Shown here piece after piece: positions 1-64,000 of a stretch of 64,000 bases of DNA; position 1 is the first letter of the stretch, and the number at the start of each line of letters is the position of its first letter. The translations under genes and the position numbers were made by a program. The stretch comes from Bradyrhizobium sp. CCBAU 51765 (GTDB lineage: Bacteria; Pseudomonadota; Alphaproteobacteria; Rhizobiales; Xanthobacteraceae). The notes below the pieces were generated by a model, which searched no databases, was not told the origin of the DNA, and saw only the letters and a program-made list of their open reading frames with translations. The DNA is taken from NCBI RefSeq assembly GCF_015291725.1, contig NZ_CP030038.1, forward strand, positions 1,105,001 through 1,169,000, in the 5' to 3' direction.

Positions 1-10
1 GGCAGGCCGG

Positions 11-1324
11 TCAATGGTGCGCTGCGAACGCGGCTTCCATGGCCTTGCGCGTCTTCACCGTTTCGTTGCCCGCATCGAATTCGATATCGCTCCAGCGCAC
101 CACCGCGCCATGGGCGACGTCATGTTTCAGCTTCACGCGATGTGCCAGTCCGATGGGCAGGGCGCCGGTCCTCAGGCTCGCAGCCGCCGGTAACAGCTTG
201 CCCCACACCGTATAGCCCCCCTCGCCGTCGAGCATCTCGCCGGCGCGCAGATTGCGCTTGGCCACCGCTGCGACGTCGCCGCGGAAGCCGATGGCCTGCC
301 CGGTCGGTTCGCCCCGCAGCGCGGCCGACAGCACCGAGATGTTCAGCTCGAGCCCGATCAGATGATAGGGCTTGTACATCGCGGCGAAGCGTCCGCTGGC
401 GTCGGTCTTCAGGCCATATTGCCTGAAGCAGTCGGCGGCATAGTCGTTCGGCGCCTCCAGCACTACATAGACGCCCCAGCGCAGATCGCGAAACACCGGC
501 CGGCCGTCGCGCTCGAGCGAGGAGACGACCTCGACGACGCCGGACCGTTCCAGCACGCCGCCGCGCGAGCGCGGCCGCATGATGTGCGGCAGGTCATCGA
601 CGCCGCAGGGCGGAAACAGCAGGCCGTCCGTGGGCACGTCGAGGCCGCAGGCGTTCGCAATCGCGGCCATCTCGATCGCCGATTTGGTGCCGTCGAGAAA
701 GGAATTGAACATCTGTGGATTCATGCCGGCCGATTGCGCCTCGCCCGCAGTCAGGCCGTAATGCTGCCAGACGCCGTCGGGCGTCACGTCGTGATAGGCC
801 GGCAGATATTTCGTGCCTTTGCCGGCAGCGACGACGCGGAAGCCGGTGGCCCGCGCCCAATCCACCATCTCCGCGGTCAGCGCCGGCTGGTCGCCATAGG
901 CGAGCGAATAGACCACGCCGGCCTTGCGCGCTTCCTCGGCGAGCAGGGGGCCTGCCAGCACATCGGCCTCGACATTCACCATCACGATATGCTTGCCGGC
1001 CGCGATCGCGGCGCGCGCATGCTTGATGCCGACCGCAGGATTGCCGGTCGCCTCCACCACCACGTCCATCGCGCCGCCGGCAATGGCGCGTGCGCCGTCA
1101 TCGGTGAACATGGTTGCGGCGATCCGCTCGGCGCTCCAGCCGACGGTGCGGCAGGCCTCACGCGCGCGATCGCGGTCGATGTCGACGATGATGGGCACCT
1201 CCAGCCCAGGCGTGTGCGGTACCTGCGCCAAGAACATCGAGCCGAATTTGCCGGCGCCGATCAATGCGACACGGACCGGCTTGCCGGCGGAGGAACGGGC
1301 CTGGAGGAGGCGGAAGAGGTTCAT
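11..1324 (-). CDS. NAD(P)-dependent oxidoreductase with C-terminal SAF domain (homoserine dehydrogenase-like)
   Basis: A 437-residue cytosolic enzyme. The N-terminus carries a Rossmann fold (VALIGAGKFG, about residues 19-28). A middle dehydrogenase-like region follows, and the last 80 or so residues look like an SAF domain. This is the COG4091-type layout of predicted homoserine dehydrogenases, whose substrates are mostly unproven. I start at the internal Met at 1324 (MNLFRLLQ), just before the nucleotide-binding domain; an in-frame start at 1363 would add 13 residues without family character. It lies downstream of a PhyH dioxygenase and a GntR regulator on the same strand, so a small catabolic operon is inferred. 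A palindromic repeat separates it from the dioxygenase. The substrate cannot be named. Confidence 0.8.
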   Translation of the reverse strand: MNLFRLLQARSSAGKPVRVALIGAGKFGSMFLAQVPHTPGLEVPIIVDIDRDRAREACRTVGWSAERIAATMFTDDGARAIAGGAMDVVVEATGNPAVGIKHARAAIAAGKHIVMVNVEADVLAGPLLAEEARKAGVVYSLAYGDQPALTAEMVDWARATGFRVVAAGKGTKYLPAYHDVTPDGVWQHYGLTAGEAQSAGMNPQMFNSFLDGTKSAIEMAAIANACGLDVPTDGLLFPPCGVDDLPHIMRPRSRGGVLERSGVVEVVSSLERDGRPVFRDLRWGVYVVLEAPNDYAADCFRQYGLKTDASGRFAAMYKPYHLIGLELNISVLSAALRGEPTGQAIGFRGDVAAVAKRNLRAGEMLDGEGGYTVWGKLLPAAASLRTGALPIGLAHRVKLKHDVAHGAVVRWSDIEFDAGNETVKTRKAMEAAFAAHH

Positions 1325-1377
1325 GGGAGATTTTTCCAGTGATGCAGCAGTCGTGAGACGCATGTCTCTATCAGATC

Positions 1378-1465
1378 GTCATGGCCGGGCTTGACCCGGC
1401 CATCCACGTCTTCCTGACGGCGATCGCGTCAAGTCGTGGATGCCCGGGTCAAGCCCGGGCATGAC
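1378..1465. repeat. interspersed palindromic repeat, GTCATG(G/C)CC family
   Basis: Inverted-repeat element with ends reading GTCATGGCCGGGC and its near-complement GCCCGGGCATGAC. It fills the gap between the oxidoreductase and dioxygenase genes. Related copies lie at 2334-2417, 42570-42671 and 60727-60835. Transcribed, it would fold into a long hairpin that could attenuate readthrough. Confidence 0.85.
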
Positions 1466-1492
1466 GACTGAGGATGTGGCACGAGGCCTGTT

Positions 1493-2293
1493 CTACTCCG
1501 CCGCCTGCCGCGGCGCACGAGCGAGCCGCAGCAGTGCGTCGTCGTCCACGGTCTTGATCGGCGTGAAGTCGCGATGCGCGATGTAGTCCGGCCGGGTCGG
1601 TGTGCGGATGTAGTTCGAGACCGCGTTCAGCGTCAGGTACACGATCTTGCGCGGGTAGGGCGTGATGTTGCCGGCAGATCCATGCACGAGGTTGCCGTGG
1701 AACATCAGCATGCCGCCGGGCTTGCCCGTGGGCGCCACGATGCCGCCCTGCTTGACGAGGCGCGTCACGGTGTCCTCGTCCAGCGTCCACAGCGGATAGG
1801 AGGTGGTGGCGAGGTCATGCGAGGCCTCCAGGTCGCCGGCATTCTGGCTGCGCGGCACCAGCATCAGGGGGCCGTTGATCGGCATCACCTCGTCGAGGAA
1901 GATCGCGATGTTCATCGCGCGCGGCTCCGGCATGCCGTCGTCCCGCTTCCAGGTGCCATAGTCCTGGTGCCACTGCCAGACGTCGCCCGTGAAGGCCGAT
2001 TTCGCATTGATCTTGAACTGGTGCATGTAGACGGGCTCGCCGAACAGCTGCTCGACCGGCTCGATCATGCGCGGATGGGCGCCGAGGAGTCCGAAGGCCT
2101 CGTTGTAGAGGTGTGCGGCAAAGGCCGTGCGCGGCGCGCCGCTCTTCTCGCGCCAGACCTCCGGCCGGTTGGCGTCGTAGATGCCGACCGCCTCGCGCGC
2201 GAGCAGATCGACCTCCTCCTGGGCGAACAACTCGGGCAAAAACAGCCAGCCCTCGCGGTGGAAGAACTCCAATTGCTCCTGAGACAGTTTCAT
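1493..2293 (-). CDS. phytanoyl-CoA dioxygenase (PhyH) family protein
   Basis: A 266-residue Fe(II)/2-oxoglutarate-dependent dioxygenase of the PhyH/ectoine-hydroxylase superfamily. The iron-binding HxD motif is visible in WHQDYGTW (about residues 108-115), and the distal His is in FHGNLVHGSAGN (about 198-209). The start at 2293 has a strong Shine-Dalgarno sequence (AAGGAGG) about 8 nt upstream. The gene follows a GntR regulator on the same strand and precedes an SAF-domain dehydrogenase, so the three probably share one pathway, hydroxylating and then oxidising an unknown small molecule. The family is substrate-diverse and nothing here fixes the substrate. Confidence 0.85.
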   Translation of the reverse strand: MKLSQEQLEFFHREGWLFLPELFAQEEVDLLAREAVGIYDANRPEVWREKSGAPRTAFAAHLYNEAFGLLGAHPRMIEPVEQLFGEPVYMHQFKINAKSAFTGDVWQWHQDYGTWKRDDGMPEPRAMNIAIFLDEVMPINGPLMLVPRSQNAGDLEASHDLATTSYPLWTLDEDTVTRLVKQGGIVAPTGKPGGMLMFHGNLVHGSAGNITPYPRKIVYLTLNAVSNYIRTPTRPDYIAHRDFTPIKTVDDDALLRLARAPRQAAE

Positions 2294-2333
2294 GGGTCGT
2301 CCTCCTTATGTTTGCTTGTTCGTTTTCTCTCTC

Positions 2334-2417
2334 GTCATGCCCGGGCTTGTCCCGGGCATCCACGTTCTTTGGACCGGGCGGAAAGGCGTGGATGGCCGGG
2401 ACAAGCCCGGTCATGAC
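2334..2417. repeat. interspersed palindromic repeat, GTCATGCCCGGGC family
   Basis: Second copy of the element at 1378-1465. Its arms read GTCATGCCCGGGCTTG and CAAGCCCGGTCATGAC and surround a short variable centre. It lies between the GntR gene and the dioxygenase gene, so one copy follows each of the first two genes of this cluster. Confidence 0.85.
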
Positions 2418-2428
2418 GGCGTTTGCGA

Positions 2429-3106
2429 TTACGCCGCCGCCTCGTCCGTCGCCCTCAATCTCTCCTCGGTCATCCGTCCTGCCGTCTGCGCATGCACCAG
2501 CGCCGCACGCTCAGCTCCGTTCGCGTCGCCAGCAAGAATGCGTGCGGCGATGTCGGCATGTTCGGCCCAGGCGCTGTCGCGATAATCGAGCTCGGACAGC
2601 ACCGTCGCCATCGAGCGCCGCATATGCGGCCATTGCGGTGCGATCGTTTGCTCGATCACGGGATTGCCGGCGAGCTGATAGATCGCGCGGTGGAAGTCGA
2701 CATCGAGCGCGATGAGCTCGGCCAGCGTCGTGTTGCGGTCGCTGCGGCGTCCGACGGCAAGCGCCGCGTCGAGCCGTGCACGTCCGGCCGCGTCAGTGCC
2801 TGCGCGCGCCGCGGCAAGTCGGGCCGCCAGCGCGTCGATGGCGCCGCGTACCTCGTAGAGCTGGCGGATGCGCGCGGGGTCGAGCTGGGTGACTTCAAAT
2901 CCCCGGCGGCCGCTTTCGGCGACCAGGCCCTGGCGGTGCAACAGATGCAGTGCATGCGAGACCGGCTGGCGCGATACGCCGAGCCTGTCGGCCAGCTCGT
3001 TCTGACGGATGCGCTGGCCGGGACGCAGCGTGCGGTCAGAGATCGCTTCCAGGATCCGCGCATAGACCTGGTCGATCAGGTTCGGGAGCGGGTCGAGAGG
3101 GATCAC
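2429..3106 (-). CDS. GntR family transcriptional regulator (FadR/FCD subfamily)
   Basis: A 225-residue regulator with an N-terminal winged helix-turn-helix (about residues 10-75, containing RQNELADRLGVSRQPVSHAL) and an all-helical C-terminal FCD ligand-binding domain with Asp and His residues positioned for metal and ligand binding. The start codon is GTG at 3106, preceded by GAGGAG. A 16-bp perfect palindrome lies 21 bp upstream of the start, so autoregulation and control of the downstream dioxygenase and dehydrogenase genes are likely. FCD regulators typically respond to carboxylic acids of the pathway they control; the ligand here is unknown. Confidence 0.88.
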   Translation of the reverse strand: MIPLDPLPNLIDQVYARILEAISDRTLRPGQRIRQNELADRLGVSRQPVSHALHLLHRQGLVAESGRRGFEVTQLDPARIRQLYEVRGAIDALAARLAAARAGTDAAGRARLDAALAVGRRSDRNTTLAELIALDVDFHRAIYQLAGNPVIEQTIAPQWPHMRRSMATVLSELDYRDSAWAEHADIAARILAGDANGAERAALVHAQTAGRMTEERLRATDEAAA

Positions 3107-3120
3107 GCCGGCGGCTCCTC

Positions 3121-3143
3121 ATACGGAATACGGAATTCCGTAT
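3121..3143. promoter_or_regulatory. GntR operator: 16-bp perfect palindrome plus an extra half-site
   Basis: Positions 3128-3143 read ATACGGAATTCCGTAT, a perfect palindrome. A third copy of the half-site, ATACGGAA, lies directly upstream at 3121-3128. The site sits just 5' of the GntR start codon at 3106. This is the expected place for an autoregulatory FCD-type GntR operator; binding is inferred. Confidence 0.75.
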
Positions 3144-3293
3144 CGGAAGGTATGCCGGGACGGTTGGGGCGTCAAGGCGAACCTTAGAGGTCCCGCTCAA
3201 GCGGCCTTTCTGCCCCCGTTAAGCCGTTGATATCACTAGGTCCGTCTACTGTGCATGGGGTTGTTTTCGAAGTTTGGAGGCGGGCAGCCACCC

Positions 3294-4106
3294 CTACTCC
3301 GCTAGGAACCTGTTCACGACATCACCGAACTCGAGCGGCGCCTGCTCGAACATCCAGTGGCCGGCGTTGGCGATCACCGCCGTCTCGGCGCCCGCGATGT
3401 GCTCGGCCAGCACACGCCACATCACCGACAGGCTGCCGGTGGTGGCGCCGCCGCCGATCAGCAGCGTCGGCGTCCTGATCGCCTGCGCATCGCTGAGCGT
3501 GTACGGCCGGCGCTGCTCGTTGATCTGGCCGAGGAAGGTCAGCGCGTTGTCGCGCAGCTGCTGCTTGGCCGCGGCGGGCACGCGCCGCCAGGAGCCGTCG
3601 CCCTCGATGCCTTCGTAGAAATTCTGCAGCGCGCCCTCGATATCGCCGGCGCGGATCATCTCGACCGATCGCACGGTGCGGGCCGCCAGCGGCGGATGCG
3701 CGGGCGTGCCTTCCGGCACCGGAAGGGATGCGTCGAGATCGCCGCCGGGCTCGGCCAGCACCAGCTTGCGCAACAGATCAGGCCTCGCCTGCGCGACGCG
3801 AAAGGCGATATGCCCGCCGCGCGAATGGCCCATGAGATCGACCGGCGCAGGCTCAACCTGCTCGATGAAGGCGATCACGTCGGCAACATGCTGCGCCATC
3901 TTGTAGTCGTCGCCGACCGCATCCCAATGCTCGGGGAAGAAATGCCGCAGGCTCACCGAGATCACGCGATGATTCTTCGACAGCGGGCCGAGCACCGGAT
4001 ACCAGGTGCGGAAATCCCCGAGCGTGCCGTGCACGCAGACCAGCGGACGGCCGCTTCCGACTTCCAGATAGGCCATGTCGTAGCCGTTGACGCGAATTGT
4101 CTGCAT
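3294..4106 (-). CDS. alpha/beta hydrolase (second of a tandem pair)
   Basis: A 270-residue alpha/beta-hydrolase with the nucleophile elbow GHSRGGHIAF (Ser about residue 94), an oxyanion-side CVHGTLGDF motif near residue 25, and a C-terminal GHWMFEQAP holding the likely catalytic His. It starts 3 nt after the stop of the upstream paralogue at 4110, so the two are co-transcribed and probably translationally coupled. They share most motifs throughout and are a tandem duplication. The substrate is unknown: an ester, enol-lactone or epoxide are all possible for this fold. Confidence 0.85.
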   Translation of the reverse strand: MQTIRVNGYDMAYLEVGSGRPLVCVHGTLGDFRTWYPVLGPLSKNHRVISVSLRHFFPEHWDAVGDDYKMAQHVADVIAFIEQVEPAPVDLMGHSRGGHIAFRVAQARPDLLRKLVLAEPGGDLDASLPVPEGTPAHPPLAARTVRSVEMIRAGDIEGALQNFYEGIEGDGSWRRVPAAAKQQLRDNALTFLGQINEQRRPYTLSDAQAIRTPTLLIGGGATTGSLSVMWRVLAEHIAGAETAVIANAGHWMFEQAPLEFGDVVNRFLAE

Positions 4107-4109
4107 TGG

Positions 4110-4928
4110 TCAGCTCGCCAGGAAATCCAGCACCACTTCGGAATATTTCTGCGGCGCCTGCTCGAACATCGGATGCGTCGCGTTCGGGATGATCGCCGTC
4201 TTCGAATAAGGCACATGCGCGGCCAGCGCGTGCAGCACCTTCGGCAGCAGGCCCTTGGTCCGCGCCCCCAGGATGAACAGGGTCGGCATCTTGATGGACT
4301 CCGCATCCGCCTTCGAGAACGGCGGGCGGTTGTCGCGAACCTGGCCGATCAGCGTCATGGCGTTGTCGCGCAGATTCTGCTTCACCATCGCCGGCAGTCG
4401 CGGCCAGGTGCCGGGCCCCTCCAGCGTGTCGACGAAGACGGCGAGGCCGCCATCGACATCGCCGGCTGCGATCTTCTCGGCCGAGGCGGTGAAGCGCGCC
4501 AGCAGCGGCGAGGGGCCGCCGACGTAATCCGGATCAAGGCTCGCATCGAGCTCGCCGCCGGGCTCGGCCAGGATCAGCCGCCGGAGCAGGTCCGGCCGCC
4601 GCTGCGCCACGCGGAAGCAGATGTGCCCGCCGCGGGAATGGCCCATCAGATCGACCGGTCCGAGATCGAGCTCGTCGATGAAAGCGATGACGTCGTCGAC
4701 ATGCTGGGCGATCGAATAGGTGTCACCAAGGCCGTCCCAGCGCTCGGGGAAGAAGTGCCGCAGGCTGACGGCGATCACCCGATGTCGCTGCGTCAACGGC
4801 CCGAGCACGCAGCCCCAGACGCGGAAGTCGTTGAGCGAGCCGTGCACGCAGACCAGCGGCGGACGGCCTCTGTCTTCGCCCACGTCGAGATAGGGCATGT
4901 CGTATCCGTTGACGTGGAGGCTTTGCAT
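4110..4928 (-). CDS. alpha/beta hydrolase (first of a tandem pair)
   Basis: A 272-residue alpha/beta-hydrolase with nucleophile elbow GHSRGGHICF, CVHGSLNDF near the N-terminus and a C-terminal THPMFEQAP segment containing the likely catalytic His. It is collinear with the next gene downstream and clearly paralogous: both begin with M-Q-(T/S)-x-x-VNGYDM, and both have RHFFPE(H/R)WD. It is transcribed away from the divergent DNA alkyltransferase gene. It has no signal peptide, so it should be cytosolic. Confidence 0.85.
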   Translation of the reverse strand: MQSLHVNGYDMPYLDVGEDRGRPPLVCVHGSLNDFRVWGCVLGPLTQRHRVIAVSLRHFFPERWDGLGDTYSIAQHVDDVIAFIDELDLGPVDLMGHSRGGHICFRVAQRRPDLLRRLILAEPGGELDASLDPDYVGGPSPLLARFTASAEKIAAGDVDGGLAVFVDTLEGPGTWPRLPAMVKQNLRDNAMTLIGQVRDNRPPFSKADAESIKMPTLFILGARTKGLLPKVLHALAAHVPYSKTAIIPNATHPMFEQAPQKYSEVVLDFLAS

Positions 4929-5063
4929 TCAGGGCTCGCGAGGGGTTGGAACTCCTGTGCAAGATTCCCGGAAACCGGGTGGATCGCAACTATTTCCAAG
5001 CCTAGATTCGGGCCGAGATCACATTGGGGGCATGCGGCAAGGAACGCAGCCAGGAACCAAGCC

Positions 5064-5606
5064 ATGACCGACCAGCATTTCGCCCTGTTCGACACCCGGA
5101 TCGGCCTCTGCGCCATCGCCTGGGGCCCGCGCGGCATCAACGGCACGCAATTGCCGATGGGCGGCGAGCAGAAGATCCGCACCCGCATCAGCCAGCGTCA
5201 TCCTGAAGCGACCGAGGCCGAGCCGACCGCCGAGGTGCAGCAGGCGATCGACCGCATCACGAAACTGCTCGCGGGCGAGCCGGATGACCTCACCGACATC
5301 CCGCTCGATCTCGACGGCGTTCCCGACTTCAACCGCGGCGTCTACGACATCGCCCGCACCATTCCGCCCGGCAAGACGATCACCTATGGCGACATCGCCA
5401 AGCAGCTCGGCGGCGTCCAACTGTCGCGCGACGTCGGCCAGGCGCTTGGCCGCAATCCGTGCCCCATTGTCGTACCCTGCCATCGCGTGCTGGCGGCCGG
5501 CAACAGGCCCGGCGGCTTCTCGGCCAATGGCGGCGTGGTGACGAAGCTGAAGATGCTCGAGATCGAAGGCGCGCTGGTGAACCACACGCCGAGTTTGTTC
5601 GATTGA
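5064..5606 (+). CDS. ogt: methylated-DNA-[protein]-cysteine S-methyltransferase
   Basis: A 180-residue O6-alkylguanine-DNA alkyltransferase that repairs alkylated guanine by transferring the alkyl group to its own cysteine. The signature PCHRV is present with the acceptor Cys at about residue 139, preceded by the DNA-binding helix region (ITYGDIAKQLG). The start at 5064 (MTDQHFALFD) gives the usual single-domain length. The frame is open far upstream, but that extension is antisense to the hydrolase genes. The gene stands alone and is followed by a palindromic repeat. Confidence 0.9.
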   Translation: MTDQHFALFDTRIGLCAIAWGPRGINGTQLPMGGEQKIRTRISQRHPEATEAEPTAEVQQAIDRITKLLAGEPDDLTDIPLDLDGVPDFNRGVYDIARTIPPGKTITYGDIAKQLGGVQLSRDVGQALGRNPCPIVVPCHRVLAAGNRPGGFSANGGVVTKLKMLEIEGALVNHTPSLFD

Positions 5607-5625
5607 GGTGGTCTGCGCGAGCGTT

Positions 5626-5714
5626 GTAGGGTGGGCAAAGCGAAGCGTGCCCACCAACAGATCGTAGTCTGAACAGGTGGTGGGCACGGCGCTTCGCGCC
5701 TTTGCCCACCCTAC
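5626..5714. repeat. interspersed palindromic repeat, GTAGGGTGGGCAAAG family
   Basis: Inverted-repeat element starting GTAGGGTGGGCAAAGCG and ending with TTTGCCCACCCTAC. It has an internal GCGTGCCCACC/GGTGGGCACGGCGC arm. It lies between two convergent genes. Further copies are at 15699-15785, 17080-17175 and 41261-41363. Confidence 0.88.
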
Positions 5715-5725
5715 GAGATTGCGCC

Positions 5726-7270
5726 CTAAATCTTCGTCGCCGTCTTCGGCCAATATTTGTCGCGCAGATGCCGCTTCACCAGCTTGCCCGTGGGCGTGCG
5801 CGGCAGCTCGGCTTCGAAGTCGATCGAGCGGGGGCACTTGATGGCGGAGAGGCGGGTCTTGCAGTAGGCGATCAGATCGGCCTCCAGCGCCTTGCCGGCG
5901 CGGCTCATGTCGTGCGGCTGGACCACCGCCTTGACCTCTTCGCCCATCTCTTCGTTCGGCACGCCGAACACAGCGACGTCGGCGACCTCAGGATGCGTGA
6001 TCAGCACGTCCTCGGTCTCCTGCGGGTAGATGTTCACCCCGCCCGAGATGATCATGTAGGACTTGCGGTCGGTGAGATAGAGGAAGCCGTCCTTGTCGAG
6101 ATAGCCGACATCGCCGAGCGTCGACCAGCCCTTGGCGTTGTAGGCCTTCTTCGTCTTCTCGGGGTCGTTGTGATAGGTGAAGGCGGGCGCGTCGGCGAAA
6201 TAGACCGTGCCGATCTCGCCTGTCGGCTGCTCCTCGTCGTTCTCGTCCAGAATCTTGACCTTGCCGACCACGGCGCGGCCAACGCTACCGCGGTGCTCCA
6301 GCCATTGTTGCGAGTTGCAGACCGTGACGCCGTTGCCTTCCGAGCCCGCGTAGTACTCGATCAGGATCGGTCCCCACCATTCGATCATCCTGGCCTTGAC
6401 GTCGACCGGGCAGGGCGCCGCTGCGTGAATCGCGCCTTTCAGCGTTGAAACATCGTACTTCGTCCGCACCTCGTCCGGCAGCTTCAGCATGCGCACGAAC
6501 ATGGTCGGCACCAGCTGCGACTGCGTCACCTTGTATTTCTCGACCAGCTTCAGGAATTCTTCGGCGTCAAAGTGCTCCATGATGATGGAGGTGCCGCCGA
6601 GCACGATGGCCATCATGTTGAAGCGCAGGGGCGCGGCGTGATAGAGCGGCGCCGGCGAGAGATAGGTGCTATCCGCGTTCATTCTGCACATATCGGCGCA
6701 GAGCACGCGCAAGAGGGCGTTCGGCACGTCGATCCTGTTACCTTCGAAGGCCTTCTTGATGCCCTTGGGTCGCCCGGTGGTTCCCGACGAATACAGCATG
6801 TCGTAGCCGGCGACCTCGTCCGCAATCGGCGTGGTCGGCTGCGCGCCTGCTTCCTTGTCGTAGGAACGGAAGCCGGGCAGCGGCTCGTCCATCATGTAGA
6901 AGACGGGCTCGCCTGCCGTGCCCTTGATCAGGCCCCTGATCTGGTCGGCGCATTTCGGCGTGGTGATGACGATCTTGGCGCCGCAATCCTTGATGATGTA
7001 GTCGATCTCGTCCTGCTTCAGATAGCGGCTGATGGCTGTGTAGTAGAGCCCGCTGCGCTGTGCCGCCCAGCAGATCTCCATGAAGGCGAGCCGGTTCTCC
7101 ATCAGAAGTGCGATGTGGTCGCCGGCCTTCAACCCGAGCGATCGGAAGAGATGTGCGCCCTGGTTCGAGAGCTCGTCGAGCTCGCGATAGGTGATCGCCT
7201 TGCCGGTACCGGCCATCTGGTAGGCGACCTTGTTCGGCGTGGTGCGGGCGTGGATGGAGGGGTGGGTCAT
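5726..7270 (-). CDS. acyl-CoA synthetase (AMP-forming)
   Basis: A 514-residue ANL-superfamily adenylating enzyme that activates a carboxylic acid as acyl-AMP and transfers it to CoA. The P-loop SSGTTGRPKG is near residue 165, YYAGSEGNG provides the A5 motif, the hinge region is LTDRKSYMIISGGVNIYP, and the C-terminal PTGKLVKR holds the catalytic Lys. GAGGAAA precedes the ATG at 7270. A repeat and a thiolase gene lie upstream on the same strand. Its place in the acyl-CoA cluster suggests it primes a carboxylic acid for beta-oxidation; chain type is unknown. Confidence 0.88.
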   Translation of the reverse strand: MTHPSIHARTTPNKVAYQMAGTGKAITYRELDELSNQGAHLFRSLGLKAGDHIALLMENRLAFMEICWAAQRSGLYYTAISRYLKQDEIDYIIKDCGAKIVITTPKCADQIRGLIKGTAGEPVFYMMDEPLPGFRSYDKEAGAQPTTPIADEVAGYDMLYSSGTTGRPKGIKKAFEGNRIDVPNALLRVLCADMCRMNADSTYLSPAPLYHAAPLRFNMMAIVLGGTSIIMEHFDAEEFLKLVEKYKVTQSQLVPTMFVRMLKLPDEVRTKYDVSTLKGAIHAAAPCPVDVKARMIEWWGPILIEYYAGSEGNGVTVCNSQQWLEHRGSVGRAVVGKVKILDENDEEQPTGEIGTVYFADAPAFTYHNDPEKTKKAYNAKGWSTLGDVGYLDKDGFLYLTDRKSYMIISGGVNIYPQETEDVLITHPEVADVAVFGVPNEEMGEEVKAVVQPHDMSRAGKALEADLIAYCKTRLSAIKCPRSIDFEAELPRTPTGKLVKRHLRDKYWPKTATKI

Positions 7271-7286
7271 GGCGTTTCCTCAAAAC

Positions 7287-7377
7287 GCGAATGGCGAGTA
7301 GCGAGTGGCGAATAGGGAAGAAGGGCAAACCGCCCTTCGCCTACTCACCATTCGCTACTCGCCATTCACTACTCGCT
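7287..7377. repeat. inverted repeat built of GCGAATGGCGAGTAGCGA units
   Basis: The left arm contains GCGAATGGCGAGTAGCGA and the right arm its approximate complement, with GGCGAGTAGCGAATGG-type permutations. At the centre is a hairpin AAGGGC-aaacc-GCCCTT at 7321-7337. It lies between the thiolase and CoA-ligase genes. No other copy of this type was seen in the window. Confidence 0.75.
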
Positions 7378-7387
7378 TTTGTTCTTC

Positions 7388-8560
7388 TTACAGCCGTTCC
7401 ACGATTGTCACGTTCGCCATGCCGCCGCCTTCGCACATGGTCTGCAGGCCATAGCGCTTGCCGCGCTGGTGCAGGGCGTGAACCAGCGTCGTCATCAGCT
7501 TGGTGCCGGAGCCGCCGAGGGGGTGGCCGAGCGCGATGGCGCCGCCGTTGACGTTGAGCCGCTCCGGGTCGGCGCCAGTGGTCTTCAGCCAGGCGGTCGG
7601 CACCGAGGCGAAGGCTTCGTTGACCTCGAACAGGTCGATGTCGCCGATCTTCATGCCGGCCTTCTCCAGCGCTTTCTTGGTGGCGTGCAGCGGCGCGTCC
7701 AGCATGATGACGGGATCGCCGCCCGTCATGGTCATGTGGTGGACGCGCGCGAGCGGCTTGACGCCGAGTTGCTTCAGGCCCTTTTCGTTCACCACCATCA
7801 CGCCGGAAGCGCCGTCGCAGATCTGGCTGGCGCTGGCGGCGGAGAGCCTGCCGTTCTCGGCGATCAGCTTGACCCCCTTGATGCCGTCGAGGCTGACGTC
7901 GAAGCGGATGCCTTCGTCGATGTGGTGGGTGTCCTTGCTGCCGTCGGCACGGGTGATCTCGAGCGGCACGATCTCCTTATTGAAGTGACCTCCTTGCGTC
8001 GCCGCGATCGCGCGCTGGTGGCTGTTGTAGGAGTACTCGTCGAGCTCATCCTTGGAGAGGCCGTACTTCTCCGCCATCATCTCCGCGCCGGTGAACTGGC
8101 TGAACACGATGTTCGGATACTTCTTCTCGATGCCCGGGCTCTTGTAGTTGCCAAATCCGTTCTTGGCCGGAAGCTGCGAGGACAGGCCCATCGGCACCCG
8201 GGTCATCGATTCCACACCGGCCGCGATCACGACGTCCATCGCGCCCGACATCACAGCTTGCGCGGCGAAGTGCAGCGCCTGCTGCGAGGAGCCGCACTGG
8301 CGGTCGATCGAGGTGCCCGGCACGCTCTCCGGCAGCTTCGAGGCCATGATCGCGTTGCGCGCGACGTTGTTGGACTGCTCGCCGACCTGCATCACGCAGC
8401 CCATGATCACGTCCTCGACCAGCGCGGGATCGGCCTTGGTGCGGTCGACCAGCTCGTCCAGCACCTTGGCGGCGAGATCGGCCGGATGCCAGCCGGCGAG
8501 GCGGCCCCCCTTGCGCCCGCCCGCGGTGCGCGCAGCGGCGACGATATAAGCCTCGGCCAT
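7388..8560 (-). CDS. acetyl-CoA C-acyltransferase (thiolase)
   Basis: A 390-residue thiolase of the degradative type, cleaving 3-ketoacyl-CoA with CoA. The acyl-acceptor Cys is in DRQCGSSQQ (about residue 89), the catalytic His in GGAIALGHPLGGSG, and the second Cys in the C-terminal TMCEGGGMAN motif. The start at 8560 has GGAGAGACC 6-7 nt upstream; an earlier in-frame ATG at 8575 lacks such a signal. It is divergent from the TetR-family gene, and a palindromic operator lies between them, so it is probably repressed by that protein. Confidence 0.92.
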   Translation of the reverse strand: MAEAYIVAAARTAGGRKGGRLAGWHPADLAAKVLDELVDRTKADPALVEDVIMGCVMQVGEQSNNVARNAIMASKLPESVPGTSIDRQCGSSQQALHFAAQAVMSGAMDVVIAAGVESMTRVPMGLSSQLPAKNGFGNYKSPGIEKKYPNIVFSQFTGAEMMAEKYGLSKDELDEYSYNSHQRAIAATQGGHFNKEIVPLEITRADGSKDTHHIDEGIRFDVSLDGIKGVKLIAENGRLSAASASQICDGASGVMVVNEKGLKQLGVKPLARVHHMTMTGGDPVIMLDAPLHATKKALEKAGMKIGDIDLFEVNEAFASVPTAWLKTTGADPERLNVNGGAIALGHPLGGSGTKLMTTLVHALHQRGKRYGLQTMCEGGGMANVTIVERL

Positions 8561-8624
8561 TTCGGTCTCTCCCATGATTGTTCTGAATTGGGTTGTCGGG
8601 GCGGATTTAAGGGGTGGACTATCG

Positions 8625-8646
8625 TTTAGTCAATCGATCAATTAAC
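8625..8646. promoter_or_regulatory. candidate TetR operator (imperfect palindrome)
   Basis: The arms TTTAGTCAATC (8625-8635) and GATCAATTAAC (8636-8646) form an imperfect inverted repeat (7 of 11 positions) centred on ATCGAT. It lies in the AT-richer gap between the divergent thiolase and TetR genes. Position and shape fit a TetR-family operator; binding is inferred. Confidence 0.5.
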
Positions 8647-8712
8647 TCTTGTGATGAGGCGCTGCTTGGGCTTATCTGCCCCCCGCTCCGAGCGGCGAAA
8701 ACAGGGATCTCC

Positions 8713-9372
8713 GTGGCTATCAGCGTACCGAACAGGCTCCCCGGCGGGAAAAATTCCACGGCAGAGAAATTGCTGGTGGCCGCGAGCGAGCTGATGATCG
8801 AACGCTCCTCGATCGAGATCTCGCTCTCCGATATCGCGCAGAAGTCCGGCGCCAACGCCGCGCTGGTCAAATATCACTTCGGCAACAAGGACGGCCTACT
8901 GCTGGCGCTGCTTGCGCGGGATGCGGCAACCGAGATGTCGAATCTCGAATATCTGCTGGCGCAACCCATCACGTCGACGGCGAAGCTGAAGCTGCATATC
9001 GCCGGCATCATCCGCGCCTATCACCGGTTCCCCTACATGAACCGGCTGATCCACTATCTGCTGCACGAGACCAGCGCGGGCTCCGCCGATGAGGTCTCGA
9101 AATTCTTCGTCGCCCCGCTGCTGGATTTCCACCGCCGCCTGCTCGCCGAAGGCGTCAGCCGCGGCGAATTCCGGCAGACCGATCCGGTGCTGTTCTACAC
9201 AAGCCTGATCGGTGCCTGCGATCATCTGTTCTTCGGCCGGCATGCGATGTCTCGCGCGACCGGCGTCGGCCCGGTCACCGACGACGTCTGCCGGCAATAT
9301 ATCAAGCACATGGAAACGCTGATCTGCGGCGGCATCCTCACGCAAGCCGAGGAAGCTGCTGCGGCCGGATAG
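8713..9372 (+). CDS. TetR family transcriptional regulator
   Basis: A 219-residue one-component regulator with the N-terminal TetR helix-turn-helix (LSDIAQKSGANAALVKYHFG) and a helical ligand domain. I place the start at GTG 8713, because the upstream ATG at 8614 would put the palindromic operator inside the coding region and would add a segment without family features. It separates the leftward thiolase/CoA-ligase genes from the rightward SDR, hydratase, ligase and dehydrogenase genes. A pathway repressor responding to an acyl-CoA is the natural inference. Confidence 0.85.
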   Translation: MAISVPNRLPGGKNSTAEKLLVAASELMIERSSIEISLSDIAQKSGANAALVKYHFGNKDGLLLALLARDAATEMSNLEYLLAQPITSTAKLKLHIAGIIRAYHRFPYMNRLIHYLLHETSAGSADEVSKFFVAPLLDFHRRLLAEGVSRGEFRQTDPVLFYTSLIGACDHLFFGRHAMSRATGVGPVTDDVCRQYIKHMETLICGGILTQAEEAAAAG

Positions 9373-9427
9373 TCCGGCCACCACGTCACAAGTCTAGAGA
9401 AGAAACGCTCAAGGAAAGGTACAAGCG

Positions 9428-10186
9428 ATGCAGTTGAAAGACGTAGCCGTTCTCATCACCGGCGGTGGCTCGGGCCTTGGTGCCGCGACCGCCCGCGCCA
9501 TGGCTGCCAAGGGCGCCAAGATCGGTGTGATCGACCAGAGCAAGGAAAACGCCGAGAAGGTCGCTGCCGAAGTGAAGGGCGTCGCGCTGCATGCCGACGT
9601 CACCAGCGAGGAGCAGATCAAGGCCGCAATCGCCAAGGCGGAAGCTGCGCACGGCGTCGCGCGCGTGCTGATGAACTGCGCCGGCATCGGCGGCTCGCAG
9701 CGCATCGTCGGCCGCGACGGCGTCTACCCGCTGGAAAAGTTCGCGCGCATCATCAACGTCAATCTGATCGGCACCTTCAACTGCCTGCGCCTGTTCGCGG
9801 AACGCCTCGTCACTGCGGAGCCCATCGGCGAGGAGCGCGGCGTCATCATCAACACCGCCTCGGTCGCCGCTTACGAAGGCCAGATCGGCCAGATCGCCTA
9901 TTCGGCCTCGAAGGGCGGCGTCGTCGGCCTCACCCTGCCAGCCGCGCGCGATCTCGCCAGCCAGAAGATCCGCGTCAACACCATCGCGCCCGGCCTGTTC
10001 TTCACGCCGCTGCTGATGGGCTTGAACGAGGAGGCGCGCAAGAGCCTGGGCGCCCAGGTGCCGCACCCCTCGCGTCTCGGCGACGCCAATGAATACGGCA
10101 TGCTCGCGGTGCACATCGTCGAGAACCCGATGCTCAATGGCGAGACCATCCGCCTCGACGGCGCCATCCGCATGGCTCCGCGGTAG
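9428..10186 (+). CDS. SDR family dehydrogenase, 3-hydroxyacyl-CoA dehydrogenase type II-like
   Basis: A 252-residue short-chain dehydrogenase with TGGGSGLG cofactor motif at residues 11-18, NCAGIGG structural motif, catalytic Ser in INTASVAAY and the YSASK pair. The DVTSEEQ segment and the long insertion before the active site resemble type II 3-hydroxyacyl-CoA dehydrogenases (HSD17B10-like) rather than FabG. AAGGAAAGG lies close upstream of the ATG. It would catalyse the third step of a beta-oxidation cycle with the hydratase and thiolase nearby. Confidence 0.85.
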   Translation: MQLKDVAVLITGGGSGLGAATARAMAAKGAKIGVIDQSKENAEKVAAEVKGVALHADVTSEEQIKAAIAKAEAAHGVARVLMNCAGIGGSQRIVGRDGVYPLEKFARIINVNLIGTFNCLRLFAERLVTAEPIGEERGVIINTASVAAYEGQIGQIAYSASKGGVVGLTLPAARDLASQKIRVNTIAPGLFFTPLLMGLNEEARKSLGAQVPHPSRLGDANEYGMLAVHIVENPMLNGETIRLDGAIRMAPR

Positions 10187-10196
10187 GTACTTTCTT

Positions 10197-10337
10197 CCTT
10201 CTCCCCTTGTGGGAGAAGGTGGCGCGAAGCGCCGGATGAGGGGTTTCTCTCCGCGATCTCATCTGCGGAGCCAGACCCCTCACCCAAGCCAGTTCGTGGC
10301 TAACGATGTGCATGCCCTCTCCCACAAGGGGAGAGGG
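10197..10337. repeat. interspersed palindromic repeat, CTCCCCTTGTGGGAG family
   Basis: Composite inverted repeat. Outer arms CCTTCTCCCCTTGTGGGAG and CTCCCACAAGGGGAGAGGG, with inner arms GGATGAGGGG and CCCCTCACCC. It separates the SDR from the hydratase gene. The second copy at 56466-56609 lies in inverted orientation. Confidence 0.88.
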
Positions 10338-10379
10338 CGCAGCAACCCGCACCGTGACCAGCGCCATGCACGAGACCCC

Positions 10380-11186
10380 ATGTCCCAACCGCTGCTGATC
10401 GAGCACGACGACGGCGTCGACCGGGTGACGCTCAATCGTCCTGACAGTCTCAACGCGCTCGATCCGGCGCTGATCGACGCGCTCAACGACTATTTCCAGG
10501 GCCTCCAACGCAACCGCGATACCCGCGTTGTCGTATTGAAACGCGCCGGCAAGAATTTCTGCGCGGGCCTCGATCTCAAAGCCGCGATGGCGCGCCGGGC
10601 CGGGCAGCAGGAGCCGCCTGGGGTCACGGAGTCGCTGGACTCGCAGCGGCGCATTGCAGACATCGTGATGCTGATGCGGCGCTGTCCGCAGCCGATCCTG
10701 GCGCTTGTGCAGGGCGCGGCTGCGGGTGGCGGCTTCGCGCTGGCGCTGGCGTCCGACATCCGCATTGCGACGAGATCGGCACGGATGAACTGCGCCTTCA
10801 TCAAGCTCGGGCTCGGCGGCTGCGATATCGGCACCAGCTATTTCCTGCCTCGTCTCGTCGGCGTGTCGGTCGCATCCGAGCTGATCCTCACTGGGCGCTT
10901 CATCGGAGCGGAGCGCGCGCTCGCGGCCGGCCTCGTCTCGGAGGTCGTGGACGAGGACAAGCTCGACGACGCGGCCGAGCCTTATGTCGAGGCGATGATG
11001 ACCGCCTCGCCGGTGGGGCTTCGTCTATCAAAGGAATGCCTCAACATGAGCGTCGATGCGGGGTCGCTGGAAGCGGCGATTGCGATGGAGGATCGCAACC
11101 AGGTCCTGTGCAGCCGCTCGGAAGAGTTTTCGGAAGGCATCAGGGCCTTCCTCGAGAAGCGAAAGCCTGTCTATATCAGGCGCTGA
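10380..11186 (+). CDS. enoyl-CoA hydratase/isomerase family protein
   Basis: A 268-residue crotonase-fold protein. The oxyanion-hole motifs are visible as KNFCAGLDLKAA (about residues 57-68) and GAAAGGGFALALASD (about 107-121), followed by KLGLGGCDIGTSYFLPRLVG. The region where the catalytic Glu of typical hydratases lies reads LGGCDIGTS, so the exact reaction (hydratase, isomerase or a variant) is uncertain. The start at 10380 (MSQPLLIEHDD) gives the usual length. It sits between the SDR and a feruloyl-CoA-synthase-like ligase on the same strand. Confidence 0.85.
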   Translation: MSQPLLIEHDDGVDRVTLNRPDSLNALDPALIDALNDYFQGLQRNRDTRVVVLKRAGKNFCAGLDLKAAMARRAGQQEPPGVTESLDSQRRIADIVMLMRRCPQPILALVQGAAAGGGFALALASDIRIATRSARMNCAFIKLGLGGCDIGTSYFLPRLVGVSVASELILTGRFIGAERALAAGLVSEVVDEDKLDDAAEPYVEAMMTASPVGLRLSKECLNMSVDAGSLEAAIAMEDRNQVLCSRSEEFSEGIRAFLEKRKPVYIRR

Positions 11187-11229
11187 ACGACGAAGATCCG
11201 CAAAGGACAATAATTCCGGGAGACGCAAA

Positions 11230-13101
11230 ATGAGTGGAAGCGCGGCGGCGGTGATGACGAAGCCCGCCTTTCGCAAGGTCCGGTGGCTCGAGCGCAACAT
11301 CGACGTGGAGCGCCGCGGCGACGGCACGGTGGTGCTGAAGTCGCGCATTCCGCTGCAGCCTTACGAGAAGCATATCCCGGCCTCGCTGGCGAAATGGGCG
11401 AAGGAAGCACCCGAGCGCATCTGGCTGGCGCAGCGGAGCGGTCCGAACCGCGAATGGCGCAGGGTGTCTTATGGCGAAGCCAAGCGCATCGTGGATGCGC
11501 TGACGCAAGGCTTGCTCAGTCTCAAGCTCGACGGACGGCCGGTCACGATCCTCTCCGGCAATTCGATCGAGCACGCGCTGATGACGCAGGCCGCGATGCA
11601 GGCGCGCTCGCCCGCTGCGCCGGTTTCGCCAGCGTACTCGCTGATGAGCCACGATCACGTCAAGCTGAAATACCTCTTCGACCTGATCAAGCCGGCCCTC
11701 GTCATGGTACAGGACGGCCCGACCTTCGAGAAAGCGCTGAAGGCACTCGACCTCACCGGCGTCACCGTGGTTCACGTCGCGCGGCCCTGCGAGGGCATCA
11801 GGAGCATCAGCTTTGCCGAGCTCGCGGCAACGCCAGTGACGGCGGATGTCGAAGCGTCGATTGCAGAGATCACCCCCCAGACCGTCGGCAAGCTGCTGTT
11901 CACGTCAGGCTCGACCGGCATGCCGAAGGCCGTCATCAACACGCAGCAGATGATGTGCGCCAATGCGGCGATGATGATGCAGGTGCGGCCGCGCGACCCG
12001 AGCGGGCCGATCTCGACCATGCTGGACTGGATGCCCTGGAACCACACCATGGGCGGCAATGCGGCGTTTCACCCGATCCTGGTCGATGGCGGCACGCTCT
12101 ATATCGATGACGGAAGGCCGATGCCGGGCCAGTTCGATGAGACGCTGCGGAATTTGCGCGAGATCTCGCCGACCTATTACGCCAATGTGCCGGCAGGCTA
12201 CGCCGCGCTGGCCGCCGCCATGGAGAAGGACGATGCGCTGTGCCGCTCCTTCTTCAAGAATCTCTCGATCATGGCCTATGGCGGCGCGCGGTTGCCGGAC
12301 GATCTCTACGATCGCATGCAGGCGCTGGCGGTGAAGACAACCGGCGAGCGCATCGTGTTCTACACCGGCTGGGGCTCGACCGAGACCGCGCCGACCTCGA
12401 CTGGAACTTACTGGGACACCGAGCGCGTCGGCCTGATCGGCCTGCCGTTCCCCGGTGTCGAGCTGAAGATGGTGCCGTGTGGCTCGAAATACGAATTGCG
12501 CCTGCGCGGCGTCAACGTCACGCCGGGCTATTTCGGCCAGTCCGATCTCACGAAGAAGATGTTCGACGAGGAAGGATTCTACTGCATCGGCGATGCCGGC
12601 ATCTTCGTCGACGACACCGATCCGGTACAAGGCATCATCTTCGCTGGCCGCGTGGTGGAGGACTTCAAGCTCACCACCGGCACTTTCGTGCATGTCGGCT
12701 CGCTCCGCACTGACGCGATCGCCGCGGCGACCCCCGTGGTGCACGACGCGCTGGTCGCGGGGCAGGATCGCGCCTTCATCGGCTTGCTGGCCTGGCCCAA
12801 TTTGCATGCCTGCCGCCAGCTCGTCGGCAATCCCGATCTGAGCTTTGCCGAGGCGGTGAAGCATCCGGAGGTGATCGCCTGCTTCAGGCGCGGCCTGGAA
12901 GCTCACAACCGGGACTGCGAGGGCGCCAGCAGCCGGGCCATCGCTCGCGCGATGCTGATGGTCGAGCCGCCCTCGATCGACGGCAACGAGCTCACCGACA
13001 AGGGCTACATCAACCAGCGCGCCGGCCTCGAGCGGCGCGCCGCGCTGGTGGAGCGGCTCTATGCCGATCGACCGGATCAGGATGTGATCGTGCTGCGATG
13101 A
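11230..13101 (+). CDS. feruloyl-CoA synthase-type AMP-dependent ligase
   Basis: A 623-residue ANL ligase with adenylation motif FTSGSTGMPKAV, the WMPWNHTMGGN segment typical of feruloyl-CoA synthases, and YTGWGSTETAP as the A5 motif. The hinge is changed from the usual GD...R to AGRVVEDFKLTTG, and the C-terminus resembles that subfamily. GGGAGA lies 5 nt upstream of the ATG at 11230. Family knowledge suggests activation of a phenylpropenoid acid such as ferulate or coumarate. The neighbouring beta-oxidation genes fit side-chain shortening, but no vanillin dehydrogenase gene is present, so the substrate remains open. Confidence 0.82.
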   Translation: MSGSAAAVMTKPAFRKVRWLERNIDVERRGDGTVVLKSRIPLQPYEKHIPASLAKWAKEAPERIWLAQRSGPNREWRRVSYGEAKRIVDALTQGLLSLKLDGRPVTILSGNSIEHALMTQAAMQARSPAAPVSPAYSLMSHDHVKLKYLFDLIKPALVMVQDGPTFEKALKALDLTGVTVVHVARPCEGIRSISFAELAATPVTADVEASIAEITPQTVGKLLFTSGSTGMPKAVINTQQMMCANAAMMMQVRPRDPSGPISTMLDWMPWNHTMGGNAAFHPILVDGGTLYIDDGRPMPGQFDETLRNLREISPTYYANVPAGYAALAAAMEKDDALCRSFFKNLSIMAYGGARLPDDLYDRMQALAVKTTGERIVFYTGWGSTETAPTSTGTYWDTERVGLIGLPFPGVELKMVPCGSKYELRLRGVNVTPGYFGQSDLTKKMFDEEGFYCIGDAGIFVDDTDPVQGIIFAGRVVEDFKLTTGTFVHVGSLRTDAIAAATPVVHDALVAGQDRAFIGLLAWPNLHACRQLVGNPDLSFAEAVKHPEVIACFRRGLEAHNRDCEGASSRAIARAMLMVEPPSIDGNELTDKGYINQRAGLERRAALVERLYADRPDQDVIVLR

Positions 13102-13120
13102 AGTCCGTCTCTCTCCATTC

Positions 13121-13158
13121 GTCATTCCGGGCTCGCGCTACGCGCGCCCCGGAATGAC
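13121..13158. repeat. short palindromic repeat, GTCATTCCGGG family
   Basis: The arms GTCATTCCGGG and CCCCGGAATGAC surround GCTCGCGCTACGCGCG. This is a minimal copy of the element seen complete at 14336-14432, 35009-35086 and 57623-57700. It separates the CoA ligase from the first acyl-CoA dehydrogenase. Confidence 0.8.
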
Positions 13159-13198
13159 GGTCTCAATGAATACGACGAATGAACAAAGGTAGCCGCCC

Positions 13199-14326
13199 AT
13201 GAACTTCGATTTCTCCGACGACCAGAAGCAGCTCCGCGACCAGGCGCGCAAGTTCCTCAGCGAGAAGTGCCCGCCCAAGGCGGTGCGCGTCGTGCTCGAC
13301 GGCAAGGCGCCCTACGACAAGGAGCTCTGGAAGGGCCTTGCCGAGATGGGCTTCCTCGGCGTCGCGATTCCCGAGGAGTTCGGCGGTGCGGGCGCCGGCC
13401 ATCTCGAGCTCTGCGTGATCGCGGAGGAAATGGGCCGGGCCAACGCGCCGGTGCCGTTCTCCTCGACGGTCTACCTCGCTGCCGAAGCGCTGCTGATCGC
13501 CGGCAGCGACGCGCAGAAGAAGAAATGGCTGCCGGCAATCGCCGCGGGCGAGGCGATCGGCACGCTTGCGCTGTTCGAGGGCAAGGGCAATCCGTCGCCG
13601 AAGAACGTCAAGCTCACCGCCGCGAACGGTGTCCTCAATGGCGTCAAGAAGCCGGTGGCCGACGGGGCAATCGCCGATTTCGCGGTGGTTGCCGCGCGCA
13701 CGGGATCGAGCGGACGCGAGAGTGACATCTCGTTGTTCCTGGTCGACCTCAAGGCCGGCGGCGTCGAGGTGAAGAGCCTCACCAATCTCGATCCGACCCG
13801 CGGGCAGGCCGAGCTAACGTTTAAGGATGCCAAAGCCGAGCCGCTCGGCGCTGCGGGCGAAGGCTGGAGCATTCTGACCCAGGTGCTCGACCGCGCCGCG
13901 GTGCTGTGCGCCTTCGAGCAGGTCGGCGGGGCCGACCGCGCGCTGGAGATGGGCCGCGACTACGCGCTGGACCGCATCGCTTTCGGCCGCCAGATCGGCT
14001 CCTTCCAGGCGGTCAAGCACATGCTTGCGGACATGTACGTATCGGCGACGCTGGCGCGCTCCAACAGCTATTACGGCGCCTGGGCGCTCTCGACCAACGC
14101 AGCCGAACTGCCGGAGGCCGCGGCCGCCGCGCGCATCAGCGCGACGCAGGCGTTCCAGCATTGTGCCAAGAACAACATCCAGGTTCACGGCGGCATGGGT
14201 TTCACTTGGGAGTTCGATTGCCACATGTACTACCGCCGCGCCAACGCGATGGCGCTGGGGTTAGGCAGCTTGTCCTATTGGGAAGACCAGTTGATCGACC
14301 GCATGCGGAAGAAGAACGCGGCGTAA
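13199..14326 (+). CDS. acyl-CoA dehydrogenase (small subunit type)
   Basis: A 375-residue flavoprotein of the acyl-CoA dehydrogenase family. The three regions are present: N-terminal helical domain, central beta domain, and C-terminal helical domain with RIAFGRQIGSFQAVKH and VHGGMGFTWEFDCH. The HGGxGFTWE tail resembles one subunit of the alpha2-beta2 heteromeric dehydrogenases known from actinobacterial sterol side-chain degradation. The two following genes resemble the other subunit type. It starts 98 nt after the ligase, with AAAGG upstream. It introduces the alpha-beta double bond in an acyl-CoA; electron transfer flavoprotein is the expected acceptor. Confidence 0.88.
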   Translation: MNFDFSDDQKQLRDQARKFLSEKCPPKAVRVVLDGKAPYDKELWKGLAEMGFLGVAIPEEFGGAGAGHLELCVIAEEMGRANAPVPFSSTVYLAAEALLIAGSDAQKKKWLPAIAAGEAIGTLALFEGKGNPSPKNVKLTAANGVLNGVKKPVADGAIADFAVVAARTGSSGRESDISLFLVDLKAGGVEVKSLTNLDPTRGQAELTFKDAKAEPLGAAGEGWSILTQVLDRAAVLCAFEQVGGADRALEMGRDYALDRIAFGRQIGSFQAVKHMLADMYVSATLARSNSYYGAWALSTNAAELPEAAAAARISATQAFQHCAKNNIQVHGGMGFTWEFDCHMYYRRANAMALGLGSLSYWEDQLIDRMRKKNAA

Positions 14327-14335
14327 ATTCCTGTC

Positions 14336-14432
14336 GTCATTCCGGGGCGCGCGGAGCGCGAACCCGGAATCTCGAGATGAGACGGTAACCTCTGGATTCC
14401 GGGTTCGATGCTTCGCATCGCCCCGGAATGAC
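14336..14432. repeat. interspersed palindromic repeat, GTCATTCCGGGGCG family
   Basis: Starts GTCATTCCGGGGCGCG and ends CGCCCCGGAATGAC, with inner arms around CGGAATCTCGAGAT. It lies between the first and second acyl-CoA dehydrogenase genes. Confidence 0.88.
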
Positions 14433-14449
14433 GGAAGAGAGATGAAGCC

Positions 14450-15694
14450 ATGAACTTCGACGACACCCCGCAGGAAGCCGAATTCCGCACCACCGCGCGC
14501 GCCTGGATCAATGCGAATGCGCCGAAGCAGTACGAGGAGGAGCTGCGCAAATCCTCGCTCGGCCGCACTGTGCTCAAGAACGCCGACATCCTGCAGGTCG
14601 CAAAAGCCTGGCAGAAGAAGAAGGCCGACGCCGGCTGGGCCTGCCTGCATTGGCCGAAGGAATATGGCGGCCGCGGCGCCTCGCCGATCGAGCGCGTGAT
14701 CTGGTCGCAGGAAGAGGGGCCGTTCGGCCAGCTCTCGCGCATGTTCATCATCGGCCATGGCATGTGCGGGCCGACCATGATGGCATTCGCGCGCGAGGAA
14801 CATAAGCGCACATATCTGCCGCCGCTCGCCTCCGGCGAGAAGGTCTGGTGCCAGCTGTTCTCCGAGCCCGCCGGCGGCTCTGATGTCGCCGGCCTGCGCA
14901 CGCGCGCCGAGAAGGATGGCGACGAGTGGGTGGTCAACGGCCAGAAGATCTGGACGTCGGGCGCGCATTATTCCGACTACGGCATTTTGCTCACCCGCAC
15001 CGATCCGACCGTGCCCAAGCACAAGGGGCTCACCATGTTCTTCCTGGACATGAAGAGCCCTGGCGTCGAGGTACGGCCGATCAAGCAGGCGAGCGGCGCC
15101 TCCGACTTCAACGAGGTCTATTTCACCAATGTCCGCATCCCCGACCACCAGCGCCTCGGCGAGGTCGGCGACGGCTGGAATGTCTCGCTGACCACGCTCA
15201 TGAACGAGCGCAGCGCCATCGGCGCGGCCGTCTCGACCGGATTCCCGGAGCTGTTCGAATATTGCTCCAGCCTGATGCTTGATGACGGTCCGGCGATCGA
15301 CGATCGCGCGGTGCGCTCGAAGCTCGCGAACTGGGCGGTGAAGGCGAGCGGGCTGAAATACACCAGCATGCGCGCGATCTCGGCGCTGTCAAAGGGCGAG
15401 CGGCCGGGGCCGGAAAACTCCATCGGCAAGCTGGTTGCGGGCTCGATGATCCAGGATGTCGCCACCTACGCACTGGACTTGCAGGGTGCAAGCGGCGTCG
15501 TCAGCGGCGAGGATGGTGAGCTCGCCGGCCGTTTCCAAGCCATGCTGCTGCGCGCGCCCGGAACGCGCGTCGAAGGCGGCACCGACGAGATCATGCGCAA
15601 CATCATTGCCGAGCGGGTGCTGGGCCTGCCCGGCGACATCCGTGTCGACAAGGACGTGCCGTTCAACAAGATCCCGACGAAGGGAAGAGGCTGA
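14450..15694 (+). CDS. acyl-CoA dehydrogenase (large subunit type, copy 1)
   Basis: A 414-residue acyl-CoA dehydrogenase with WCQLFSEPxxGSD (FAD/substrate region, about residue 138), NGQKIWTSGAHYSD and the C-terminal GGTDEIMRNIIAERVLGLPGD. This tail is typical of the FadE26/FadE29-like partner in heteromeric enzymes. The next gene is a near-collinear paralogue of identical length, starting with the same MNFDDTPQEA, so the pair arose by tandem duplication. GAGAGATGAAGCC precedes the start. Partnership with the product of the preceding gene is inferred. Confidence 0.9.
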   Translation: MNFDDTPQEAEFRTTARAWINANAPKQYEEELRKSSLGRTVLKNADILQVAKAWQKKKADAGWACLHWPKEYGGRGASPIERVIWSQEEGPFGQLSRMFIIGHGMCGPTMMAFAREEHKRTYLPPLASGEKVWCQLFSEPAGGSDVAGLRTRAEKDGDEWVVNGQKIWTSGAHYSDYGILLTRTDPTVPKHKGLTMFFLDMKSPGVEVRPIKQASGASDFNEVYFTNVRIPDHQRLGEVGDGWNVSLTTLMNERSAIGAAVSTGFPELFEYCSSLMLDDGPAIDDRAVRSKLANWAVKASGLKYTSMRAISALSKGERPGPENSIGKLVAGSMIQDVATYALDLQGASGVVSGEDGELAGRFQAMLLRAPGTRVEGGTDEIMRNIIAERVLGLPGDIRVDKDVPFNKIPTKGRG

Positions 15695-15698
15695 AATC

Positions 15699-15785
15699 GT
15701 AGGGTGGGCAAAGGCGCGGTACGCGCCGTGCCCACGTATTCTATCGAGAGAAGGTGGTGGGCACGCTTCGCTTTGCCCACCCTAC
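15699..15785. repeat. interspersed palindromic repeat, GTAGGGTGGGCAAAG family
   Basis: Starts GTAGGGTGGGCAAAGGCG and ends TTTGCCCACCCTAC. It fills most of the gap between the duplicated acyl-CoA dehydrogenase genes. Confidence 0.88.
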
Positions 15786-15813
15786 GCACTGCGCAAAGAT
15801 TGAGAGGTCCGCC

Positions 15814-17058
15814 ATGAATTTCGACGACACGCCACAGGAAGCCGCATTCCGCGAGACCGCGCGCAAATGGATCGAGGCCAATGCGCCGAAGGAGCTGCAT
15901 GCCGAGCTGTCAAAATCCTCGCTCGGGCGCATCCGCCTTGCCAATCGCGACATCGTGGATGTCGGCAAGGCCTGGCAGAAGAAGAAGTTCGAAGGCAATT
16001 GGGCCTGCCTGCACTGGCCTAGGGAATATGGCGGCCGCGGTGCGACGCCGATCGAGCGGGTGATCTGGCAGCAGGAGGAGGGCGTCTACGGCAAGCTGAC
16101 GCAGCCGTTCCAGATCGGCGAAGGCATGTGCGGTCCGACCGTGATGGCTTTCGGCAGCGAAGACGCCAAGCGCCGCTACTTGCCCAAGCTTGCCTCGGGC
16201 GAGGAGATCTGGTGCCAGCTGTTCTCCGAGCCATCGGCCGGCTCGGACGTTGCGGGCTTGCGCACGCGCGCCGAGAAGAAGGGCGATAGCTGGGTCGTCA
16301 ACGGCCAGAAGATCTGGACCTCGGGCGCGCATTATTCCGACTACGGACTCCTGATCGCGCGCACCGATCCGAACGTGCCCAAGCACAAAGGCCTCACCAT
16401 GTTCTTCCTGGACATGAAGAGCCCGGGCGTCGAGGTGCGGCCGATCAAGCAGGCGAACGGCATGCAGGAGTTCAACGAAGTCTATTTCACCGACGTCGTG
16501 ATCCCCGACAGCCAGCGGCTGGGGGCCGTCGGCGAGGGCTGGAGCGTGTCGCTGACCACGCTGATGAACGAGCGCATGTCGATCGGCGCGCGGCTTGCGA
16601 CCGGCGTGCCTGAGATGTTCGAGTTCTGCTCCAGCCTGATGCTGGAGGACGGACTCGCCATCGACGATCCCGCCGTGCGCTCGAAGCTCGCGACCTGGGC
16701 GGCGAAGTCGAACGGGCTGAAATACACCAGCTACCGCACGATCTCGGCGCTGTCGAAGGGGGAGCGGCCGGGCCCGGAGAATTCGATCGGCAAGCTCGTG
16801 TCGGGCATGATGCTCCAAGACATCGCGACCTGCGCCATGGACCTCCAGGGCGCGGCCGGTGTTCTCACCGGCAACGACGAGGAGACGGTGCAGGGCCAGT
16901 TCCAGCAGATGCTGCTGTCCTCGCCCTCGATGCGCATCGCCGGCGGCACCGACGAGATCCTGCGCAACATCATCGCCGAGCGCGTGCTGGGCCTGCCCGG
17001 CGACATTCGCGTCGACAAGGACGTGCCGTATAACAAGATCCCGACCAAGGGGCGATAA
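15814..17058 (+). CDS. acyl-CoA dehydrogenase (large subunit type, copy 2)
   Basis: A 414-residue paralogue of the preceding dehydrogenase, with the same motifs (WCQLFSEPSAGSD, NGQKIWTSGAHYSD, GGTDEILRNIIAERVLG) and the same C-terminal NKIPTKGR. The start at 15814 aligns with that of copy 1; the frame upstream is repeat sequence. Differences concentrate in the N-terminal helical domain, in the loop after the FAD region and in the stretch replacing ASDF by MQEF, which may give the two copies different acyl preferences. Confidence 0.9.
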   Translation: MNFDDTPQEAAFRETARKWIEANAPKELHAELSKSSLGRIRLANRDIVDVGKAWQKKKFEGNWACLHWPREYGGRGATPIERVIWQQEEGVYGKLTQPFQIGEGMCGPTVMAFGSEDAKRRYLPKLASGEEIWCQLFSEPSAGSDVAGLRTRAEKKGDSWVVNGQKIWTSGAHYSDYGLLIARTDPNVPKHKGLTMFFLDMKSPGVEVRPIKQANGMQEFNEVYFTDVVIPDSQRLGAVGEGWSVSLTTLMNERMSIGARLATGVPEMFEFCSSLMLEDGLAIDDPAVRSKLATWAAKSNGLKYTSYRTISALSKGERPGPENSIGKLVSGMMLQDIATCAMDLQGAAGVLTGNDEETVQGQFQQMLLSSPSMRIAGGTDEILRNIIAERVLGLPGDIRVDKDVPYNKIPTKGR

Positions 17059-17079
17059 TCTCACGTCTCGCGGTATCTC

Positions 17080-17175
17080 GTGGGGTGGGCAAAGCGAAGC
17101 GTGCCCACCATATGAAGATGCTTCGGGGCAAGTCTGTCGGTGGGCACGACGCTTGCGCGTCTTTGCCCACCCTAC
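17080..17175. repeat. interspersed palindromic repeat, GGGTGGGCAAAG family
   Basis: Starts GTGGGGTGGGCAAAGCGAAG and ends TTTGCCCACCCTAC, between the third acyl-CoA dehydrogenase and the nitroreductase genes. Confidence 0.86.
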
Positions 17176-17196
17176 GAGAAGAGCGCGAGCCAACTC

Positions 17197-17898
17197 ATGG
17201 ATGCAAAAGTGAGCCAGACCCAAGACCGCATCGGCGTGCTCGAAGAGCTCCTCAACGAGCGCTACTCCGTCCGCGCGTTTCTTCCCAAGGACGTCGATCG
17301 CGCGACCATCGAGCATGTGCTGACTACCGCGCAGCGCACGGCGTCCTGGTGCAACAGCCAGCCCTGGCAGGTCATCATCGCCAGCGGCGAGGCCAAGGAG
17401 CGCTTTCGCAAGGCGATCTACGCGGAGGCCTCAAAGGGCCTTGGCGATGATTACGATTTCACGCCGCCGCGCGAATATGTCGGGGTCTATCTGGAGCGCC
17501 GCCGCGAGAGCGGCTTCCAGCTCTACAACACGCTCGGCATCGCCCGCGGCGACAAGATGGCCTATGCGAGGCAGGCGCTCGAGAACTACAATTTCTTCGG
17601 CGCGCCACATGTCGCGATCATTCACACCAACGAGCCGCTCGGCATTTACGGTGCGATCGATTGCGGCGCCTATGTCAGCAATTTCATGCTGGCCGCGCAG
17701 GCGCTGGGGCTCGGCACGATACCGCAGGCGGCGCTCGCGCGGCATTCCGGGCTGATCCGCCGGCATTTCAATCTGCCCGACGACCGCCGCGTCGTCTGCG
17801 GCATCTCGTTCGGCTATGCGGACCATGCGCACAAGGTCAACAGCTACCGCACCTCGCGTGCGAGCATGGCCGATACCGTGACTTTTGTTGACGAGTGA
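17197..17898 (+). CDS. nitroreductase family protein
   Basis: A 233-residue FMN-dependent nitroreductase-fold protein. RYSVRAF near residue 22 and the TASWCNSQPWQV segment supply the usual FMN phosphate and ribityl contacts; the C-terminal VVCGISFGYAD is also typical. The start at 17197 (MDAKVSQTQ) excludes the preceding repeat from the coding region. The physiological substrate of such proteins is rarely a nitro compound; here an enone or quinone arising in the upstream pathway is possible. It is the last rightward gene before the convergent sigma factor gene. Confidence 0.85.
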   Translation: MDAKVSQTQDRIGVLEELLNERYSVRAFLPKDVDRATIEHVLTTAQRTASWCNSQPWQVIIASGEAKERFRKAIYAEASKGLGDDYDFTPPREYVGVYLERRRESGFQLYNTLGIARGDKMAYARQALENYNFFGAPHVAIIHTNEPLGIYGAIDCGAYVSNFMLAAQALGLGTIPQAALARHSGLIRRHFNLPDDRRVVCGISFGYADHAHKVNSYRTSRASMADTVTFVDE

Positions 17899-17939
17899 CC
17901 AAGCGCCGTGAACCCGGCGCCAGCCGCATCGGACGTGCG

Positions 17940-17969
17940 CGAAGACGGCCGTGGGAATGGCCGTCTTCG
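17940..17969. terminator. bidirectional hairpin between nitroreductase and ecfG
   Basis: Stem CGAAGACGGCC / GGCCGTCTTCG (11 bp) with loop GTGGGAAT, between two convergent genes. There is no long T-run on either strand, so this is a strong hairpin rather than a classic intrinsic terminator. Confidence 0.65.
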
Positions 17970-17992
17970 TCTCGTCTGATTGGCGTCGGCTA

Positions 17993-18541
17993 TCAGCCGC
18001 CGCTGCCGCCGATCACGGCCCGCACCGTCTCGTCGGGCCCGAAATCCTCGGCGCCGTCGACATAGAGCAGCGCGGCGAGCTTCGAGCGGGCGCGGTTCAC
18101 GCGGCTCTTGATCGTGCCGACCGCGCAGCCGCAGATCGAGGCCGCGTCCTCGTACGAGAAGCCGGACGCGCCGACCAGGATCAACGCTTCACGCTGATCC
18201 TGCGGAAGCTTGTCGAGCGCCGTGCGGAACTCCTCGAACTCGAGATGCGCGTTCTGCGAAGGCTGCGTCTTCAGCGTCTTGGCGTAGTTGCCCTCGGCAT
18301 CCTCGACCTCGCGCCGCCGCTTGCGATAGTCGGAGCGGAACAGGTTGCGGAGAATCGTGAACAGCCAAGCGGGGAGGTTGGAGCCCGGCTGGAACGAGTC
18401 GATGTTGGCGAGCGCACGCAGCAGCGTCTCCTGGACCAAGTCGTCGGCCCGGTCCGCATTGCCGCTGAGCGAGATGGCGAAGGCGCGCAAACTGGGCACG
18501 GCCGCCAGGATGTCGTTACGAAGGGAGTCCGTGAGAGGCAT
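17993..18541 (-). CDS. ecfG: general stress response ECF sigma factor EcfG
   Basis: A 182-residue ECF sigma factor (ECF15/EcfG type). Region 2 contains DLVQETLLRALANID and PAWLFTILRNLF; region 4 contains LILVGASGFSYEDAASICGCAVGTIKSRVNRAR. It directs RNA polymerase to GGAAC/CGTT promoters under stress. Its start overlaps the nepR stop (TAATG), giving tight coupling of sigma factor and anti-sigma. NepR holds EcfG inactive until phosphorylated PhyR, encoded divergently, sequesters NepR. The arrangement is classical for the order. No cognate HWE kinase gene is in the window. Confidence 0.96.
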   Translation of the reverse strand: MPLTDSLRNDILAAVPSLRAFAISLSGNADRADDLVQETLLRALANIDSFQPGSNLPAWLFTILRNLFRSDYRKRRREVEDAEGNYAKTLKTQPSQNAHLEFEEFRTALDKLPQDQREALILVGASGFSYEDAASICGCAVGTIKSRVNRARSKLAALLYVDGAEDFGPDETVRAVIGGSGG

Positions 18542-18774
18542 TAATCCCTCCCATTGTTGTTGTCGTTGGATCCACCCTCATTTTCCACGTGGGGAGTCGC
18601 TCCCGGCGCATCAAGCTTCTTGATCAGTTCTGCGAACCGATCCGGAACTCCCTGCCGCACGACATCGTCGTACATGGCTCGCAATTGATGCCCGATCCGG
18701 GATTGGATCTCCGGAGTGAGGCCTCCCTTGCCGGGGGTCGTGCTTCTGCTGGCTTGAGACTTGAGATCTTTCAT
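18541..18774 (-). CDS. nepR: anti-sigma factor NepR
   Basis: A 77-residue NepR protein. The conserved core IGHQLRAMYDDVVRQGVPDRF and the following ELIKKLDA helix are the parts known to bind EcfG and the sigma-like domain of PhyR. The tail is rich in Asn, Gly and Asp. I start at the ATG at 18774, with GGAACAGG upstream; a longer reading frame begins at 18858 but would cover the promoter region. Confidence 0.94.
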   Translation of the reverse strand: MKDLKSQASRSTTPGKGGLTPEIQSRIGHQLRAMYDDVVRQGVPDRFAELIKKLDAPGATPHVENEGGSNDNNNGRD

Positions 18775-18872
18775 GACCTGTTCCACGTTTCCCCGAGTTA
18801 AGTGACTGCAAATTCGAGAGGTTTTCTCAACCGGGAGCCGTTCCCTGGATAGGCTCAATTCCAGGTCCGCGA

Positions 18873-18915
18873 AAAAGTTCCCAGCTCCACGGAACTTTTC
18901 TTGAGCTGATGCGTA
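18873..18915. promoter_or_regulatory. divergent EcfG-type promoter region (nepR-ecfG / phyR)
   Basis: An inverted repeat AAAGTTCC-(9 nt)-GGAACTTT places two GGAAC -35 elements back to back. Rightwards, GGAAC (18891-18895) is followed after 16 nt by CGTA (18912-18915), one base from the CGTT consensus, and would serve phyR. Leftwards, GGAAC (complement of 18877-18881) is followed after 16 nt only by AATT, so the nepR promoter is less certain. Autoregulation is the known pattern for this module. Confidence 0.65.
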
Positions 18916-18992
18916 GTCAGCCCAGCAGGGGAACCCGGGCCCCCCGCGTGTCTCCTGACCTCAAGGCTGGCCCGAAGACGAATGGAGTGGGG

Positions 18993-19799
18993 ATGTCCCG
19001 TTCACAGCTTGTTGCTGAACACTTGCCGTTGTTGCGCCGGTACGCGCGCGCCCTGACCGGCAGCCAGGCCTCCGGTGACGCCTATGTCGCAGCCATGTTG
19101 GAAGCCATGCTGGGAGATCCGTCGGTGCTCGATGAGAGCCATGGGCCTCGGGCCGGCCTGTTCCGGCTGTTCACGCAGATCTGGAATTCGGTCTCCGTCA
19201 ACGAGGATGCCGAGGTGACGACCCTGCCGATGCCGCCGGAGCGGCGGCTGTCGAACATCACGCCGCTGCCGCGTCAGGCCTTCCTGCTGCTTTCGCTCGA
19301 GGGCTTCTCGGAAGAGGAAGTCGCCTTCGTTCTCGGCACCGACGTCGCGGAGACGCGGCGCCTTGCAGACGCTGCCGGACGCGAGATGGCGGCCGAGATT
19401 GCGACCGACGTGCTGATCATCGAGGACGAGACCTTCATCGCCATGGACCTCGAGAGCCTGGTGAAGAATCTCGGCCACAATGTCGTCGGCGTCGCGCGCA
19501 CCCATGCCGATGCAGTGGCGCTGGCCAAGAACAAGCGGCCCGGCCTGATCCTCGCCGACATCCAGCTCGCCGACGGCTCGTCGGGCCTGGATGCGGTCAA
19601 CGAACTGCTGCGCACGTTCGAGGTGCCCGTGGTGTTCATCACAGCCTACCCTGAGCGCTTCCTCACCGGCGAGCGCCCCGAGCCAGCGTTCCTGATCTCG
19701 AAGCCGTTCCAGCCGGCGATGGTATCGGCGGTGGCGAGCCAGGCCCTGTTCTTCCAGCGCAATTCGCGCAACCGCGCGCCGAAGGCGCCGGCGGCGTAG
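18993..19799 (+). CDS. phyR: response regulator PhyR (anti-anti-sigma factor)
   Basis: A 268-residue protein with an N-terminal EcfG-like domain (residues 1-125, lacking DNA binding) and a C-terminal receiver (about 137-260). The phospho-acceptor is Asp189 in LILADIQLADG, with acidic residues in IIEDE and Lys in ISKPF. The FITAYPERFLTGERP stretch is the FATGUY-type signature of this receiver subfamily. Phosphorylation lets the sigma-like domain bind NepR and free EcfG. GGAGTGGGG precedes the ATG at 18993; the longer frame starts in the promoter. Confidence 0.95.
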   Translation: MSRSQLVAEHLPLLRRYARALTGSQASGDAYVAAMLEAMLGDPSVLDESHGPRAGLFRLFTQIWNSVSVNEDAEVTTLPMPPERRLSNITPLPRQAFLLLSLEGFSEEEVAFVLGTDVAETRRLADAAGREMAAEIATDVLIIEDETFIAMDLESLVKNLGHNVVGVARTHADAVALAKNKRPGLILADIQLADGSSGLDAVNELLRTFEVPVVFITAYPERFLTGERPEPAFLISKPFQPAMVSAVASQALFFQRNSRNRAPKAPAA

Positions 19800-19823
19800 T
19801 GACGCCCTGTATCGAACAAGAGG

Positions 19824-19850
19824 ACGGCGCGTCGCAAGGCGCGCCGTTTT
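19824..19850 (+). terminator. intrinsic terminator of phyR
   Basis: Stem ACGGCGCG / CGCGCCGT with loop TCGCAAGG, followed by TTT, 25 nt after the phyR stop codon. Confidence 0.85.
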
Positions 19851-19867
19851 AGTTGCCGGTACTCTAT

Positions 19868-20641
19868 TCAGCAGCCTCGGCAGAGGCCGTTGAGCTTGGC
19901 CTTTACCTTGGCTTCGTCTACCCACGGCCCGCCCATCCCATCGAAAGTCATGAAGACGGATATTCTCTGCAGGTCGTCCTTCGCTTTAGCCGGCGGTTTT
20001 GGGAACGGCACGGATCGCTCGACCATGGCGAGCGTGGCGGCATCCAGCGGCGCGAAGCCTGTGCTTTCCACCAAAGCGTTTGAAATCAATTTGCCTGAGC
20101 GATCGACTACGAATGTGACTCCGGCATCGCCTTTCCGTCCTATGGCCTCCGGAGGGAACACCCTATTGCGCCAGACATGCTCCGTGACTGCTTTGCGCCA
20201 GGCGTCCAAGGCGTCGGACAATGCGAAGGCGGGCGTCGGCTCGCTCGCTGCCAACCCGTAAGGCGGGACTTGGAAGTAACGGTGGCTGAAGACGATCGGC
20301 ACCGTGAAAGAAAACTTATCTCCCTTCAGCTCGGCCGGTGGTTCGGGAAACGGTTGGGCGCGATCGAAGATCGCCAGCACGGCGGCATCGAGCTGCCGAG
20401 AGCCGGTGTCCTCAACCAACGTCCGCGATATCAACTGGCCGGAGCGGCCGATCACGAATTTGATCTTGGCATGGCCGGGCTGCCTCGGCGCTTCAATCGG
20501 AAACAACCTGTTACCGACAATGTGTTCGGTCAATCTTGTCTTCCAGGCCGTCGCGCGTTCTGTTGGTGTATCAGTCTGCGCATGCGCGGGGAAAGCAGCT
20601 AGCAATCCGAGAAGTCCGGCCAAGAATAAGAGGAATTTCAT
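19868..20641 (-). CDS. secreted protein with two TonB C-terminal-like domains
   Basis: A 257-residue protein. The start at 20641 gives a signal peptide (KFLLFLAGLLGLLAAFPAHAQ). After it come two similar domains, each with the TonB C-terminal pattern: HIVGNRLFPIEA ... KIKFVIGRSGQLIS ... LVEDTGSRQLDAAVL, and HVWRNRVFPPEA ... VTFVVDRSGKLIS ... LVESTGFAPLDAATL. There is no N-terminal membrane anchor or proline-rich linker as in true TonB, so it probably does not transduce ExbBD energy and is free in the periplasm. The pair looks like an internal duplication. The C-terminus ends in a GLCRGC motif. Confidence 0.8.
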   Translation of the reverse strand: MKFLLFLAGLLGLLAAFPAHAQTDTPTERATAWKTRLTEHIVGNRLFPIEAPRQPGHAKIKFVIGRSGQLISRTLVEDTGSRQLDAAVLAIFDRAQPFPEPPAELKGDKFSFTVPIVFSHRYFQVPPYGLAASEPTPAFALSDALDAWRKAVTEHVWRNRVFPPEAIGRKGDAGVTFVVDRSGKLISNALVESTGFAPLDAATLAMVERSVPFPKPPAKAKDDLQRISVFMTFDGMGGPWVDEAKVKAKLNGLCRGC

Positions 20642-20823
20642 CTGCATCGTCGCGGATATTAATCGCCGCCAGGTTGATTTCAAGGCTCGTTGCTCGCATA
20701 GCGCTCCCCCGTTGTGGCCAGCCGGAACGACCGCGAGGCCGATCCGCTTGACGGCGCCCAAATTGCCCCGTTGATACGTCGGCCGATGACGCCCATCGCA
20801 GCCTCAAGCCCGGAGATGTCCCC

Positions 20824-21423
20824 ATGGACCAGCCGCTGCTCGATCGCCTCGCCATCCGCGACCTCGTCGAGAACTGGGCGGTGTGGCGCGACGCCGGCGA
20901 CTGGGAGCGCTTTGCCACGGTCTGGCATGACGAGGGCTGGATGTCCGCCACCTGGTTTCAGGGACCGGCGCGGGATTTCATCCGCGTCAGCCAGGAGGGA
21001 TTCGCGAAGGGCGTGCGTATCCTGCATTTCCTCGGCGGCACCAGCATCGATCTTGCCGGCGAGCGGGCCATCGCCCAGACCAAGATGACGATCTCGCAGC
21101 GCGCCCTCGTGCACGACGTGCTCTGCGACGTCGTCTGCACGGGACGCTTCTACGATTTCCTGGAGAAGCGGCAGGGTAAATGGGGCATCGTCCGCCGCCA
21201 GCCGATCTACGAGAAGGACCGGATCGATCCGGTCGATCCCGCCGCGACGCTGCGCCTCGACCGGGAGGCGCTCGCCGCGCTGCCCGAAGGCTATCGCCAC
21301 CTCGCCTACATGCAGGAGCTGATCGGCTACAAGGTCAAGCGCGACATGCCCGGCCTCACGGGCCCGGAAGTCGAGAAGCTCTATGGCGAAGGGCGGGAAT
21401 GGCTCGCGGCGAAGGCGAAGTAG
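20824..21423 (+). CDS. SnoaL-like / nuclear transport factor 2 family protein
   Basis: A 199-residue protein whose first 140 residues have the small alpha+beta barrel pattern of SnoaL-like proteins: LLDRLAIRDLVENWAVWRDAGDWERF, then WHDEGWM, then a beta-rich half ending in KWGIVRRQPIYEKDRI. The C-terminal 55 residues extend beyond the fold and are helical. Family members are isomerases, dehydratases or ligand-binding proteins; no catalytic set can be assigned. It stands alone, divergent from the TonB-like gene. Confidence 0.75.
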   Translation: MDQPLLDRLAIRDLVENWAVWRDAGDWERFATVWHDEGWMSATWFQGPARDFIRVSQEGFAKGVRILHFLGGTSIDLAGERAIAQTKMTISQRALVHDVLCDVVCTGRFYDFLEKRQGKWGIVRRQPIYEKDRIDPVDPAATLRLDREALAALPEGYRHLAYMQELIGYKVKRDMPGLTGPEVEKLYGEGREWLAAKAK

Positions 21424-21440
21424 ACGCCAGACAAAAGTAA

Positions 21441-21469
21441 GGCGCGACCGGCATCACCACAGTCGCGCC
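21441..21469 (+). terminator. hairpin downstream of the SnoaL-like gene
   Basis: Stem GGCGCGAC / GTCGCGCC with a 13-nt loop, starting 18 nt after the stop codon. It has no T-run. A second hairpin (ACGACTCC / GGAGTCGT) follows at 21516-21539. Confidence 0.5.
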
Positions 21470-21672
21470 CTACGTCGCCGGCTTATGGGGCAGGGGGGAA
21501 TAGCCGGCTGCTGAGACGACTCCTGACCGTCGGAGTCGTTCCACGGCTTGCGAAATATTTCGCCGACCTGCGGCATTTTCCGCACACGGTTAAGTGATCG
21601 TAATGGCCGAGAACCGCCGATCCTGTGGCGGCGTTGTTCCCGTGATCGCCATGGGGCGAGGGATCGACAGCC

Positions 21673-22095
21673 ATGTCACAGATTCAAAAGGTATTTTTAG
21701 GCGCCATTGCGACCGTCGCGACGCTCGGTGCTGTGCAATTGGCCTCCGGCCATGACTTGGCTGGTCGCTGGCAGGCTCTCGCCGACACCTCCAGCCGCAG
21801 CGCGAACTTCGCCCCGAGCCACAACGTCAATCGCACCGCAAAGGCGGACCGGCTCGCCGAGATCAAGCCGGCGCCGGCTGCGACCCGCACGGTGTCGATG
21901 CGGCTGAACGACCTCGCCGATACGTCGGTGCTGCTGCGGGTCCCCGCGGTGATCGAGACCGGCAACGCCAAGCCGCCGGTGCTGCTCCTGAACCAGCAGA
22001 AGGTTCGCACCAGGCCGACGGTCGCCTGTGAGCCGATGGTCAGCTCCCTGACCGAGGTCGCGAAACTGCTCCAGCCCGGCCGTTGCGTGACCTGA
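21673..22095 (+). CDS. small secreted protein of unknown function
   Basis: A 140-residue protein. The first 27 residues form a likely signal peptide (VFLGAIATVATLGAVQLASG). The mature part has a basic middle and one Cys pair near the C-terminus (ACEPMVSSLTEVAKLLQPGRCVT) that could form a disulfide. It resembles many small exported proteins of Bradyrhizobium-like genomes; I do not recognise a named domain. It is preceded by a 250-nt gap with two hairpins and followed by htpG on the same strand. Confidence 0.7.
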   Translation: MSQIQKVFLGAIATVATLGAVQLASGHDLAGRWQALADTSSRSANFAPSHNVNRTAKADRLAEIKPAPAATRTVSMRLNDLADTSVLLRVPAVIETGNAKPPVLLLNQQKVRTRPTVACEPMVSSLTEVAKLLQPGRCVT

Positions 22096-22143
22096 TCCGC
22101 GCCTCCCCTGACAGGAGCCTGCCGGGCGGATGCTTCACATCCT

Positions 22144-22171
22144 CTTGATCCGCCGTTGCCTCGCGCTATAT
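22144..22171 (+). promoter_or_regulatory. candidate heat-shock (RpoH-type) promoter of htpG
   Basis: CTTGAT (22144-22149), 16-nt spacer, CTATAT (22166-22171), ending 35 nt before the htpG start. This resembles the alphaproteobacterial RpoH pattern CTTGAA-N17-CYTATNT with small deviations. It is inferred from sequence and target identity. Confidence 0.45.
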
Positions 22172-22206
22172 CCGGGTTCCTCCCTTTGTTTTGACCGGGT
22201 AAGCGC

Positions 22207-24084
22207 ATGACGACGTCAGATACGGCTGTGCATACGCAGCCTTTCCAGGCCGAAGTTTCCGAACTGCTGCACCTGATGGTGCATTCCGTTTATTCGGAAA
22301 CCGATATCTTCCTCCGCGAACTCATTTCCAATGCCTCCGATGCCTGCGACAAGCTGCGCTACGAGGCCATCGCCAGTCCCACCCTCCTGGGCGAGGGCGA
22401 CGCGCTCAAGATCCGCATTATCCCGAACAAGACGGCCAAGACGCTTACGATCGCCGACAACGGCATCGGCATGGAGCGGCAGGAGCTGATCGATCATCTC
22501 GGCACCATCGCCCGCTCCGGTACCAAGGCGTTCGTGTCCAAGCTGAAGGAGGCCAAGGACGGCCTCGGCCTGATCGGCCAGTTCGGCGTCGGCTTCTATT
22601 CAGCCTTCATGGTCGCCGAGAAGATCGTCGTGATCAGCCGCCGCGCCGGCGAGAGCGACGTCTGGACCTGGACGTCGTCCGGTGGCTCCGGCTTCGAGAT
22701 TGCCCGTGCCAGCGACGAGGACGCGGCGCGCGTGGCGCGCGGCACCGAGATCGTCCTGCACCTGAAGGACGACGCCAAGAAGTATCTCGAGACCTACGAG
22801 ATCGAGCGCATCGTCACGGCCTATTCCGACAACATCCTGTTCCCCATCGAGCTCGTGCCCGAAGAGGGCGAGCCGCGCCAGATCAATTCGGCCAGCGCCC
22901 TGTGGCAGCGCGCGAAATCCGAGCTGACGGCGGACGATTACAAGAAGGCCTATCAGCAGATCGCCTCCGCCTTCGACGACCCCGCGATGACGCTGCACTA
23001 CCGCGCCGAGGGCCGCTATTCCTACGCCGTTCTGCTGTTCGCGCCCTCGACCAAGCCGTTCGACCTGTTCGAGCCCAACCGCAAGGGGCGCGTGAAGCTC
23101 TATGTCCGGCGCGTCTTCATCACCGACGATGCCGATCTGTTGCCGGGCTATCTGCGCTTCATCCGCGGCGTCGTCGACAGCGAGGATCTTCCGCTCAACA
23201 TTTCGCGCGAGATGCTTCAGAACAATCCGCAGCTCGCGCAAATCCGCAAAGCCGTGGCGACCCGGGTTGTGTCCGAGCTCGAAAGTCTTGCCGACAAGGA
23301 CCCGGAGAATTTTGCCAAGATCTGGGACGCCTTCGGCGCGGTGCTGAAGGAAGGCATCTATGAAGATTTCGAGCGGCGCGAAAAGCTGCTTTCGCTGTCG
23401 CGCTTCACCACCACGTCGGGCGAGAAGCGCTCGCTGAAGCAGGTCATCGCCGATTTCAAGCCGAACCAGACGGAGATCTATTATCTCGTCGGCGACAGCA
23501 TCGAGCGGCTGAAATCCAATCCCCGGCTGGAAGCTGCGACCGCGCGCGGCATCGAGGTGTTGCTGCTGTCCGATCCGGTCGATGCGTTCTGGACCTCGAT
23601 GCCGTCGGAGTTCGACGGCAAGCCGCTGAAGTCGCTGAGCCAGGGCGATCTCAATCTCGACCTGATTCCCCGCATAGACGAGGCGGACGAGGCGAAGAAG
23701 GACGAGCCGGCCGCGGACGAAGCGGCCACCATCGCCGTGATCAAGGCCGCGCTCGGCGAGCGCGTCAGCGATGTCAAGGCCTCGACGCGCCTCACCAGCT
23801 CGGCCTCGTGCCTCGTCGCCGACAGCCAGGGGCCAAGCCGCGAACTGGAGCGCATCCTGTCGCAGCAGAATCGCGGCATGAAGACCAGGCCGATCCTCGA
23901 GATCAATTTGCGCCATCCGCTGGTCACCGCGGTCACCAAGGCGCAAGCCGGCTCGAAGGTCGTCGACGATCTCAGCCTGCTGCTGCTCGAACAGGCGCAG
24001 ATCCTGGACGGCGAATTGCCGGAAGACCCGGCGGCGTTCGCGGCAAGGCTGAATCGGCTCGTGCTGCAGGGGCTCGGCGCCTAG
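22207..24084 (+). CDS. htpG: molecular chaperone HtpG (Hsp90)
   Basis: A 625-residue Hsp90 chaperone, the usual bacterial length. The N-terminal GHKL ATPase shows [17 protein letters not shown], the DNGIGM motif and [13 protein letters not shown] lid region. The middle domain has the conserved [19 protein letters not shown]. The C-terminal dimerisation domain follows from about residue 500. It acts in the cytosol as an ATP-driven dimer assisting folding. A short acidic stretch ([16 protein letters not shown]) links the middle and C-terminal domains. A heat-shock-type promoter lies upstream. Confidence 0.97.
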
Positions 24085-24208
24085 CGCCGCAGCCCCACCC
24101 TGCTCACCTTGCTGTCATCTATCTGCAGGAACAGTCGCGTCCGCCGTGATGTTATGCCATATGAAGCCGCCGGCCCCGATCAGCCGGCGGCTACTCGAGG
24201 ATGTGTCC

Positions 24209-24490
24209 ATGCGCTTGCCGATCTTGACCCTCACCGCGATTGCCACGCTGTTCGTCGCGGCAGATGCCAGCGCCCAGACCTATGATCCGCGCTATCCGGT
24301 GTGCATGCACGTCTATACGCCCGGCGGCTTCGGCGGTGGCGGCGGGGACTATTTCGACTGCTCTTTCACCTCGCTGCCGCAGTGCCGCGCGACCGCCTCG
24401 GGCCGTTCGGCGAGCTGCGACCTCAACCCCTATTACGCCTTCGACGAACCGCCCCCGCCGCCGCGCCGGCGCCACAAGAAACAGCATTAG
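24209..24490 (+). CDS. DUF3551 family small secreted protein (copy 1)
   Basis: A 93-residue exported protein: signal peptide ending near DASAQ, then the DUF3551 core YDPRYPVCMHVY ... GGGGDYFDCSFTSLPQCRATASG, with conserved Cys residues, CDLNPYY and a basic, Pro-rich tail. The function of DUF3551 is unknown; the family is abundant in Bradyrhizobium and relatives. The ATG at 24209 begins the signal peptide. An adjacent copy follows 9 nt downstream. Confidence 0.8.
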   Translation: MRLPILTLTAIATLFVAADASAQTYDPRYPVCMHVYTPGGFGGGGGDYFDCSFTSLPQCRATASGRSASCDLNPYYAFDEPPPPPRRRHKKQH

Positions 24491-24499
24491 CGGTCTGCA

Positions 24500-24802
24500 A
24501 TGCGGTCTCCTCGGATATTCGCCTCGCGTGGTTGGCTCGGCCTGGCCATGGCCGTCGGTGCCTTGCTCGCCGCCGCGCCGTCGCATGGGCAAACCTTCGA
24601 TCCCCGCTATCCCGTCTGCATGCACGTCTATTCCGGTGCGAATGGCGGTGGCGGGGACTGGTACGACTGCTCCTTCACCTCGATGCCGCAGTGCCGCGCG
24701 ACCGCCTCGGGACGCGCCGCGACCTGTGACCTCAACCCGTACTACCCGGTCACCGCGCCGCACCCGCGTCACAGGCGAAGCGGTCAGCACCAGGGATGGT
24801 AG
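24500..24802 (+). CDS. DUF3551 family small secreted protein (copy 2)
   Basis: A 100-residue paralogue of the preceding protein. It has its own signal peptide (GLAMAVGALLAAAPSHG), the same FDPRYPVCMHVY, GGGGDWYDCSFTSMPQCRATASG and CDLNPYY motifs, and a shorter basic tail. The four Cys positions are kept. Spacing of 9 nt suggests one transcript. Confidence 0.8.
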   Translation: MRSPRIFASRGWLGLAMAVGALLAAAPSHGQTFDPRYPVCMHVYSGANGGGGDWYDCSFTSMPQCRATASGRAATCDLNPYYPVTAPHPRHRRSGQHQGW

Positions 24803-24846
24803 AGCACGGAATTTCCTGCTTGGCGAAGGCCGCCTAGCGCCTCCCA

Positions 24847-25075
24847 CTACTCCTTCCTCACGCCCGACAGCTCGACCACTTTGCGCCGGCGATGGTTTCT
24901 GCCATCAGCATGCTGCCGAACTCATGGGCATTGCCGTGCAGTGGGATCGCGCCGAGGTCGGCGATGCGGGCCTTGATCCCGGCGTCGAGGGAGAGGGAAG
25001 CTTTCCGCTCGGCTTTCGCTACTTTGCTGTCGCAAGAATCGCACCGGGCTGCACGCCGATCCCGCCGGCCTGGTA
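24847..25075 (-). pseudogene. decayed 3' end of a Bug-type (TTT) solute receptor gene
   Basis: On the minus strand this gap encodes DAGIKARIADLGAIPLHGN, AHEFGSMLMAET and, after a frameshift near 24886, KVVELSGVRKE followed by a stop at 24847-24849. This is the typical C-terminus of tripartite tricarboxylate transporter receptors, where the ET(E)KWAKVV motif precedes the end. Upstream, in-frame stops appear and nothing coding remains. It is a relic with no companion transport genes. It accounts for most of the 382-nt gap between the DUF3551 and acyl-CoA synthetase genes. Confidence 0.6.
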
Positions 25076-25184
25076 AGGGATCGCTAGAGTTAATCGCGCA
25101 CTAACGGAGTTTTACCTTGTCTCTTAACACCTGGGCAGCGCGCGCGGGCTAAGCTGCCGGACACCAGCAGACGGCCCCGAAAGA

Positions 25185-26999
25185 GTGAACAATATGACCA
25201 CCGGCGTCATCGAGCAGCCGAAAGCCGCACGCGCGCCGTCGGCTTCGAAGATCTGGCTGAAGGCAATCGAGCTCACTGCGCAGATCGAGGCATTGCCCGG
25301 GCGTCTGTTCGCGGACGTCATCGACGATTGGGCGCAACGCCAGCCCGGCCGCGTCGCGCTGGTCACGGCTGACACAAGTCTCGACTATCAAGGCCTGTCG
25401 AAGCGCATCAATCGCTACGCGCGCTGGGCGCGCTCGGTCGGGGTAGCCAAGGGCGATACCGTGGCCCTCATCATGCCGAACGGCATCGACTATCTCGCGG
25501 CCTGGCTCGGCATCAGCCGCGTCGGAGGCGTGGTGGCGCTGCTCAATACGAAGCTGGTGGGACAGTCGCTTGCGCATTGCATCGACGTCGCAAGGCCGGC
25601 GCACATTATCCTGGCGCACGAGCTGACGGAGATGCTGGACGGCGCAACGCCGCATCTGAAGGCGCAGCCCAAGGTCTGGACCCACGGCGATGCCCGCAGC
25701 CAGCGCGCGATCGATGTCGCGCTCGCCGTCCTCGACGACGGCCCGCTCTCGTCGGACGAACATGGCGACGTCACGATCGGTGACCGCGCGCTGCTGATCT
25801 ACACCTCGGGCACCACGGGCCTGCCGAAAGCGGCCAGCATCAGCCACCGCCGTATCCTCAACTGGGGCTTCTGGTTCGCCGGCCTCACCGGCGCGACTCC
25901 GCAGGACCGGCTCTACGATTGTCTCCCGTTGTTCCACTCGGTCGGCGGCATCGTCGCGCCGTGCAGCATGCTGGCTGCCGGCGGTTCGGTCGCCATTGCG
26001 GAAAAATTCTCGGCTTCGCACTTCTGGTCCGACATCGTCCGGCATGACTGCACGATGTTTCAGTATATCGGCGAGCTCTGCCGTTACCTGCTGAAGGCGG
26101 CGCCGTCGGAATACGAGAACCGGCACCGCTTGCGGCTCGTCTGCGGCAACGGCCTGCGCGGCGACATCTGGGAAGATTTCCAGGCGCGCTTTTCCATTCC
26201 GCGCATCCTCGAATTCTACGCGGCGACCGAAGGCAATTTTTCGCTGTTCAATGTCGAGGGGCAACCGGGTGCGATCGGGCGGATTCCGCCGCTGCTCGCA
26301 CATCGCTTTCCCGCCAGTCTGGTCAAGCTCGAGCCCGGCAGCGGCGTGCCGCTGCGCAATGACGAGGGCTTTTGCATCGCCTGCGCCCGCGGCGAGGCCG
26401 GCGAAGCCATCGGCCGCATCGGCACCGCGGACGAGGGCGGAGGCCGCTTCGAAGGCTACACCGATGCGGGCGAGACCGAGAAGAAGATCCTGCGCGACGT
26501 CTTTGCCAGGGGCGATGCCTGGTTCCGCACCGGCGATCTGATGCGGATCGACGACAAGGGCTTCTTCCATTTCGTCGACCGCATCGGCGACACCTTCCGC
26601 TGGAAGGGCGAGAACGTCGCGACCTCGGAGGTGAACGACGCCGTGCGTGATTTCGCCGGCGTGGTTGACGCCACCACCTACGGCGTCGCCATCCCCGGCG
26701 CGGACGGCCGCGCCGGCATGAGCGCGATCGTCGTGAACGAGGGCTTTGACATCGCCGCGCTGCCTGCGCATCTCGCGCGGCGCCTGCCGGCTTACGCCCG
26801 GCCAGTCTTCGTCCGCATCTCGCGCGAGCTCGATGCGACCGAGACGTTCAAGCAGAAGAAGAGCGATCTCGCGCGCGCGGGATTTGATCCGGCTGCGATC
26901 TCCGATCCGTTGTTCATGCTCGACCCGAAATCCGGCGGCTATGTCGCGCTCGATTCCAGCACATTCGCCAGGATCGCAGACGGCACGATCTGGCTGTAA
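25185..26999 (+). CDS. long-chain acyl-CoA synthetase, FATP/FadD6-like
   Basis: A 604-residue ANL ligase of the fatty-acid-transport-protein type (very-long-chain acyl-CoA synthetase). The P-loop is IYTSGTTGLPKAA; the FYAATEGNFSLFNVEG motif is characteristic of the FATP subfamily, as is DRIGDTFRWKGENVATSEV. FKQKKSDLARAGFDP near the end contains the adenylation Lys. Unlike animal FATPs it lacks a clear N-terminal membrane helix. It precedes by 140 nt a carrier protein/ligase/reductase operon and may supply or compete for its acyl substrate. Confidence 0.88.
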   Translation: MNNMTTGVIEQPKAARAPSASKIWLKAIELTAQIEALPGRLFADVIDDWAQRQPGRVALVTADTSLDYQGLSKRINRYARWARSVGVAKGDTVALIMPNGIDYLAAWLGISRVGGVVALLNTKLVGQSLAHCIDVARPAHIILAHELTEMLDGATPHLKAQPKVWTHGDARSQRAIDVALAVLDDGPLSSDEHGDVTIGDRALLIYTSGTTGLPKAASISHRRILNWGFWFAGLTGATPQDRLYDCLPLFHSVGGIVAPCSMLAAGGSVAIAEKFSASHFWSDIVRHDCTMFQYIGELCRYLLKAAPSEYENRHRLRLVCGNGLRGDIWEDFQARFSIPRILEFYAATEGNFSLFNVEGQPGAIGRIPPLLAHRFPASLVKLEPGSGVPLRNDEGFCIACARGEAGEAIGRIGTADEGGGRFEGYTDAGETEKKILRDVFARGDAWFRTGDLMRIDDKGFFHFVDRIGDTFRWKGENVATSEVNDAVRDFAGVVDATTYGVAIPGADGRAGMSAIVVNEGFDIAALPAHLARRLPAYARPVFVRISRELDATETFKQKKSDLARAGFDPAAISDPLFMLDPKSGGYVALDSSTFARIADGTIWL

Positions 27000-27057
27000 C
27001 GGCAACAAATCCGCAAGATGGGTCCAATTTTATCTGAATTGTCCAAGAGGCCATTTA

Positions 27058-27077
27058 CCTCTGTCGGGTAACAGAGG
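27058..27077 (+). promoter_or_regulatory. stem-loop in the leader of the carrier-protein operon
   Basis: CCTCTGT-cgggta-ACAGAGG forms a 7-bp stem with a 6-nt loop, 63 nt upstream of the acyl carrier protein start and without a following T-run. Just upstream, at 27025-27041, an inverted repeat CAATT...AATTG could be an operator. Function is not known. Confidence 0.35.
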
Positions 27078-27139
27078 GGCATTGGGAGGCGGTCATCAAG
27101 AGCCGCCGCAACACGAATGATACGAAAAGTGAGCCAGCC

Positions 27140-27385
27140 ATGTCGGTAAGGTCAAAGGTCATCGAAGCGATCCAGCAGATCGCCAGAGAGCAGCACGTCA
27201 CGCTTCCCGCACTCTCGGACGATCTATCCCTGCACGAGACGGGTTTCGACTCGCTCGCCTTCGCCATTCTTGTGGCGCGCCTCGAGGACGAGACCGGCGT
27301 CGACCCATTCACCATTTCCGAGGACGCTGCGTTCCCCGCCACAGTAGGCGATTTCGTGCGGGCCTACGAAAATGTCCCCGCGTGA
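27140..27385 (+). CDS. acyl carrier protein
   Basis: An 81-residue phosphopantetheine carrier protein. The attachment serine is Ser38 in the motif TGFDSLAF; the helices before and after (VIEAIQQIAREQH, VARLEDETGV) match the four-helix fold. It is distinct from a housekeeping AcpP, whose motif is DSLD. Its stop overlaps the start of the next gene by 14 nt, so it is coupled to the adenylating ligase, which probably loads it. Confidence 0.88.
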   Translation: MSVRSKVIEAIQQIAREQHVTLPALSDDLSLHETGFDSLAFAILVARLEDETGVDPFTISEDAAFPATVGDFVRAYENVPA

Positions 27386-28754
27386 GATCTTTGCGCTTCG
27401 CGATCATCTTGGCGCGGAGCTGAAAGGCCGCACGATCTCCGATGCGCACGATGTCGTGTCGCTGACCGACATCCTGTCGCACACGGTTCTGGGCGGCCGC
27501 CTGCGCGAGCTGTCCGGCCGCGCCGTGCTGCTGAAACTGTCAGACCAGCTCCGGTCAGGCCTTGCCATGATCGAGCTCGACGGCATCGCCCGCCGCATGC
27601 TGCTGTGTCCGCCGGATCTCAACCCGGCGCATCTTGGCTCGTTGATCGCTGATGCCGGCATCGATGCCGTCGTCACCGACGAGCCCGATCGCTGGGGCGG
27701 CACTGGCGTTCCGCTGGTCGTCACCGCGCATTTGCCGCTTCAAGCCACCGTGCCGGTCACGAGCGAACGTGCGACCGAATGGTTGATGTTGACTTCGGGT
27801 ACCTCGGGCGTGCCAAAGATCGCCGGCCATACGCTGGAGGCGCTGACCGGGGCGATCGTTGCCGAAGGTCCGGCGCGCGGTCCGGCGCCGGTATGGGCGA
27901 CGTTCTACGACATTCGCCGCTACGGCGGCCTGCAGATCTTCCTCCGCGCAATCCTGTCCGGCGGCTCGATGGTGCTGTCCGATCCGCATGAGGCGCTCGG
28001 CGATCACATCGCGCGGTTGAATGCGCGCGGCGTCTCGCACATCTCGGGCACGCCCTCGCACTGGCGCAAGCTCCTGATGAGCGGCGCGGCCGCGCAATTC
28101 GCCCCGGCTTACGTCCGTCTCTCCGGCGAGATCGCCGACCAGGCCGTGCTCGACGGCTTGAAGGCGGCGTTCCCCAATGCTTCGGTCGGCCACGCCTATG
28201 CCTCGACCGAGGCCGGCGTCGGCTTCGCCGTGAATGACGGGCTGGAGGGCTTTCCGGCCGACTATCTCGGCAACCGCAACGGCGTCGAGATGAAGGTCGT
28301 CGACGGCTCGCTGCGGATTCGCTCGGCACGCACGGCGCATGCCTATGTCGGCCGCGACGCGACGGCGCTTACCGATGCCGACGGCTTCGTCGACAGCGGC
28401 GACATCGTCGAGCTGCGCGGCGACCGTTACTACTTCGTCGGACGCCGCGGCGGCATCATCAATATCGGCGGGCTGAAGGTCCATCCCGAGGAGATCGAGG
28501 CGGTGATCAATCGCCATCCCGACGTGCGGATGTCGCGCGCCAAGTCGCGCCGCAGCCCGATCACCGGCGGCATCGTCGTCGCCGACGTGATCCTCGCCGA
28601 CGGCACCGATGCGGCGCGCGCGAAAGAAATTCGCGACCAGATCCTGGATCAGTGCCGCGCCCAGCTCGCGTCCCACAAGGTGCCGGCGGTGATCCGTTTC
28701 GTCGAGGCGCTCGACGTCACCCCGGCCGGCAAACTGGCGCGCACCGATGCATAA
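27372..28754 (+). CDS. AMP-dependent ligase (probable acyl-ACP or acyl-CoA ligase)
   Basis: A 460-residue adenylating enzyme, somewhat short for ANL ligases. TSGTSGVPKIAG is the P-loop (about residue 140), YASTEAGVGF the A5 motif, DSGDIVEL the A7 motif, and RRGGIINIGGLKVHPEE the hinge region; the terminal TPAGKLARTDA provides the catalytic Lys. The N-terminal half is poorly conserved. The gene overlaps the carrier protein upstream by 14 nt and the reductase downstream by 8 nt. This layout suggests loading of an acid onto the adjacent carrier protein; CoA as acceptor cannot be excluded. Confidence 0.85.
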   Translation: MSPREIFALRDHLGAELKGRTISDAHDVVSLTDILSHTVLGGRLRELSGRAVLLKLSDQLRSGLAMIELDGIARRMLLCPPDLNPAHLGSLIADAGIDAVVTDEPDRWGGTGVPLVVTAHLPLQATVPVTSERATEWLMLTSGTSGVPKIAGHTLEALTGAIVAEGPARGPAPVWATFYDIRRYGGLQIFLRAILSGGSMVLSDPHEALGDHIARLNARGVSHISGTPSHWRKLLMSGAAAQFAPAYVRLSGEIADQAVLDGLKAAFPNASVGHAYASTEAGVGFAVNDGLEGFPADYLGNRNGVEMKVVDGSLRIRSARTAHAYVGRDATALTDADGFVDSGDIVELRGDRYYFVGRRGGIINIGGLKVHPEEIEAVINRHPDVRMSRAKSRRSPITGGIVVADVILADGTDAARAKEIRDQILDQCRAQLASHKVPAVIRFVEALDVTPAGKLARTDA

Positions 28755-29469
28755 CGTTCTTGTCACCGGCGGCAGCCGCGGTATCGGTCTTGCCATTGCA
28801 ACGCGCCTCGTCGGAGGTGGCTTCAACGTGATCGCGGCAGCGCGGCGCGAGAGCGACGAGCTCAAGGCGGCGATTGTCCGGTCCGAGGGGCGGCTGCATT
28901 TCCGCGCCTGCGATCTTGCGGTGATCGATGCGATCCCGGCCTTCGCAAAACTCGTTCGCAACGAATTCGGCCCGATCTACGGTCTCGTCAACAATGCCGG
29001 CCTCGGCACCGAAGGCCTGCTCGCTACCATGCACAATTCCGAGATCGCGGCCCTGGTGCAGCTCAACGTGCTGTCGCCGATCGTCCTCACCAAATATGTC
29101 GCGCGGCAGATGATGGCCGATGGCGCCGGCCGCATCATCAACATTTCCTCGATCATCGCGACCACCGGTTACAATGGCCTGTCCGTCTACGGCGCGACCA
29201 AGGCCGCCGCCACCGGCTTCACCCGCTCGCTCGCGCGCGAGGTCGGCAAGCTCGGGATCACCGTGAACGCGGTCGCACCGGGCTTCATCGACACCGAGCT
29301 CACGCACAACCTCTCGGACGAGGGCCGCAAGCGCATCGCCGGCCGCAGTGCGCTGCGTCGCCTGCCGCAGACGGACGACGTCGCGCGCATGGTGGAGTAT
29401 CTGCTGGGGGAGGGCGGCCGCAATGTCACCGGGACGGTGTTCACTGTCGACGCGGGGAATACGGCATAG
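28747..29469 (+). CDS. SDR family oxidoreductase (FabG-like)
   Basis: A 240-residue short-chain dehydrogenase with TGGSRGIG at residues 7-14, NNAGLG, catalytic Ser in NISSIIATTGYNG, YGATKAA, and a C-terminal TGTVFTVDAGNTA typical of 3-oxoacyl-ACP reductases. The start overlaps the ligase end by 8 nt. With a dedicated carrier protein upstream, reduction of a carrier-bound keto group is the likely role. Confidence 0.88.
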   Translation: MHNVLVTGGSRGIGLAIATRLVGGGFNVIAAARRESDELKAAIVRSEGRLHFRACDLAVIDAIPAFAKLVRNEFGPIYGLVNNAGLGTEGLLATMHNSEIAALVQLNVLSPIVLTKYVARQMMADGAGRIINISSIIATTGYNGLSVYGATKAAATGFTRSLAREVGKLGITVNAVAPGFIDTELTHNLSDEGRKRIAGRSALRRLPQTDDVARMVEYLLGEGGRNVTGTVFTVDAGNTA

Positions 29470-29595
29470 GCGGAACTCTGCCGTCATGATTGCATTGATC
29501 CGGCACAATGACATTCAGCCGGATTTGGTCGTAAGATGTCCCGCAATCGGTTGGGTTACGTCAATCGATCTGCCCTAATCGACAGGGAGCAGTCC

Positions 29596-29805
29596 ATGAC
29601 GACGTCAAACATGACCGCTTCAAATCAGGGCCGCACGGAGCAATCCCCTGCGAAACCGGACGATATCCACTGCCCGCCGATGACACATCAGAATTCCGGC
29701 AGTCACGGGCATGAAATGTACCCGCAGCAATTCGTCCGCCTGGTCGGCTGCCATGATGCGTCTCTCGATGCCTTGCGCAAGCGTCAGGATGAGCGGGTGC
29801 ACTAA
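29596..29805 (+). CDS. small protein of unknown function
   Basis: A 69-residue reading frame with a good ribosome-binding site (AGGGAGC, 6-7 nt before ATG). The product is hydrophilic with several His and Pro residues (HCPPMTHQNSGSHGHEMYPQQF) and no membrane segment. It has no recognised domain. Overlapping minus-strand frames lack comparable initiation signals. It ends 6 nt before the stop of the convergent RHH gene. Support is modest. Confidence 0.45.
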   Translation: MTTSNMTASNQGRTEQSPAKPDDIHCPPMTHQNSGSHGHEMYPQQFVRLVGCHDASLDALRKRQDERVH

Positions 29806-29810
29806 GCGGC

Positions 29811-30218
29811 TCACGTCCGCAGCTTCGGCGCGTCCTTCGGAAGGTCAATTCGCTCGTGTGAGAATTCCGGCGGGCCTTCGGTGAGGCGGCGGATGCGGCG
29901 CTCGCGTTCGTCCGCCGGCAATGCGGGATCGAGCAGCGTCTCGATCTCGTGGACTGCGATCCCTTCAATCCTGGTGGCGTCCGATTCGAGCGGGTGCACC
30001 GGCGTGAGGACCGGGGATGCGGTCTTCAGGCCCAGCTCGATCAGCTTGCAGATCGCATCCGAGCGGGTCAGCTGATGAGATTCGGCCCAGGCGTCGACGG
30101 CCGCCGTCAGTCCTTCGGGCATCTTCACGGCGCTGATCGGGTCGATGCCCGTGCGCCGCCTGACCGGAGAGGTGGAGTCCTTGTTGCCGAAGTCGGGCAC
30201 CTCGATTATCCCATGCAA
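29811..30218 (-). CDS. ribbon-helix-helix-type hypothetical protein
   Basis: A 135-residue protein. The segment ISAVKMPEGLTAAVDAWAE followed by LTRSDAICKLIELGLK has the beta-strand plus two-helix pattern of Arc/CopG DNA-binding proteins. The remainder is hydrophilic, with an Arg/Glu-rich helix (PADERERRIRRL). The start is uncertain: TTG at 30218 gives this length and GTG at 30200 is an alternative. No toxin gene is adjacent, so an antitoxin role is not indicated. Confidence 0.6.
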   Translation of the reverse strand: MHGIIEVPDFGNKDSTSPVRRRTGIDPISAVKMPEGLTAAVDAWAESHQLTRSDAICKLIELGLKTASPVLTPVHPLESDATRIEGIAVHEIETLLDPALPADERERRIRRLTEGPPEFSHERIDLPKDAPKLRT

Positions 30219-30421
30219 CCCTTGGAGCCGACCGACGATAGCCGTTCTCCCCGGGCCGTCGTTTGATGCCGATCAATGACTCCACCGCGGCATTGCAGCG
30301 GGGCCATATCTTGTTGTCCGGGTCGGTTTCGGCCAATGATTGAATTTGGGGGCGCCGTTCGGCGAACCCGGATCAATCCTGCCACGTATTTGCTTCGCAC
30401 TCCAACCATCCGGCAACTCCG

Positions 30422-31567
30422 ATGACCTCAGGCGAATCCTTCTATGGCGGCATTCCCGTCTTCCGAGGCTTCACCAGCCTGATGGACCCGATGCTGTATT
30501 CGCCGCTGCCGGACGACTGGAGCATCGGTGTTGCCGACATCGTCGATTCGACCAAGGCGATCGCGGCGCAGCGCTACAAGGCGGTCAACATGGCTGGCGC
30601 CGCCGTGATCGCGGCGGTGACGAACGCGTTGGGAGGGCGCGAATTCCCCTTCGTGTTCGGCGGCGACGGCGCAAGCTTCGCGGTTGCGCCGGACGATCTC
30701 GAACTTGCCCGCGAGGCGCTGGCGGCGACCGCGACCTGGGTGCGGGAAGATCTCGACCTGATCATGCGCATCGCGCTGGTGCCGGTCAGCATTATTCGCG
30801 CTCAAGGCCTTGACGTGCGAGTCGCCCGCTTCGGGCCGTCGGCAAACCTGTCCTATGCGATGTTCTCGGGCGGAGGACTCGCTTGGGCCGACGCCGCGAT
30901 GAAGCGTGGCGAGTTTGCGGTCACGGCGGCGCCCGCCGGCGCACAACCGGACCTCTCGGGCCTGTCGTGCCGCTTCGAAGTGATGCCGGCTGCGCGCGGC
31001 TTGATCCTGTCGGTGCTGGTGATGCCGGTGCGCGGCGTCGATCCGCACGCCTTCCGCAGGGTGATCGAGGACATCATCCATCTCGTCGAGCGCAGCCCGG
31101 AAGGGGGGCGTCCGGTGCCGCCGCAGGGGCCGCCGCTGAAATGGCCGCCGCAGGGGGTGGATTATGAAGCCCGCACCAGGCGCGGAGGTCCGCTGCTCGT
31201 GCGTCGCGCGGGGGTGCTGGCCTATACGCTGTTCGCCTATCTGATCATGCGCTTTGATCTCAAGGTCGGCGGCTTCGTGCCGAATGTCTACAGGCGCCAG
31301 GTGGTCGAAAACTCCGATTTCAGGAAATATGACGACGGCCTGCGCATGATCCTCGATTGCACGCCGGAGCTCGAGCGCGCCCTCAGCGATCGTCTCGCCG
31401 CCGCCGCGCGCGACGGCATCGTGCGGTACGGCCTCCATCCGCAGGATGCCGCGATGATGACCTGCTTCACGCCGTCGGCACTGCGCAGCGACCACGTCCA
31501 CTTCATCGACGGCGCGCGGGGCGGCTATGCCTCGGCGGCGACGGCGTTGAAGGAGATGATGGCGTGA
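30422..31567 (+). CDS. DUF3095 family protein (possible nucleotide cyclase-like domain)
   Basis: A 381-residue conserved protein. The N-terminal half (VADIVDSTKAIAAQRYKAVNMAGAAVIAA ... FPFVFGGDGASFAV) resembles class III nucleotide cyclase folds: an Asp-containing DIVDST motif and FGGDG where the second metal/hairpin motif lies. The second half is specific to DUF3095 and contains GGFVPNVYRRQVVENSDFRKYDDGLRM. Function is unknown and catalytic competence is not established. It stands alone, divergent from the RHH gene. Confidence 0.75.
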   Translation: MTSGESFYGGIPVFRGFTSLMDPMLYSPLPDDWSIGVADIVDSTKAIAAQRYKAVNMAGAAVIAAVTNALGGREFPFVFGGDGASFAVAPDDLELAREALAATATWVREDLDLIMRIALVPVSIIRAQGLDVRVARFGPSANLSYAMFSGGGLAWADAAMKRGEFAVTAAPAGAQPDLSGLSCRFEVMPAARGLILSVLVMPVRGVDPHAFRRVIEDIIHLVERSPEGGRPVPPQGPPLKWPPQGVDYEARTRRGGPLLVRRAGVLAYTLFAYLIMRFDLKVGGFVPNVYRRQVVENSDFRKYDDGLRMILDCTPELERALSDRLAAAARDGIVRYGLHPQDAAMMTCFTPSALRSDHVHFIDGARGGYASAATALKEMMA

Positions 31568-31580
31568 GCGACCCTTGCGT

Positions 31581-31602
31581 CCCGGACGCGCTGCGTCCGG
31601 GG
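31581..31602. terminator. hairpin between convergent genes
   Basis: Stem CCGGACGC / GCGTCCGG with a 3-nt loop, between the DUF3095 gene and the convergent DUF2147 gene. It has no T-run. Confidence 0.5.
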
Positions 31603-31619
31603 CAACGAGAGTTGAGAAG

Positions 31620-32054
31620 CTAGCGCCCCGTGCGCGTCCAGGTCTCGCCGCCGCAGAGCGCGCCGACGCAGCCTTCGACCCGCAGCGAATCCGCTGATAT
31701 CAAGCTGATGTTGCTGGCATAGGTGCTGCCGTCGTCAGCATTGTAGATCTGGCCCGACCATTTGTTCGGACCTGCGGATTGCATGTCGCTGAACAATGGC
31801 AGGCCGATCATCGGTCGTCTTGCGAGCGCGGGATTGGGATTCTTGCTGTCGGTGGCGGGCTGACCGGTCGAGGTGTCGTAGGGCTGGCGCAGCCAGACGA
31901 TGTGGCCGCAGATGCCGCCGCCGCATTTGCTGATCTTGACGCGCGCATCACCGGCCTGCGTGAGCCATGTCCCGTCGGCGTTCTGCGCACGAGCGACAGA
32001 TGCGCCAAGCAGCAGGGCGAGGAGGACGATGAGAGCTGCGAATCTGGAAATCAT
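31620..32054 (-). CDS. DUF2147 family secreted protein
   Basis: A 144-residue exported protein: signal peptide (FAALIVLLALLLGASVARAQ), then the DUF2147 domain beginning ADGTWLT and including KISKCGGGICGHIVWL. Paired Cys in CGGGIC and CVGALCGG could form disulfides. DUF2147 proteins are small periplasmic beta-structures without an assigned activity. The ATG at 32054 starts the signal peptide; the frame continues upstream without support. Confidence 0.78.
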   Translation of the reverse strand: MISRFAALIVLLALLLGASVARAQNADGTWLTQAGDARVKISKCGGGICGHIVWLRQPYDTSTGQPATDSKNPNPALARRPMIGLPLFSDMQSAGPNKWSGQIYNADDGSTYASNISLISADSLRVEGCVGALCGGETWTRTGR

Positions 32055-32159
32055 GGAGAGGGCCCCGAAAATGGAGCGCCTCAATAGCAGCCCGGCAGGA
32101 TTGTGCAACGCCGGCTGGAATCACATTCCTGCGTTCATTTCGCGCTCACCTGCCTGCGA

Positions 32160-33545
32160 TCATTTGCCCCATCGCACGAAGGCGACCGAGGCCGCGGTCG
32201 ACAGCCCGAACACCACCATGGCGCCGCCGACCAGCGCGAACAGGGTCCAGGCCGGAGCTTGCGCAGTCATGAGTCCGACGCCACCGATCGCGACGATCAG
32301 GAGCCGCGCCGTCGAGGCGAGCACGGGGCCGCCGACACGCGCCGCGCCCTGCGACGAGAAGTATAGCGATACGCCCATGCCGAAGAACACGAAGGCCGGA
32401 CCTGCCCAGTGAAAATAGCTGTGCGCGGCGGCGGTGACGCCTGGATCCCGCGTGAAGAGCCCGACCCACAGCGACGGAGCGAGCGCAACAGCGAGGCCGA
32501 TCAGGCCGACCGTGAGTCCGGAGGCCGCAGCCGCCGTCCAGGCCACATGCCGCGCGCGCTTCACATGTCCGGCGCCGATCGCCATGCCGACCATCGGTAC
32601 CGAGGCGATGCCGAAGGCGAAGGTGATCGGGATCAGCAGAAATTCCAGCCGCGAGCCGATGCCGTAGCCGGCCAGCATCTCGGTGCCGAAGGTCGCGAGG
32701 ATTCTTGTGAAGATCAGAATGGTGAGCACGGTCTGCAGCGGCGACAGGCAGGCCACCGCGCCGACCTTGAGGATGTCCAGGAACATCGCGCGCTCGAAAT
32801 GAAACGCCCGGAGGTCGAGCGGCAGCCGGCTGCGCCCGGACAACAGATACCAGAGGAAGAAGACCGCCGCGCAGCTGAACGCGATCAGCTGGCCGCTCGC
32901 GACACCCGGCATGCCGAATTGCGGCACGCCGAACAGGCCGAGCCCGAGCGTGCCGCCGAGCACGATCTGGAGCACGCTCGCCCCGATCAGAATCATCGAG
33001 GGCAGGCGCATGTCGCCGGTGCCGCGGATCACCGAGGCCAGCGTATTGACGAGCCAGATCGCGACCGCGCCGGAGAACAGCACCTGCGAATAGCCGCTGG
33101 CTTCCTCGAGCACCTGCTCGCGCCCGCCGAGCAGCGTGAAGAAGGAGCGGCCGAAGACGAGCATCGTCACCGTGAAGAACAGCCCGCCGCAGAGGCCTAT
33201 GATGGCGGCATGCAGCGCCAGCGTCGCGGCGCGGTCGCGATCCCCCGCACCGAGCGCGCGGCTGATCGCGGAGGAGACGCCGCCGCCCATCGCGCCCGCG
33301 CTCATCATCTGCGTCAGCATCGCGAACGGAAACACCAGTGCGATCGCGGCGAGCGGAATGGTGCCGAGCCGGCCGATATAGGAGGTCTCGGCCACCGCAA
33401 CCAGCGTGCTGCCGACCATCGCGATCATGTTGGGAATCGCGAGCCGCAGCAGCGTCGGCAGGATCGGCGCGGTCAGGAGGCTGGCGATGGGGGAGGCGAC
33501 CGGCGCAACCGGCGGGACGGCGTCTGCAGGGGCGTCGATCGTCAT
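32160..33545 (-). CDS. MATE family efflux transporter
   Basis: A 461-residue inner-membrane protein with about 12 hydrophobic segments in two homologous halves, as in Na+/H+-coupled multidrug and toxic-compound extrusion transporters. Motifs include PNMIAMVGSTLVAVAETSYIGRLG near the N-terminus and SAGAMGGGVSSAISRALGAGDR. ATG at 33545 is preferred over GTG at 33551. Substrate is unknown. No regulator is adjacent. Confidence 0.88.
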   Translation of the reverse strand: MTIDAPADAVPPVAPVASPIASLLTAPILPTLLRLAIPNMIAMVGSTLVAVAETSYIGRLGTIPLAAIALVFPFAMLTQMMSAGAMGGGVSSAISRALGAGDRDRAATLALHAAIIGLCGGLFFTVTMLVFGRSFFTLLGGREQVLEEASGYSQVLFSGAVAIWLVNTLASVIRGTGDMRLPSMILIGASVLQIVLGGTLGLGLFGVPQFGMPGVASGQLIAFSCAAVFFLWYLLSGRSRLPLDLRAFHFERAMFLDILKVGAVACLSPLQTVLTILIFTRILATFGTEMLAGYGIGSRLEFLLIPITFAFGIASVPMVGMAIGAGHVKRARHVAWTAAAASGLTVGLIGLAVALAPSLWVGLFTRDPGVTAAAHSYFHWAGPAFVFFGMGVSLYFSSQGAARVGGPVLASTARLLIVAIGGVGLMTAQAPAWTLFALVGGAMVVFGLSTAASVAFVRWGK

Positions 33546-33626
33546 GTTCACCGGGCGGAATATTAAATGATGACCGACATATTATAGGGCGTGCGGCAGC
33601 CGGCGCAGCCCTCGCTCACGCAGGGC

Positions 33627-34154
33627 TCACCACGGCAGGCCGCATAGGTCGATCGTGCCCAGCGTCGGCGCGCGGACGATGTTGAAGACGTAGGGCGCCA
33701 TGTAGGTGAACCGGATCCGCCCTTCCGGCTGCTCGCAATAGACCTCGCCGTTGAAGGGAAGCCAGCTCCGGGCCGCGTAGAAGTCAGCGTTGTGCGGTTC
33801 GCAGACCAGCAGCGCGAAACGGACCGCCTCGTTGGCGCGGATCGTATGCACCGCTGCCTCGATAGCCGTGGTTGCATAGCCACGGCCGCGCTGGTCTTCC
33901 CGCGTGCAGACGCCACCGATGCCGCCGATGTGAACCTTCTGTCCGTTCCAGGTGATGGTGCGGAAGTAGATGCCGACATGGCAGACGAGACCATCCTCGG
34001 GCGTCTCGATCAGCACGCGGAGATCGGCATTGGCCCATTTGACATGAGCCCAGGGCTTGCTCGCAATCAATTGCGGACCCCAGACCGCCTGATGCAGCGG
34101 CTCGGCAATCGGCCACGAGGCGTCGCCGTTCAATATGTCGATCTCGATGCTCAT
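33627..34154 (-). CDS. GNAT family N-acetyltransferase
   Basis: A 175-residue acetyltransferase. The acetyl-CoA binding signature is visible as VCTREDQRGRGYATTAIEAAV (motif A, about residues 82-102), followed by FALLVCEPHNADFYAARSW (motif B). The fragment WNGQKVHIGGIGGV precedes it. GAAGGAC lies upstream of the ATG. The N-terminal half is specific and gives no clue to the acceptor. Confidence 0.82.
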   Translation of the reverse strand: MSIEIDILNGDASWPIAEPLHQAVWGPQLIASKPWAHVKWANADLRVLIETPEDGLVCHVGIYFRTITWNGQKVHIGGIGGVCTREDQRGRGYATTAIEAAVHTIRANEAVRFALLVCEPHNADFYAARSWLPFNGEVYCEQPEGRIRFTYMAPYVFNIVRAPTLGTIDLCGLPW

Positions 34155-34340
34155 GGCGTGGGTCCTTCACAACTCCGCTTCGTGGCGCGTTTGTTCTGTC
34201 TTAAACGCCTCAAAGGCAATGATATTTTACAGCGAAACCGAGGGTCTGATCGACGGCGGCCGGTTGCGACGAATTTGTGCATTCAGGCAGGACGCGCCCG
34301 GTCACGCCTTTTCGCAAATTCTGAGGTATTTAATGGCGGC

Positions 34341-34366
34341 GGAACCTTCTATAAGGGGTGACCGTT
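34341..34366 (+). promoter_or_regulatory. EcfG-dependent promoter of sodB
   Basis: GGAAC (34341-34345), 17-nt spacer, CGTT (34363-34366): a perfect match to the general-stress-response consensus, ending 35 nt before the sodB start codon. EcfG, NepR and PhyR are encoded in the same window. Direct control is inferred. Confidence 0.75.
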
Positions 34367-34401
34367 AGAACTCGTTCCCCACCAGTTGCGGACAAGAACC
34401 C

Positions 34402-34998
34402 ATGACCTTTACGCTGCCCCCACTCCCTTACGCCTATGACGCCCTCGGCCAGTATATGTCGAAGGAGACGCTGGAATATCATCACGACAAGCATCATCAG
34501 GCCTACGTCACCAACGGCAACAACGCGCTCAAGGGAACCGAATGGGAAGGCAAGTCCCTTGAAGAGATCGTCAAGGGCTCGTTCGGCAAGAACCCCGCGG
34601 TGTTCAACAATGCCGGCCAGCACTACAACCACATCCACTTCTGGAGCTGGATGAAGCCCAATGGCGGCGGCACCAAGCTGCCGGGCAAGCTCGAGAAGAA
34701 GATCAACGAGGACCTCGGCGGCTTCGAGAAGTTCAAGACCGACTTCCAGGCGGCCGGCGTCGGCCAGTTCGGCTCCGGCTGGTGCTGGCTCCAGGTCAAG
34801 AACGGCAAGCTCGAAATCTCCAAGACCCCGAATGGCGAGAATCCGCTGGTGCACGGCGCCACCCCGATCCTCGGCTGCGACGTCTGGGAGCACTCCTACT
34901 ACATCGACTATCGCAACCGCCGCCCCGACTATCTCAAGGCGTTCGTCGAGAACCTCGTGAACTGGGAATACGTGGAGTCCCTGTTCGAGAAGGCGTAA
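34402..34998 (+). CDS. sodB: superoxide dismutase (Fe/Mn)
   Basis: A 198-residue Fe/Mn superoxide dismutase that converts superoxide to hydrogen peroxide and oxygen in the cytosol. Ligand motifs are YHHDKHHQAYV (His about 27), NNAGQHYNHIHFW (His about 74-80), and DVWEHSYYIDYRNRR (Asp and His). Spacing cannot fully separate iron from manganese use. Length is normal. A consensus EcfG promoter precedes it and a T-tailed terminator follows, so it is a single-gene unit. Confidence 0.95.
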   Translation: MTFTLPPLPYAYDALGQYMSKETLEYHHDKHHQAYVTNGNNALKGTEWEGKSLEEIVKGSFGKNPAVFNNAGQHYNHIHFWSWMKPNGGGTKLPGKLEKKINEDLGGFEKFKTDFQAAGVGQFGSGWCWLQVKNGKLEISKTPNGENPLVHGATPILGCDVWEHSYYIDYRNRRPDYLKAFVENLVNWEYVESLFEKA

Positions 34999-35008
34999 GT
35001 TTCACTCC

Positions 35009-35086
35009 GTCATCCCGGGGCGATGCGCAGCATCGAACCCGGGATCTCGAGATTCCGGGTTCGCACTTCGTGCGCCCCGGAATGAC
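35009..35086. repeat. interspersed palindromic repeat, GTCATTCCGGGGCG family
   Basis: Begins GTCATCCCGGGGCGATGCGC and ends CGCCCCGGAATGAC, immediately downstream of sodB and before its terminator. Confidence 0.86.
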
Positions 35087-35091
35087 AAAGA

Positions 35092-35118
35092 GGCGGTCGC
35101 ATCAGCGGCCGCCTTTTT
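35092..35118 (+). terminator. intrinsic terminator of sodB
   Basis: Stem GGCGGTCGC / GCGGCCGCC (one G-T wobble), 4-nt loop, followed by TTTTT. Confidence 0.88.
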
Positions 35119-35232
35119 GCTGTGCGGAATTGCCCTGCACGGTGCGCGTATCGACCTGTGATCGTTCCGTTTGCATCGCCCGGCCGGCGCTTCTAATCAG
35201 AACGGGCATCCCCTCGATCCGACCCGAGCCCG

Positions 35233-35844
35233 TTGTCAGAACCTTCCCCGAAAGACCCGGCGCCTGCCGAGGACGCAGACTCCGAGCCGCGGCCGGGGCG
35301 TGTGCGCAAGCCGATCGGCTGGTCGACCATCATCATTGCGGTCCTGGTGACGGTGAGCGCGGGACTGGTCTGGCGGCGTGACGGTGCCGACGGCGTCCTC
35401 GACATTCTCACCCATGACCTGTCGCTGTTCGGCGGCATCCTGCCGCGCGTGCTGGCCGGTTGCCTGCTCGGCGCCTTCATCTCCGAGATCCTGCCTCACG
35501 AGAAAGTCTCGCGCTCGCTGGGGCCGAAATCCGGCCTGATGGGCCTTCTGATCGGCACCGCCTTCGGCGCGATCCTGCCGGGCGGCCCCTTCACCGCCTA
35601 TCCCGTGGCGAGCGCGCTGCTCGCGGTCGGCGCCGATTTCGGCGCCACCATCGCCATGGTCGTGAGCTGGACCCTGATCGGCTACGGCCGGGCGGTCGCC
35701 TGGGAGATCCCGATCATGGGCACCGATTTCACGCTGTGGCGGATCATCATCTCGCTGCCGCTGCCGGTGCTGGCGGGTGCCCTCGGCCGCTTCGTCTATG
35801 TCAGGCTCTATCCGAAGCCACTCGCGAAGGACGACGAGAATTGA
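35233..35844 (+). CDS. half-size permease (ArsP/DUF318-like), first subunit
   Basis: A 203-residue membrane protein with a charged N-terminus and about four to five hydrophobic segments. It contains ILPGGPFTAYPVASAL and SWTLIGYGRAVAWEIPIMG, which recur in modified form in the next protein. The initiation codon appears to be TTG at 35233. The stop overlaps the next start (TTGA). Full-length ArsP-type permeases have two such halves in one chain, so the two products probably assemble as a heterodimer. The substrate is unknown; the position just upstream of the zinc operon suggests a metal or metalloid. Confidence 0.7.
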   Translation: MSEPSPKDPAPAEDADSEPRPGRVRKPIGWSTIIIAVLVTVSAGLVWRRDGADGVLDILTHDLSLFGGILPRVLAGCLLGAFISEILPHEKVSRSLGPKSGLMGLLIGTAFGAILPGGPFTAYPVASALLAVGADFGATIAMVVSWTLIGYGRAVAWEIPIMGTDFTLWRIIISLPLPVLAGALGRFVYVRLYPKPLAKDDEN

Positions 35845-36341
35845 GCGCGGCGCTTCTGATCGACATCCTGTTGTGGGGCTCTGTGCTGGGCGTCGGCCTG
35901 ATCGCTTTCCGCCGCGGCCCTCCCGTGTTCATGGCCTCGCTCCGCGAAGGCTCGATGGACTTCATCAACATCGTGCCGCGGATCGCGCTGGGTGTGATCG
36001 GCTCCGGCTACATCGCCGCCATCATCCCGCAGGAGGTGATCACCGGATGGCTGGGCCCGGACAGCGGCTGGCTCGGGGTCGCAACTGCCGTGGTGGCCGG
36101 TGCGGCCACGCCCGGTGGTCCCGTGGTTGGCTTCTCCATCGGCACCGTGGCGCTGAAGTCCGGCGGCGGGATGCCCCAGGTGGTCGCCTATGTCGTCGCC
36201 TGGGCACTGTTCGCCTTTCAGCGCGTGATCTTGTGGGAAATCCCGTTCATGCCGGCCCGTTTCGTCTGGTTCCGCTGCGCCGTGTCCGTGCCATTCCCGT
36301 TCGTGGCCGCCGCCATCGCGATGGTGATCGGCAAGCCCTGA
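35841..36341 (+). CDS. half-size permease (ArsP/DUF318-like), second subunit
   Basis: A 166-residue membrane protein starting at TTG 35841, overlapping the previous stop by 3 nt. It has three to four hydrophobic segments and the motifs GAATPGGPVVGFSIG and AWALFAFQRVILWEIPFMP, parallel to the first subunit. The Cys residues found in many ArsP-type permeases are replaced by Gly in both proteins. A Zur-like site lies directly downstream, so this pair is not itself within that operon. Confidence 0.7.
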   Translation: MSAALLIDILLWGSVLGVGLIAFRRGPPVFMASLREGSMDFINIVPRIALGVIGSGYIAAIIPQEVITGWLGPDSGWLGVATAVVAGAATPGGPVVGFSIGTVALKSGGGMPQVVAYVVAWALFAFQRVILWEIPFMPARFVWFRCAVSVPFPFVAAAIAMVIGKP

Positions 36342-36360
36342 GCCCGGCGTGGACAGCGGG

Positions 36361-36379
36361 AATGTTATAATATAACGTT
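36361..36379 (+). promoter_or_regulatory. Zur-type operator overlapping a -10 element
   Basis: The perfect palindrome GTTATAATATAAC (36364-36376) lies within AATGTTATAATATAACGTT. It matches the core of alphaproteobacterial Zur boxes. A TATAAT -10 is embedded at 36366-36371. Repressor binding would block the promoter of the His-rich gene and the zinc importer. Zur itself is not in the window. Confidence 0.78.
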
Positions 36380-36385
36380 CTCGGC

Positions 36386-36622
36386 ATGGTTCCCGTCGCG
36401 TCCCGCGCCCAGCATCATGACCATGTCCAGGGCCACGCCCTTGGCCACGGGCATTCGCATGGGCGCGACCACAGCCATGCCCATGTCCATGATGCGACGT
36501 CTCCGCATCCGGCCCAGGCGGCGCGCTGGTCGATCCTGCGCATGACCGTGGCAGGCCGCCTCGCGGCCGCGGCCGCCGTTTGTGCCGTGCTCTGGGGCAT
36601 CGTTTTTCTGGCGATGAGGTGA
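36386..36622 (+). CDS. His-rich single-span membrane microprotein
   Basis: A 78-residue protein. Residues 10-35 contain a dense His cluster (QHHDHVQGHALGHGHSHGRD and HSHAHVHD), followed by one hydrophobic helix (LAAAAAVCAVLWGIVFLAM) at the C-terminus. It begins only 10 nt after the Zur box with no clear Shine-Dalgarno sequence, so the message has a very short leader or is leaderless. It ends 2 nt before znuC. A metal-buffering or zinc-delivery role at the membrane is inferred from composition and context; I know no named family. Confidence 0.7.
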   Translation: MVPVASRAQHHDHVQGHALGHGHSHGRDHSHAHVHDATSPHPAQAARWSILRMTVAGRLAAAAAVCAVLWGIVFLAMR

Positions 36623-36624
36623 GG

Positions 36625-37380
36625 ATGGCGGCGCTGCATTTCCACAACGTCACGCTGGGCTATGACCGTCATCCGGCGGTGCACCATCTCAGCGGCGAGG
36701 TCGCCCCGGGTGCGCTTGTCGCGGTGATCGGCCCGAACGGCGCCGGCAAGTCGACCCTGCTGCGCGGCATCGTCGGCATCCTCAAGCCGCTCGCGGGCAG
36801 CATCCATCTCGGTGGTCTCGATGCCCGCGACATCGCCTATCTGCCGCAGAGCGTGGAGATCGACCGCAGCTTCCCGATCTCGGTGTTCGATTTCGTCGGC
36901 ACCGGGTTGTGGCGCGCGACCGGTCTGTTCGGCGGAATCGGCAGGGCTGCCCGCGAGAAGATCCTCGGCGCGATCGCGTCCGTCGGCCTCAATGGATTCG
37001 AGAACCGCCCGATCGGCACGCTCTCGGGCGGCCAGATGCAGCGTGTGCTGTTCGCGCGCGTGCTGCTCCAGGACGCGAGCCTGATCGTGCTCGACGAGCC
37101 CTTCAACGCCATCGACACCAAGACAACGGCCGATCTGCTTGCGCTGGTGAAACGATGGCATGGCGAAGGCCGCACCGTGCTCGCCGCGCTGCATGACATG
37201 GAGATGGTGCGCAACCATTTCAGCGACACGCTGGTGCTGGCGCGCGGCCCCGTGGCATGGGGCCCGACCGCGGAGGTGCTGACGCCGGAAAACCTGATCG
37301 TCGCGATGCGGATGTGCGAGGCCTTCGACGACAGCGCCGCGGCCTGCGCGGCCGATGATGTCAGCTCGCGGGCGGCTTGA
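36625..37380 (+). CDS. znuC: zinc ABC transporter ATP-binding protein
   Basis: A 251-residue ABC ATPase: Walker A GPNGAGKST (about residues 38-46), signature LSGGQMQR, Walker B LIVLDEPF, and the switch His in LHD. It resembles the manganese/zinc/iron (MZT) importer ATPases. GAGGTGAGG precedes the ATG at 36625. It is the first gene of a C-B-A ordered importer under the upstream Zur box. Confidence 0.9.
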   Translation: MAALHFHNVTLGYDRHPAVHHLSGEVAPGALVAVIGPNGAGKSTLLRGIVGILKPLAGSIHLGGLDARDIAYLPQSVEIDRSFPISVFDFVGTGLWRATGLFGGIGRAAREKILGAIASVGLNGFENRPIGTLSGGQMQRVLFARVLLQDASLIVLDEPFNAIDTKTTADLLALVKRWHGEGRTVLAALHDMEMVRNHFSDTLVLARGPVAWGPTAEVLTPENLIVAMRMCEAFDDSAAACAADDVSSRAA

Positions 37381-37386
37381 TGTCCG

Positions 37387-38256
37387 ATGATCTATGACGC
37401 GCTGATCGGTCCGTTCACCGAATTCGAGTTCATGCGGCGGGCGCTCGCCGCCGTGATCGCGCTGGCGCTGGCGGGCGCGCCGATCGGCGTATTCCTGATG
37501 CTGCGACGGATGAGCCTCGTCGGCGATGCCATGGCGCACGCGATTCTGCCCGGCGCGGCCGTCGGATTCCTGCTCTCGGGCCTCAGTCTGTTCGCGATGA
37601 CGGCCGGCGGCCTGATCGCCGGTTTCGCCGTTGCGATCCTCGCCGGCGTGGTCGCCCGTTCGACCGGGCTGAAGGAGGACGCGTCGCTTGCGACTTTCTA
37701 TCTGGCATCGCTTGCACTCGGCGTCACCATCGTCTCGATCAAGGGCACGAATATCGACCTGCTGCACGTGCTGTTCGGCAACATCCTCGCAATGGACGAT
37801 CAGACGCTGCTGGTGGTCGCCTTCAATGCCACGGTGACGCTGCTGGTGCTCGCGGTGATCTACCGCCCGCTGGTGATCGAGAGCGTTGATCCCTTGTTTT
37901 TGCGAACCGTGAGCCGCGCCGGCGGCCCCGCGCATCTCGCCTTCCTCGCGCTCGTCGTCATCAACCTCGTCAACGGCTTTCAGGCGCTCGGCACGCTGCT
38001 TGCGGTCGGACTCATGATCCTGCCCGCGGGCACTGCCCGGTTCTGGTCGCGCGATCTGACCACGATGATCTGCATCGCAGTCGTCGCTGCCGCGGTCTCG
38101 GGCTATGCGGGGCTCGTGCTGTCGTTCCAGACCCGTGTGCCGTCAGGCCCCGCCATCATCCTCGTGGCGACGATGCTCTACATCGTCTCCGTCCTGTTCG
38201 GCCGCGTCGGCGGCATCGTCCGGCAACTGTTTCCCGGCCGGCACCTGGAAGCATGA
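37387..38256 (+). CDS. znuB: zinc ABC transporter permease
   Basis: A 289-residue inner-membrane permease of the ABC-3 family with about eight to nine hydrophobic segments and the cytoplasmic motif GDAMAHAILPGAAVGFLL that contacts the ATPase. It starts 6 nt after znuC and overlaps the binding-protein gene by 4 nt (ATGA), so all three are coupled. Confidence 0.9.
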   Translation: MIYDALIGPFTEFEFMRRALAAVIALALAGAPIGVFLMLRRMSLVGDAMAHAILPGAAVGFLLSGLSLFAMTAGGLIAGFAVAILAGVVARSTGLKEDASLATFYLASLALGVTIVSIKGTNIDLLHVLFGNILAMDDQTLLVVAFNATVTLLVLAVIYRPLVIESVDPLFLRTVSRAGGPAHLAFLALVVINLVNGFQALGTLLAVGLMILPAGTARFWSRDLTTMICIAVVAAAVSGYAGLVLSFQTRVPSGPAIILVATMLYIVSVLFGRVGGIVRQLFPGRHLEA

Positions 38257-39122
38257 CGATGCGGCTCATCCTGTTTTGTGCGCTGTTGCTGATCGCCGCG
38301 CCGCTGCATGCCGCGGAGCGGCTCAACGTCGTCGCGAGCTTCTCGATCCTCGGCGATTTCGTCCGCAACATCGGTGGTGACCGCATCAATCTGACGACGC
38401 TGGTCGGCGCGGACGGCGACGTCCACGTCTACACGCCGGCCCCCGCCGACGCGAAGCGGGTCGCGGATGCAAGGCTCGTCATCGTCAATGGACTCGGCCT
38501 CGAGGGCTGGCTGCCGCGTCTCGTCCAATCCTCCGGCAGCAAGGCAACGGTCGTCGTTGCCAGTGGCGGCATCGCGCCTCTGAAGCTCGGCTCAGCCGCG
38601 GATCCCCACGCCTGGCAGTCTGTCCCGAACGCCAGGATCTATGTGACCGACATCGCCAATGCATTGGCCGCCGCCGACCCGGCTGAGGCGGACTTCTTCC
38701 GCAGCCAGGCCAAGGCCTATCTGGAAAAGCTCGAAACGCTGGACCGAGATGTCCGCGACGCCGTGGCGAAGATCCCGCCGGACCGGCGCAAGGTGATCTC
38801 CACCCACGACGCTTTCGGCTATTTTTCCGCCGAGTACGGTATCCGGTTCATCGCCCCCCTGGGCGTCTCCACCGAAACCGAACCCAGCGCGCGCGACATC
38901 GCGGCCATCATCAGCCAGATCAAGGCCCAGAAAATTCCGGCCGTGTTCCTGGAAAATATCAGCGACGACCGCCTGATCCGCCGGATCGCGGCCGAGAGCG
39001 GCGCCAGGGTCGGCGGGACCCTGATTTCGGACAGTTTGACCGGCGAAAAGGGGCCTGCACCCACTTACATTGACATGGTCAGGCACAATATAAAGGCCCT
39101 GACCAGCGCGCTTGACCATTAG
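38253..39122 (+). CDS. znuA: zinc/metal ABC transporter substrate-binding protein
   Basis: A 289-residue periplasmic cluster A-I binding protein with signal peptide (LILFCALLLIAAPLHA). Likely metal ligands are His in GDVHVY, His in ADPHAW, His in STHDAFGY and Asp in LISDSL. The His/Asp-rich flexible loop of canonical ZnuA proteins is absent, a feature shared with AztC-type proteins. Zinc is favoured by the Zur box; manganese is the main alternative for this family. Confidence 0.85.
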   Translation: MTMRLILFCALLLIAAPLHAAERLNVVASFSILGDFVRNIGGDRINLTTLVGADGDVHVYTPAPADAKRVADARLVIVNGLGLEGWLPRLVQSSGSKATVVVASGGIAPLKLGSAADPHAWQSVPNARIYVTDIANALAAADPAEADFFRSQAKAYLEKLETLDRDVRDAVAKIPPDRRKVISTHDAFGYFSAEYGIRFIAPLGVSTETEPSARDIAAIISQIKAQKIPAVFLENISDDRLIRRIAAESGARVGGTLISDSLTGEKGPAPTYIDMVRHNIKALTSALDH

Positions 39123-39176
39123 GGCAGGGGCCACCCCGCCTCGCGTCGCGCGACAAGCCCGAAGTCCGGAGTTGTT

Positions 39177-40223
39177 ATGTCTGAAGCGACCTCCCAAAAG
39201 ATTCCCGTGACTGTCCTGACCGGCTATCTCGGAGCCGGCAAGACCACGCTCCTCAACCGCATCCTGTCCGAAAACCACGGCAAGAAATACGCCGTCATCG
39301 TCAACGAATTCGGCGAAATCGGCATCGACAACGACCTCATCATCGGCGCCGATGAGGAAGTGTTCGAGATGAACAATGGCTGCATCTGCTGCACCGTGCG
39401 CGGCGACCTGGTCCGCATCATGGACGGACTGATGAAGCGCAAGGGCAAGTTCGACGCCATCATTGTCGAGACCACGGGTCTCGCCGATCCGGCGCCGGTC
39501 GCCCAGACATTCTTCGTCGACGAGGACGTGCAGAAGAACGCACGGCTCGACGCGGTGGTCACGGTCGCCGACGCAAAGTGGCTGTCCGACCGGCTCAAGG
39601 ATGCACCCGAGGCCAAGAACCAGATCGCCTTTGCCGACGTGATCGTCCTGAACAAGACCGACCTCGTCTCCAAGGGCGAGCTCGCCGAGGTCGAGGCCCG
39701 CATTCGCGGCATCAACCCCTATGCGAAGCTTCACCGCACCGAGCGCTGCTCGGTCGCCCTGGCCGACGTGCTCGACCGCGGCGCGTTCGACCTCGACCGC
39801 ATCCTCGACATCGAGCCGGACTTCCTGGAGGCCGACGATCATGACCACGACCATGATCATCACCATCACGGCCACGACCATCACCACCATGATCACGGCC
39901 ACGGCCTGAAGCACTATCACGACGAGGAGATGCAGTCGCTCTCGCTCAAGACCGACAAGCCGCTCGATCCGAATGTGTTCATGCCCTGGCTCCAGAACCT
40001 GGTGCAGGTCGAGGGCGGCAAGATCCTGCGCTCCAAGGGCATCCTCGCCTTCCACGACGACGACGACCGCTACGTCTTCCAGGGCGTCCACATGATGCTG
40101 GAGGGCGACCACCAGCGGAAGTGGAAGGAGGGTGAGCCGCGCGAGAGCCGCCTCGTCTTCATCGGCCGCGAATTGCCGGAAGAGGCCATCCGCAAGGGTT
40201 TCGAGAGCTGCATCGTCTCGTGA
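39177..40223 (+). CDS. COG0523 (CobW/ZigA-like) zinc GTPase with His-rich insert
   Basis: A 348-residue G3E GTPase: Walker A GYLGAGKTTLL near residue 15, metal-binding CxCC motif in NNGCICCTVRGD, and NKTDL guanine-specificity motif. A His/Asp-rich stretch lies near residues 221-245, before the C-terminal CobW domain (FQGVHMMLEGDH). Such proteins hand zinc to target apoproteins under starvation. It starts 54 nt after znuA with GGAG upstream. The stop overlaps the start of the WD40 gene by one nucleotide, so the two products are made together. Confidence 0.9.
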   Translation: MSEATSQKIPVTVLTGYLGAGKTTLLNRILSENHGKKYAVIVNEFGEIGIDNDLIIGADEEVFEMNNGCICCTVRGDLVRIMDGLMKRKGKFDAIIVETTGLADPAPVAQTFFVDEDVQKNARLDAVVTVADAKWLSDRLKDAPEAKNQIAFADVIVLNKTDLVSKGELAEVEARIRGINPYAKLHRTERCSVALADVLDRGAFDLDRILDIEPDFLEADDHDHDHDHHHHGHDHHHHDHGHGLKHYHDEEMQSLSLKTDKPLDPNVFMPWLQNLVQVEGGKILRSKGILAFHDDDDRYVFQGVHMMLEGDHQRKWKEGEPRESRLVFIGRELPEEAIRKGFESCIVS

Positions 40224-41242
40224 TGAAAGAGTTCACGCCGCCTCCCGATTCCGGCTCGATCGTCTCCGTCACCGACCGCGTCAAGCCTGTTACGCTCGGC
40301 ATGGCGGTGACCTCGGTGCATTTCCTTGGCCCCCGCGCTGCTTTCGTCGGTGGCGAGGAGAATGTTGCGTTCGTCGATGGCAAAGGCGAGATCGCCACGG
40401 TTGCCGTGCACAGCGGCGGCATTCTCTCGACCGCTTCCGACGGCAAGCGCCTCGTGATGGGCGGCGACGACGGCAAGGTCGTCTCGCTCGACGCCAAGGG
40501 CGAGGTGACGCTGCTCGCCACCGACCCGAAGCGGCGCTGGATCGATGCGGTGGCGCTGCACGCCGACGGTGCCTTCGCCTGGTCGGCCGGCAAGACGGCC
40601 ACCGTCAAGAGCGGCAAGGCCGAGGAGAAGTCGCTCGAGGTGCCCTCGACCGTCGGCGGCCTTGCCTTCGCGCCGAAGGGCCTGCGGCTCGCGATCGCGC
40701 ATTACAACGGCGTGACGCTGTGGTTTCCGAACATGGCGGGATCAGCCGAATTCCTGCCCTGGGCCGGTTCGCATCATGGCGTCAGCTTCAGCCCGGACAA
40801 CAAATTCCTGGTCACCGCGATGCACGAGCCGGCGCTGCATGGCTGGCGGCTGGCCGACAACAGGCACATGCGCATGACCGGCTACCCCGGCCGGGTCCGC
40901 TCGATGTCCTGGAGCGCGGGCGGCAAGGGGCTCGCGACCTCGGGGGCCGACACCGTCATCGTATGGCCGTTCGGCAGCAAGGACGGCCCGATGGGCAAGG
41001 AGCCCGCAATACTCGCCCCGCTGCAGGCGCGCGTGTCGGTCGTCGCCTGCCATCCGAAGAATGATATCCTCGCCGCCGGCTACAGCGACGGCACGGTGCT
41101 GATGGTGCGCCTGGAGGATGGCGCCGAGATCCTGGTCCGCCGCAACGGCACGCCCCCTGTCGCCGCGATCGGCTGGAATGCGAAGGGCACGCTGCTGGCT
41201 TTCGCCGATGAAAATGGGGATGGCGGGCTTCTCGAGCTTTAA
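40223..41242 (+). CDS. cytosolic WD40-repeat protein
   Basis: A 339-residue beta-propeller protein, about seven blades. Repeats with WD-like ends include GLAFAPKGLRLAIAHYNGVTLWF, GVSFSPDNKFLVTA and SMSWSAGGKGLATSGADTVIVW. No signal peptide is visible. The gene is fused to the COG0523 GTPase by a TGATG overlap. Co-occurrence suggests a partner or chaperone for zinc transfer; periplasmic AztD is a precedent for a propeller metallochaperone, although it is a different protein in another compartment. Molecular function is unproven. Confidence 0.8.
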   Translation: MKEFTPPPDSGSIVSVTDRVKPVTLGMAVTSVHFLGPRAAFVGGEENVAFVDGKGEIATVAVHSGGILSTASDGKRLVMGGDDGKVVSLDAKGEVTLLATDPKRRWIDAVALHADGAFAWSAGKTATVKSGKAEEKSLEVPSTVGGLAFAPKGLRLAIAHYNGVTLWFPNMAGSAEFLPWAGSHHGVSFSPDNKFLVTAMHEPALHGWRLADNRHMRMTGYPGRVRSMSWSAGGKGLATSGADTVIVWPFGSKDGPMGKEPAILAPLQARVSVVACHPKNDILAAGYSDGTVLMVRLEDGAEILVRRNGTPPVAAIGWNAKGTLLAFADENGDGGLLEL

Positions 41243-41260
41243 TTCGTCATGGTTCCCGCC

Positions 41261-41363
41261 GTAGGGTGGGCAAAAGGCGCCCTTGCGCCGTACCCACCAT
41301 CTCTCTCAGCGAAGCAAAAGCGGTGGGCACGTCGCGCGAAGAACGCGCCTTTGCCCACCCTAC
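41261..41363. repeat. interspersed palindromic repeat, GTAGGGTGGGCAAA family
   Basis: Starts GTAGGGTGGGCAAAAGGCGC and ends TTTGCCCACCCTAC, between the WD40 and mgtC-like genes. Confidence 0.86.
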
Positions 41364-41391
41364 CGCATCTCTCAAACGGCGGCGCGGACAC

Positions 41392-42108
41392 ATGCGGTTT
41401 CTGACGACCTTCCAGCTTGCCGACTTCGGCGACACGCTGATCAGCCTGACCACGGCCTTCGTGCTGGGAACGCTGATCGGCGCCGAGCGGCAGTATCGCC
41501 AGCGCACCGCGGGCCTGCGCACCAACGTGCTGGTCGCGGTCGGCGCGGCCGCCTTCGTCGATCTCGCCATGCAGCTGGACGGCGCCGATGGCGCGGTGCG
41601 GGTGATCGCCTATGTCGTCTCCGGCATCGGCTTCCTGGGCGCCGGCGTCATCATGAAGCAGGGCATGGACGTGCGCGGCCTCAACACCGCGGCGACGCTG
41701 TGGGCCTCGGCTGCGGTCGGCTCCTGCGCCGGCGCCGACATGATCGCGCAGGCGGCCGCCCTGACCGTGTTCGTCATCGCCGGCAACACCATGCTGCGCC
41801 CGCTGGTCAATGCCATCAATCGCATTCCCCTGAACGAGAAGGCGCTGGAGGCGAGCTACTATTTCAAGCTCGCTGTTGCGGCCGACGCTCTTCCGGATAT
41901 GCGCGACCGGCTCGTCGAGAAGCTCGAGGCCGCGAAATATTCGGTGGCCGATATCGACGTGGCCGAAATCGGCGAGGACGTTCTCGAGATCGCCGCACGG
42001 CTGGTTGCGACCGCGGTCGATCCGAACGAGCTGAACGCGGTGGCGACAGATCTCCAGCATTTGCCGGGCGTGCGCCACGCCACCTGGGAGGTCAGCACGA
42101 CCGATTGA
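41392..42108 (+). CDS. MgtC/SapB family membrane protein
   Basis: A 238-residue protein. The N-terminal MgtC domain has four to five hydrophobic helices with the family motifs LGTLIGAERQYRQRTAGLRTN and GIGFLGAGVIMKQG and GLNTAATLWASAAVG. The C-terminal 80 residues form a soluble alpha/beta domain. Members modulate magnesium or phosphate homeostasis and the F-ATPase in several bacteria. The start at 41392 excludes the upstream repeat. Confidence 0.88.
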   Translation: MRFLTTFQLADFGDTLISLTTAFVLGTLIGAERQYRQRTAGLRTNVLVAVGAAAFVDLAMQLDGADGAVRVIAYVVSGIGFLGAGVIMKQGMDVRGLNTAATLWASAAVGSCAGADMIAQAAALTVFVIAGNTMLRPLVNAINRIPLNEKALEASYYFKLAVAADALPDMRDRLVEKLEAAKYSVADIDVAEIGEDVLEIAARLVATAVDPNELNAVATDLQHLPGVRHATWEVSTTD

Positions 42109-42156
42109 GCGCGGCGTTTTGGCGCGCAAGGGGCGGGTTCCCGCTTCTTCGGCCCT

Positions 42157-42181
42157 GGAACCGGCGGGCCTCGGTTTCGTT
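42157..42181 (+). promoter_or_regulatory. EcfG-dependent promoter
   Basis: GGAAC (42157-42161), 16-nt spacer, CGTT (42178-42181): a perfect consensus match. The predicted start of transcription is about 20 nt before the ATG at 42210. Confidence 0.68.
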
Positions 42182-42209
42182 GATTCCGCGGACAAAGGCG
42201 GTGATCGAT

Positions 42210-42548
42210 ATGCCCGGCCGAGATGAGAAGCGCAGACTGAAGCTCGATCTGACAGTTGCCGGCGCGCTGTTCGCAGCAGGCGTCGTGGTGTCGGTGATGT
42301 CCCTCGCGCAAATCCGCGCCGAAAGCCGGATGGAGCTGGCACAGGCAACGCCCCCGCTCCAGGGCACCCCGTCCGACGAACAGAGCAAGGTTCCCGCGGA
42401 GTCCAAGCCCGGCGGTGATCGCCCGACCACGCCGGCCCCCGAGCCTGCACGGCCGGATTCGCAGACGCAAGGCGCGGCGGGCGCGGCCAAACCAGCGCTG
42501 CCGCCGGCGCCGGCCGAGAAGATCGCGCCGCCGATCGAGAAGAAGTAG
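42210..42548 (+). CDS. small membrane-anchored Pro-rich protein of unknown function
   Basis: A 112-residue protein with a short basic N-terminus (GRDEKRRLKLD), one hydrophobic helix (LTVAGALFAAGVVVSVMSLA) and a Pro/Ala/Glu-rich tail (about 65 residues), presumably in the periplasm. No recognised domain. A perfect EcfG promoter ends 28 nt before the start, which supports it as a real stress-induced gene. AAGG lies weakly upstream of the ATG. Overlapping minus-strand frames have no comparable support. Confidence 0.62.
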   Translation: MPGRDEKRRLKLDLTVAGALFAAGVVVSVMSLAQIRAESRMELAQATPPLQGTPSDEQSKVPAESKPGGDRPTTPAPEPARPDSQTQGAAGAAKPALPPAPAEKIAPPIEKK

Positions 42549-42569
42549 CGTCGGCTTCCCACACTCGGT

Positions 42570-42671
42570 GTCATTGCCCGCGAAGGCGGGCAATCCAGTA
42601 TTCCAGAGGCCGTGGTGCTGGAGCCGGGAAGCCGCGGCGTACTGGATGCCCCGGTCAAGCCGGGGCATGAC
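42570..42671. repeat. interspersed palindromic repeat, GTCATTGCCCGCG / GGGGCATGAC hybrid
   Basis: Begins GTCATTGCCCGCGAAGGCGG and ends CCGGTCAAGCCGGGGCATGAC. The two arms carry different variants of the same family. The copy at 60727-60835 has these arms in opposite order. Confidence 0.82.
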
Positions 42672-42707
42672 AGTGGAGTGCGTGGCGACGGGCGGAGAGA
42701 GTCCGCC

Positions 42708-44150
42708 TTACCGCACCAGGATGTTCCGGAACTGCCAGGGATCGCTGGTGTCGATATCCTCCGGAAACAGTCCAGGACGATCCGTCAGCGGCGTCCAGTC
42801 GGTGTAGAAACCCTTGACCGGGCCGAGATAGGGCATCTGGATTTGGAGCAGGCGATCGAAATCCATCTCGTCGGCTTCGACGATGCCTTCGTTCGGGTTC
42901 TCCAGCGCCCACACCATGCCGCCGAGCACGGCGGAGGTCACCTGCAGGCCGGTGGCGTTCTGATAGGGCGCGAGCTTGCGGGTCTCTTCGATGGAGAGCT
43001 GCGAGCCGAACCAGTAGGCGTTCTTGTCATGGCCGAACAGCAGCACGCCGAGCTCGTCGATGCCGTCGACGATCTCGTTCTCGTCGAGGATGTGGTGCTT
43101 TTCCTGCATCTTCCCGGCGCGGCCGAACATTTCATGCAGTGACAGCACGGCATCGTCAGCCGGATGGTAGGCGTAGTGGCAGGTCGGCCGATAGACCGCC
43201 GTGCCGGACGCATCGCGCACGGTGAAGTAATCCGCGATCGAGATCGACTCGTTGTGGGTGACGAGGAAGCCATATTGCGCGCCGCGGGTCGGGCACCAGG
43301 TGCGCACGCGCGTGTTGGCGCCGGGCTGCATCAGGTAGATGGCGGCGCCGCAGCCGGCTTCGTGGCCATGTGCATTCTCGGGCATCCATTTCTCGTGGGT
43401 GCCCCAGCCGAGTTCGGACGGCTGCATGCCTTCCGACAGGAAGCCTTCCACCGACCAGGTGTTGACGAAGACATCGGGCTCCTTCGGCGTCTTGGAGCGC
43501 TGGGTGTCGCGCTCGGCGATGTGGATGCCCTTGATGCCGGCCTGCCGCATCAGATCCGCCCACTCCGCCTTGGTCTTCGGCCTGGGAGCATTGAGCTTCA
43601 GATCAGCGGCGACATTGAGCAGCGCCTGCTTGACGAAGAAGGAGACCATGCCGGGGTTGGCGCCGCAGCAGGAGACGGCCGTCGTCGAGCCCGCCGGGCG
43701 CGCCTTCTTGGCGGCCAGGGTGGTTTCGCGCAGGGCGTAGTTGGAGCGCGCTTCGGGTCCCTTCGAAGGATCGAAATAGAAGCCGAGCCAGGGCTCGTTG
43801 ACGGTGTCGATGTAGAGAGCGCCGAGCTCGTTGCAGAGCTCCATGATGTCGGTCGAGCCGGTATCGACCGACAGATTGACGCAAAAACCCTGGCCGCCGC
43901 CCTCGGTGAGCAGCGGGGTCAGCACCTCGCGATAATTGTCCTTGGTCAGGCCCTTCTGGATGAACCTGACATTGTGCTTCTCGCAAAGCGCCTTGCGACC
44001 CTCGTCCTTGGGATCGAGCACGGTGATGCGCGACTTGTCGTAGTCGAGATGCCGCTCGATCAACGGCAATGTGCCTTTGCCGATGGAGCCGAAGCCGACC
44101 ATGACGATGGGACCGGTGATCTTCGCGTAGATCTGCGAGGCGGGGCTCAT
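42708..44150 (-). CDS. hss: homospermidine synthase
   Basis: A 480-residue NAD-dependent homospermidine synthase, joining two putrescine units (or putrescine and spermidine) to form homospermidine in the cytosol. The Rossmann motif GFGSIGKGTLPLI is near the N-terminus. NEPWLGFYFDPSKG and CCGANPGMVSFFVKQAL are characteristic of the bacterial Hss family. The start at 44150 (MSPASQIYAK) has GGAG about 9 nt upstream; a frame start at 44183 is less likely. With ornithine decarboxylase 1.3 kb upstream on the same strand it completes an ornithine-putrescine-homospermidine route. Confidence 0.93.
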   Translation of the reverse strand: MSPASQIYAKITGPIVMVGFGSIGKGTLPLIERHLDYDKSRITVLDPKDEGRKALCEKHNVRFIQKGLTKDNYREVLTPLLTEGGGQGFCVNLSVDTGSTDIMELCNELGALYIDTVNEPWLGFYFDPSKGPEARSNYALRETTLAAKKARPAGSTTAVSCCGANPGMVSFFVKQALLNVAADLKLNAPRPKTKAEWADLMRQAGIKGIHIAERDTQRSKTPKEPDVFVNTWSVEGFLSEGMQPSELGWGTHEKWMPENAHGHEAGCGAAIYLMQPGANTRVRTWCPTRGAQYGFLVTHNESISIADYFTVRDASGTAVYRPTCHYAYHPADDAVLSLHEMFGRAGKMQEKHHILDENEIVDGIDELGVLLFGHDKNAYWFGSQLSIEETRKLAPYQNATGLQVTSAVLGGMVWALENPNEGIVEADEMDFDRLLQIQMPYLGPVKGFYTDWTPLTDRPGLFPEDIDTSDPWQFRNILVR

Positions 44151-44197
44151 GGGATGGTTTCTCCGGAAAGTGCTGGCAGACAAAAGGGTGGGGTGGA

Positions 44198-44253
44198 TCA
44201 GGCGCTGCGGCGCTTGTCAGATGCTGCGGCGCTTTTTAGGTGCCGCGGCGCTT
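44198..44253. repeat. 19-bp tandem repeat over the ridA stop codon
   Basis: Three units TCAGGCGCTGCGGCGCTT, TCAGATGCTGCGGCGCTT and TTAGGTGCCGCGGCGCTT (18 nt each, separated by one base, period 19). On the minus strand each unit ends in a stop codon (TAA, TGA, TGA); since 19 is not a multiple of three, stops fall in all three frames. Confidence 0.85.
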
Positions 44254-44631
44254 GGCGGTGACTTCGATCTCGACCTTCATCTCGGGCTTGGCGAGGGCGG
44301 AGACGACAAGCAACGTCGCAGCCGGCCTGATGTCGCCGAGAACCTCGCCGCAGACGGCGAAGTGGGCGTCGATGGTGCTGGCGTCGGTGACGTAGTAGGT
44401 CGCACGAACGATATCGGCCATCTCGAATCCACCCTCCTTCAGGGCGGCTTCGATGGTCTTGAAGCAGTTGCGTGACTGGCTCGTGACATCGGCCGGCATC
44501 GTCATCGTCGTGTAGTCATAGCCGGTCGTTCCCGCGACGAAGGCGAACTCGCCGTCGATCACAGCGCGGCTGTAGCCGGCGGTCTTCTCGAACGGGGAGC
44601 CGGTGGAGATCAGGCGACGGGACATGGTCAT
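44236..44631 (-). CDS. RidA family protein
   Basis: A 131-residue trimeric RidA/YjgF-fold protein. RidA proteins hydrolyse reactive enamine or imine intermediates of amino-acid metabolism. The start is ATG 44631, with a second possible ATG at 44625. Conserved parts include GYSRAVIDGEFAFVAGTTGYDY and VRATYYVTDAS. The strictly conserved RidA Arg near residue 105 is not obvious in VCGEVLGDIRPAATLLVVSALAKPEMKVEIEV; an Arg is present in DIRPA. It lies between two polyamine genes. The C-terminus lies in a tandem repeat. Confidence 0.87.
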   Translation of the reverse strand: MTMSRRLISTGSPFEKTAGYSRAVIDGEFAFVAGTTGYDYTTMTMPADVTSQSRNCFKTIEAALKEGGFEMADIVRATYYVTDASTIDAHFAVCGEVLGDIRPAATLLVVSALAKPEMKVEIEVTAKRRGT

Positions 44632-44766
44632 GGGCCTCGACGGATGCGGTGTTTCGCGGGGTTAAAGGGCGTTTCTCGCGCCTGCGCAACCCCAAAGGAA
44701 GCCGGCGCAGGCGCGTTTGGGCGCTGCCGCTCGGTACGGTGCGCTCTTCGCTATGAAGGCGATCTC

Positions 44767-45354
44767 TCAGGCCGCGTGCGCCTCAGGTGCGCGAACCGCC
44801 CTCCGTTTGGGCAGGGCAGCGCCGGTCGGGACGATCATCCCTTCGGCGCCATCGAGCGCGCCATTGGTGAATTCGACCGCCAGCAGGCGGTCGCGTTCGA
44901 ACGGGCCGGGCAGCGAGAGCTCGCCGGTCTTCTCCGCCGAGAAGCCGAAGCGGGTGTAATAGGGCGCGTCGCCGAGCAGGATCACGGCGGCATGCCCGCG
45001 CGCCCGGGCGGCGGCCAGCGCTTGATGCATCAGCGCGGCGCCAATCCCGAGCTCGCGGCAGGCAGGGTCCACCGCCAGCGGTCCGAGGACCAGAGCGGGC
45101 CTGCCTCCGGCGCTGACATGCCAAAGCCGCACGGTTCCCACGAGCTTGCCCTCGCGCACGGCGGCCAGCGCGAGGCCGGCGGCAGGTGCGCGCCCGTCGC
45201 GCAGGCGCTGGCAGGTGCGGCCGTGGCGGGTCTCGCCAAAGCAGGCATCGAGCAGCGCCTCACGCGTCTCGACGTCGGCAGCACGCTCGTTGCGGATCGC
45301 GAACGGAGCGGCTTTCGAAGAGAGGGCGATCTGTGGCTTCCGAGGAGCAGTCAT
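44767..45354 (-). CDS. GNAT family N-acetyltransferase
   Basis: A 195-residue acetyltransferase with the acetyl-CoA motif LGPLAVDPACRELGIGAALMHQAL (about residues 92-115) and a following GHAAVILLGDAPYYTRFGFS typical of the YhbS-like group. Position in a polyamine neighbourhood makes a polyamine or amine acceptor possible but unproven. Confidence 0.82.
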   Translation of the reverse strand: MTAPRKPQIALSSKAAPFAIRNERAADVETREALLDACFGETRHGRTCQRLRDGRAPAAGLALAAVREGKLVGTVRLWHVSAGGRPALVLGPLAVDPACRELGIGAALMHQALAAARARGHAAVILLGDAPYYTRFGFSAEKTGELSLPGPFERDRLLAVEFTNGALDGAEGMIVPTGAALPKRRAVRAPEAHAA

Positions 45355-45431
45355 GGCACGTCAGTCCTCGCTCGAATCCGTGCGCCAGGGGCACGCGGAT
45401 TCGCGCGTCGTCAGAATGGCAATGTCAGGAA

Positions 45432-45453
45432 GGGAGCCGGCGGACCGGCTCCC
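45432..45453 (-). terminator. hairpin downstream of ornithine decarboxylase
   Basis: Perfect 9-bp stem GGGAGCCGG / CCGGCTCCC with a 4-nt loop, about 35 nt after the decarboxylase stop codon; no T-run. Confidence 0.65.
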
Positions 45454-45486
45454 GGGTTCGTCAGGCCTCTAGAACAGAGAGGCGGA

Positions 45487-46629
45487 TCAGATGTGGTACG
45501 TCTTCAGCGGCGGGATACCGTTGAACGCCACCGACGAGTAGGTCGACGTATAGGCCCCGGTGCCTTCGATCAGCACCTTGTCGCCGATCTCGAGCGTGAC
45601 GGGAAGCGGATACGGGTTCTTCTCGTACAGCACGTCGGCGCTGTCGCAGGTCGGACCTGCGAGCACGCACGGCGTCATGTCCGCGCCGTCGTGACGGGTG
45701 CGGATGGCGTAGCGGATCGACTCGTCCATGGTCTCGGCGAGACCGCCGAACTTGCCGATGTCCAGGTAGACCCAGCGGACCTCGTCCTCGTCGCTTTTCT
45801 TCGAGATGAGCACGACCTCGGATTCGATGATGCCGGCGTTGCCCACCATGCCGCGTCCCGGCTCGATGATGGTCTCCGGGATCTGGTTGCCGAAGTGCTT
45901 GCGCAGCGCGCGGAAGATCGAGCGGCCGTAGGTCACCACCGGCGGCACGTCCTTCAGGTACCTGGTCGGGAAGCCGCCGCCCATGTTGACCATGGACAGG
46001 TTGATGCCGCGCTCGGCGCAGTCGCGGAACACCTGCGAGGCCATCGCCAGCGCGCGGTCCCACGCCTTCACCTTGCGCTGCTGCGAGCCGACATGGAACG
46101 AGATGCCGCACGGCTCCAGCCCCTGGCGCTTGGCGAGGTCGAGCACCTCGACAGCCATCTCCGGGTCGCAACCGAACTTGCGCGACAGCGGCCACTCGGC
46201 GCCGGCGCAGTCATAGAGGATGCGGCAGAACACCTTCGCGCCGGGGGCGGCACGGGCGACCTTCTCGACCTCGGCGGCGCAGTCCACGGCGAACAGCCGG
46301 ATGCCGAGCGCGAAGGCGCGCGCGATGTCGCGCTCCTTCTTGATCGTGTTGCCGAAGGAGATGCGGTCGGGCGTCGCACCCGCGGCCAGCGCCATCTCGA
46401 TCTCGGCGACGGTGGCGGTGTCGAAGCAGGAGCCCATGGAGGCGAGCAGGGCCAGCACTTCCGGCGCCGGGTTCGCCTTGACGGCGTAGAACACGCGGCT
46501 GTCCGGCAGCGCCTTGGCGAAGCTCTGATAATTGTCGCGCACGACCTCGAGGTCGACGACGAGGCACGGCTCGGTGTCGAGGCCATCCTTGCGGCGGTTG
46601 CGCAGGAATTCCTGGATACGTTCGGTCAT
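45487..46629 (-). CDS. ornithine decarboxylase (fold III, PLP-dependent)
   Basis: A 380-residue fold-III decarboxylase making putrescine from ornithine (related enzymes also use lysine). The PLP Lys is Lys51 in VFYAVKANPAP; other motifs are GSCFDTATVAEI, SFHVGSQQ, NMGGGFPTRY, EPGRGMVGNAG and CDSADVL with the catalytic Cys. GGAGAG lies 5 nt before the ATG at 46629. A 330-nt structured leader precedes it. It feeds homospermidine synthase encoded downstream. Confidence 0.93.
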   Translation of the reverse strand: MTERIQEFLRNRRKDGLDTEPCLVVDLEVVRDNYQSFAKALPDSRVFYAVKANPAPEVLALLASMGSCFDTATVAEIEMALAAGATPDRISFGNTIKKERDIARAFALGIRLFAVDCAAEVEKVARAAPGAKVFCRILYDCAGAEWPLSRKFGCDPEMAVEVLDLAKRQGLEPCGISFHVGSQQRKVKAWDRALAMASQVFRDCAERGINLSMVNMGGGFPTRYLKDVPPVVTYGRSIFRALRKHFGNQIPETIIEPGRGMVGNAGIIESEVVLISKKSDEDEVRWVYLDIGKFGGLAETMDESIRYAIRTRHDGADMTPCVLAGPTCDSADVLYEKNPYPLPVTLEIGDKVLIEGTGAYTSTYSSVAFNGIPPLKTYHI

Positions 46630-46632
46630 GGC

Positions 46633-46654
46633 ACTCTCCAAACGGCCCAGCGAC
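46633..46654 (-). promoter_or_regulatory. stem-loop next to the ornithine decarboxylase ribosome-binding site
   Basis: On the minus strand ACGGGCCC-gtcgct-GGGCCGT forms a near-perfect stem with one bulged G, immediately upstream of the GGAGAG ribosome-binding site. It could gate translation as the downstream part of the leader. Confidence 0.45.
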
Positions 46655-46732
46655 GGGCCCGTTCAAAACATGACGTCGGATAGGAGTGCTCTGGCCGGAT
46701 CGCGCGATGGAGGCGCGACGAAGCCACAAGAC

Positions 46733-46960
46733 TCAAACCAGACTGTGCTGCCGTGGATTGGTTGGGAGTGTTCCCGCCCGCACACCTGGCAATGAAGGAC
46801 AAGCCTTTTCAGTAGCCCGCGCCGGCGTTGGACTGCCGGTAGAGACCAAAAAAGCCCGATCCGTCGTTGCTTTAAGTCGCGTCCCCCGTTGAGAGCGGGG
46901 TGCGCCGGTTCGCCTCCGGCTGCCAGTCACGGTTGCAAAGAGTAAAGTCACCTTCGACAT
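46733..46960 (-). CDS. upstream reading frame in the ornithine decarboxylase leader
   Basis: A 75-codon reading frame starting MSKVTLLFATVTGS, with a very good Shine-Dalgarno sequence (AGAGGTG) 2-3 nt before the ATG. It ends about 100 nt before the decarboxylase. The product is basic, rich in Ser/Thr/Arg, and lacks domains. The region also encodes conserved-looking RNA hairpins, so the frame may be a regulatory leader peptide rather than a protein gene, or only the start may be used. Its translated state is uncertain. Confidence 0.4.
   Translation of the reverse strand: MSKVTLLFATVTGSRRRTGAPRSQRGTRLKATTDRAFLVSTGSPTPARATEKACPSLPGVRAGTLPTNPRQHSLV
46800..46935 (-). ncRNA. speF-type leader RNA upstream of ornithine decarboxylase
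   Basis: On the minus strand three hairpins follow each other: GCCGG-aggcgaa-CCGGC, CCCCG-ctctcaa-CGGGG and CCGGC-agtccaac-GCCGG, with ACGCGACTTAAAGCAACGAC and a TTTTTT run between the last two. A conserved cis-regulatory RNA (speF motif) is known upstream of alphaproteobacterial ornithine decarboxylase genes. I assign it by position, gene identity and structure; I have not matched it to a covariance model. Boundaries are approximate. Confidence 0.55.
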
Positions 46961-47315
46961 GGCACCTCTTTGAGAGAGATGCTGGGCGCTCCGGGTTTGC
47001 TCCGTCGTCTGACCTCCTCGTCCTGCGACGTTGGGTCTTCCGACTTCTGCACTTCCGAAGAGCCCCTCGGCTTCTTCACCCCTTGGCGGCTGTCCGGCCT
47101 CTTGTCCGGATACCTACCGACTGACACACGACCACAGGCACGTGCGAAATTGGGCAAATCCGCACATAAGCGTTTTGACTCTGCTTCGCAAGAATTTTTT
47201 TAGGCTGGCAACCGAATTGCCTAACATCTGCTTGCGCAGTGTTGCGCTAGCGACGCGGAAGATGAACGCGCGTTAAGCTTCATCGTGCAGCGCGCGCGTC
47301 TGTCGCGCGTGAGCG

Positions 47316-47570
47316 TCAGCCGCGCTTCGTGAACGGCTCGACGCGCTGCGCTCCGCGGATGAACGCGGTCATCACCAGCACGCCGAGTGCGAACAGCACG
47401 GCCTGGAGGATGTGGGCGCCCTGGTCGCCGAGCCCGAACAGGATCGCGAGCGCCCAGCCGCCGGCAAAGGCCGCGCCGAACACCTCGGCGCCGATCAGGA
47501 TGGCGGCGCTGATGACGGTGATGACGCTCGGCCAGGCGATCTGACGGGAAGATGAGGAAGGCGCGTTCAT
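47316..47570 (-). CDS. small two-helix membrane protein
   Basis: An 84-residue protein with two hydrophobic helices (SVITVISAAILIGAEVFGAAFAG and HILQAVLFALGVLVMTAFI) and a basic C-terminus. Function is unknown. It starts at ATG 47570, divergent from the M3 peptidase gene. Together with the decarboxylase leader it bounds a region of about 360 nt (46961-47315), in which I see only a low-confidence minus-strand frame (47157-46948). Confidence 0.7.
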   Translation of the reverse strand: MNAPSSSSRQIAWPSVITVISAAILIGAEVFGAAFAGGWALAILFGLGDQGAHILQAVLFALGVLVMTAFIRGAQRVEPFTKRG

Positions 47571-47706
47571 GAGTTCAGGGTCCGTAGCTTCGAAGGGGCG
47601 CAATCTCCCCGAAAAGGCGGCCGGGAGCAAGGGCAAATGGCCCAAAAAAGCCCCATCGCGTGCTATAGCTGGCCGCAACAATCGAGCCACGAATTCGGGA
47701 CTTGTG

Positions 47707-49788
47707 ATGTCAGAAACCCGCCAAACTACGGACGTCGAGACCAACCCGCTGCTGAAGGCCTGGACGACGCCGTTTGCGACCCCGCCCTTCGACGAGATCA
47801 AGCCGGAGCACTTCCTTCCGGCGTTCGAGCAGGCCTTCGCCGACCACTCCGCCGAGATCGCGGCGATCATCAACGATCCGGCGGTGCCCGACTTCGCCAA
47901 CACCATCACGGCGCTGGAGCGCTCGGGCAAGCTGCTGAGCAAGGTCGCGGCGGTCTTCTACGACCTCGTCTCGGCGCATTCCAACCCGGCCATCCTGGAG
48001 ATCGACAAGGAGGTCTCCTTGCGGATGGCGCGGCACTGGAATCCGATCATGATGAACGCCGTGCTGTTCGGCCGCATCGCCCAGCTGCACGAGAACCGCG
48101 CCGATCTTGGGCTCACGCCCGAGCAGCTTCGCCTGCTCGAGCGCACCTACACCCGCTTCCACCGCTCCGGCGCCGGTCTCTCGGAGGAGGCCAAGGCGCG
48201 GATGGCTGAGATCAACGAGAGGCTGGCCCAGCTCGGCACCGGCTTCAGCCACCATCTGCTCGGGGACGAGCAGGAGTGGTTCATGGAGTTGGCGGAGGCC
48301 GACCGCCAGGGCCTGCCGGAGAGCTTTGTCGCCAGCGCCAAGGCCGCGGCAGAAGAGCGCGGCATGGAGGGCAAGGCCATCGTTACGCTGTCGCGCTCCT
48401 CGGTCGAGCAGTTCCTGAAGAGCTCGGCGCGGCGTGACCTCCGCGAGAAGGTCTACAAGGCCTTCATCGCGCGCGGCGACAACGGCAACGCCAACGACAA
48501 CAATGCGACCATCGTCGAGATCCTGAAGCTGCGCGAGGAGAGCGCCAGGCTCCTGGGTTACCCGACCTACGCCGCCTACCGGCTCGAGGACTCCATGGCC
48601 AAGACGCCGGATGCGGTGCGGAGCCTGTTGGAGCGGGTGTGGAAGCCGGCGCGGGCCCGCGCGCTCGCGGACCGCGACGAGATGCAGGTGCTGATCACGG
48701 AAGAGGGCGGCAATTTCAAGCTCGCGCCCTGGGACTGGCGCTTCTATGCCGAGAAGCTGCGCCTTCAGCGCGCCAATTTCGACGATGCCGCGATCAAGCC
48801 GTATCTCAGCCTCGACAACATGATCGCCGCTGCCTTCGACTGCGCCACGCGCCTGTTCGGCGTCACCTTCGAGGAGCGCAAGGACGTTCCGGTCTGGCAC
48901 CCGGACGTCCGGGTCTGGGAGATGAAGGGCAGGGACGGCAAGCACAAGGCGCTGTTCTATGGCGACTACTTCGCCCGGCCGTCGAAGCGCTCCGGCGCCT
49001 GGATGACCTCGCTGCGCGACCAGCAGAAGCTCGACGGCGATGTCGCGCCGCTCGTTCTCAACATCTGCAATTTCGCCAAGGGGGCCGGCGGCGAGCCTTC
49101 GCTGCTGTCGCCCGACGATGCCCGCACCCTGTTCCACGAGTTCGGCCACGGCCTGCATGGCATGCTCTCCAACGTGACTTACCCCTCGCTGTCGGGCACC
49201 TCCGTGTTCACCGATTTCGTCGAGCTGCCGTCGCAGCTCTACGAGCACTGGCAGGAACGGCCCGAGGTGCTGCAAAAGTTCGCCCGCCATTACCAGACCG
49301 GCGAGCCGCTGCCGGACGAGCTGCTGCAACGGTTCCTTGCCGCGCGAAAATTCAATCAGGGCTTTGCCACGGTCGAGTTCGTGTCCTCGGCGCTGGTCGA
49401 TCTCGAATTCCACACCCAGCCGGCCGCCGCCGCGCAGGATGTCCGCGCCTTTGAGAGACGCGAGCTGGAGAAGATCGGCATGCCCGAGGAGATCGCGCTG
49501 CGTCACAGGCCGACGCAGTTCGGCCACATCTTCACCGGCGATCATTATGCCGCCGGCTATTACAGCTACATGTGGTCGGAGGTGATGGACGCCGATGCCT
49601 TCGGCGCCTTCGAGGAGGCCGGGGACATCTTCGATCCTGCCGTGGCCAAACGCCTGCACGACGACATCTATTCGAGCGGCGGATCGGTCGATCCCGAAGC
49701 TGCCTACGAGGCCTTCCGCGGCCGCCCGCCCGAGCCGGACGCGCTGCTCCGCCGGCGCGGCCTGCTCGACGACGCAAAGGCGGCCTGA
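47707..49788 (+). CDS. M3 family zinc metallopeptidase (oligopeptidase A / Dcp type)
   Basis: A 693-residue cytosolic oligopeptidase. The zinc-binding motif is HEFGHGLHG (His477, Glu478, His481), and FTGDHYAAGYYSYMW carries the conserved substrate-binding Tyr/His region. Length and the N-terminal NPLLKAWTTPFATPPFDEIKPEHF fit the peptidyl-dipeptidase Dcp/PrlC subgroup. The start at 47707 follows CTTGTG. Its stop overlaps the DUF1007 start (TGATG). Confidence 0.93.
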   Translation: MSETRQTTDVETNPLLKAWTTPFATPPFDEIKPEHFLPAFEQAFADHSAEIAAIINDPAVPDFANTITALERSGKLLSKVAAVFYDLVSAHSNPAILEIDKEVSLRMARHWNPIMMNAVLFGRIAQLHENRADLGLTPEQLRLLERTYTRFHRSGAGLSEEAKARMAEINERLAQLGTGFSHHLLGDEQEWFMELAEADRQGLPESFVASAKAAAEERGMEGKAIVTLSRSSVEQFLKSSARRDLREKVYKAFIARGDNGNANDNNATIVEILKLREESARLLGYPTYAAYRLEDSMAKTPDAVRSLLERVWKPARARALADRDEMQVLITEEGGNFKLAPWDWRFYAEKLRLQRANFDDAAIKPYLSLDNMIAAAFDCATRLFGVTFEERKDVPVWHPDVRVWEMKGRDGKHKALFYGDYFARPSKRSGAWMTSLRDQQKLDGDVAPLVLNICNFAKGAGGEPSLLSPDDARTLFHEFGHGLHGMLSNVTYPSLSGTSVFTDFVELPSQLYEHWQERPEVLQKFARHYQTGEPLPDELLQRFLAARKFNQGFATVEFVSSALVDLEFHTQPAAAAQDVRAFERRELEKIGMPEEIALRHRPTQFGHIFTGDHYAAGYYSYMWSEVMDADAFGAFEEAGDIFDPAVAKRLHDDIYSSGGSVDPEAAYEAFRGRPPEPDALLRRRGLLDDAKAA

Positions 49789-50426
49789 TGGAGCTGCGCA
49801 CTCTTTACGGATGGCTGCTCGCCGCCATCCTCACGCTTGCGGCGGGAGCGGCGCAGGCGCATCCGCATGTCTGGATCACCGCGACCAGCGAGTTGCTCTA
49901 CGCGGCGGACGGCAGCATCACCGGCGTGCGCCATGCCTGGACCTTCGACGACATGTTCTCGGCCTATGCGGTGCAGGGGCTCGAGAGCAAGACCAAGGGC
50001 ACCTATACGCGCGAGGAGCTGACGCCGCTGGCGCAGACCAATGTCGAGTCGCTGAAGGAATACGCCTACTTCACCTTTGCGCGAGCCGACGGCAAGAAGG
50101 AGAGATTCCAGGAGCCGGTCGACTACTTCCTCGACTACAAGGACACGGTGCTGACCCTGCACTTCACGCTGCCGCTGAAGAACCCGGTCAAGCCCAGGCA
50201 GTTGGTGCTCGAAGTGTTCGACCGCTCCTTCTTCATCGACTTCCAGATGGCCAAGGACAATCCGGTCAAGCTGGTCGGCGCGCCCGCGGGCTGCCAGATG
50301 AAGCTGGAGCGACCGAACGACGGCACCGCGAGCGCGCAGAAGCTCAACGAGCAGACCTTCCTGAACGGCGAGAACTCGAATTTCGGCATGATGTTCGCCA
50401 ACAAGATCACGGTGGATTGCCCTTGA
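49788..50426 (+). CDS. DUF1007 family periplasmic protein
   Basis: A 212-residue exported protein with signal peptide LAAILTLAAGAAQA followed immediately by HPHVWI, the typical mature start of DUF1007. Two Cys residues near the end (GCQMKLE, VDCP) may pair. DUF1007 genes are frequently linked to RcnA/UreH-type nickel/cobalt transporters, as here. The N-terminal HPHVW could bind metal; a role in nickel or cobalt handling is inferred. It overlaps the peptidase stop and the next start. Confidence 0.85.
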   Translation: MELRTLYGWLLAAILTLAAGAAQAHPHVWITATSELLYAADGSITGVRHAWTFDDMFSAYAVQGLESKTKGTYTREELTPLAQTNVESLKEYAYFTFARADGKKERFQEPVDYFLDYKDTVLTLHFTLPLKNPVKPRQLVLEVFDRSFFIDFQMAKDNPVKLVGAPAGCQMKLERPNDGTASAQKLNEQTFLNGENSNFGMMFANKITVDCP

Positions 50427-51547
50427 AGCCGCAACTCTCTCCGCTCGCGCGCGGGCTGCTCGCCTGCACCGCCGTTCTGCTGGTCGTGGGCGTGGCCGAT
50501 GCCGCGCTCCATGATCTGCTCGCGCAAAATCCGTTCGGCGTGCCGCGACCGGCGCAGGCGGCCGAGCCTGAAGCCGGCGGCGTGATCGGCTGGCTGCTGG
50601 CAAAGCAGTCGGAATTCTATCGGCAGATGTCGGCGACCATCCGGGCCGCGAAGTCGGACGGATCGGCGGTGTGGACGCTGCTTTTCATCTCGTTTGCCTA
50701 TGGCATCTTTCACGCCGCCGGTCCCGGCCACGGCAAGGCGGTGATCGCCTCATACCTGGTCGCCAACCGCGAGACCGCGCGGCGCGGCATTGCGCTGTCC
50801 TTTGCCTCGGCCCTGATGCAGTCGCTGGTGGCGATCCTCATCGTCGGCATTTCGGCCTGGATCCTGAATGCGACCGCAAAGACCATGTGCAAGGCGGAAG
50901 GGGTGATCGAGATCGCGAGCTACGCCCTGATCGCGCTGTTCGGCCTGCGCCTGGTATGGGTCAAGGGCGGCACTTTCATCCGCGCGCTTCAGGCCGCCCA
51001 GCCCGTGCCGGCGATTGCGGGCGTGCCGCACCATCATGATCACGATCATCACCATCATCGTGAGGCCCATGCTCATCATGACCACGATCACGGGCATGAT
51101 CACCACCATGGCCACAGCCACGCTCACCATGACCACGGCCATGGTCACGTCCATGACGAGCATTGCGGTCATTCCCACGGCCCCACCCCCAGCGAGCTCG
51201 CTGGCCCCGGTGGCTGGCGGCGCGGGTTCGCCGCGATCCTGACCGTCGGCATCCGCCCGTGCTCGGGTGCGATCCTGGTCCTGGTGTTCGCACTGGCCCA
51301 GGGCCTGTTCTGGGCTGGCGTCGCCGCAACCTTCCTGATGGGTCTCGGCACCGCGATCACGGTCGCGGCCATCGCGATCGTCGCCGTCTCCGCCAAGGAT
51401 ATCGCCGCCCGCCTCAGCGCCGGGCGCGACGGCGGCGGTGCGCTCTTCATGCGCGGCATCGAATTCGGCGCCGCCGGCCTCGTGCTGCTGTTCGGAGTCG
51501 GGCTGCTGTTCGGCTACATCGCCGCTGAACGGACGACGTGTTTTTGA
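50423..51547 (+). CDS. nickel/cobalt transporter (RcnA/HoxN-like) with His-rich loop
   Basis: A 374-residue membrane protein. The signature FHAAGPGHGKAVIASYL (about residue 100) is that of RcnA-type nickel/cobalt transporters, and GIRPCSGAILVLVFALAQG belongs to the second half. Between them lies a long cytosolic or periplasmic loop with more than 20 His residues, alternating with Asp and Gly. The start is probably TTG 50423, overlapping the DUF1007 stop. Direction of transport (uptake or efflux) is not decided by sequence. Confidence 0.85.
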   Translation: MKPQLSPLARGLLACTAVLLVVGVADAALHDLLAQNPFGVPRPAQAAEPEAGGVIGWLLAKQSEFYRQMSATIRAAKSDGSAVWTLLFISFAYGIFHAAGPGHGKAVIASYLVANRETARRGIALSFASALMQSLVAILIVGISAWILNATAKTMCKAEGVIEIASYALIALFGLRLVWVKGGTFIRALQAAQPVPAIAGVPHHHDHDHHHHREAHAHHDHDHGHDHHHGHSHAHHDHGHGHVHDEHCGHSHGPTPSELAGPGGWRRGFAAILTVGIRPCSGAILVLVFALAQGLFWAGVAATFLMGLGTAITVAAIAIVAVSAKDIAARLSAGRDGGGALFMRGIEFGAAGLVLLFGVGLLFGYIAAERTTCF

Positions 51548-51602
51548 GGACGCGCCTGCGGTTCGCGGCGCTAGCTGGACACGACAGTCGACACCTTGCT
51601 CC

Positions 51603-51688
51603 GTCATTGCGAGCGTAGCGAAGCAATCCAGAGTGTCTCTGCGGCGGCAGTCTGGATTGCTTCGTCGCAAGGGCTCCTCGCAATGACG
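51603..51688. repeat. interspersed palindromic repeat, GTCATTGCGAGC family
   Basis: Begins GTCATTGCGAGCGTAGCGAA and ends CTCCTCGCAATGAC, with inner arms AAGCAATCCAGA / TCTGGATTGCTT. It is a single copy in this window, between the metal transporter and thioesterase genes. Confidence 0.85.
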
Positions 51689-51781
51689 AGGACGGACCAT
51701 CCGGGCCATGGCACCTTTGCGAACTCCCTCCGGTCCGCTATTCACATCATCAAACCAAACAAGAACGTCTCGGGGGATACC

Positions 51782-52219
51782 ATGTCGCGCGAAAATTTCT
51801 GGTTCTTCCACCCATTCCGGGTGCGCTATTCCGAGATCGACGGCCAGGGTGTCGTCTTCAACGCGCATTACCTGACCTATTTCGACACCACCATTACCGA
51901 ATATTTCCGCGCGCTGGGCTATGACCAATATGCGGATGCTCAGGCAAGCGGCATCGATTTTCACGTCGTCAAATCGCTGATCGAGTACAAGGCGCCGGTC
52001 CGCTTCGACTGGGAGCTCGACGTCGGCGCACGCGTGGCGCGGATCGGCAATTCGAGCCTCGTCTTCGAACTCGCCATCTTCCGCAAGAGCGGCGCCGACG
52101 CGCTGGTGACCGGCGAGATCGTCTGGGTCTACACGGACCAAAACACCCATCGTCCGGTCACGATCCCGGCATCGATGCGGGCGCTGATCGGGACGCGCGA
52201 GCGTCATTTGGCGGTGTGA
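51782..52219 (+). CDS. acyl-CoA thioesterase (4HBT / YbgC-like hot-dog fold)
   Basis: A 145-residue hot-dog fold thioesterase: FRVRYSEIDGQGVVFNAHYLTYFD contains the family's Asp/Glu region (about residues 14-36). It ends at HLAV. The start at 51782 follows CGGGGGATACC. Substrate is unknown. Confidence 0.85.
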   Translation: MSRENFWFFHPFRVRYSEIDGQGVVFNAHYLTYFDTTITEYFRALGYDQYADAQASGIDFHVVKSLIEYKAPVRFDWELDVGARVARIGNSSLVFELAIFRKSGADALVTGEIVWVYTDQNTHRPVTIPASMRALIGTRERHLAV

Positions 52220-52226
52220 CGCCGCC

Positions 52227-52625
52227 TCACACCGGCAGGAACCGCTTCAGGGCCGGCATGAAGAAGATCCCGAGGTTGATCGCAAAGCCGATGCTCCAGA
52301 GGATCGAGCGCAGCGTCGGGCGGTTGCCGAGATAGGTCAGCACATAGGCGAGGCGCACGATCAGGAACAGCGCCGCGAGCTCGTCGATCAGGCGCTGCGG
52401 CGAGTCCCGGTATTCGGCAAGCAGCACCGCGAAGGCGAAGAACGGAAAGGTCTCGATGCCGTTCTGGTGCGCCCCGAGTGCGCGCTGCGAGAGGGCGTCC
52501 TCATAGAAGGCGGGATCGCGCGGCCGGGAATTGTCGAAGCGGCGAAACCTGATCCATTTGACCGAGGCGATCGTTGCCAGATACAGCAGCAGCGCTCCGA
52601 ATACGCACCATTCCGCGAGCGTCAT
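52227..52625 (-). CDS. MAPEG family membrane protein
   Basis: A 132-residue integral membrane protein with four hydrophobic segments. QRALGAHQNGIETFPFFAFAVLLAE and RLAYVLTYLGNRPTLRSILWSIGF are MAPEG motifs (eicosanoid/glutathione-associated family). Bacterial members have no settled function. It is convergent with the thioesterase gene and divergent from ferrochelatase. Confidence 0.85.
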   Translation of the reverse strand: MTLAEWCVFGALLLYLATIASVKWIRFRRFDNSRPRDPAFYEDALSQRALGAHQNGIETFPFFAFAVLLAEYRDSPQRLIDELAALFLIVRLAYVLTYLGNRPTLRSILWSIGFAINLGIFFMPALKRFLPV

Positions 52626-52708
52626 CTTGCCTCCCCCCGCTTGGGTGCGACCCTAGCGAACCCCGGCTCATCTTGACAAGTTCGGACCAACGCGCGACCC
52701 ACAGAGCC

Positions 52709-53746
52709 ATGACCAGTGTCGTCCCTATCGAGACCGCGAGACCGGCCACCCAGTCCACCTTGCCGCGTGTTGGCGTGCTCCTGATCAATCTCGGAACGCC
52801 TGACACCGCCGATGCGCCGGGCGTACGGGTCTACCTCAAGGAGTTCCTCAGTGACGCCCGCGTCATCGAGGACCAGGGCCTGATCTGGAAGCTGGTGCTG
52901 AACGGGATCATCCTGCGCAGCCGTCCCCGTACCAAGGCGTTGGACTACCAGAAGATCTGGAACACCGAGCGGAACGAGTCGCCGCTGAAGACGATCACGC
53001 GCTCGCAAAGCGACAAGCTCGCAGCAGCCTTGTCGGACCGCGGCCACGTCGTTGTCGACTGGGCGATGCGCTACGGCAATCCCTCGATCAAGTCGGGCAT
53101 CGACGCGCTGATCGCGAAAGGGTGCGAGCGCATTCTCGCCGTGCCGCTCTATCCGCAATATTCCGCCTCGACCTCGGCGACCGTCTGCGACGAAGTGTTC
53201 CGCGTGCTGGCCCGCTTGCGCAACCAGCCGACGCTGCGGGTGACGCCGCCCTACTATGAAGATGCGGCCTATATCGAGGCGCTCGCGACCTCGATCGAGG
53301 CGCATCTGGCGACGCTGTCCTTCAAACCGGAGCTGATCGTGGCGTCCTTCCACGGCATGCCGAAATCCTATGTCGAGAAGGGCGATCCCTACCAGCAGCA
53401 CTGCATCGCCACGACAGAGGCGCTGCGCCGCCGGCTCGGCATGGACGACACGAAGCTGCTGCTGACCTTCCAGTCGCGCTTCGGCAATGACGAGTGGCTC
53501 CAGCCCTACACCGACAAGACCATGGAGCGGCTCGCCAAGGAAGGCGTGCGCCGCATCGCGGTGGTGACGCCGGGCTTTGCCGCCGACTGCCTGGAGACGC
53601 TGGAGGAGATCGCGCAGGAGAATGCCGAGATCTTCAAGCACAATGGCGGAGAGCAGTTTTCCGCGATCCCGTGTCTCAACGATAGCGTATCAGGCATGGA
53701 CGTGATCCGCACCCTGGTGCTGCGCGAGCTTCAGGGCTGGATCTGA
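52709..53746 (+). CDS. hemH: ferrochelatase
   Basis: A 345-residue ferrochelatase, inserting Fe2+ into protoporphyrin IX to form heme. Motifs: LLINLGTPDT near residue 25, YGNPSIKSGI, LYPQYSASTSA, and the catalytic His in ASFHGMPKSYVEKGDPY; the C-terminal EYDIG-type region reads GFAADCLETLEEI. The start at 52709 (MTSVVPIETA) gives the normal length. It is followed at 10 nt by an unrelated receptor gene. Confidence 0.95.
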   Translation: MTSVVPIETARPATQSTLPRVGVLLINLGTPDTADAPGVRVYLKEFLSDARVIEDQGLIWKLVLNGIILRSRPRTKALDYQKIWNTERNESPLKTITRSQSDKLAAALSDRGHVVVDWAMRYGNPSIKSGIDALIAKGCERILAVPLYPQYSASTSATVCDEVFRVLARLRNQPTLRVTPPYYEDAAYIEALATSIEAHLATLSFKPELIVASFHGMPKSYVEKGDPYQQHCIATTEALRRRLGMDDTKLLLTFQSRFGNDEWLQPYTDKTMERLAKEGVRRIAVVTPGFAADCLETLEEIAQENAEIFKHNGGEQFSAIPCLNDSVSGMDVIRTLVLRELQGWI

Positions 53747-53756
53747 TGGGCGCCCC

Positions 53757-54734
53757 ATGAACCGTCGTGAGTGCCTGGCGCTTCTCGGGATGATCGTGGC
53801 GCTGCCGGCCCCGGTACTGGGGCAGCCGCCGAACGCGGCGCGGCGGCTCGGCGTGCTCTCGGTCACGGCCGCCGATGACGCGATCGGGCGGGCGCGCAGC
53901 ACGATCCTGGTCGAGGCGCTCGCCGGCCAGGGCTGGAAGGAGCGCGACAACCTCAAGATCGATTGGCGCAGCGGCGGCGGCGACCGCGCCCGCATCGCGC
54001 AGCTTGCGGACGAGCTGATCGCGCTCAAGCCCGACATCCTGCTCGCGGTCGGCACGCCCTCGGTGGAGGAGCTGCGCCGGCGTACCACGACGATCCCGAT
54101 CGTGTTCGCCGTCGTCACCGATCCCGTCAGCCAGGGCTTTGTCGAAAATCTCGCGCATCCCGGCGGCAACATCACCGGCTTTACCGATTATGACGGTCCG
54201 CTCGCCGGCAAATGGCTGGAGATGCTGACCCAGGTCAGGCCGCCCGTCCGCCGCGTGCTCGTCGTCTACAATCCCGCCACCGCGCCGTTCGCGCCCCTGA
54301 TGCTGCGCACGATCGAGGACGCCGCACGGACTCTGCACGTGACGGTCGAGCCTGCGCCGGTCCATGACGCCGCCTCGATCGGGGCGCTGGCTTCGCGGAA
54401 GGACGGCGCCATCCTGGTCCTGCCGGACTTCTTCACCATGGCCAACCGCGCGCAACTGCTCTCGGTGATCGCACAGGCGCGCGTGCCCGCGGTATTCTGG
54501 AGCCGGACCTTCGTCGACGAGGGCGGGCTGATGTCCTACAGCACCGACAGCGCCGAGCAGCTCCGGCGCGCGGCGGACTACATCGACCGCATCCTCAGGG
54601 GTGCGCAGGCGGCCGACCTCCCGGTCCAGAACCCCACCAAGTTCGAACTGACGATCAACCTGAAGACGGCCAACGAGCTTGGCATCACGCTTTCTGAAGG
54701 CCTCCTGGCAATCGCGAACGATGTCATCGAATGA
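53757..54734 (+). CDS. orphan ABC transporter substrate-binding protein (ABC_sub_bind family)
   Basis: A 325-residue exported binding protein of the TrpX/ABC_sub_bind type. Signal peptide LALLGMIVALPAPVLGQ; core motifs RRLGVLSVTAADD, VGTPSVEELRRRTTTIPIVFAVVTDPV, LAHPGGNITGFTDYDGPLAGKWLEML. This family is multiplied in Bradyrhizobium-like genomes, usually without adjacent permease genes, as here. It starts 10 nt after hemH and probably shares its message; a link to heme or iron is possible only by position. Confidence 0.85.
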   Translation: MNRRECLALLGMIVALPAPVLGQPPNAARRLGVLSVTAADDAIGRARSTILVEALAGQGWKERDNLKIDWRSGGGDRARIAQLADELIALKPDILLAVGTPSVEELRRRTTTIPIVFAVVTDPVSQGFVENLAHPGGNITGFTDYDGPLAGKWLEMLTQVRPPVRRVLVVYNPATAPFAPLMLRTIEDAARTLHVTVEPAPVHDAASIGALASRKDGAILVLPDFFTMANRAQLLSVIAQARVPAVFWSRTFVDEGGLMSYSTDSAEQLRRAADYIDRILRGAQAADLPVQNPTKFELTINLKTANELGITLSEGLLAIANDVIE

Positions 54735-54812
54735 CGCCGCCCGCTGCGGACGGCATCGCCGGATGTGTTGATATCTGTCGGTGGGTGGTCGCCGCTCGCT
54801 TTCAAGAGCCTG

Positions 54813-54831
54813 TCGCAAATACATATTGCGA
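54813..54831. promoter_or_regulatory. inverted repeat upstream of the SPFH gene
   Basis: TCGCAAATACATATTGCGA has 6-bp perfect arms (TCGCAA / TTGCGA) around an AT-rich centre, 132 nt before the SPFH start. It could be an operator; no regulator can be named. Nothing else is visible in the 228-nt gap. Confidence 0.35.
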
Positions 54832-54962
54832 GCATTCCCTCTCCGCGCCACTTGTGCAGAATCGCGCCCATATCGACGTTACGCGCGACCGCTGAACCGG
54901 TAGGATCGTGATGCCGACCAATGACAGCGCCGGAAAGGGCTTTTTCCCGGCTTGGAGGAGAT

Positions 54963-55958
54963 ATGAGCGGTTTCGACATTTTCGCTATTGTTCTGGTGTT
55001 GCTCGTCATCGTCACGCTGGTGGCCGGCGTGAAGACGGTGCCGCAGGGCTATGACTGGACCATCGAGCGGTTCGGCAAATACACGCAGACGCTGAGCCCC
55101 GGCCTCAATCTGATCGTGCCCTATTTCGATCGCGTCGGGCGCAAGATCAACATGATGGAGCAGGTGATCGACATTCCAGAGCAGGAGGTGATCACCAAGG
55201 ACAACGCCACCGTGACGGTGGACGGCGTCGCCTTCTACCAGGTGTTCGATGCCGCGAAAGCCAGCTACGAGGTTTCCAACCTCAACCAGGGGATCACGGT
55301 CCTCACCATGACCAACATCCGGTCGGTGATGGGCTCGATGGACCTCGACCAGGTGCTGTCGCATCGCGACGAGATCAACGAGCGCCTCTTGCGCGTGGTC
55401 GATGCCGCAGTCTCGCCCTGGGGTCTCAAGGTCAACCGCATCGAGATCAAGGACATCGTGCCGCCGGCCGACCTCGTCGAGGCCATGGGCCGGCAGATGA
55501 AGGCCGAGCGCGTCAAGCGTGCCGACATCCTGGCGGCCGAAGGCCAGCGCCAGTCGGAAATCCTGCGTGCCGAGGGCGCCAAGCAGGGCCAGATCCTCCA
55601 GGCGGAAGGCCGCAAGGAAGCGGCGTTCCGCGACGCCGAGGCACGCGAGCGTTCGGCGGAGGCCGAGGCGAAGGCCACCCAGATGGTCAGCGAAGCGATT
55701 TCCAAGGGCGACGTCGCCGCATTGAACTATTTCATCGCCGACAAATATATCAAGGCATTCGGGCAACTGGCCGACTCGCCGAACCAGAAGGTCATCATGC
55801 TTCCGGTCGAAGCGATGAGCATGCTGGGCTCGCTCGCCGGCATCGGCGAGATCGCCAAGGCCACGTTCGGGGAGGGCGCGGCGACCGCCGCCCGCCGCGG
55901 CGGCTCGGTACCGATGACTGGCAGCACGCCGCCGGCGGCGCCGCCGCGGCAGGGATAG
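54963..55958 (+). CDS. SPFH/band 7 family membrane protein (QmcA-like)
   Basis: A 331-residue protein with an N-terminal membrane helix (IFAIVLVLLVIVTLVAGV), an SPFH domain (VPQGYDWTIERFGKY ... LNLIVPYFDRVG), and a long alanine/glutamate-rich coiled coil (GQRQSEILRAEGAKQGQILQ). Such proteins form large membrane rings or rafts. GGAGGAG lies directly upstream of the ATG at 54963. The NfeD-like gene follows at 54 nt, the usual pairing. Confidence 0.92.
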   Translation: MSGFDIFAIVLVLLVIVTLVAGVKTVPQGYDWTIERFGKYTQTLSPGLNLIVPYFDRVGRKINMMEQVIDIPEQEVITKDNATVTVDGVAFYQVFDAAKASYEVSNLNQGITVLTMTNIRSVMGSMDLDQVLSHRDEINERLLRVVDAAVSPWGLKVNRIEIKDIVPPADLVEAMGRQMKAERVKRADILAAEGQRQSEILRAEGAKQGQILQAEGRKEAAFRDAEARERSAEAEAKATQMVSEAISKGDVAALNYFIADKYIKAFGQLADSPNQKVIMLPVEAMSMLGSLAGIGEIAKATFGEGAATAARRGGSVPMTGSTPPAAPPRQG

Positions 55959-56012
55959 TGACGGCGCATGACCTTCCGATGAGGACTTGCGCCAATTGAT
56001 AGAGGTCGTGTC

Positions 56013-56456
56013 ATGACCGACATGTTCGTCTCGCTCGGAAACTGGAACTGGCTGATTCTCGGCTTTCTCCTGATGGCACTGGAGGTGCTGGCGCCGGGCA
56101 TCTTCCTGTTCTGGCTCGGGCTCGCCGCGCTGCTGGTGGGGTTGATCTCGTTCACCGTTGCCGTGTCCTGGCAGATCCAGCTCGTGATGTTCGCGGTCTT
56201 CGCCGCGGCTGCGGTGCCGGTGTGGCGCCGCATCGCCAGACCGAAGCCCGACACCAGCGCAAGCCCGTTCCTCAACAAGCGCACCGAGGCGCTGCTGGGC
56301 CGCGAGTTCACGCTGGAGAAGCCGATCATCGATGGCTCCGGCACCGTGCGCATCGGCGACACCGTCTGGCGCGTGGCTGGCCCGGATACACCGGCAGGGA
56401 CACGGGTGAAGGTGGTGCAGGTCGACGGCGCGAATCTGACGGTCGCCGCGGCCTAG
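56013..56456 (+). CDS. NfeD family protein
   Basis: A 147-residue NfeD protein with three hydrophobic helices and a C-terminal OB-fold domain (GREFTLEKPIIDGSGTVRIGDTVWRV ... VQVDGANLTV). It lacks the N-terminal serine protease domain of long NfeD proteins. It partners SPFH proteins. Confidence 0.9.
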   Translation: MTDMFVSLGNWNWLILGFLLMALEVLAPGIFLFWLGLAALLVGLISFTVAVSWQIQLVMFAVFAAAAVPVWRRIARPKPDTSASPFLNKRTEALLGREFTLEKPIIDGSGTVRIGDTVWRVAGPDTPAGTRVKVVQVDGANLTVAAA

Positions 56457-56465
56457 CTTCTTTTT

Positions 56466-56609
56466 CCCTCTCCCCTTGTGGGAGAGGGTGGCTCGCCGCA
56501 TAGCGGCGAGACGGGTGAGGGGTTTGTCTCCTCGAACGCTGAGCTGAATTTGAGGACGCATACCCCTCATCCGGCGCTTCGCGCCACCTTCTCCCACAAG
56601 GGGAGAAGG
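56466..56609. repeat. interspersed palindromic repeat, CTCCCCTTGTGGGAG family
   Basis: Second copy of the element at 10197-10337, in inverted orientation. Outer arms CCCTCTCCCCTTGTGGGAG and CTCCCACAAGGGGAGAAGG; inner arms GGGTGAGGGG and CCCCTCATCC. It separates the nfeD and HxlR genes, which converge. Confidence 0.88.
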
Positions 56610-56636
56610 AAGGTCACGCGTGGCAACGACTGCTGC

Positions 56637-56963
56637 TCACACCTTCCACCTTTCTGCGAACCTGTGCAGCGGCATGAAGGTCTCGCACAAGTCTCGCCCG
56701 AGCGGCGTCAGCCCGTAACCTCCACCGTCGCCCAGCTCCACGAATCCCGCTTCCCGCAGCTCGGTCAGGCGCGCCTGCAGCACCGTGGGGGAGGCCTCGT
56801 CGCAGGCGCCGCGCAGGGCGCGCGAGGTGAGGGGTCCATCGCGCAACTCCCACAATATTCGCAAGCTCCAACGCCGGCCGAGCAGGTCCAGCAATGCCAT
56901 GATCGGCCGCCCGGTGCGGGAGCCGCGGGCATTGCGTGTTCTCGATCCGGCTTGTTTCGCCAT
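56637..56963 (-). CDS. HxlR family transcriptional regulator
   Basis: A 108-residue winged-helix regulator of the HxlR type. GRRWSLRILWELRDGPLTSRALRGAC and SPTVLQARLTELREAGFVE are the recognisable helix-turn-helix portions; YGLTPLGRDL is the wing. It starts at ATG 56963 with AAGAGG upstream. It is divergent from the carboxymuconolactone-decarboxylase-like gene, and two matching operators lie between them, so it probably controls both. Confidence 0.87.
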   Translation of the reverse strand: MAKQAGSRTRNARGSRTGRPIMALLDLLGRRWSLRILWELRDGPLTSRALRGACDEASPTVLQARLTELREAGFVELGDGGGYGLTPLGRDLCETFMPLHRFAERWKV

Positions 56964-56981
56964 GGCCGCCTCTTGCGCTTT

Positions 56982-57020
56982 GCTACAAATAATGTAGCGT
57001 ACTGCTATGATAAATGTAGC
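56982..57020. promoter_or_regulatory. pair of HxlR operators, 22 bp apart
   Basis: GCTACAAATAATGTAGC (56982-56998) and GCTATGATAAATGTAGC (57004-57020) are two 17-bp sites with palindromic ends (GCTA...TAGC), starting 22 bp apart, two helical turns. They fill the gap between the divergent HxlR and CMD genes. Confidence 0.68.
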
Positions 57021-57035
57021 ATGGAGAGTGGTCCC

Positions 57036-57593
57036 ATGTCCGAAGCCGCACCGCGCATCGCCCCGCTCGCGCCGCCTTATCCCCCGGAGATCCAGGCGCA
57101 GTTCGACCGCATCATGCGCGGCGCGCCGCCGCTGGTGCTGTTCCGGGTGATGGCGGGTCACAGCCGCGCCTGGGACAAGTTTCGCGCCGGCGGCCTGCTC
57201 GATCCCGGCCCGCTCTCCTTGCGCCAGCGCGAGATCGTCATCGACCGCACCTGCGCACTGAACAGATGCGAATACGAATGGGGCGTGCATGTCGTGATCT
57301 TTGCTGGGCCGGCAAGGCTCACCGACGATGAAGTGCGCGCAACGGTGCAGGGTGACGCCGCATCGCCATGCTGGTCACCGGGCGAGCAGGCGCTGATCGC
57401 AGCCGTCGACGCGCTGCATCACCGCGCGACGTTGAGCGACGAGGAATTCGTCGCACTCTCGGCGCATTACGACGAGGCACAGATCCTGGAGATCATGCTC
57501 CTGTGCGGCTTCTATCGCACCGTGTCGTATCTAGCGAACGGGCTGCGACTGCCCCTGGAGGAGAACGCGGCGCGGTTTCCGGCGCGGCTCTAA
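57036..57593 (+). CDS. carboxymuconolactone decarboxylase (CMD/AhpD-like) family protein
   Basis: A 185-residue CMD-fold protein. The conserved segment is REIVIDRTCALNRCEYEWGVHV, with His in the WGVH motif; the Cys pair is spaced CALNRC rather than the CxxC of AhpD, so peroxidase-reductase activity is doubtful. GGAGAG precedes the ATG at 57036. Regulation by the divergent HxlR protein suggests an inducible detoxification or aromatic-ring function. Confidence 0.85.
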   Translation: MSEAAPRIAPLAPPYPPEIQAQFDRIMRGAPPLVLFRVMAGHSRAWDKFRAGGLLDPGPLSLRQREIVIDRTCALNRCEYEWGVHVVIFAGPARLTDDEVRATVQGDAASPCWSPGEQALIAAVDALHHRATLSDEEFVALSAHYDEAQILEIMLLCGFYRTVSYLANGLRLPLEENAARFPARL

Positions 57594-57622
57594 CCGCCGT
57601 CATTGCGAGCCACACTCTCGCT

Positions 57623-57700
57623 GTTATTCCGGGGCGCGCGAAGCGTGAACCCGGAATCTCGAGATTCCGGGTTCGATGCTTTGCATCGTCCCGGAATGAC
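57623..57700. repeat. interspersed palindromic repeat, GTCATTCCGGGGCG family
   Basis: Starts GTTATTCCGGGGCGCGCGAA and ends CGTCCCGGAATGAC, with inner arms CCCGGAATCTCGAGATTCCGGG that are perfectly palindromic. Between the CMD and kdsD genes, which converge. Confidence 0.86.
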
Positions 57701-57719
57701 TCTGTGGAGAGTGCGTGCC

Positions 57720-58727
57720 CTACGCCACCCCCGCGCGCAGCAGGTCGTGCAGATGCACGATGCCGACCACCTTGCCCGCTTCCGTCACCAGCAGCGTCGT
57801 GATCTTGCGGGTGTTCAGCACCTCGATCATTTCGGTCGCGAGCATCGAGGGCGGCACGGATTTGGGCTGCTTCGTCATGATCTCGTCGACCGTCACCGTC
57901 AAAAGATCGGGCCGCATGTGGCGGCGCAGATCGCCGTCGGTGATGATGCCCACGGCCTCGCCCGCGGCGTTGACGATGCAGACGCAGCCGAGCCCCTTGG
58001 CCGACATCTCGACCACCGCCTCCGACATCTTGGTGCCTTCAGGCTTGACCGGAATCTCCGCGCCGGTGCGCATGTAGTCGCGAACGAATTTCAGCATCGC
58101 GCCCAGCTTGCCGCCGGGGTGGAAATGCGCGAATTCCAGCGCGGTGAAGCCGCGGCCTTCGAGCAGCGCGATCGCGAGGGCGTCGCCGATCGCGGCCTGC
58201 ATCAGGGTCGAGGTGGTCGGCGCCAGATTGTGCGGGCAGGCCTCGCGGGCCTTCGGCAGCTCGATGACGAGGTCGGCGGCCTGGCCGAGCGAGGATGCGG
58301 CGTTCGACGTCACCGCGATCATGGGAATCGCAAAGCGCGCCGAATAGTTCACGAGGTTCTTCATCTCCGGCTGCTCGCCGGACCAGGACAGCGCCATGAT
58401 GACGTCGTCGGTGGTGATCATGCCGAGGTCGCCATGGCCGGCTTCGGCGGCGTGCACGAAGAAGGCGGGTGTGCCGGTCGAGGCCAGCGTCGCCGCGATC
58501 TTGCGGCCCATGTGTCCGGACTTGCCGAGCCCGGTCACGATGACGCGGCCCTTGGCGTTGCGGATCAGGTCGACGGCCTTCGCGAAGGTCGCGCCCAGTG
58601 GGCCGCGCAGGGCTGCGGCGAGCGCGTTGATGCCGCCGCTCTCGGTCTCCAGCGTGCGGAGCGCGGATTCGACGCTTGTAGGGATGGGGCCGGATGATGC
58701 GGTCATCAGCGGTTTCGAGCTCGGCAT
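57720..58727 (-). CDS. kdsD: arabinose-5-phosphate isomerase (KdsD/KpsF family)
   Basis: A 335-residue enzyme converting ribulose 5-phosphate to arabinose 5-phosphate for Kdo, a lipopolysaccharide core sugar. The N-terminal SIS domain shows GKSGHMGRKIAATLASTG and TTSTLMQAAIGDALA; two CBS domains follow (about residues 205-330). Lone gene transcribed leftward; the divergent neighbour is an outer-membrane protein, so both serve the cell envelope. Confidence 0.92.
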   Translation of the reverse strand: MPSSKPLMTASSGPIPTSVESALRTLETESGGINALAAALRGPLGATFAKAVDLIRNAKGRVIVTGLGKSGHMGRKIAATLASTGTPAFFVHAAEAGHGDLGMITTDDVIMALSWSGEQPEMKNLVNYSARFAIPMIAVTSNAASSLGQAADLVIELPKAREACPHNLAPTTSTLMQAAIGDALAIALLEGRGFTALEFAHFHPGGKLGAMLKFVRDYMRTGAEIPVKPEGTKMSEAVVEMSAKGLGCVCIVNAAGEAVGIITDGDLRRHMRPDLLTVTVDEIMTKQPKSVPPSMLATEMIEVLNTRKITTLLVTEAGKVVGIVHLHDLLRAGVA

Positions 58728-58819
58728 GGTCTGGTCCAGGGAGGGGGGCGTTCGCCCGTTGGCGCCTGCTTAGCACGCCCCGACCAGCGAGGCGACGAGC
58801 GCCCCGACACCCTCAACGG

Positions 58820-58856
58820 GTCATTAACCATAATTGTTTTAACTCCATTAAGGATG
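58820..58856 (+). promoter_or_regulatory. AT-rich promoter region of the outer-membrane protein gene
   Basis: A short AT-rich block with three TTAA-type words (CATTAACCATAATTG, TTTTAACTCC, ATTAAGG) in an otherwise GC-rich region, about 60-100 nt before the GTG start. It may bind a regulator or form the promoter; spacing does not match a standard CtrA site. Confidence 0.35.
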
Positions 58857-58917
58857 GTTCCTGCCGGCCGGCCGGGGCGATCGTGGAAGTATTTGATTTC
58901 GTTGAGGTTGTTCCATC

Positions 58918-60660
58918 GTGGGGTCGTCTCCAGGCACTGGCCGGAGCAAACGCGCGCATTTCCTGCGTGCGGCTTTGCCATGCCTCGCGCTGACGGCCCT
59001 CGGAAGCGCCCCAGTGGCCGCCCAGAGCCTCACGCCCGACCTGTTCAATCCCAACCGCGGCGGTTTTGCCTCGCCCGACACGCTGCCGACGCGCCGCACC
59101 GCGGGCGTGCCGCAGGCGCCATCGGATTCATTGCCGGCGCTGCCCGATCCCAGTGCCGATCCGCGCAAGGCCCGCGAGACGCCGGCGACCTCGCGCATCG
59201 GTCAGGTCCCGACCTACGGCTTGCCCGCCGCCGGCGGCGCGAGCAGCTCCGGCTACGACTCGCTGAACCGCAAGCGGCAGCAGCCAAAGCTCTATCCCGG
59301 ACAGCCGAAGCCGAAGCGCGCGGCCGGTCCGGGCTCGAAGGCCCCGCCGGCAACCCCGGAGCGCACGCTCACTCCGCCGCGTATCGCGTCGCCTCCCTCC
59401 GAGACCGCGCACAAGGTCCCGGTGCCGCCGGCGATGGCGGGCAACGTGCCTGGCCAGCCGCTGCGCCGCCGCCTCAGGGCCGATGAGGATCCGTTCGGTG
59501 CCGTCGGCGATTATGCCGGCAGCTTCCTGATTAAGGGCGGGCTCGAGCTCTCCGCGGGCTATGACACCAATCCGACGCGCCTCAACAAGCCTGTCGGTTC
59601 GCCGGCCTATGTGATCGCGCCCGATCTCCTCGTGGTGTCCGATTGGGAGCGCCATGCGCTGGTCGCCGATCTGCGCGGCTCGTTCTCGGGTTACACCAGC
59701 GACATGCCGGCGACGATCAACGGCCTTGCCTCGCCATCGCCGGTCGAGGCCAATCGGCCCGATTTCAACGGCCATGTCGATGGCCGGCTCGACGTCACCC
59801 GCGACTTCAAGCTTCTCTCGCAGCTCCGCCTGCGGCTCGCCACCGACAATCCCGGAAGCCCCAACGTGCAGGCCGGCCTGCAGAAATACCCCGTCTATGC
59901 CGCCTACGGCACGACCATCGGCTTCGACCAGACCTTCAACCGCTTCCAGGTCTCCGCCGGCGCCACCGTCGATCGCACCGCCTACACGGATTCGAAGCTC
60001 ACCGACGGCACGACCTTCCCCAACAGGGATCGCGACTTCAATCAATATGGCGGCGTCGGACGCTTCTCCTATGACCTGAAGCCCGGCCTGAAGCCGTTCG
60101 TCGAAATCGAGGGCGACACCCGCGTCCACGACCAGCCCGCCGACCGCAACGGCTACTTCCGCGACTCCAACGGCGGCTATGCCAAGGTCGGCTCGTCGTT
60201 CGAGTTCTCGCGCATCCTCACCGGCGAGATCTCGGTCGGCTATTCCGCGCGCAACTACACCGACCCGCGCCTCAGCCAGCTCGCGGGCTTCCTGACCACG
60301 GGCTCGCTGATCTGGAACGCGAGCGGCCTCACCACGGTGAAATTCTTCACTGACACGCAGATCAACGAAACCACGATCCCCGGCTCCTCCGGCGTGCTGG
60401 TGCGTACCTATGCGGCCGAAGTCGACCACGACTTCCGCCGCTGGCTCACTGCTGTCGGCAAGTTCACCTACGGCACGTACGACTACCAGAACCAGGGTCG
60501 CAACGACAAAACCTACTCGCTCGAAGGCAACCTGATCTACAAGCTCAACCGCAACATCTGGGTCAAGGGCACGCTGCGCCACGACATCCTGGATTCGAAC
60601 GTGGCGAGTGCGAGTTCGCAGGGGACGGTGGTGCTGGTCGGGGTGAGGCTGCAGAATTAG
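58918..60660 (+). CDS. outer membrane beta-barrel protein (putative BBP2-type)
   Basis: A 580-residue exported protein. The start is probably GTG 58918; a signal peptide (LRAALPCLALTALGSAPVAAQ) follows a basic stretch. Residues 40-195 are Pro-rich and low in structure. From about residue 200 to the end, short alternating strands with aromatic ends (YSARNYTD, YDYQNQGRND) form a beta-barrel of the putative porin BBP2 type, ending in VVLVGVRLQN with a C-terminal aromatic-free strand. Function is not known. The upstream gap is AT-rich. Confidence 0.82.
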   Translation: MGSSPGTGRSKRAHFLRAALPCLALTALGSAPVAAQSLTPDLFNPNRGGFASPDTLPTRRTAGVPQAPSDSLPALPDPSADPRKARETPATSRIGQVPTYGLPAAGGASSSGYDSLNRKRQQPKLYPGQPKPKRAAGPGSKAPPATPERTLTPPRIASPPSETAHKVPVPPAMAGNVPGQPLRRRLRADEDPFGAVGDYAGSFLIKGGLELSAGYDTNPTRLNKPVGSPAYVIAPDLLVVSDWERHALVADLRGSFSGYTSDMPATINGLASPSPVEANRPDFNGHVDGRLDVTRDFKLLSQLRLRLATDNPGSPNVQAGLQKYPVYAAYGTTIGFDQTFNRFQVSAGATVDRTAYTDSKLTDGTTFPNRDRDFNQYGGVGRFSYDLKPGLKPFVEIEGDTRVHDQPADRNGYFRDSNGGYAKVGSSFEFSRILTGEISVGYSARNYTDPRLSQLAGFLTTGSLIWNASGLTTVKFFTDTQINETTIPGSSGVLVRTYAAEVDHDFRRWLTAVGKFTYGTYDYQNQGRNDKTYSLEGNLIYKLNRNIWVKGTLRHDILDSNVASASSQGTVVLVGVRLQN

Positions 60661-60726
60661 GGGGGCAATGAGCCGCGTTTGCGCGCATGCGGCTTCGTTG
60701 GCTCCGCTCTCGCTACGCGCTCAGCT

Positions 60727-60835
60727 GTCATGCCCCGGCTTGTCCGGGGCATCCAGTACGCCGCGGCTTATCGCTTTAATTACAGCTGTCTCTGGAATAC
60801 TGGATCGTGGATCGCCCGCTTTCGCGGGCGATGAC
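60727..60835. repeat. interspersed palindromic repeat, GTCATGCCCCGGC / CGGGCGATGAC hybrid
   Basis: Begins GTCATGCCCCGGCTTGTCCG and ends GCCCGCTTTCGCGGGCGATGAC. It has the same two arm types as the copy at 42570-42671, in reverse order. Lies between the barrel gene and gltD, which converge. Confidence 0.82.
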
Positions 60836-60868
60836 ACCTTTCGTAAATCTGGCAGCGCAGCGAGAACC

Positions 60869-62320
60869 CTACCGCGGCAGATCCGTCTTCCCCATCAGGA
60901 ACGTATCGATCGACCGGGCGCACAGCCGGCCCTCGCGGATGGCCCAGACCACCAGCGACTGGCCGCGGCGCATGTCGCCGGCGGTGAACACGTTCGGGCG
61001 CGAGGTCTGGTAGTCGAGCGTGTTGGCCTTGACGTTGCCGCGCGGGTCGAGGTCGACGGCGAGCAGCTTGAGCAGGCCTTCGTGCACGGGGTGGACGAAG
61101 CCCATGGCGAGCAGGACGAGATCGGCATCGAGCTCGAACTCGGTGCCGGCAATCGGCTTGAACTTGTCGTCGACGCGCACGCAGTGCAGCTTCTTGACCT
61201 GGCCGTTCTCGCCCGAGAACTTCTGCGTCAGCACGGCGTATTCGCGCACCGCGCCTTCGGCCTGGCTGGAGGACGTCCGCATCTTCAGCGGCCAGTTCGG
61301 CCAGGTCAGGCCCTTGTTCTCGCGCTCGGGGGGCGCGGGCATGATCTCGAGCTGGGTCACCGAGAGCGCGCCCTGGCGCAGCGAGGTGCCGATGCAGTCG
61401 CTTCCCGTGTCGCCGCCGCCGATGACGACGACATGCTTGCCGCCGGCCAGGATCTCCTGGACGCCGCCGAGCGGCTCCTCGGAGACGCGGCGGTTCTGCT
61501 GCGGCAGGAAGTCCATGGCGTAGTGGATGCCGGCGAGATCGCGGCCGGGGATCGGCAGGTCGCGCGGGGCTTCGGCGCCGCCGGTCAGCGCCACCGCGTC
61601 ATACTCGTTGAGCATCTCGCGCGGATCGACATTGCCCTCGGCGCCGACATGGCTGTTGTAGTGGAAGGTGACGCCTTCGGCTTCCATCTGCGCCACGCGG
61701 CGGTCGATGACGCTCTTCTCCATCTTGAAGTCGGGGATGCCGTAACGCAGCAGGCCGCCGGCCTTGGCGTACTTCTCGAACAGATGCACGTCGTGGCCCG
61801 CGCGGGCGAGCTGCTGCGCGCAGGCCATGCCGGCGGGACCCGAGCCGATCACGGCGACCTTCTTGCCGGTCTTTTCAGTCGCCACTTCCGGCTTCAGCCA
61901 GCCGTTCTCCCAGGCGCGGTCGACGATCGCGCATTCGATGGTCTTGATGGTGACGGGGTTGTCGTCGATGTTGAGCGTGCAGGACGCCTCGCACGGCGCC
62001 GGGCAGATGCGCCCCGTGAACTCCGGGAAATTGTTGGTGGAGTGCAGGTTGCGCGAGGCCTCTTCCCAATTGCCCTGATAGACGAGGTCGTTCCAGTCCG
62101 GGATCTGGTTGTTGACCGGGCAGCCGGGCGTGCCGGGCGCCACCGAGCCGGTGCCGTGGCAATAGGGGATGCCGCAGTTCATGCAGCGCGCGGCCTGGTC
62201 GCGCACTTCCTTTTCGGACAGCGGAACGACGAATTCCTTGTAATGCTTCACGCGCTCGGCGACCGGGGTGTACTTGCGGTCGTGCCGTTCGATTTCCAGA
62301 AAACCCGTGATCTTGCCCAT
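60869..62320 (-). CDS. gltD: glutamate synthase [NADPH] small subunit
   Basis: A 483-residue small subunit of NADPH-dependent glutamate synthase. It carries iron-sulfur ligands in [14 protein letters not shown] and CPVNN and [11 protein letters not shown], the FAD motif [26 protein letters not shown], and the second NADPH-binding GGGDTGSDC. It supplies electrons to GltB for glutamine plus 2-oxoglutarate to glutamate. It is separated from gltB by a 157-nt gap with a hairpin repeat. Confidence 0.95.
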
Positions 62321-62361
62321 TAAACCCGAAGTCCCTGCCGCTTAAATCGTTTGTTCTCTCA

Positions 62362-62470
62362 CTCCTCATCCTGAGGAGCGGCGCTCTTTCGCGCCGCGTC
62401 TCGAAGGATGGAGGCCCGGATGGTGACCTCATGGTTGGAGACGCAGCTATCGCGCTCCTCACCATGAGGG
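62362..62470. repeat. inverted repeat in the gltB-gltD spacer
   Basis: Begins CTCCTCATCCTGAGGAGCG and ends CTCCTCACCATGAGGG, with inner arms GCGGCGC / GCGCCGC. It occupies most of the spacer between gltB and gltD. No second copy is present. Confidence 0.75.
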
Positions 62471-62477
62471 CTTTTTA

Positions 62478-64000
62478 TTACGCCCCGATCGCGATTTTCG
62501 GCTCGGCGTCCGCGTTGGCGGCCATCTCGCGCAGCGCGCGCCGGTACTCGACCGGCATCACCTTGCGGAACTTGGGCAGCCATTCCTTCCAGTTGGCAAG
62601 GATGTCGGCGGCACGCTTGGAGCCGGTCGCCTTGGCATGGCGCGAGATCAGCACGTGCAGGCGCTCGACGTCGGAGGCGAGCAGGTTCCTGAACACGTCG
62701 ACCCGGCCGTGCGCCTCGAGGTCACCGGAATGGTGATAGGTGCCGGCGTTGATCAGCTCTTCCGACAGCACCGGCTCGAGCTCGACCATCGCCATGTTGC
62801 ACAGCCGGTCGAAGTCGCCGGCCTCGTCGAGCACATAGGCGATGCCGCCGGACATGCCGGCCGCGAAGTTGCGCCCGGTCTTGCCGAGCACGACCACGAT
62901 GCCGCCGGTCATGTATTCGCAGCAATGATCGCCCGCGCCTTCGACCACCGCCACGGCGCCGGAATTGCGCACGGCAAAACGTTCGCCGGCGATGCCGCGG
63001 AAGTAGCATTCGCCCTCGATCGCGCCGTACATCACGGTGTTGCCGACGATGATGCTCTCTTCCGGCACGATCGCGGAGTTCTTCGGCGGCTTGACGATGA
63101 TCTTGCCGCCCGAGAGGCCCTTGCCGACATAGTCGTTGCCTTCACCCTCGAGCTCGAAGGTGACGCCGTGGGCAAGCCACGCGCCGAAGGCCTGTCCAGC
63201 GGTGCCCTTGAGGCTGACATGGATCGTGTCGTGCGGCAGGCCGGCATGGCCGTAGATCTTGGCCACCGCGCCCGACAGCATGGCGCCGGCGGAGCGGTTG
63301 GTGCTGTTGATCGCAGCCTCGATCTTGACAGGCGCGCCGCGGTCGAGCGTGGGCTGCGCCCGCTCGATCAGCGTGCGGTCGAGCACCGCCTCCAGATGAT
63401 GGTTCTGGCGCTCGGAGTGATAGATCTTCTGGCCCTTCTCTTCCTTCTGCTTGACGAAGAGCTTGGAGAAATCGAGGCCCTTGGCCTTCCAGTGCGCGAC
63501 CAGCTTGGTCTGGTCGAGCAGCTGCACCTGGCCGACCATTTCGTTGAAGGTGCGGAAGCCGAGGCTTGCCATGATCTCGCGGACTTCCTCGGCAACGAAG
63601 AAGAAGTAGTTGATCACGTGCTCGGGCTGGCCGGTGAAGCGCTTGCGCAGGACGGGGTCCTGCGTCGCGACGCCGACCGGGCAGGTGTTGAGATGGCACT
63701 TGCGCATCATGATGCAGCCGGCCGCGATCAAGGGCGCAGTGGCAAAGCCGAACTCGTCGGCGCCCAGCAGCGCGCCGATCACGACGTCACGGCCGGTGCG
63801 GAAGCCGCCGTCGACCTGGACCACGATGCGGCTGCGTAGCCGCTCGCGCACCAGGGTCTGGTGGGTTTCGGCGAGGCCGATCTCCCACGGCGAGCCGGCG
63901 TGCTTGATCGAGGTCAGCGGCGAAGCGCCGGTGCCGCCCTCGAAGCCCGCGATGGTGACATGGTCGGCACGCGCCTTGGCGACGCCCGCGGCGACCGTGC
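62478..64000 (-). CDS. gltB: glutamate synthase [NADPH] large subunit (partial, 5' end outside window)
   Basis: The C-terminal 507 residues of the large subunit; the gene continues past position 64000. Visible parts: the synthase-domain end with [11 protein letters not shown] and the iron-sulfur Cys ligands [15 protein letters not shown], then the beta-helix domain ([12 protein letters not shown], GCxC-free [17 protein letters not shown]) and the C-terminus. It uses FMN and one 3Fe-4S cluster. Co-transcribed with gltD. Confidence 0.95.

Follow-up and report, generated by a model that had tools for sequence, protein, structure and literature searches.

The window, the whole 64,000-nt stretch of the Bradyrhizobium sp. 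CCBAU 51765 genome analyzed here (contig NZ_CP030038.1, positions 1,105,001 to 1,169,000), contains an operon in which a Zur-type box precedes a 78-codon open reading frame (ORF), the genes of a zinc ABC importer begin 2 nt after this ORF, and the gene of a COG0523 GTPase follows in the same operon. In these respects the sequence and its ORFs match the first-pass annotation of the region. The features are given below in window coordinates.

36350..36355, + strand: predicted -35 hexamer TGGACA, from conservation in 34 Bradyrhizobium loci
36363..36377, no strand assigned: Zur-type box TGTTATAATATAACG, a 15-mer that also contains TGTTATAAT
36373..36378, + strand: predicted -10 element TAACGT (TAACR in 34/34 Bradyrhizobium loci)
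36386..36622, + strand: His-rich one-helix microprotein, 78 residues (ATG at 36386, stop codon at 36620-36622)
36386..36523, + strand: its N-terminal His-rich tail (residues 1-46, 12 His), the variable part, predicted from charge to be cytoplasmic
36524..36619, + strand: its conserved core (residues 47-78), with R58 and W70 of the R-x11-W motif
36557-36559, + strand: codon of R58, the Arg of R-x11-W
36593-36595, + strand: codon of W70, the Trp of R-x11-W
36617..36622, + strand: AGGTGA, the last codon plus stop of the microprotein gene, a Shine-Dalgarno-like site for aztA by sequence
36625..37380, + strand: aztA-like ATPase gene (NCBIfam AztA, 215.1 bits; cut-off 220)
37387..38256, + strand: aztB-like permease gene (NCBIfam AztB, 257.6 bits; cut-off 280)
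38253..39122, + strand: aztC-like zinc-binding protein gene, overlapping aztB (NCBIfam AztC, 300.1 bits; cut-off 350)
39177..40223, + strand: COG0523 (CobW) GTPase gene, starting 54 nt past aztC; the product has its own His-rich stretch
40220..41242, + strand: WD40-repeat protein gene, its start overlapping the COG0523 gene

The importer genes had been named znuC, znuB, and znuA, but the ZnuABC models of NCBIfam scored far below their cut-offs (ZnuA, 65.7 of 268 bits; ZnuB, 88.6 of 284; ZnuC, 98.4 of 306). AztA, AztB, and AztC were the top-ranking models for the three genes, all under the curated cut-offs, and we thus label the importer 'AztABC-like'. The aztC product found its best PDB matches in 5kzj, 5w56/5w57, and 8svc, of which 5W57 is AztC and 8SVC is ZniA according to the excerpted text of PMC12183173. 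Judged by these profiles and matches, the importer is AztABC/ZniCBA-like, with a binding protein closest to the solved AztC and ZniA. No ABC-3 permease besides the aztB product was found in the genome. AztD gave no match at E 0.001 in the window, nor in the whole genome, the latter search being run without a positive control. The WD40-repeat protein was considered as a candidate for AztD and rejected, since the 60 of its 121 PDB matches that were listed comprised ordinary WD40 proteins and no named AztD, and no AztD match lay within the window.

The Zur-type box overlaps the predicted promoter of the operon and lies directly before the ATG, at 8 nt from the end of the 15-mer rather than the 10 nt first given. 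It had been described as a perfect palindrome; this holds for the 13-mer GTTATAATATAAC, which is perfectly palindromic about its center, while the enclosing 21-mer has one mismatched pair by eye. With up to 2 mismatches allowed, the box occurs at a single place in the window (0.01 expected from shuffles), and 12-14 of the 14 scored positions match in all 34 parsed Bradyrhizobium loci. The box-to-ATG distance is 7-8 nt in 33 of these, the remaining locus having a script-picked TTG start. In the whole genome, only three places lie within 1 mismatch of the box: that of the microprotein operon, one upstream of a ZigA-like COG0523 gene, and one upstream of an ORF resembling a TonB receptor and a small ORF whose product looks secreted (gene names at the latter two were assigned by eye). 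Allowing 2 mismatches gave genome counts (5 and 5) no higher than those of the reversed-pattern control (5 and 4), and thus only the close sites are meaningful. The TATAAT noted in the box is indeed embedded there, but it need not be the -10 element, because T(G/A/C)GAC(A/T), a spacing of 17 nt, and TAACR are conserved: the -35 place reads TGGACA in 19, TGGACT in 7, TAGACT in 6, TAGACA in 1, and TCGACA in 1 of the 34 loci, always 17 nt before TAACR, and TAACR is followed by T, outside the box, in 30 of the 34. TGTTATAAT is a possible alternative, as an extended -10. The -10 TAACGT is predicted to place the mRNA start at the ATG or at most about 8 nt away, rendering the mRNA leaderless or nearly so.

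The first-pass annotation described the 78-residue product as a dense His cluster joined to one membrane helix, and the frame proved to be a real coding frame. It was matched in 35/35 other genomes of the same genus, its third codon positions are the most variable (codon-position entropy 0.46/0.39/0.89), and the mean pairwise dN/dS is about 0.23 for the His region and 0.22 for the helix core. On this evidence, the frame encodes a protein under purifying selection. Loss of the frame or its His cluster from related genomes had been set beforehand as a refutation; both are kept. In the structure model, residues 55-77 form a helix (pLDDT block means 93-98), and the tail has no helix (pLDDT 59-76). 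The net charge is higher on the N side of the helix in 120 of the 129 microprotein loci introduced below, equal in 9, and opposite in none, from which the N-terminus is predicted to be cytoplasmic. As first suspected, no named family covers the protein: Pfam, including CbtB and ZrgA, gave no match at E 0.01. A fragment of DmeF/CDF was rejected because the NCBIfam match, over microprotein residues 8-75, was far below the cut-off (E 0.065, 12.6 of 250 bits). We found no description of such a protein in the open-licence literature on Zur regulons, AztABCD, and small one-helix ABC subunits.

First searches suggested that the microprotein is confined to the genus, which profile searches refuted. 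Across Pseudomonadota, 129 of 148 loci encode a one-helix protein of the R-x11-W type immediately before aztA. The Arg and the Trp are present in all 58 profile-training rows, and R-x11-W in 128 of the 129 microprotein loci. Among the loci picked through the microprotein itself, all those read with their flanks keep it before aztA, namely 40/40 in the same family (40 of 176 matches read) and 20/20 in the same order (20 of 72), which supports conserved synteny, for which a test had been proposed. Loci picked through AztA gave the same picture. Class-wide, excluding the window's own genome, 40 of 69 matches were read with flanks and all 40 were positive, four weakly at E 1-2; the profile had been trained on 23 of these 40, and the 17 untrained loci comprise 13 matches at E up to 0.004 and the 4 at E 1-2. 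Beyond the class, the microprotein was found in 14/14 loci (14 of 26 matches read). When 1833 ORFs of 29 aztA loci were scored, the best 22 were all on the + strand and ended 2-91 nt before the aztA match, distances being taken to the start of the BLAST match and not to a proven start codon. A scan of AztA in named genomes served mainly as a negative control, as only 4 of its 80 loci were AztA orthologs: all 4 carry the microprotein, and none of the 76 other ABC-ATPase loci, 24 of which include an ABC-3 permease, has it directly before the ATPase gene. Altogether, these comparisons define a new one-helix family linked to AztAB, to which the window protein belongs by its R-x11-W core directly upstream of aztA.

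The AztA tree omits repeat fetches of a locus and includes 6 of the 36 Bradyrhizobium loci. Positives in it were called up to E 2.5, 127 of the 129 being at E 0.01 or better and the others at 0.012 (L223) and 1.7 (L150). One AztA clade, comprising 14 loci, lacks the microprotein; aztD is seen in 7 of these loci, and in the remaining 7, AztD is absent from the fetched stretch but may lie outside it. The 14 loci form one clade with a support of 100 inside the microprotein-bearing AztA. No locus carries both proteins, there being no AztD above 80 bits in the fetched stretches of the 129 microprotein loci, which for 109 loci extend at least 3 kb beyond the start of aztA. Because the clade is nested in this way, one replacement is the simplest reading; and as the two kinds of AztA differ by a single event in the tree, the mutual exclusion counts as one observation and not as many. 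Five loci outside the clade scored negative (L147, L176, L178, L189, and L190), and all but L147 hold weak candidates. Of 19 AztA-picked loci (some of them repeats of others), 13 have the microprotein, and the 6 negatives all belong to the AztD clade or are copies of its rows. Six further loci of a Rhizobium-like family (f24) were divided, with the microprotein in 3 and missing in 3.

As most of the AztABC-type clusters examined encode the protein directly before the importer, it is probably an overlooked component, which would help to bring scarce zinc into the cell. In our reading, the 78-residue protein is the Bradyrhizobium representative, rich in His, of a one-helix protein that lacks annotation and is probably a small subunit of the AztAB importer; adjacency and co-loss suggest this role but do not prove it. 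In the proposed mechanism, Zur loaded with zinc would cover the promoter and silence the operon. Under zinc scarcity, transcription would start at or near the ATG, so that the microprotein is made first and its synthesis is coupled to that of AztA through AGGTGA, whose AGG codon is kept in 34/34 Bradyrhizobium loci; the overlap is predicted to act in translational coupling. The C-terminal helix would lie packed on AztB and hold together or tune its complex with AztA, with the near-invariant Arg at the predicted inner face of the membrane and the Trp 12 residues on, and the N-terminal tail would sit next to AztA on the cytoplasmic side. The His cluster that the tail carries in this lineage would catch zinc leaving AztB, and the operon's COG0523 GTPase might then receive it.

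It had been proposed that the protein is in essence a His-rich metal buffer or a delivery factor, in which the membrane merely anchors a cytoplasmic trap that takes zinc from the importer to COG0523 or to clients. The tail is indeed rich in His near the window, with 8-18 His in 34 parsed Bradyrhizobium forms and a His-rich tail in 35/41 same-family and 16/29 same-order loci, the dN/dS of the His region is 0.23, and a co-directional COG0523 gene follows in the window and in most loci of the family. However, tails with at least 5 His occur in only 6/35 class and 1/14 beyond-class loci while the helix and gene order stay, and three Rhizobium homologs have a single His each, within the helix. In the wider family, conservation thus lies in the helix and not in the His cluster. 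Since forms with His-poor tails precede these importer genes at an equivalent position, a role common to the entire family cannot depend on the cluster. The association of a His tail with COG0523 in the operon (109 of the 129 loci) weakens under control, from p=5e-8 when every usable locus is counted and p=0.003 when the own family is excluded to p=0.033 with one vote per family and p=0.57 for loci outside the own family found through AztA alone, and we regard the tie between the two as weak. A tail that replaces a missing His loop of AztC was also rejected, no relation being seen among 90 loci with a readable loop (25/25/20/20). We hence consider buffering or delivery unlikely as the essence of the protein, but likely as an additional role of the tail within the Bradyrhizobium lineage.

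The same tails bear on a zinc-sensing brake, in which the helix would sit on AztB and the zinc-loaded tail would slow transport as a feedback faster than Zur. Anatomy and position fit this as well as they fit a subunit, and the tail is predicted on the AztA side, but most loci beyond the order have a tail poor in His, and a brake is thus not possible as the general role; we hold it improbable, more so than the buffer. Least probable by a small step is that the ORF mainly brings ribosomes to aztA, by coupling or as a leader peptide, with the peptide itself of minor importance. The 2-nt gap between the stop codon and the aztA ATG (36625), the AGGTGA overlap, the close spacing in most loci, and a Ser-Ile-Leu run whose synonymous positions too are invariant in Bradyrhizobium would all suit such a device, whereas the fixed Arg-Trp spacing across the phylum, the membrane helix, and the purifying selection at the protein level argue against it. 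Returning to the AztAB subunit, we tentatively extend it, with somewhat less than even confidence, to AztAB importers across Pseudomonadota: they may ancestrally possess a one-helix subunit, unannotated because it is so short, which AztD replaced once and whose cytoplasmic tail, in lineages such as Bradyrhizobium, evolved into a His-rich element that receives or gates zinc at the exit of the importer.

Zinc ABC importers are, to our knowledge, regarded as assemblies of three parts, joined at most by a periplasmic helper, and we know of no small one-helix subunit for cluster A-I metal ABC importers. If the subunit reading is correct, the microprotein would be a fourth part, conserved with one kind of importer phylum-wide and missing where AztD appears, and would change how zinc importers are reconstituted, modeled, and mutated. 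Its His-rich forms would offer a direct test of zinc reception on the cytoplasmic side, a little-known step. In KdpF, CydX, AcrZ, and the LptC helix, one short helix packs against a large membrane complex whose genes lie alongside its own; the microprotein resembles these in anatomy and gene context. His clusters for transition metals are known in CbtB, where they lie at the membrane, UreE, and ZIP segments. HypB and UreG also carry His stretches (excerpts of PMC2770081); the microprotein has a His cluster in common with all five but no Pfam match at E 0.01.

AztABC(D) of Paracoccus denitrificans has a homologous ATPase, permease, and binding protein (PMC7463823, PMC6689063, and PMC7731109, in excerpt) and is regulated by Zur under zinc starvation (PMC5387054, in excerpt). 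In contrast, the window scores under the curated cut-offs, has no AztD match, and has a microprotein, which none of the 7 AztD-bearing loci possesses. ZniCBA of Rhizobium leguminosarum is the same kind of importer, zinc- and Zur-regulated, with a Zur motif 153 bp upstream of zniC, and the excerpted text of the report (PMC12183173) does not mention an ORF in between. Rhizobium loci carry a 42-codon homolog between the box and the ATPase gene; unlike that of Bradyrhizobium, the tail of this 42-residue form is without a His cluster. In three f24 loci, a 42-codon ORF fills the gap between aztA and a box whose end lies 153-155 nt upstream of it. A 42-aa homolog is on record from R. leguminosarum (P0132; the sequence is not from strain UPM791). 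If the microprotein is a subunit, aztABC or zniCBA constructs without the upstream ORF may lack a part. R. leguminosarum has a second importer, ZnuABC (PMC12183173, in excerpt), whereas in the Bradyrhizobium genome AztB is the only ABC-3 permease found, which places the microprotein in the seemingly sole ABC-3-type zinc importer of this bacterium, whose genus is nitrogen-fixing.

Every element of the operon described in the first-pass annotation (the box, the microprotein ORF and the importer genes) was present in the sequence (G000:C1:1105001-1169000 of the 8.4-Mb single-contig genome). The nearest named proteins come from Bradyrhizobium. The naming of the importer as znuC-znuB-znuA was revised, as the ZnuA/B/C models of NCBIfam scored far below their cut-offs and the top-ranked models for the three genes were AztA, AztB and AztC, all under the curated cut-offs. 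The best structure matches of the binding protein were the solved AztC and ZniA (5W57 and 8SVC, respectively, according to PMC12183173). No ABC-3 permease other than AztB was found in the genome. The chaperone AztD had no match within the window, and none in the genome at E 0.001 in a search run with no positive control. A plasmid of Bradyrhizobium sp. 155 (L147; L-numbers denote individual loci) carries a second aztABC-like operon, of which AztA is ~46% identical, with neither the microprotein nor AztD in the stretch read. The genes around the importer are as follows.

35233-36341, +: a pair of ArsP_1 (PF03773) permease genes, side by side and each of half length, immediately preceding the operon; the second scored under the family cut-off
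36386-36622, +: the microprotein gene (78 residues)
39177-41242, +: a COG0523 GTPase gene (His/Asp-rich insert) and a WD40-repeat gene that overlaps it
41392-42108, +: the last ORF in the range given by the first-pass annotation, by eye resembling an MgtC/SapB-type membrane protein

ArsP_1 matches to both half-length genes also precede the operon in L053, L054, L069 and L073. Most of the 40 fetched family loci, and also Skermanella, have the COG0523 and WD40 genes after the importer.

The microprotein was matched in all 35 other Bradyrhizobium genomes searched. Among the 36 loci of the genus (own included), 34 were parsed automatically, one by eye and one was cut by a contig end. In the 34 parsed loci, 12-14 of the 14 scored box positions matched and the ATG lay 7-8 nt after the box in 33, an earlier TTG having been picked by the script in the remaining one. 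Each of these 34 microproteins has 8-18 His; HPAQ and WSILRM are common to all, as is a helix bearing AMR or VMR at the C-terminus. Entropy by codon position was 0.46/0.39/0.89, and mean pairwise dN/dS was 0.23 in the His region and 0.22 in the core (residues 47-78). The terminal Met-Arg-stop is encoded by ATGAGGTGA; since this string doubles as a Shine-Dalgarno-like site for aztA, its invariance may reflect a constraint on DNA rather than on protein. The WSIL codons TGG TCG ATC CTG (36527-36538) are invariant in the 34 loci, synonymous sites included, in contrast to aztA, in which TCG accounts for only 40% of Ser and CTG for 57% of Leu codons; an extra DNA or RNA constraint is possible. One WSIL codon differs in L035.

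A profile of 18 Bradyrhizobium sequences matched 176 of 296 family genomes (33 of 47 genera) at E 1e-4, and a profile of 32 sequences matched 72 of 397 genomes of the order. The microprotein lay directly before aztA in 40/40 family loci fetched, 39 of which had a box matching at 9 or more of 14 positions, and before aztA in 20/20 order loci fetched out of the 72. As a fairer test than loci picked through the microprotein itself, loci were picked across the class through AztA (70 of 289 genomes, own included) and only the helix core was used to score the ORFs nearby. Among 1833 ORFs from 29 loci, the 22 best core scores all belonged to ORFs on the + strand whose ends lay 2-91 nt upstream of the aztA match. 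A class-wide core profile found a microprotein-type ORF in 40/40 fetched loci, 23 of which were part of its training set; the other 17 scored at E 0.004 or better (13 loci) or E 1-2 (4 loci). Beyond the class, all 14 loci fetched from 26 matches had the microprotein. Named carriers include Skermanella rosea (hypothetical protein WP_203101353.1), Azospirillum lipoferum, Rhizobium, Kushneria, Chelatococcus caeni and Mesorhizobium sp. B2-7-1. The first-pass annotation knew of no named family for the microprotein; no Pfam or NCBIfam model matched it at cut-off, and we found no description of it in the open-licence papers searched.

The association appeared to be specific to one kind of importer. 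In a scan giving 80 ABC-ATPase loci, the microprotein preceded 4/4 AztA orthologs and was found directly before the ATPase gene in none of the other 76 (24 with an ABC-3 permease), even at E 20. The core is a single helix in which an Arg is followed 12 residues later by a Trp; this holds for 58/58 training rows and 128 of 129 positive loci, L179 being the sole exception. AlphaFold2 predicted one helix at residues 55-77 (block mean pLDDT 93-98) after an uncertain coil, and the charges flanking the helix favoured N-in topology in 120 of 129 loci, with nine ties and no opposite case.

The microprotein was absent from 6 of 19 further AztA-picked loci and from 3 of 6 Rhizobium-like loci (f24), and all nine fell within, or were repeat rows of, the AztD-containing AztA clade. 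Over 148 loci, 129 had the microprotein, 7 had AztD in the fetched stretch, 12 had neither and none had both. One AztA clade (support 100, branch 0.61), nested inside microprotein-bearing rows, united all 7 AztD loci with 7 of the 12 that had neither; thus, the simplest history would be a single replacement or loss. A single event on the tree is weak evidence that the two proteins might exchange functionally. The other five negatives were L147, L176, L178, L189 and L190, the last four with weak candidates.

His-rich tails, defined as 5 or more His within the 45 residues that precede the core, occurred in 6/6 Bradyrhizobium loci, 35/41 of the same family, 16/29 of the same order, 6/35 of the same class, 1/14 beyond the class and 0/4 plasmid loci; in the three Rhizobium proteins examined, each 42 residues long, the only His lies inside the helix. 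Because the cluster declines beyond the order while the helix is kept, it is, judged from this distribution, a lineage feature added to a conserved helix. Across every usable locus the tail was strongly linked to COG0523 in the operon (p=5e-8), and the link persisted when the own family was left out (p=0.003); it weakened to p=0.033 when each family had a single vote, and was gone (p=0.57) among loci of other families picked only through AztA. The tail was unrelated to the His loop of AztC.

Since the helix, its place before the ATPase gene and the restriction to one kind of importer are constant and the tail is variable, we predict that the microprotein is a small importer subunit, a reading that fits these features better than that of a metal buffer acting alone. 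The earlier proposal of a membrane-bound buffer or delivery factor thus survives in part, as the His tail in the lineage of the window is best read as an added, predicted cytoplasmic zinc receiver. As a subunit, the microprotein would contact AztB through its helix, and the tail would bind zinc on the cytoplasmic side.

The box TGTTATAATATAACG (36363-36377) was the sole match in the window at up to 2 mismatches (0.01 expected) and one of three genomic sites with at most one mismatch. The second (G000:C1:5558710; L038) precedes another COG0523 gene, ZigA-like by eye, and the third (G000:C1:6456517; L039) a small ORF that looks secreted, together with a TonB-receptor-like ORF, both also named by eye. 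This set of sites is what would be expected of a Zur regulon. At up to 2 mismatches genome-wide, the box gave 5 and 5 sites against 5 and 4 for a reversed-pattern control, so only the close sites are meaningful. Among five Fur-family genes in the genome, C1:8333983-8334321 is a plausible candidate for Zur, sharing 40% identity over 102 residues with the Fur-family gene adjoining the microprotein gene in L152. A Zur-like gene of the Fur family lies just before the microprotein gene on the same strand in L124, L132, L134, L152, L155, L159, L163, L166 and L201.

The -35 place reads TGGACA (19 loci), TGGACT (7), TAGACT (6), TAGACA (1) or TCGACA (1) and lies 17 nt upstream of TAACR in 34/34 Bradyrhizobium loci; alternatively, TGTTATAAT may be read as an extended -10. 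Under either reading, the mRNA is predicted to start 0-8 nt before the ATG of the microprotein. For B. japonicum, PMC4842269 gives 320 start sites that lie 0-10 nt upstream of a start codon, and TGnTA as a feature of leaderless promoters.

The zniCBA operon of R. leguminosarum responds to zinc and zur (PMC12183173). Its active promoter region spans 258 to 88 bp upstream of the first ATG, and the distance from a Zur motif to the ATPase gene is 153 bp. In three of the Rhizobium-like f24 loci, the distance from the end of the box to the ATPase ATG is 153-155 nt, and this gap is occupied by a 42-codon ORF with a stop codon that overlaps the ATG. No mention of this ORF was found in the parts of that study consulted; a 42-aa homolog from R. 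leguminosarum is on record as a hypothetical protein (P0132). The regulation of zniCBA lends independent support to the predicted Zur control of this type of microprotein operon.
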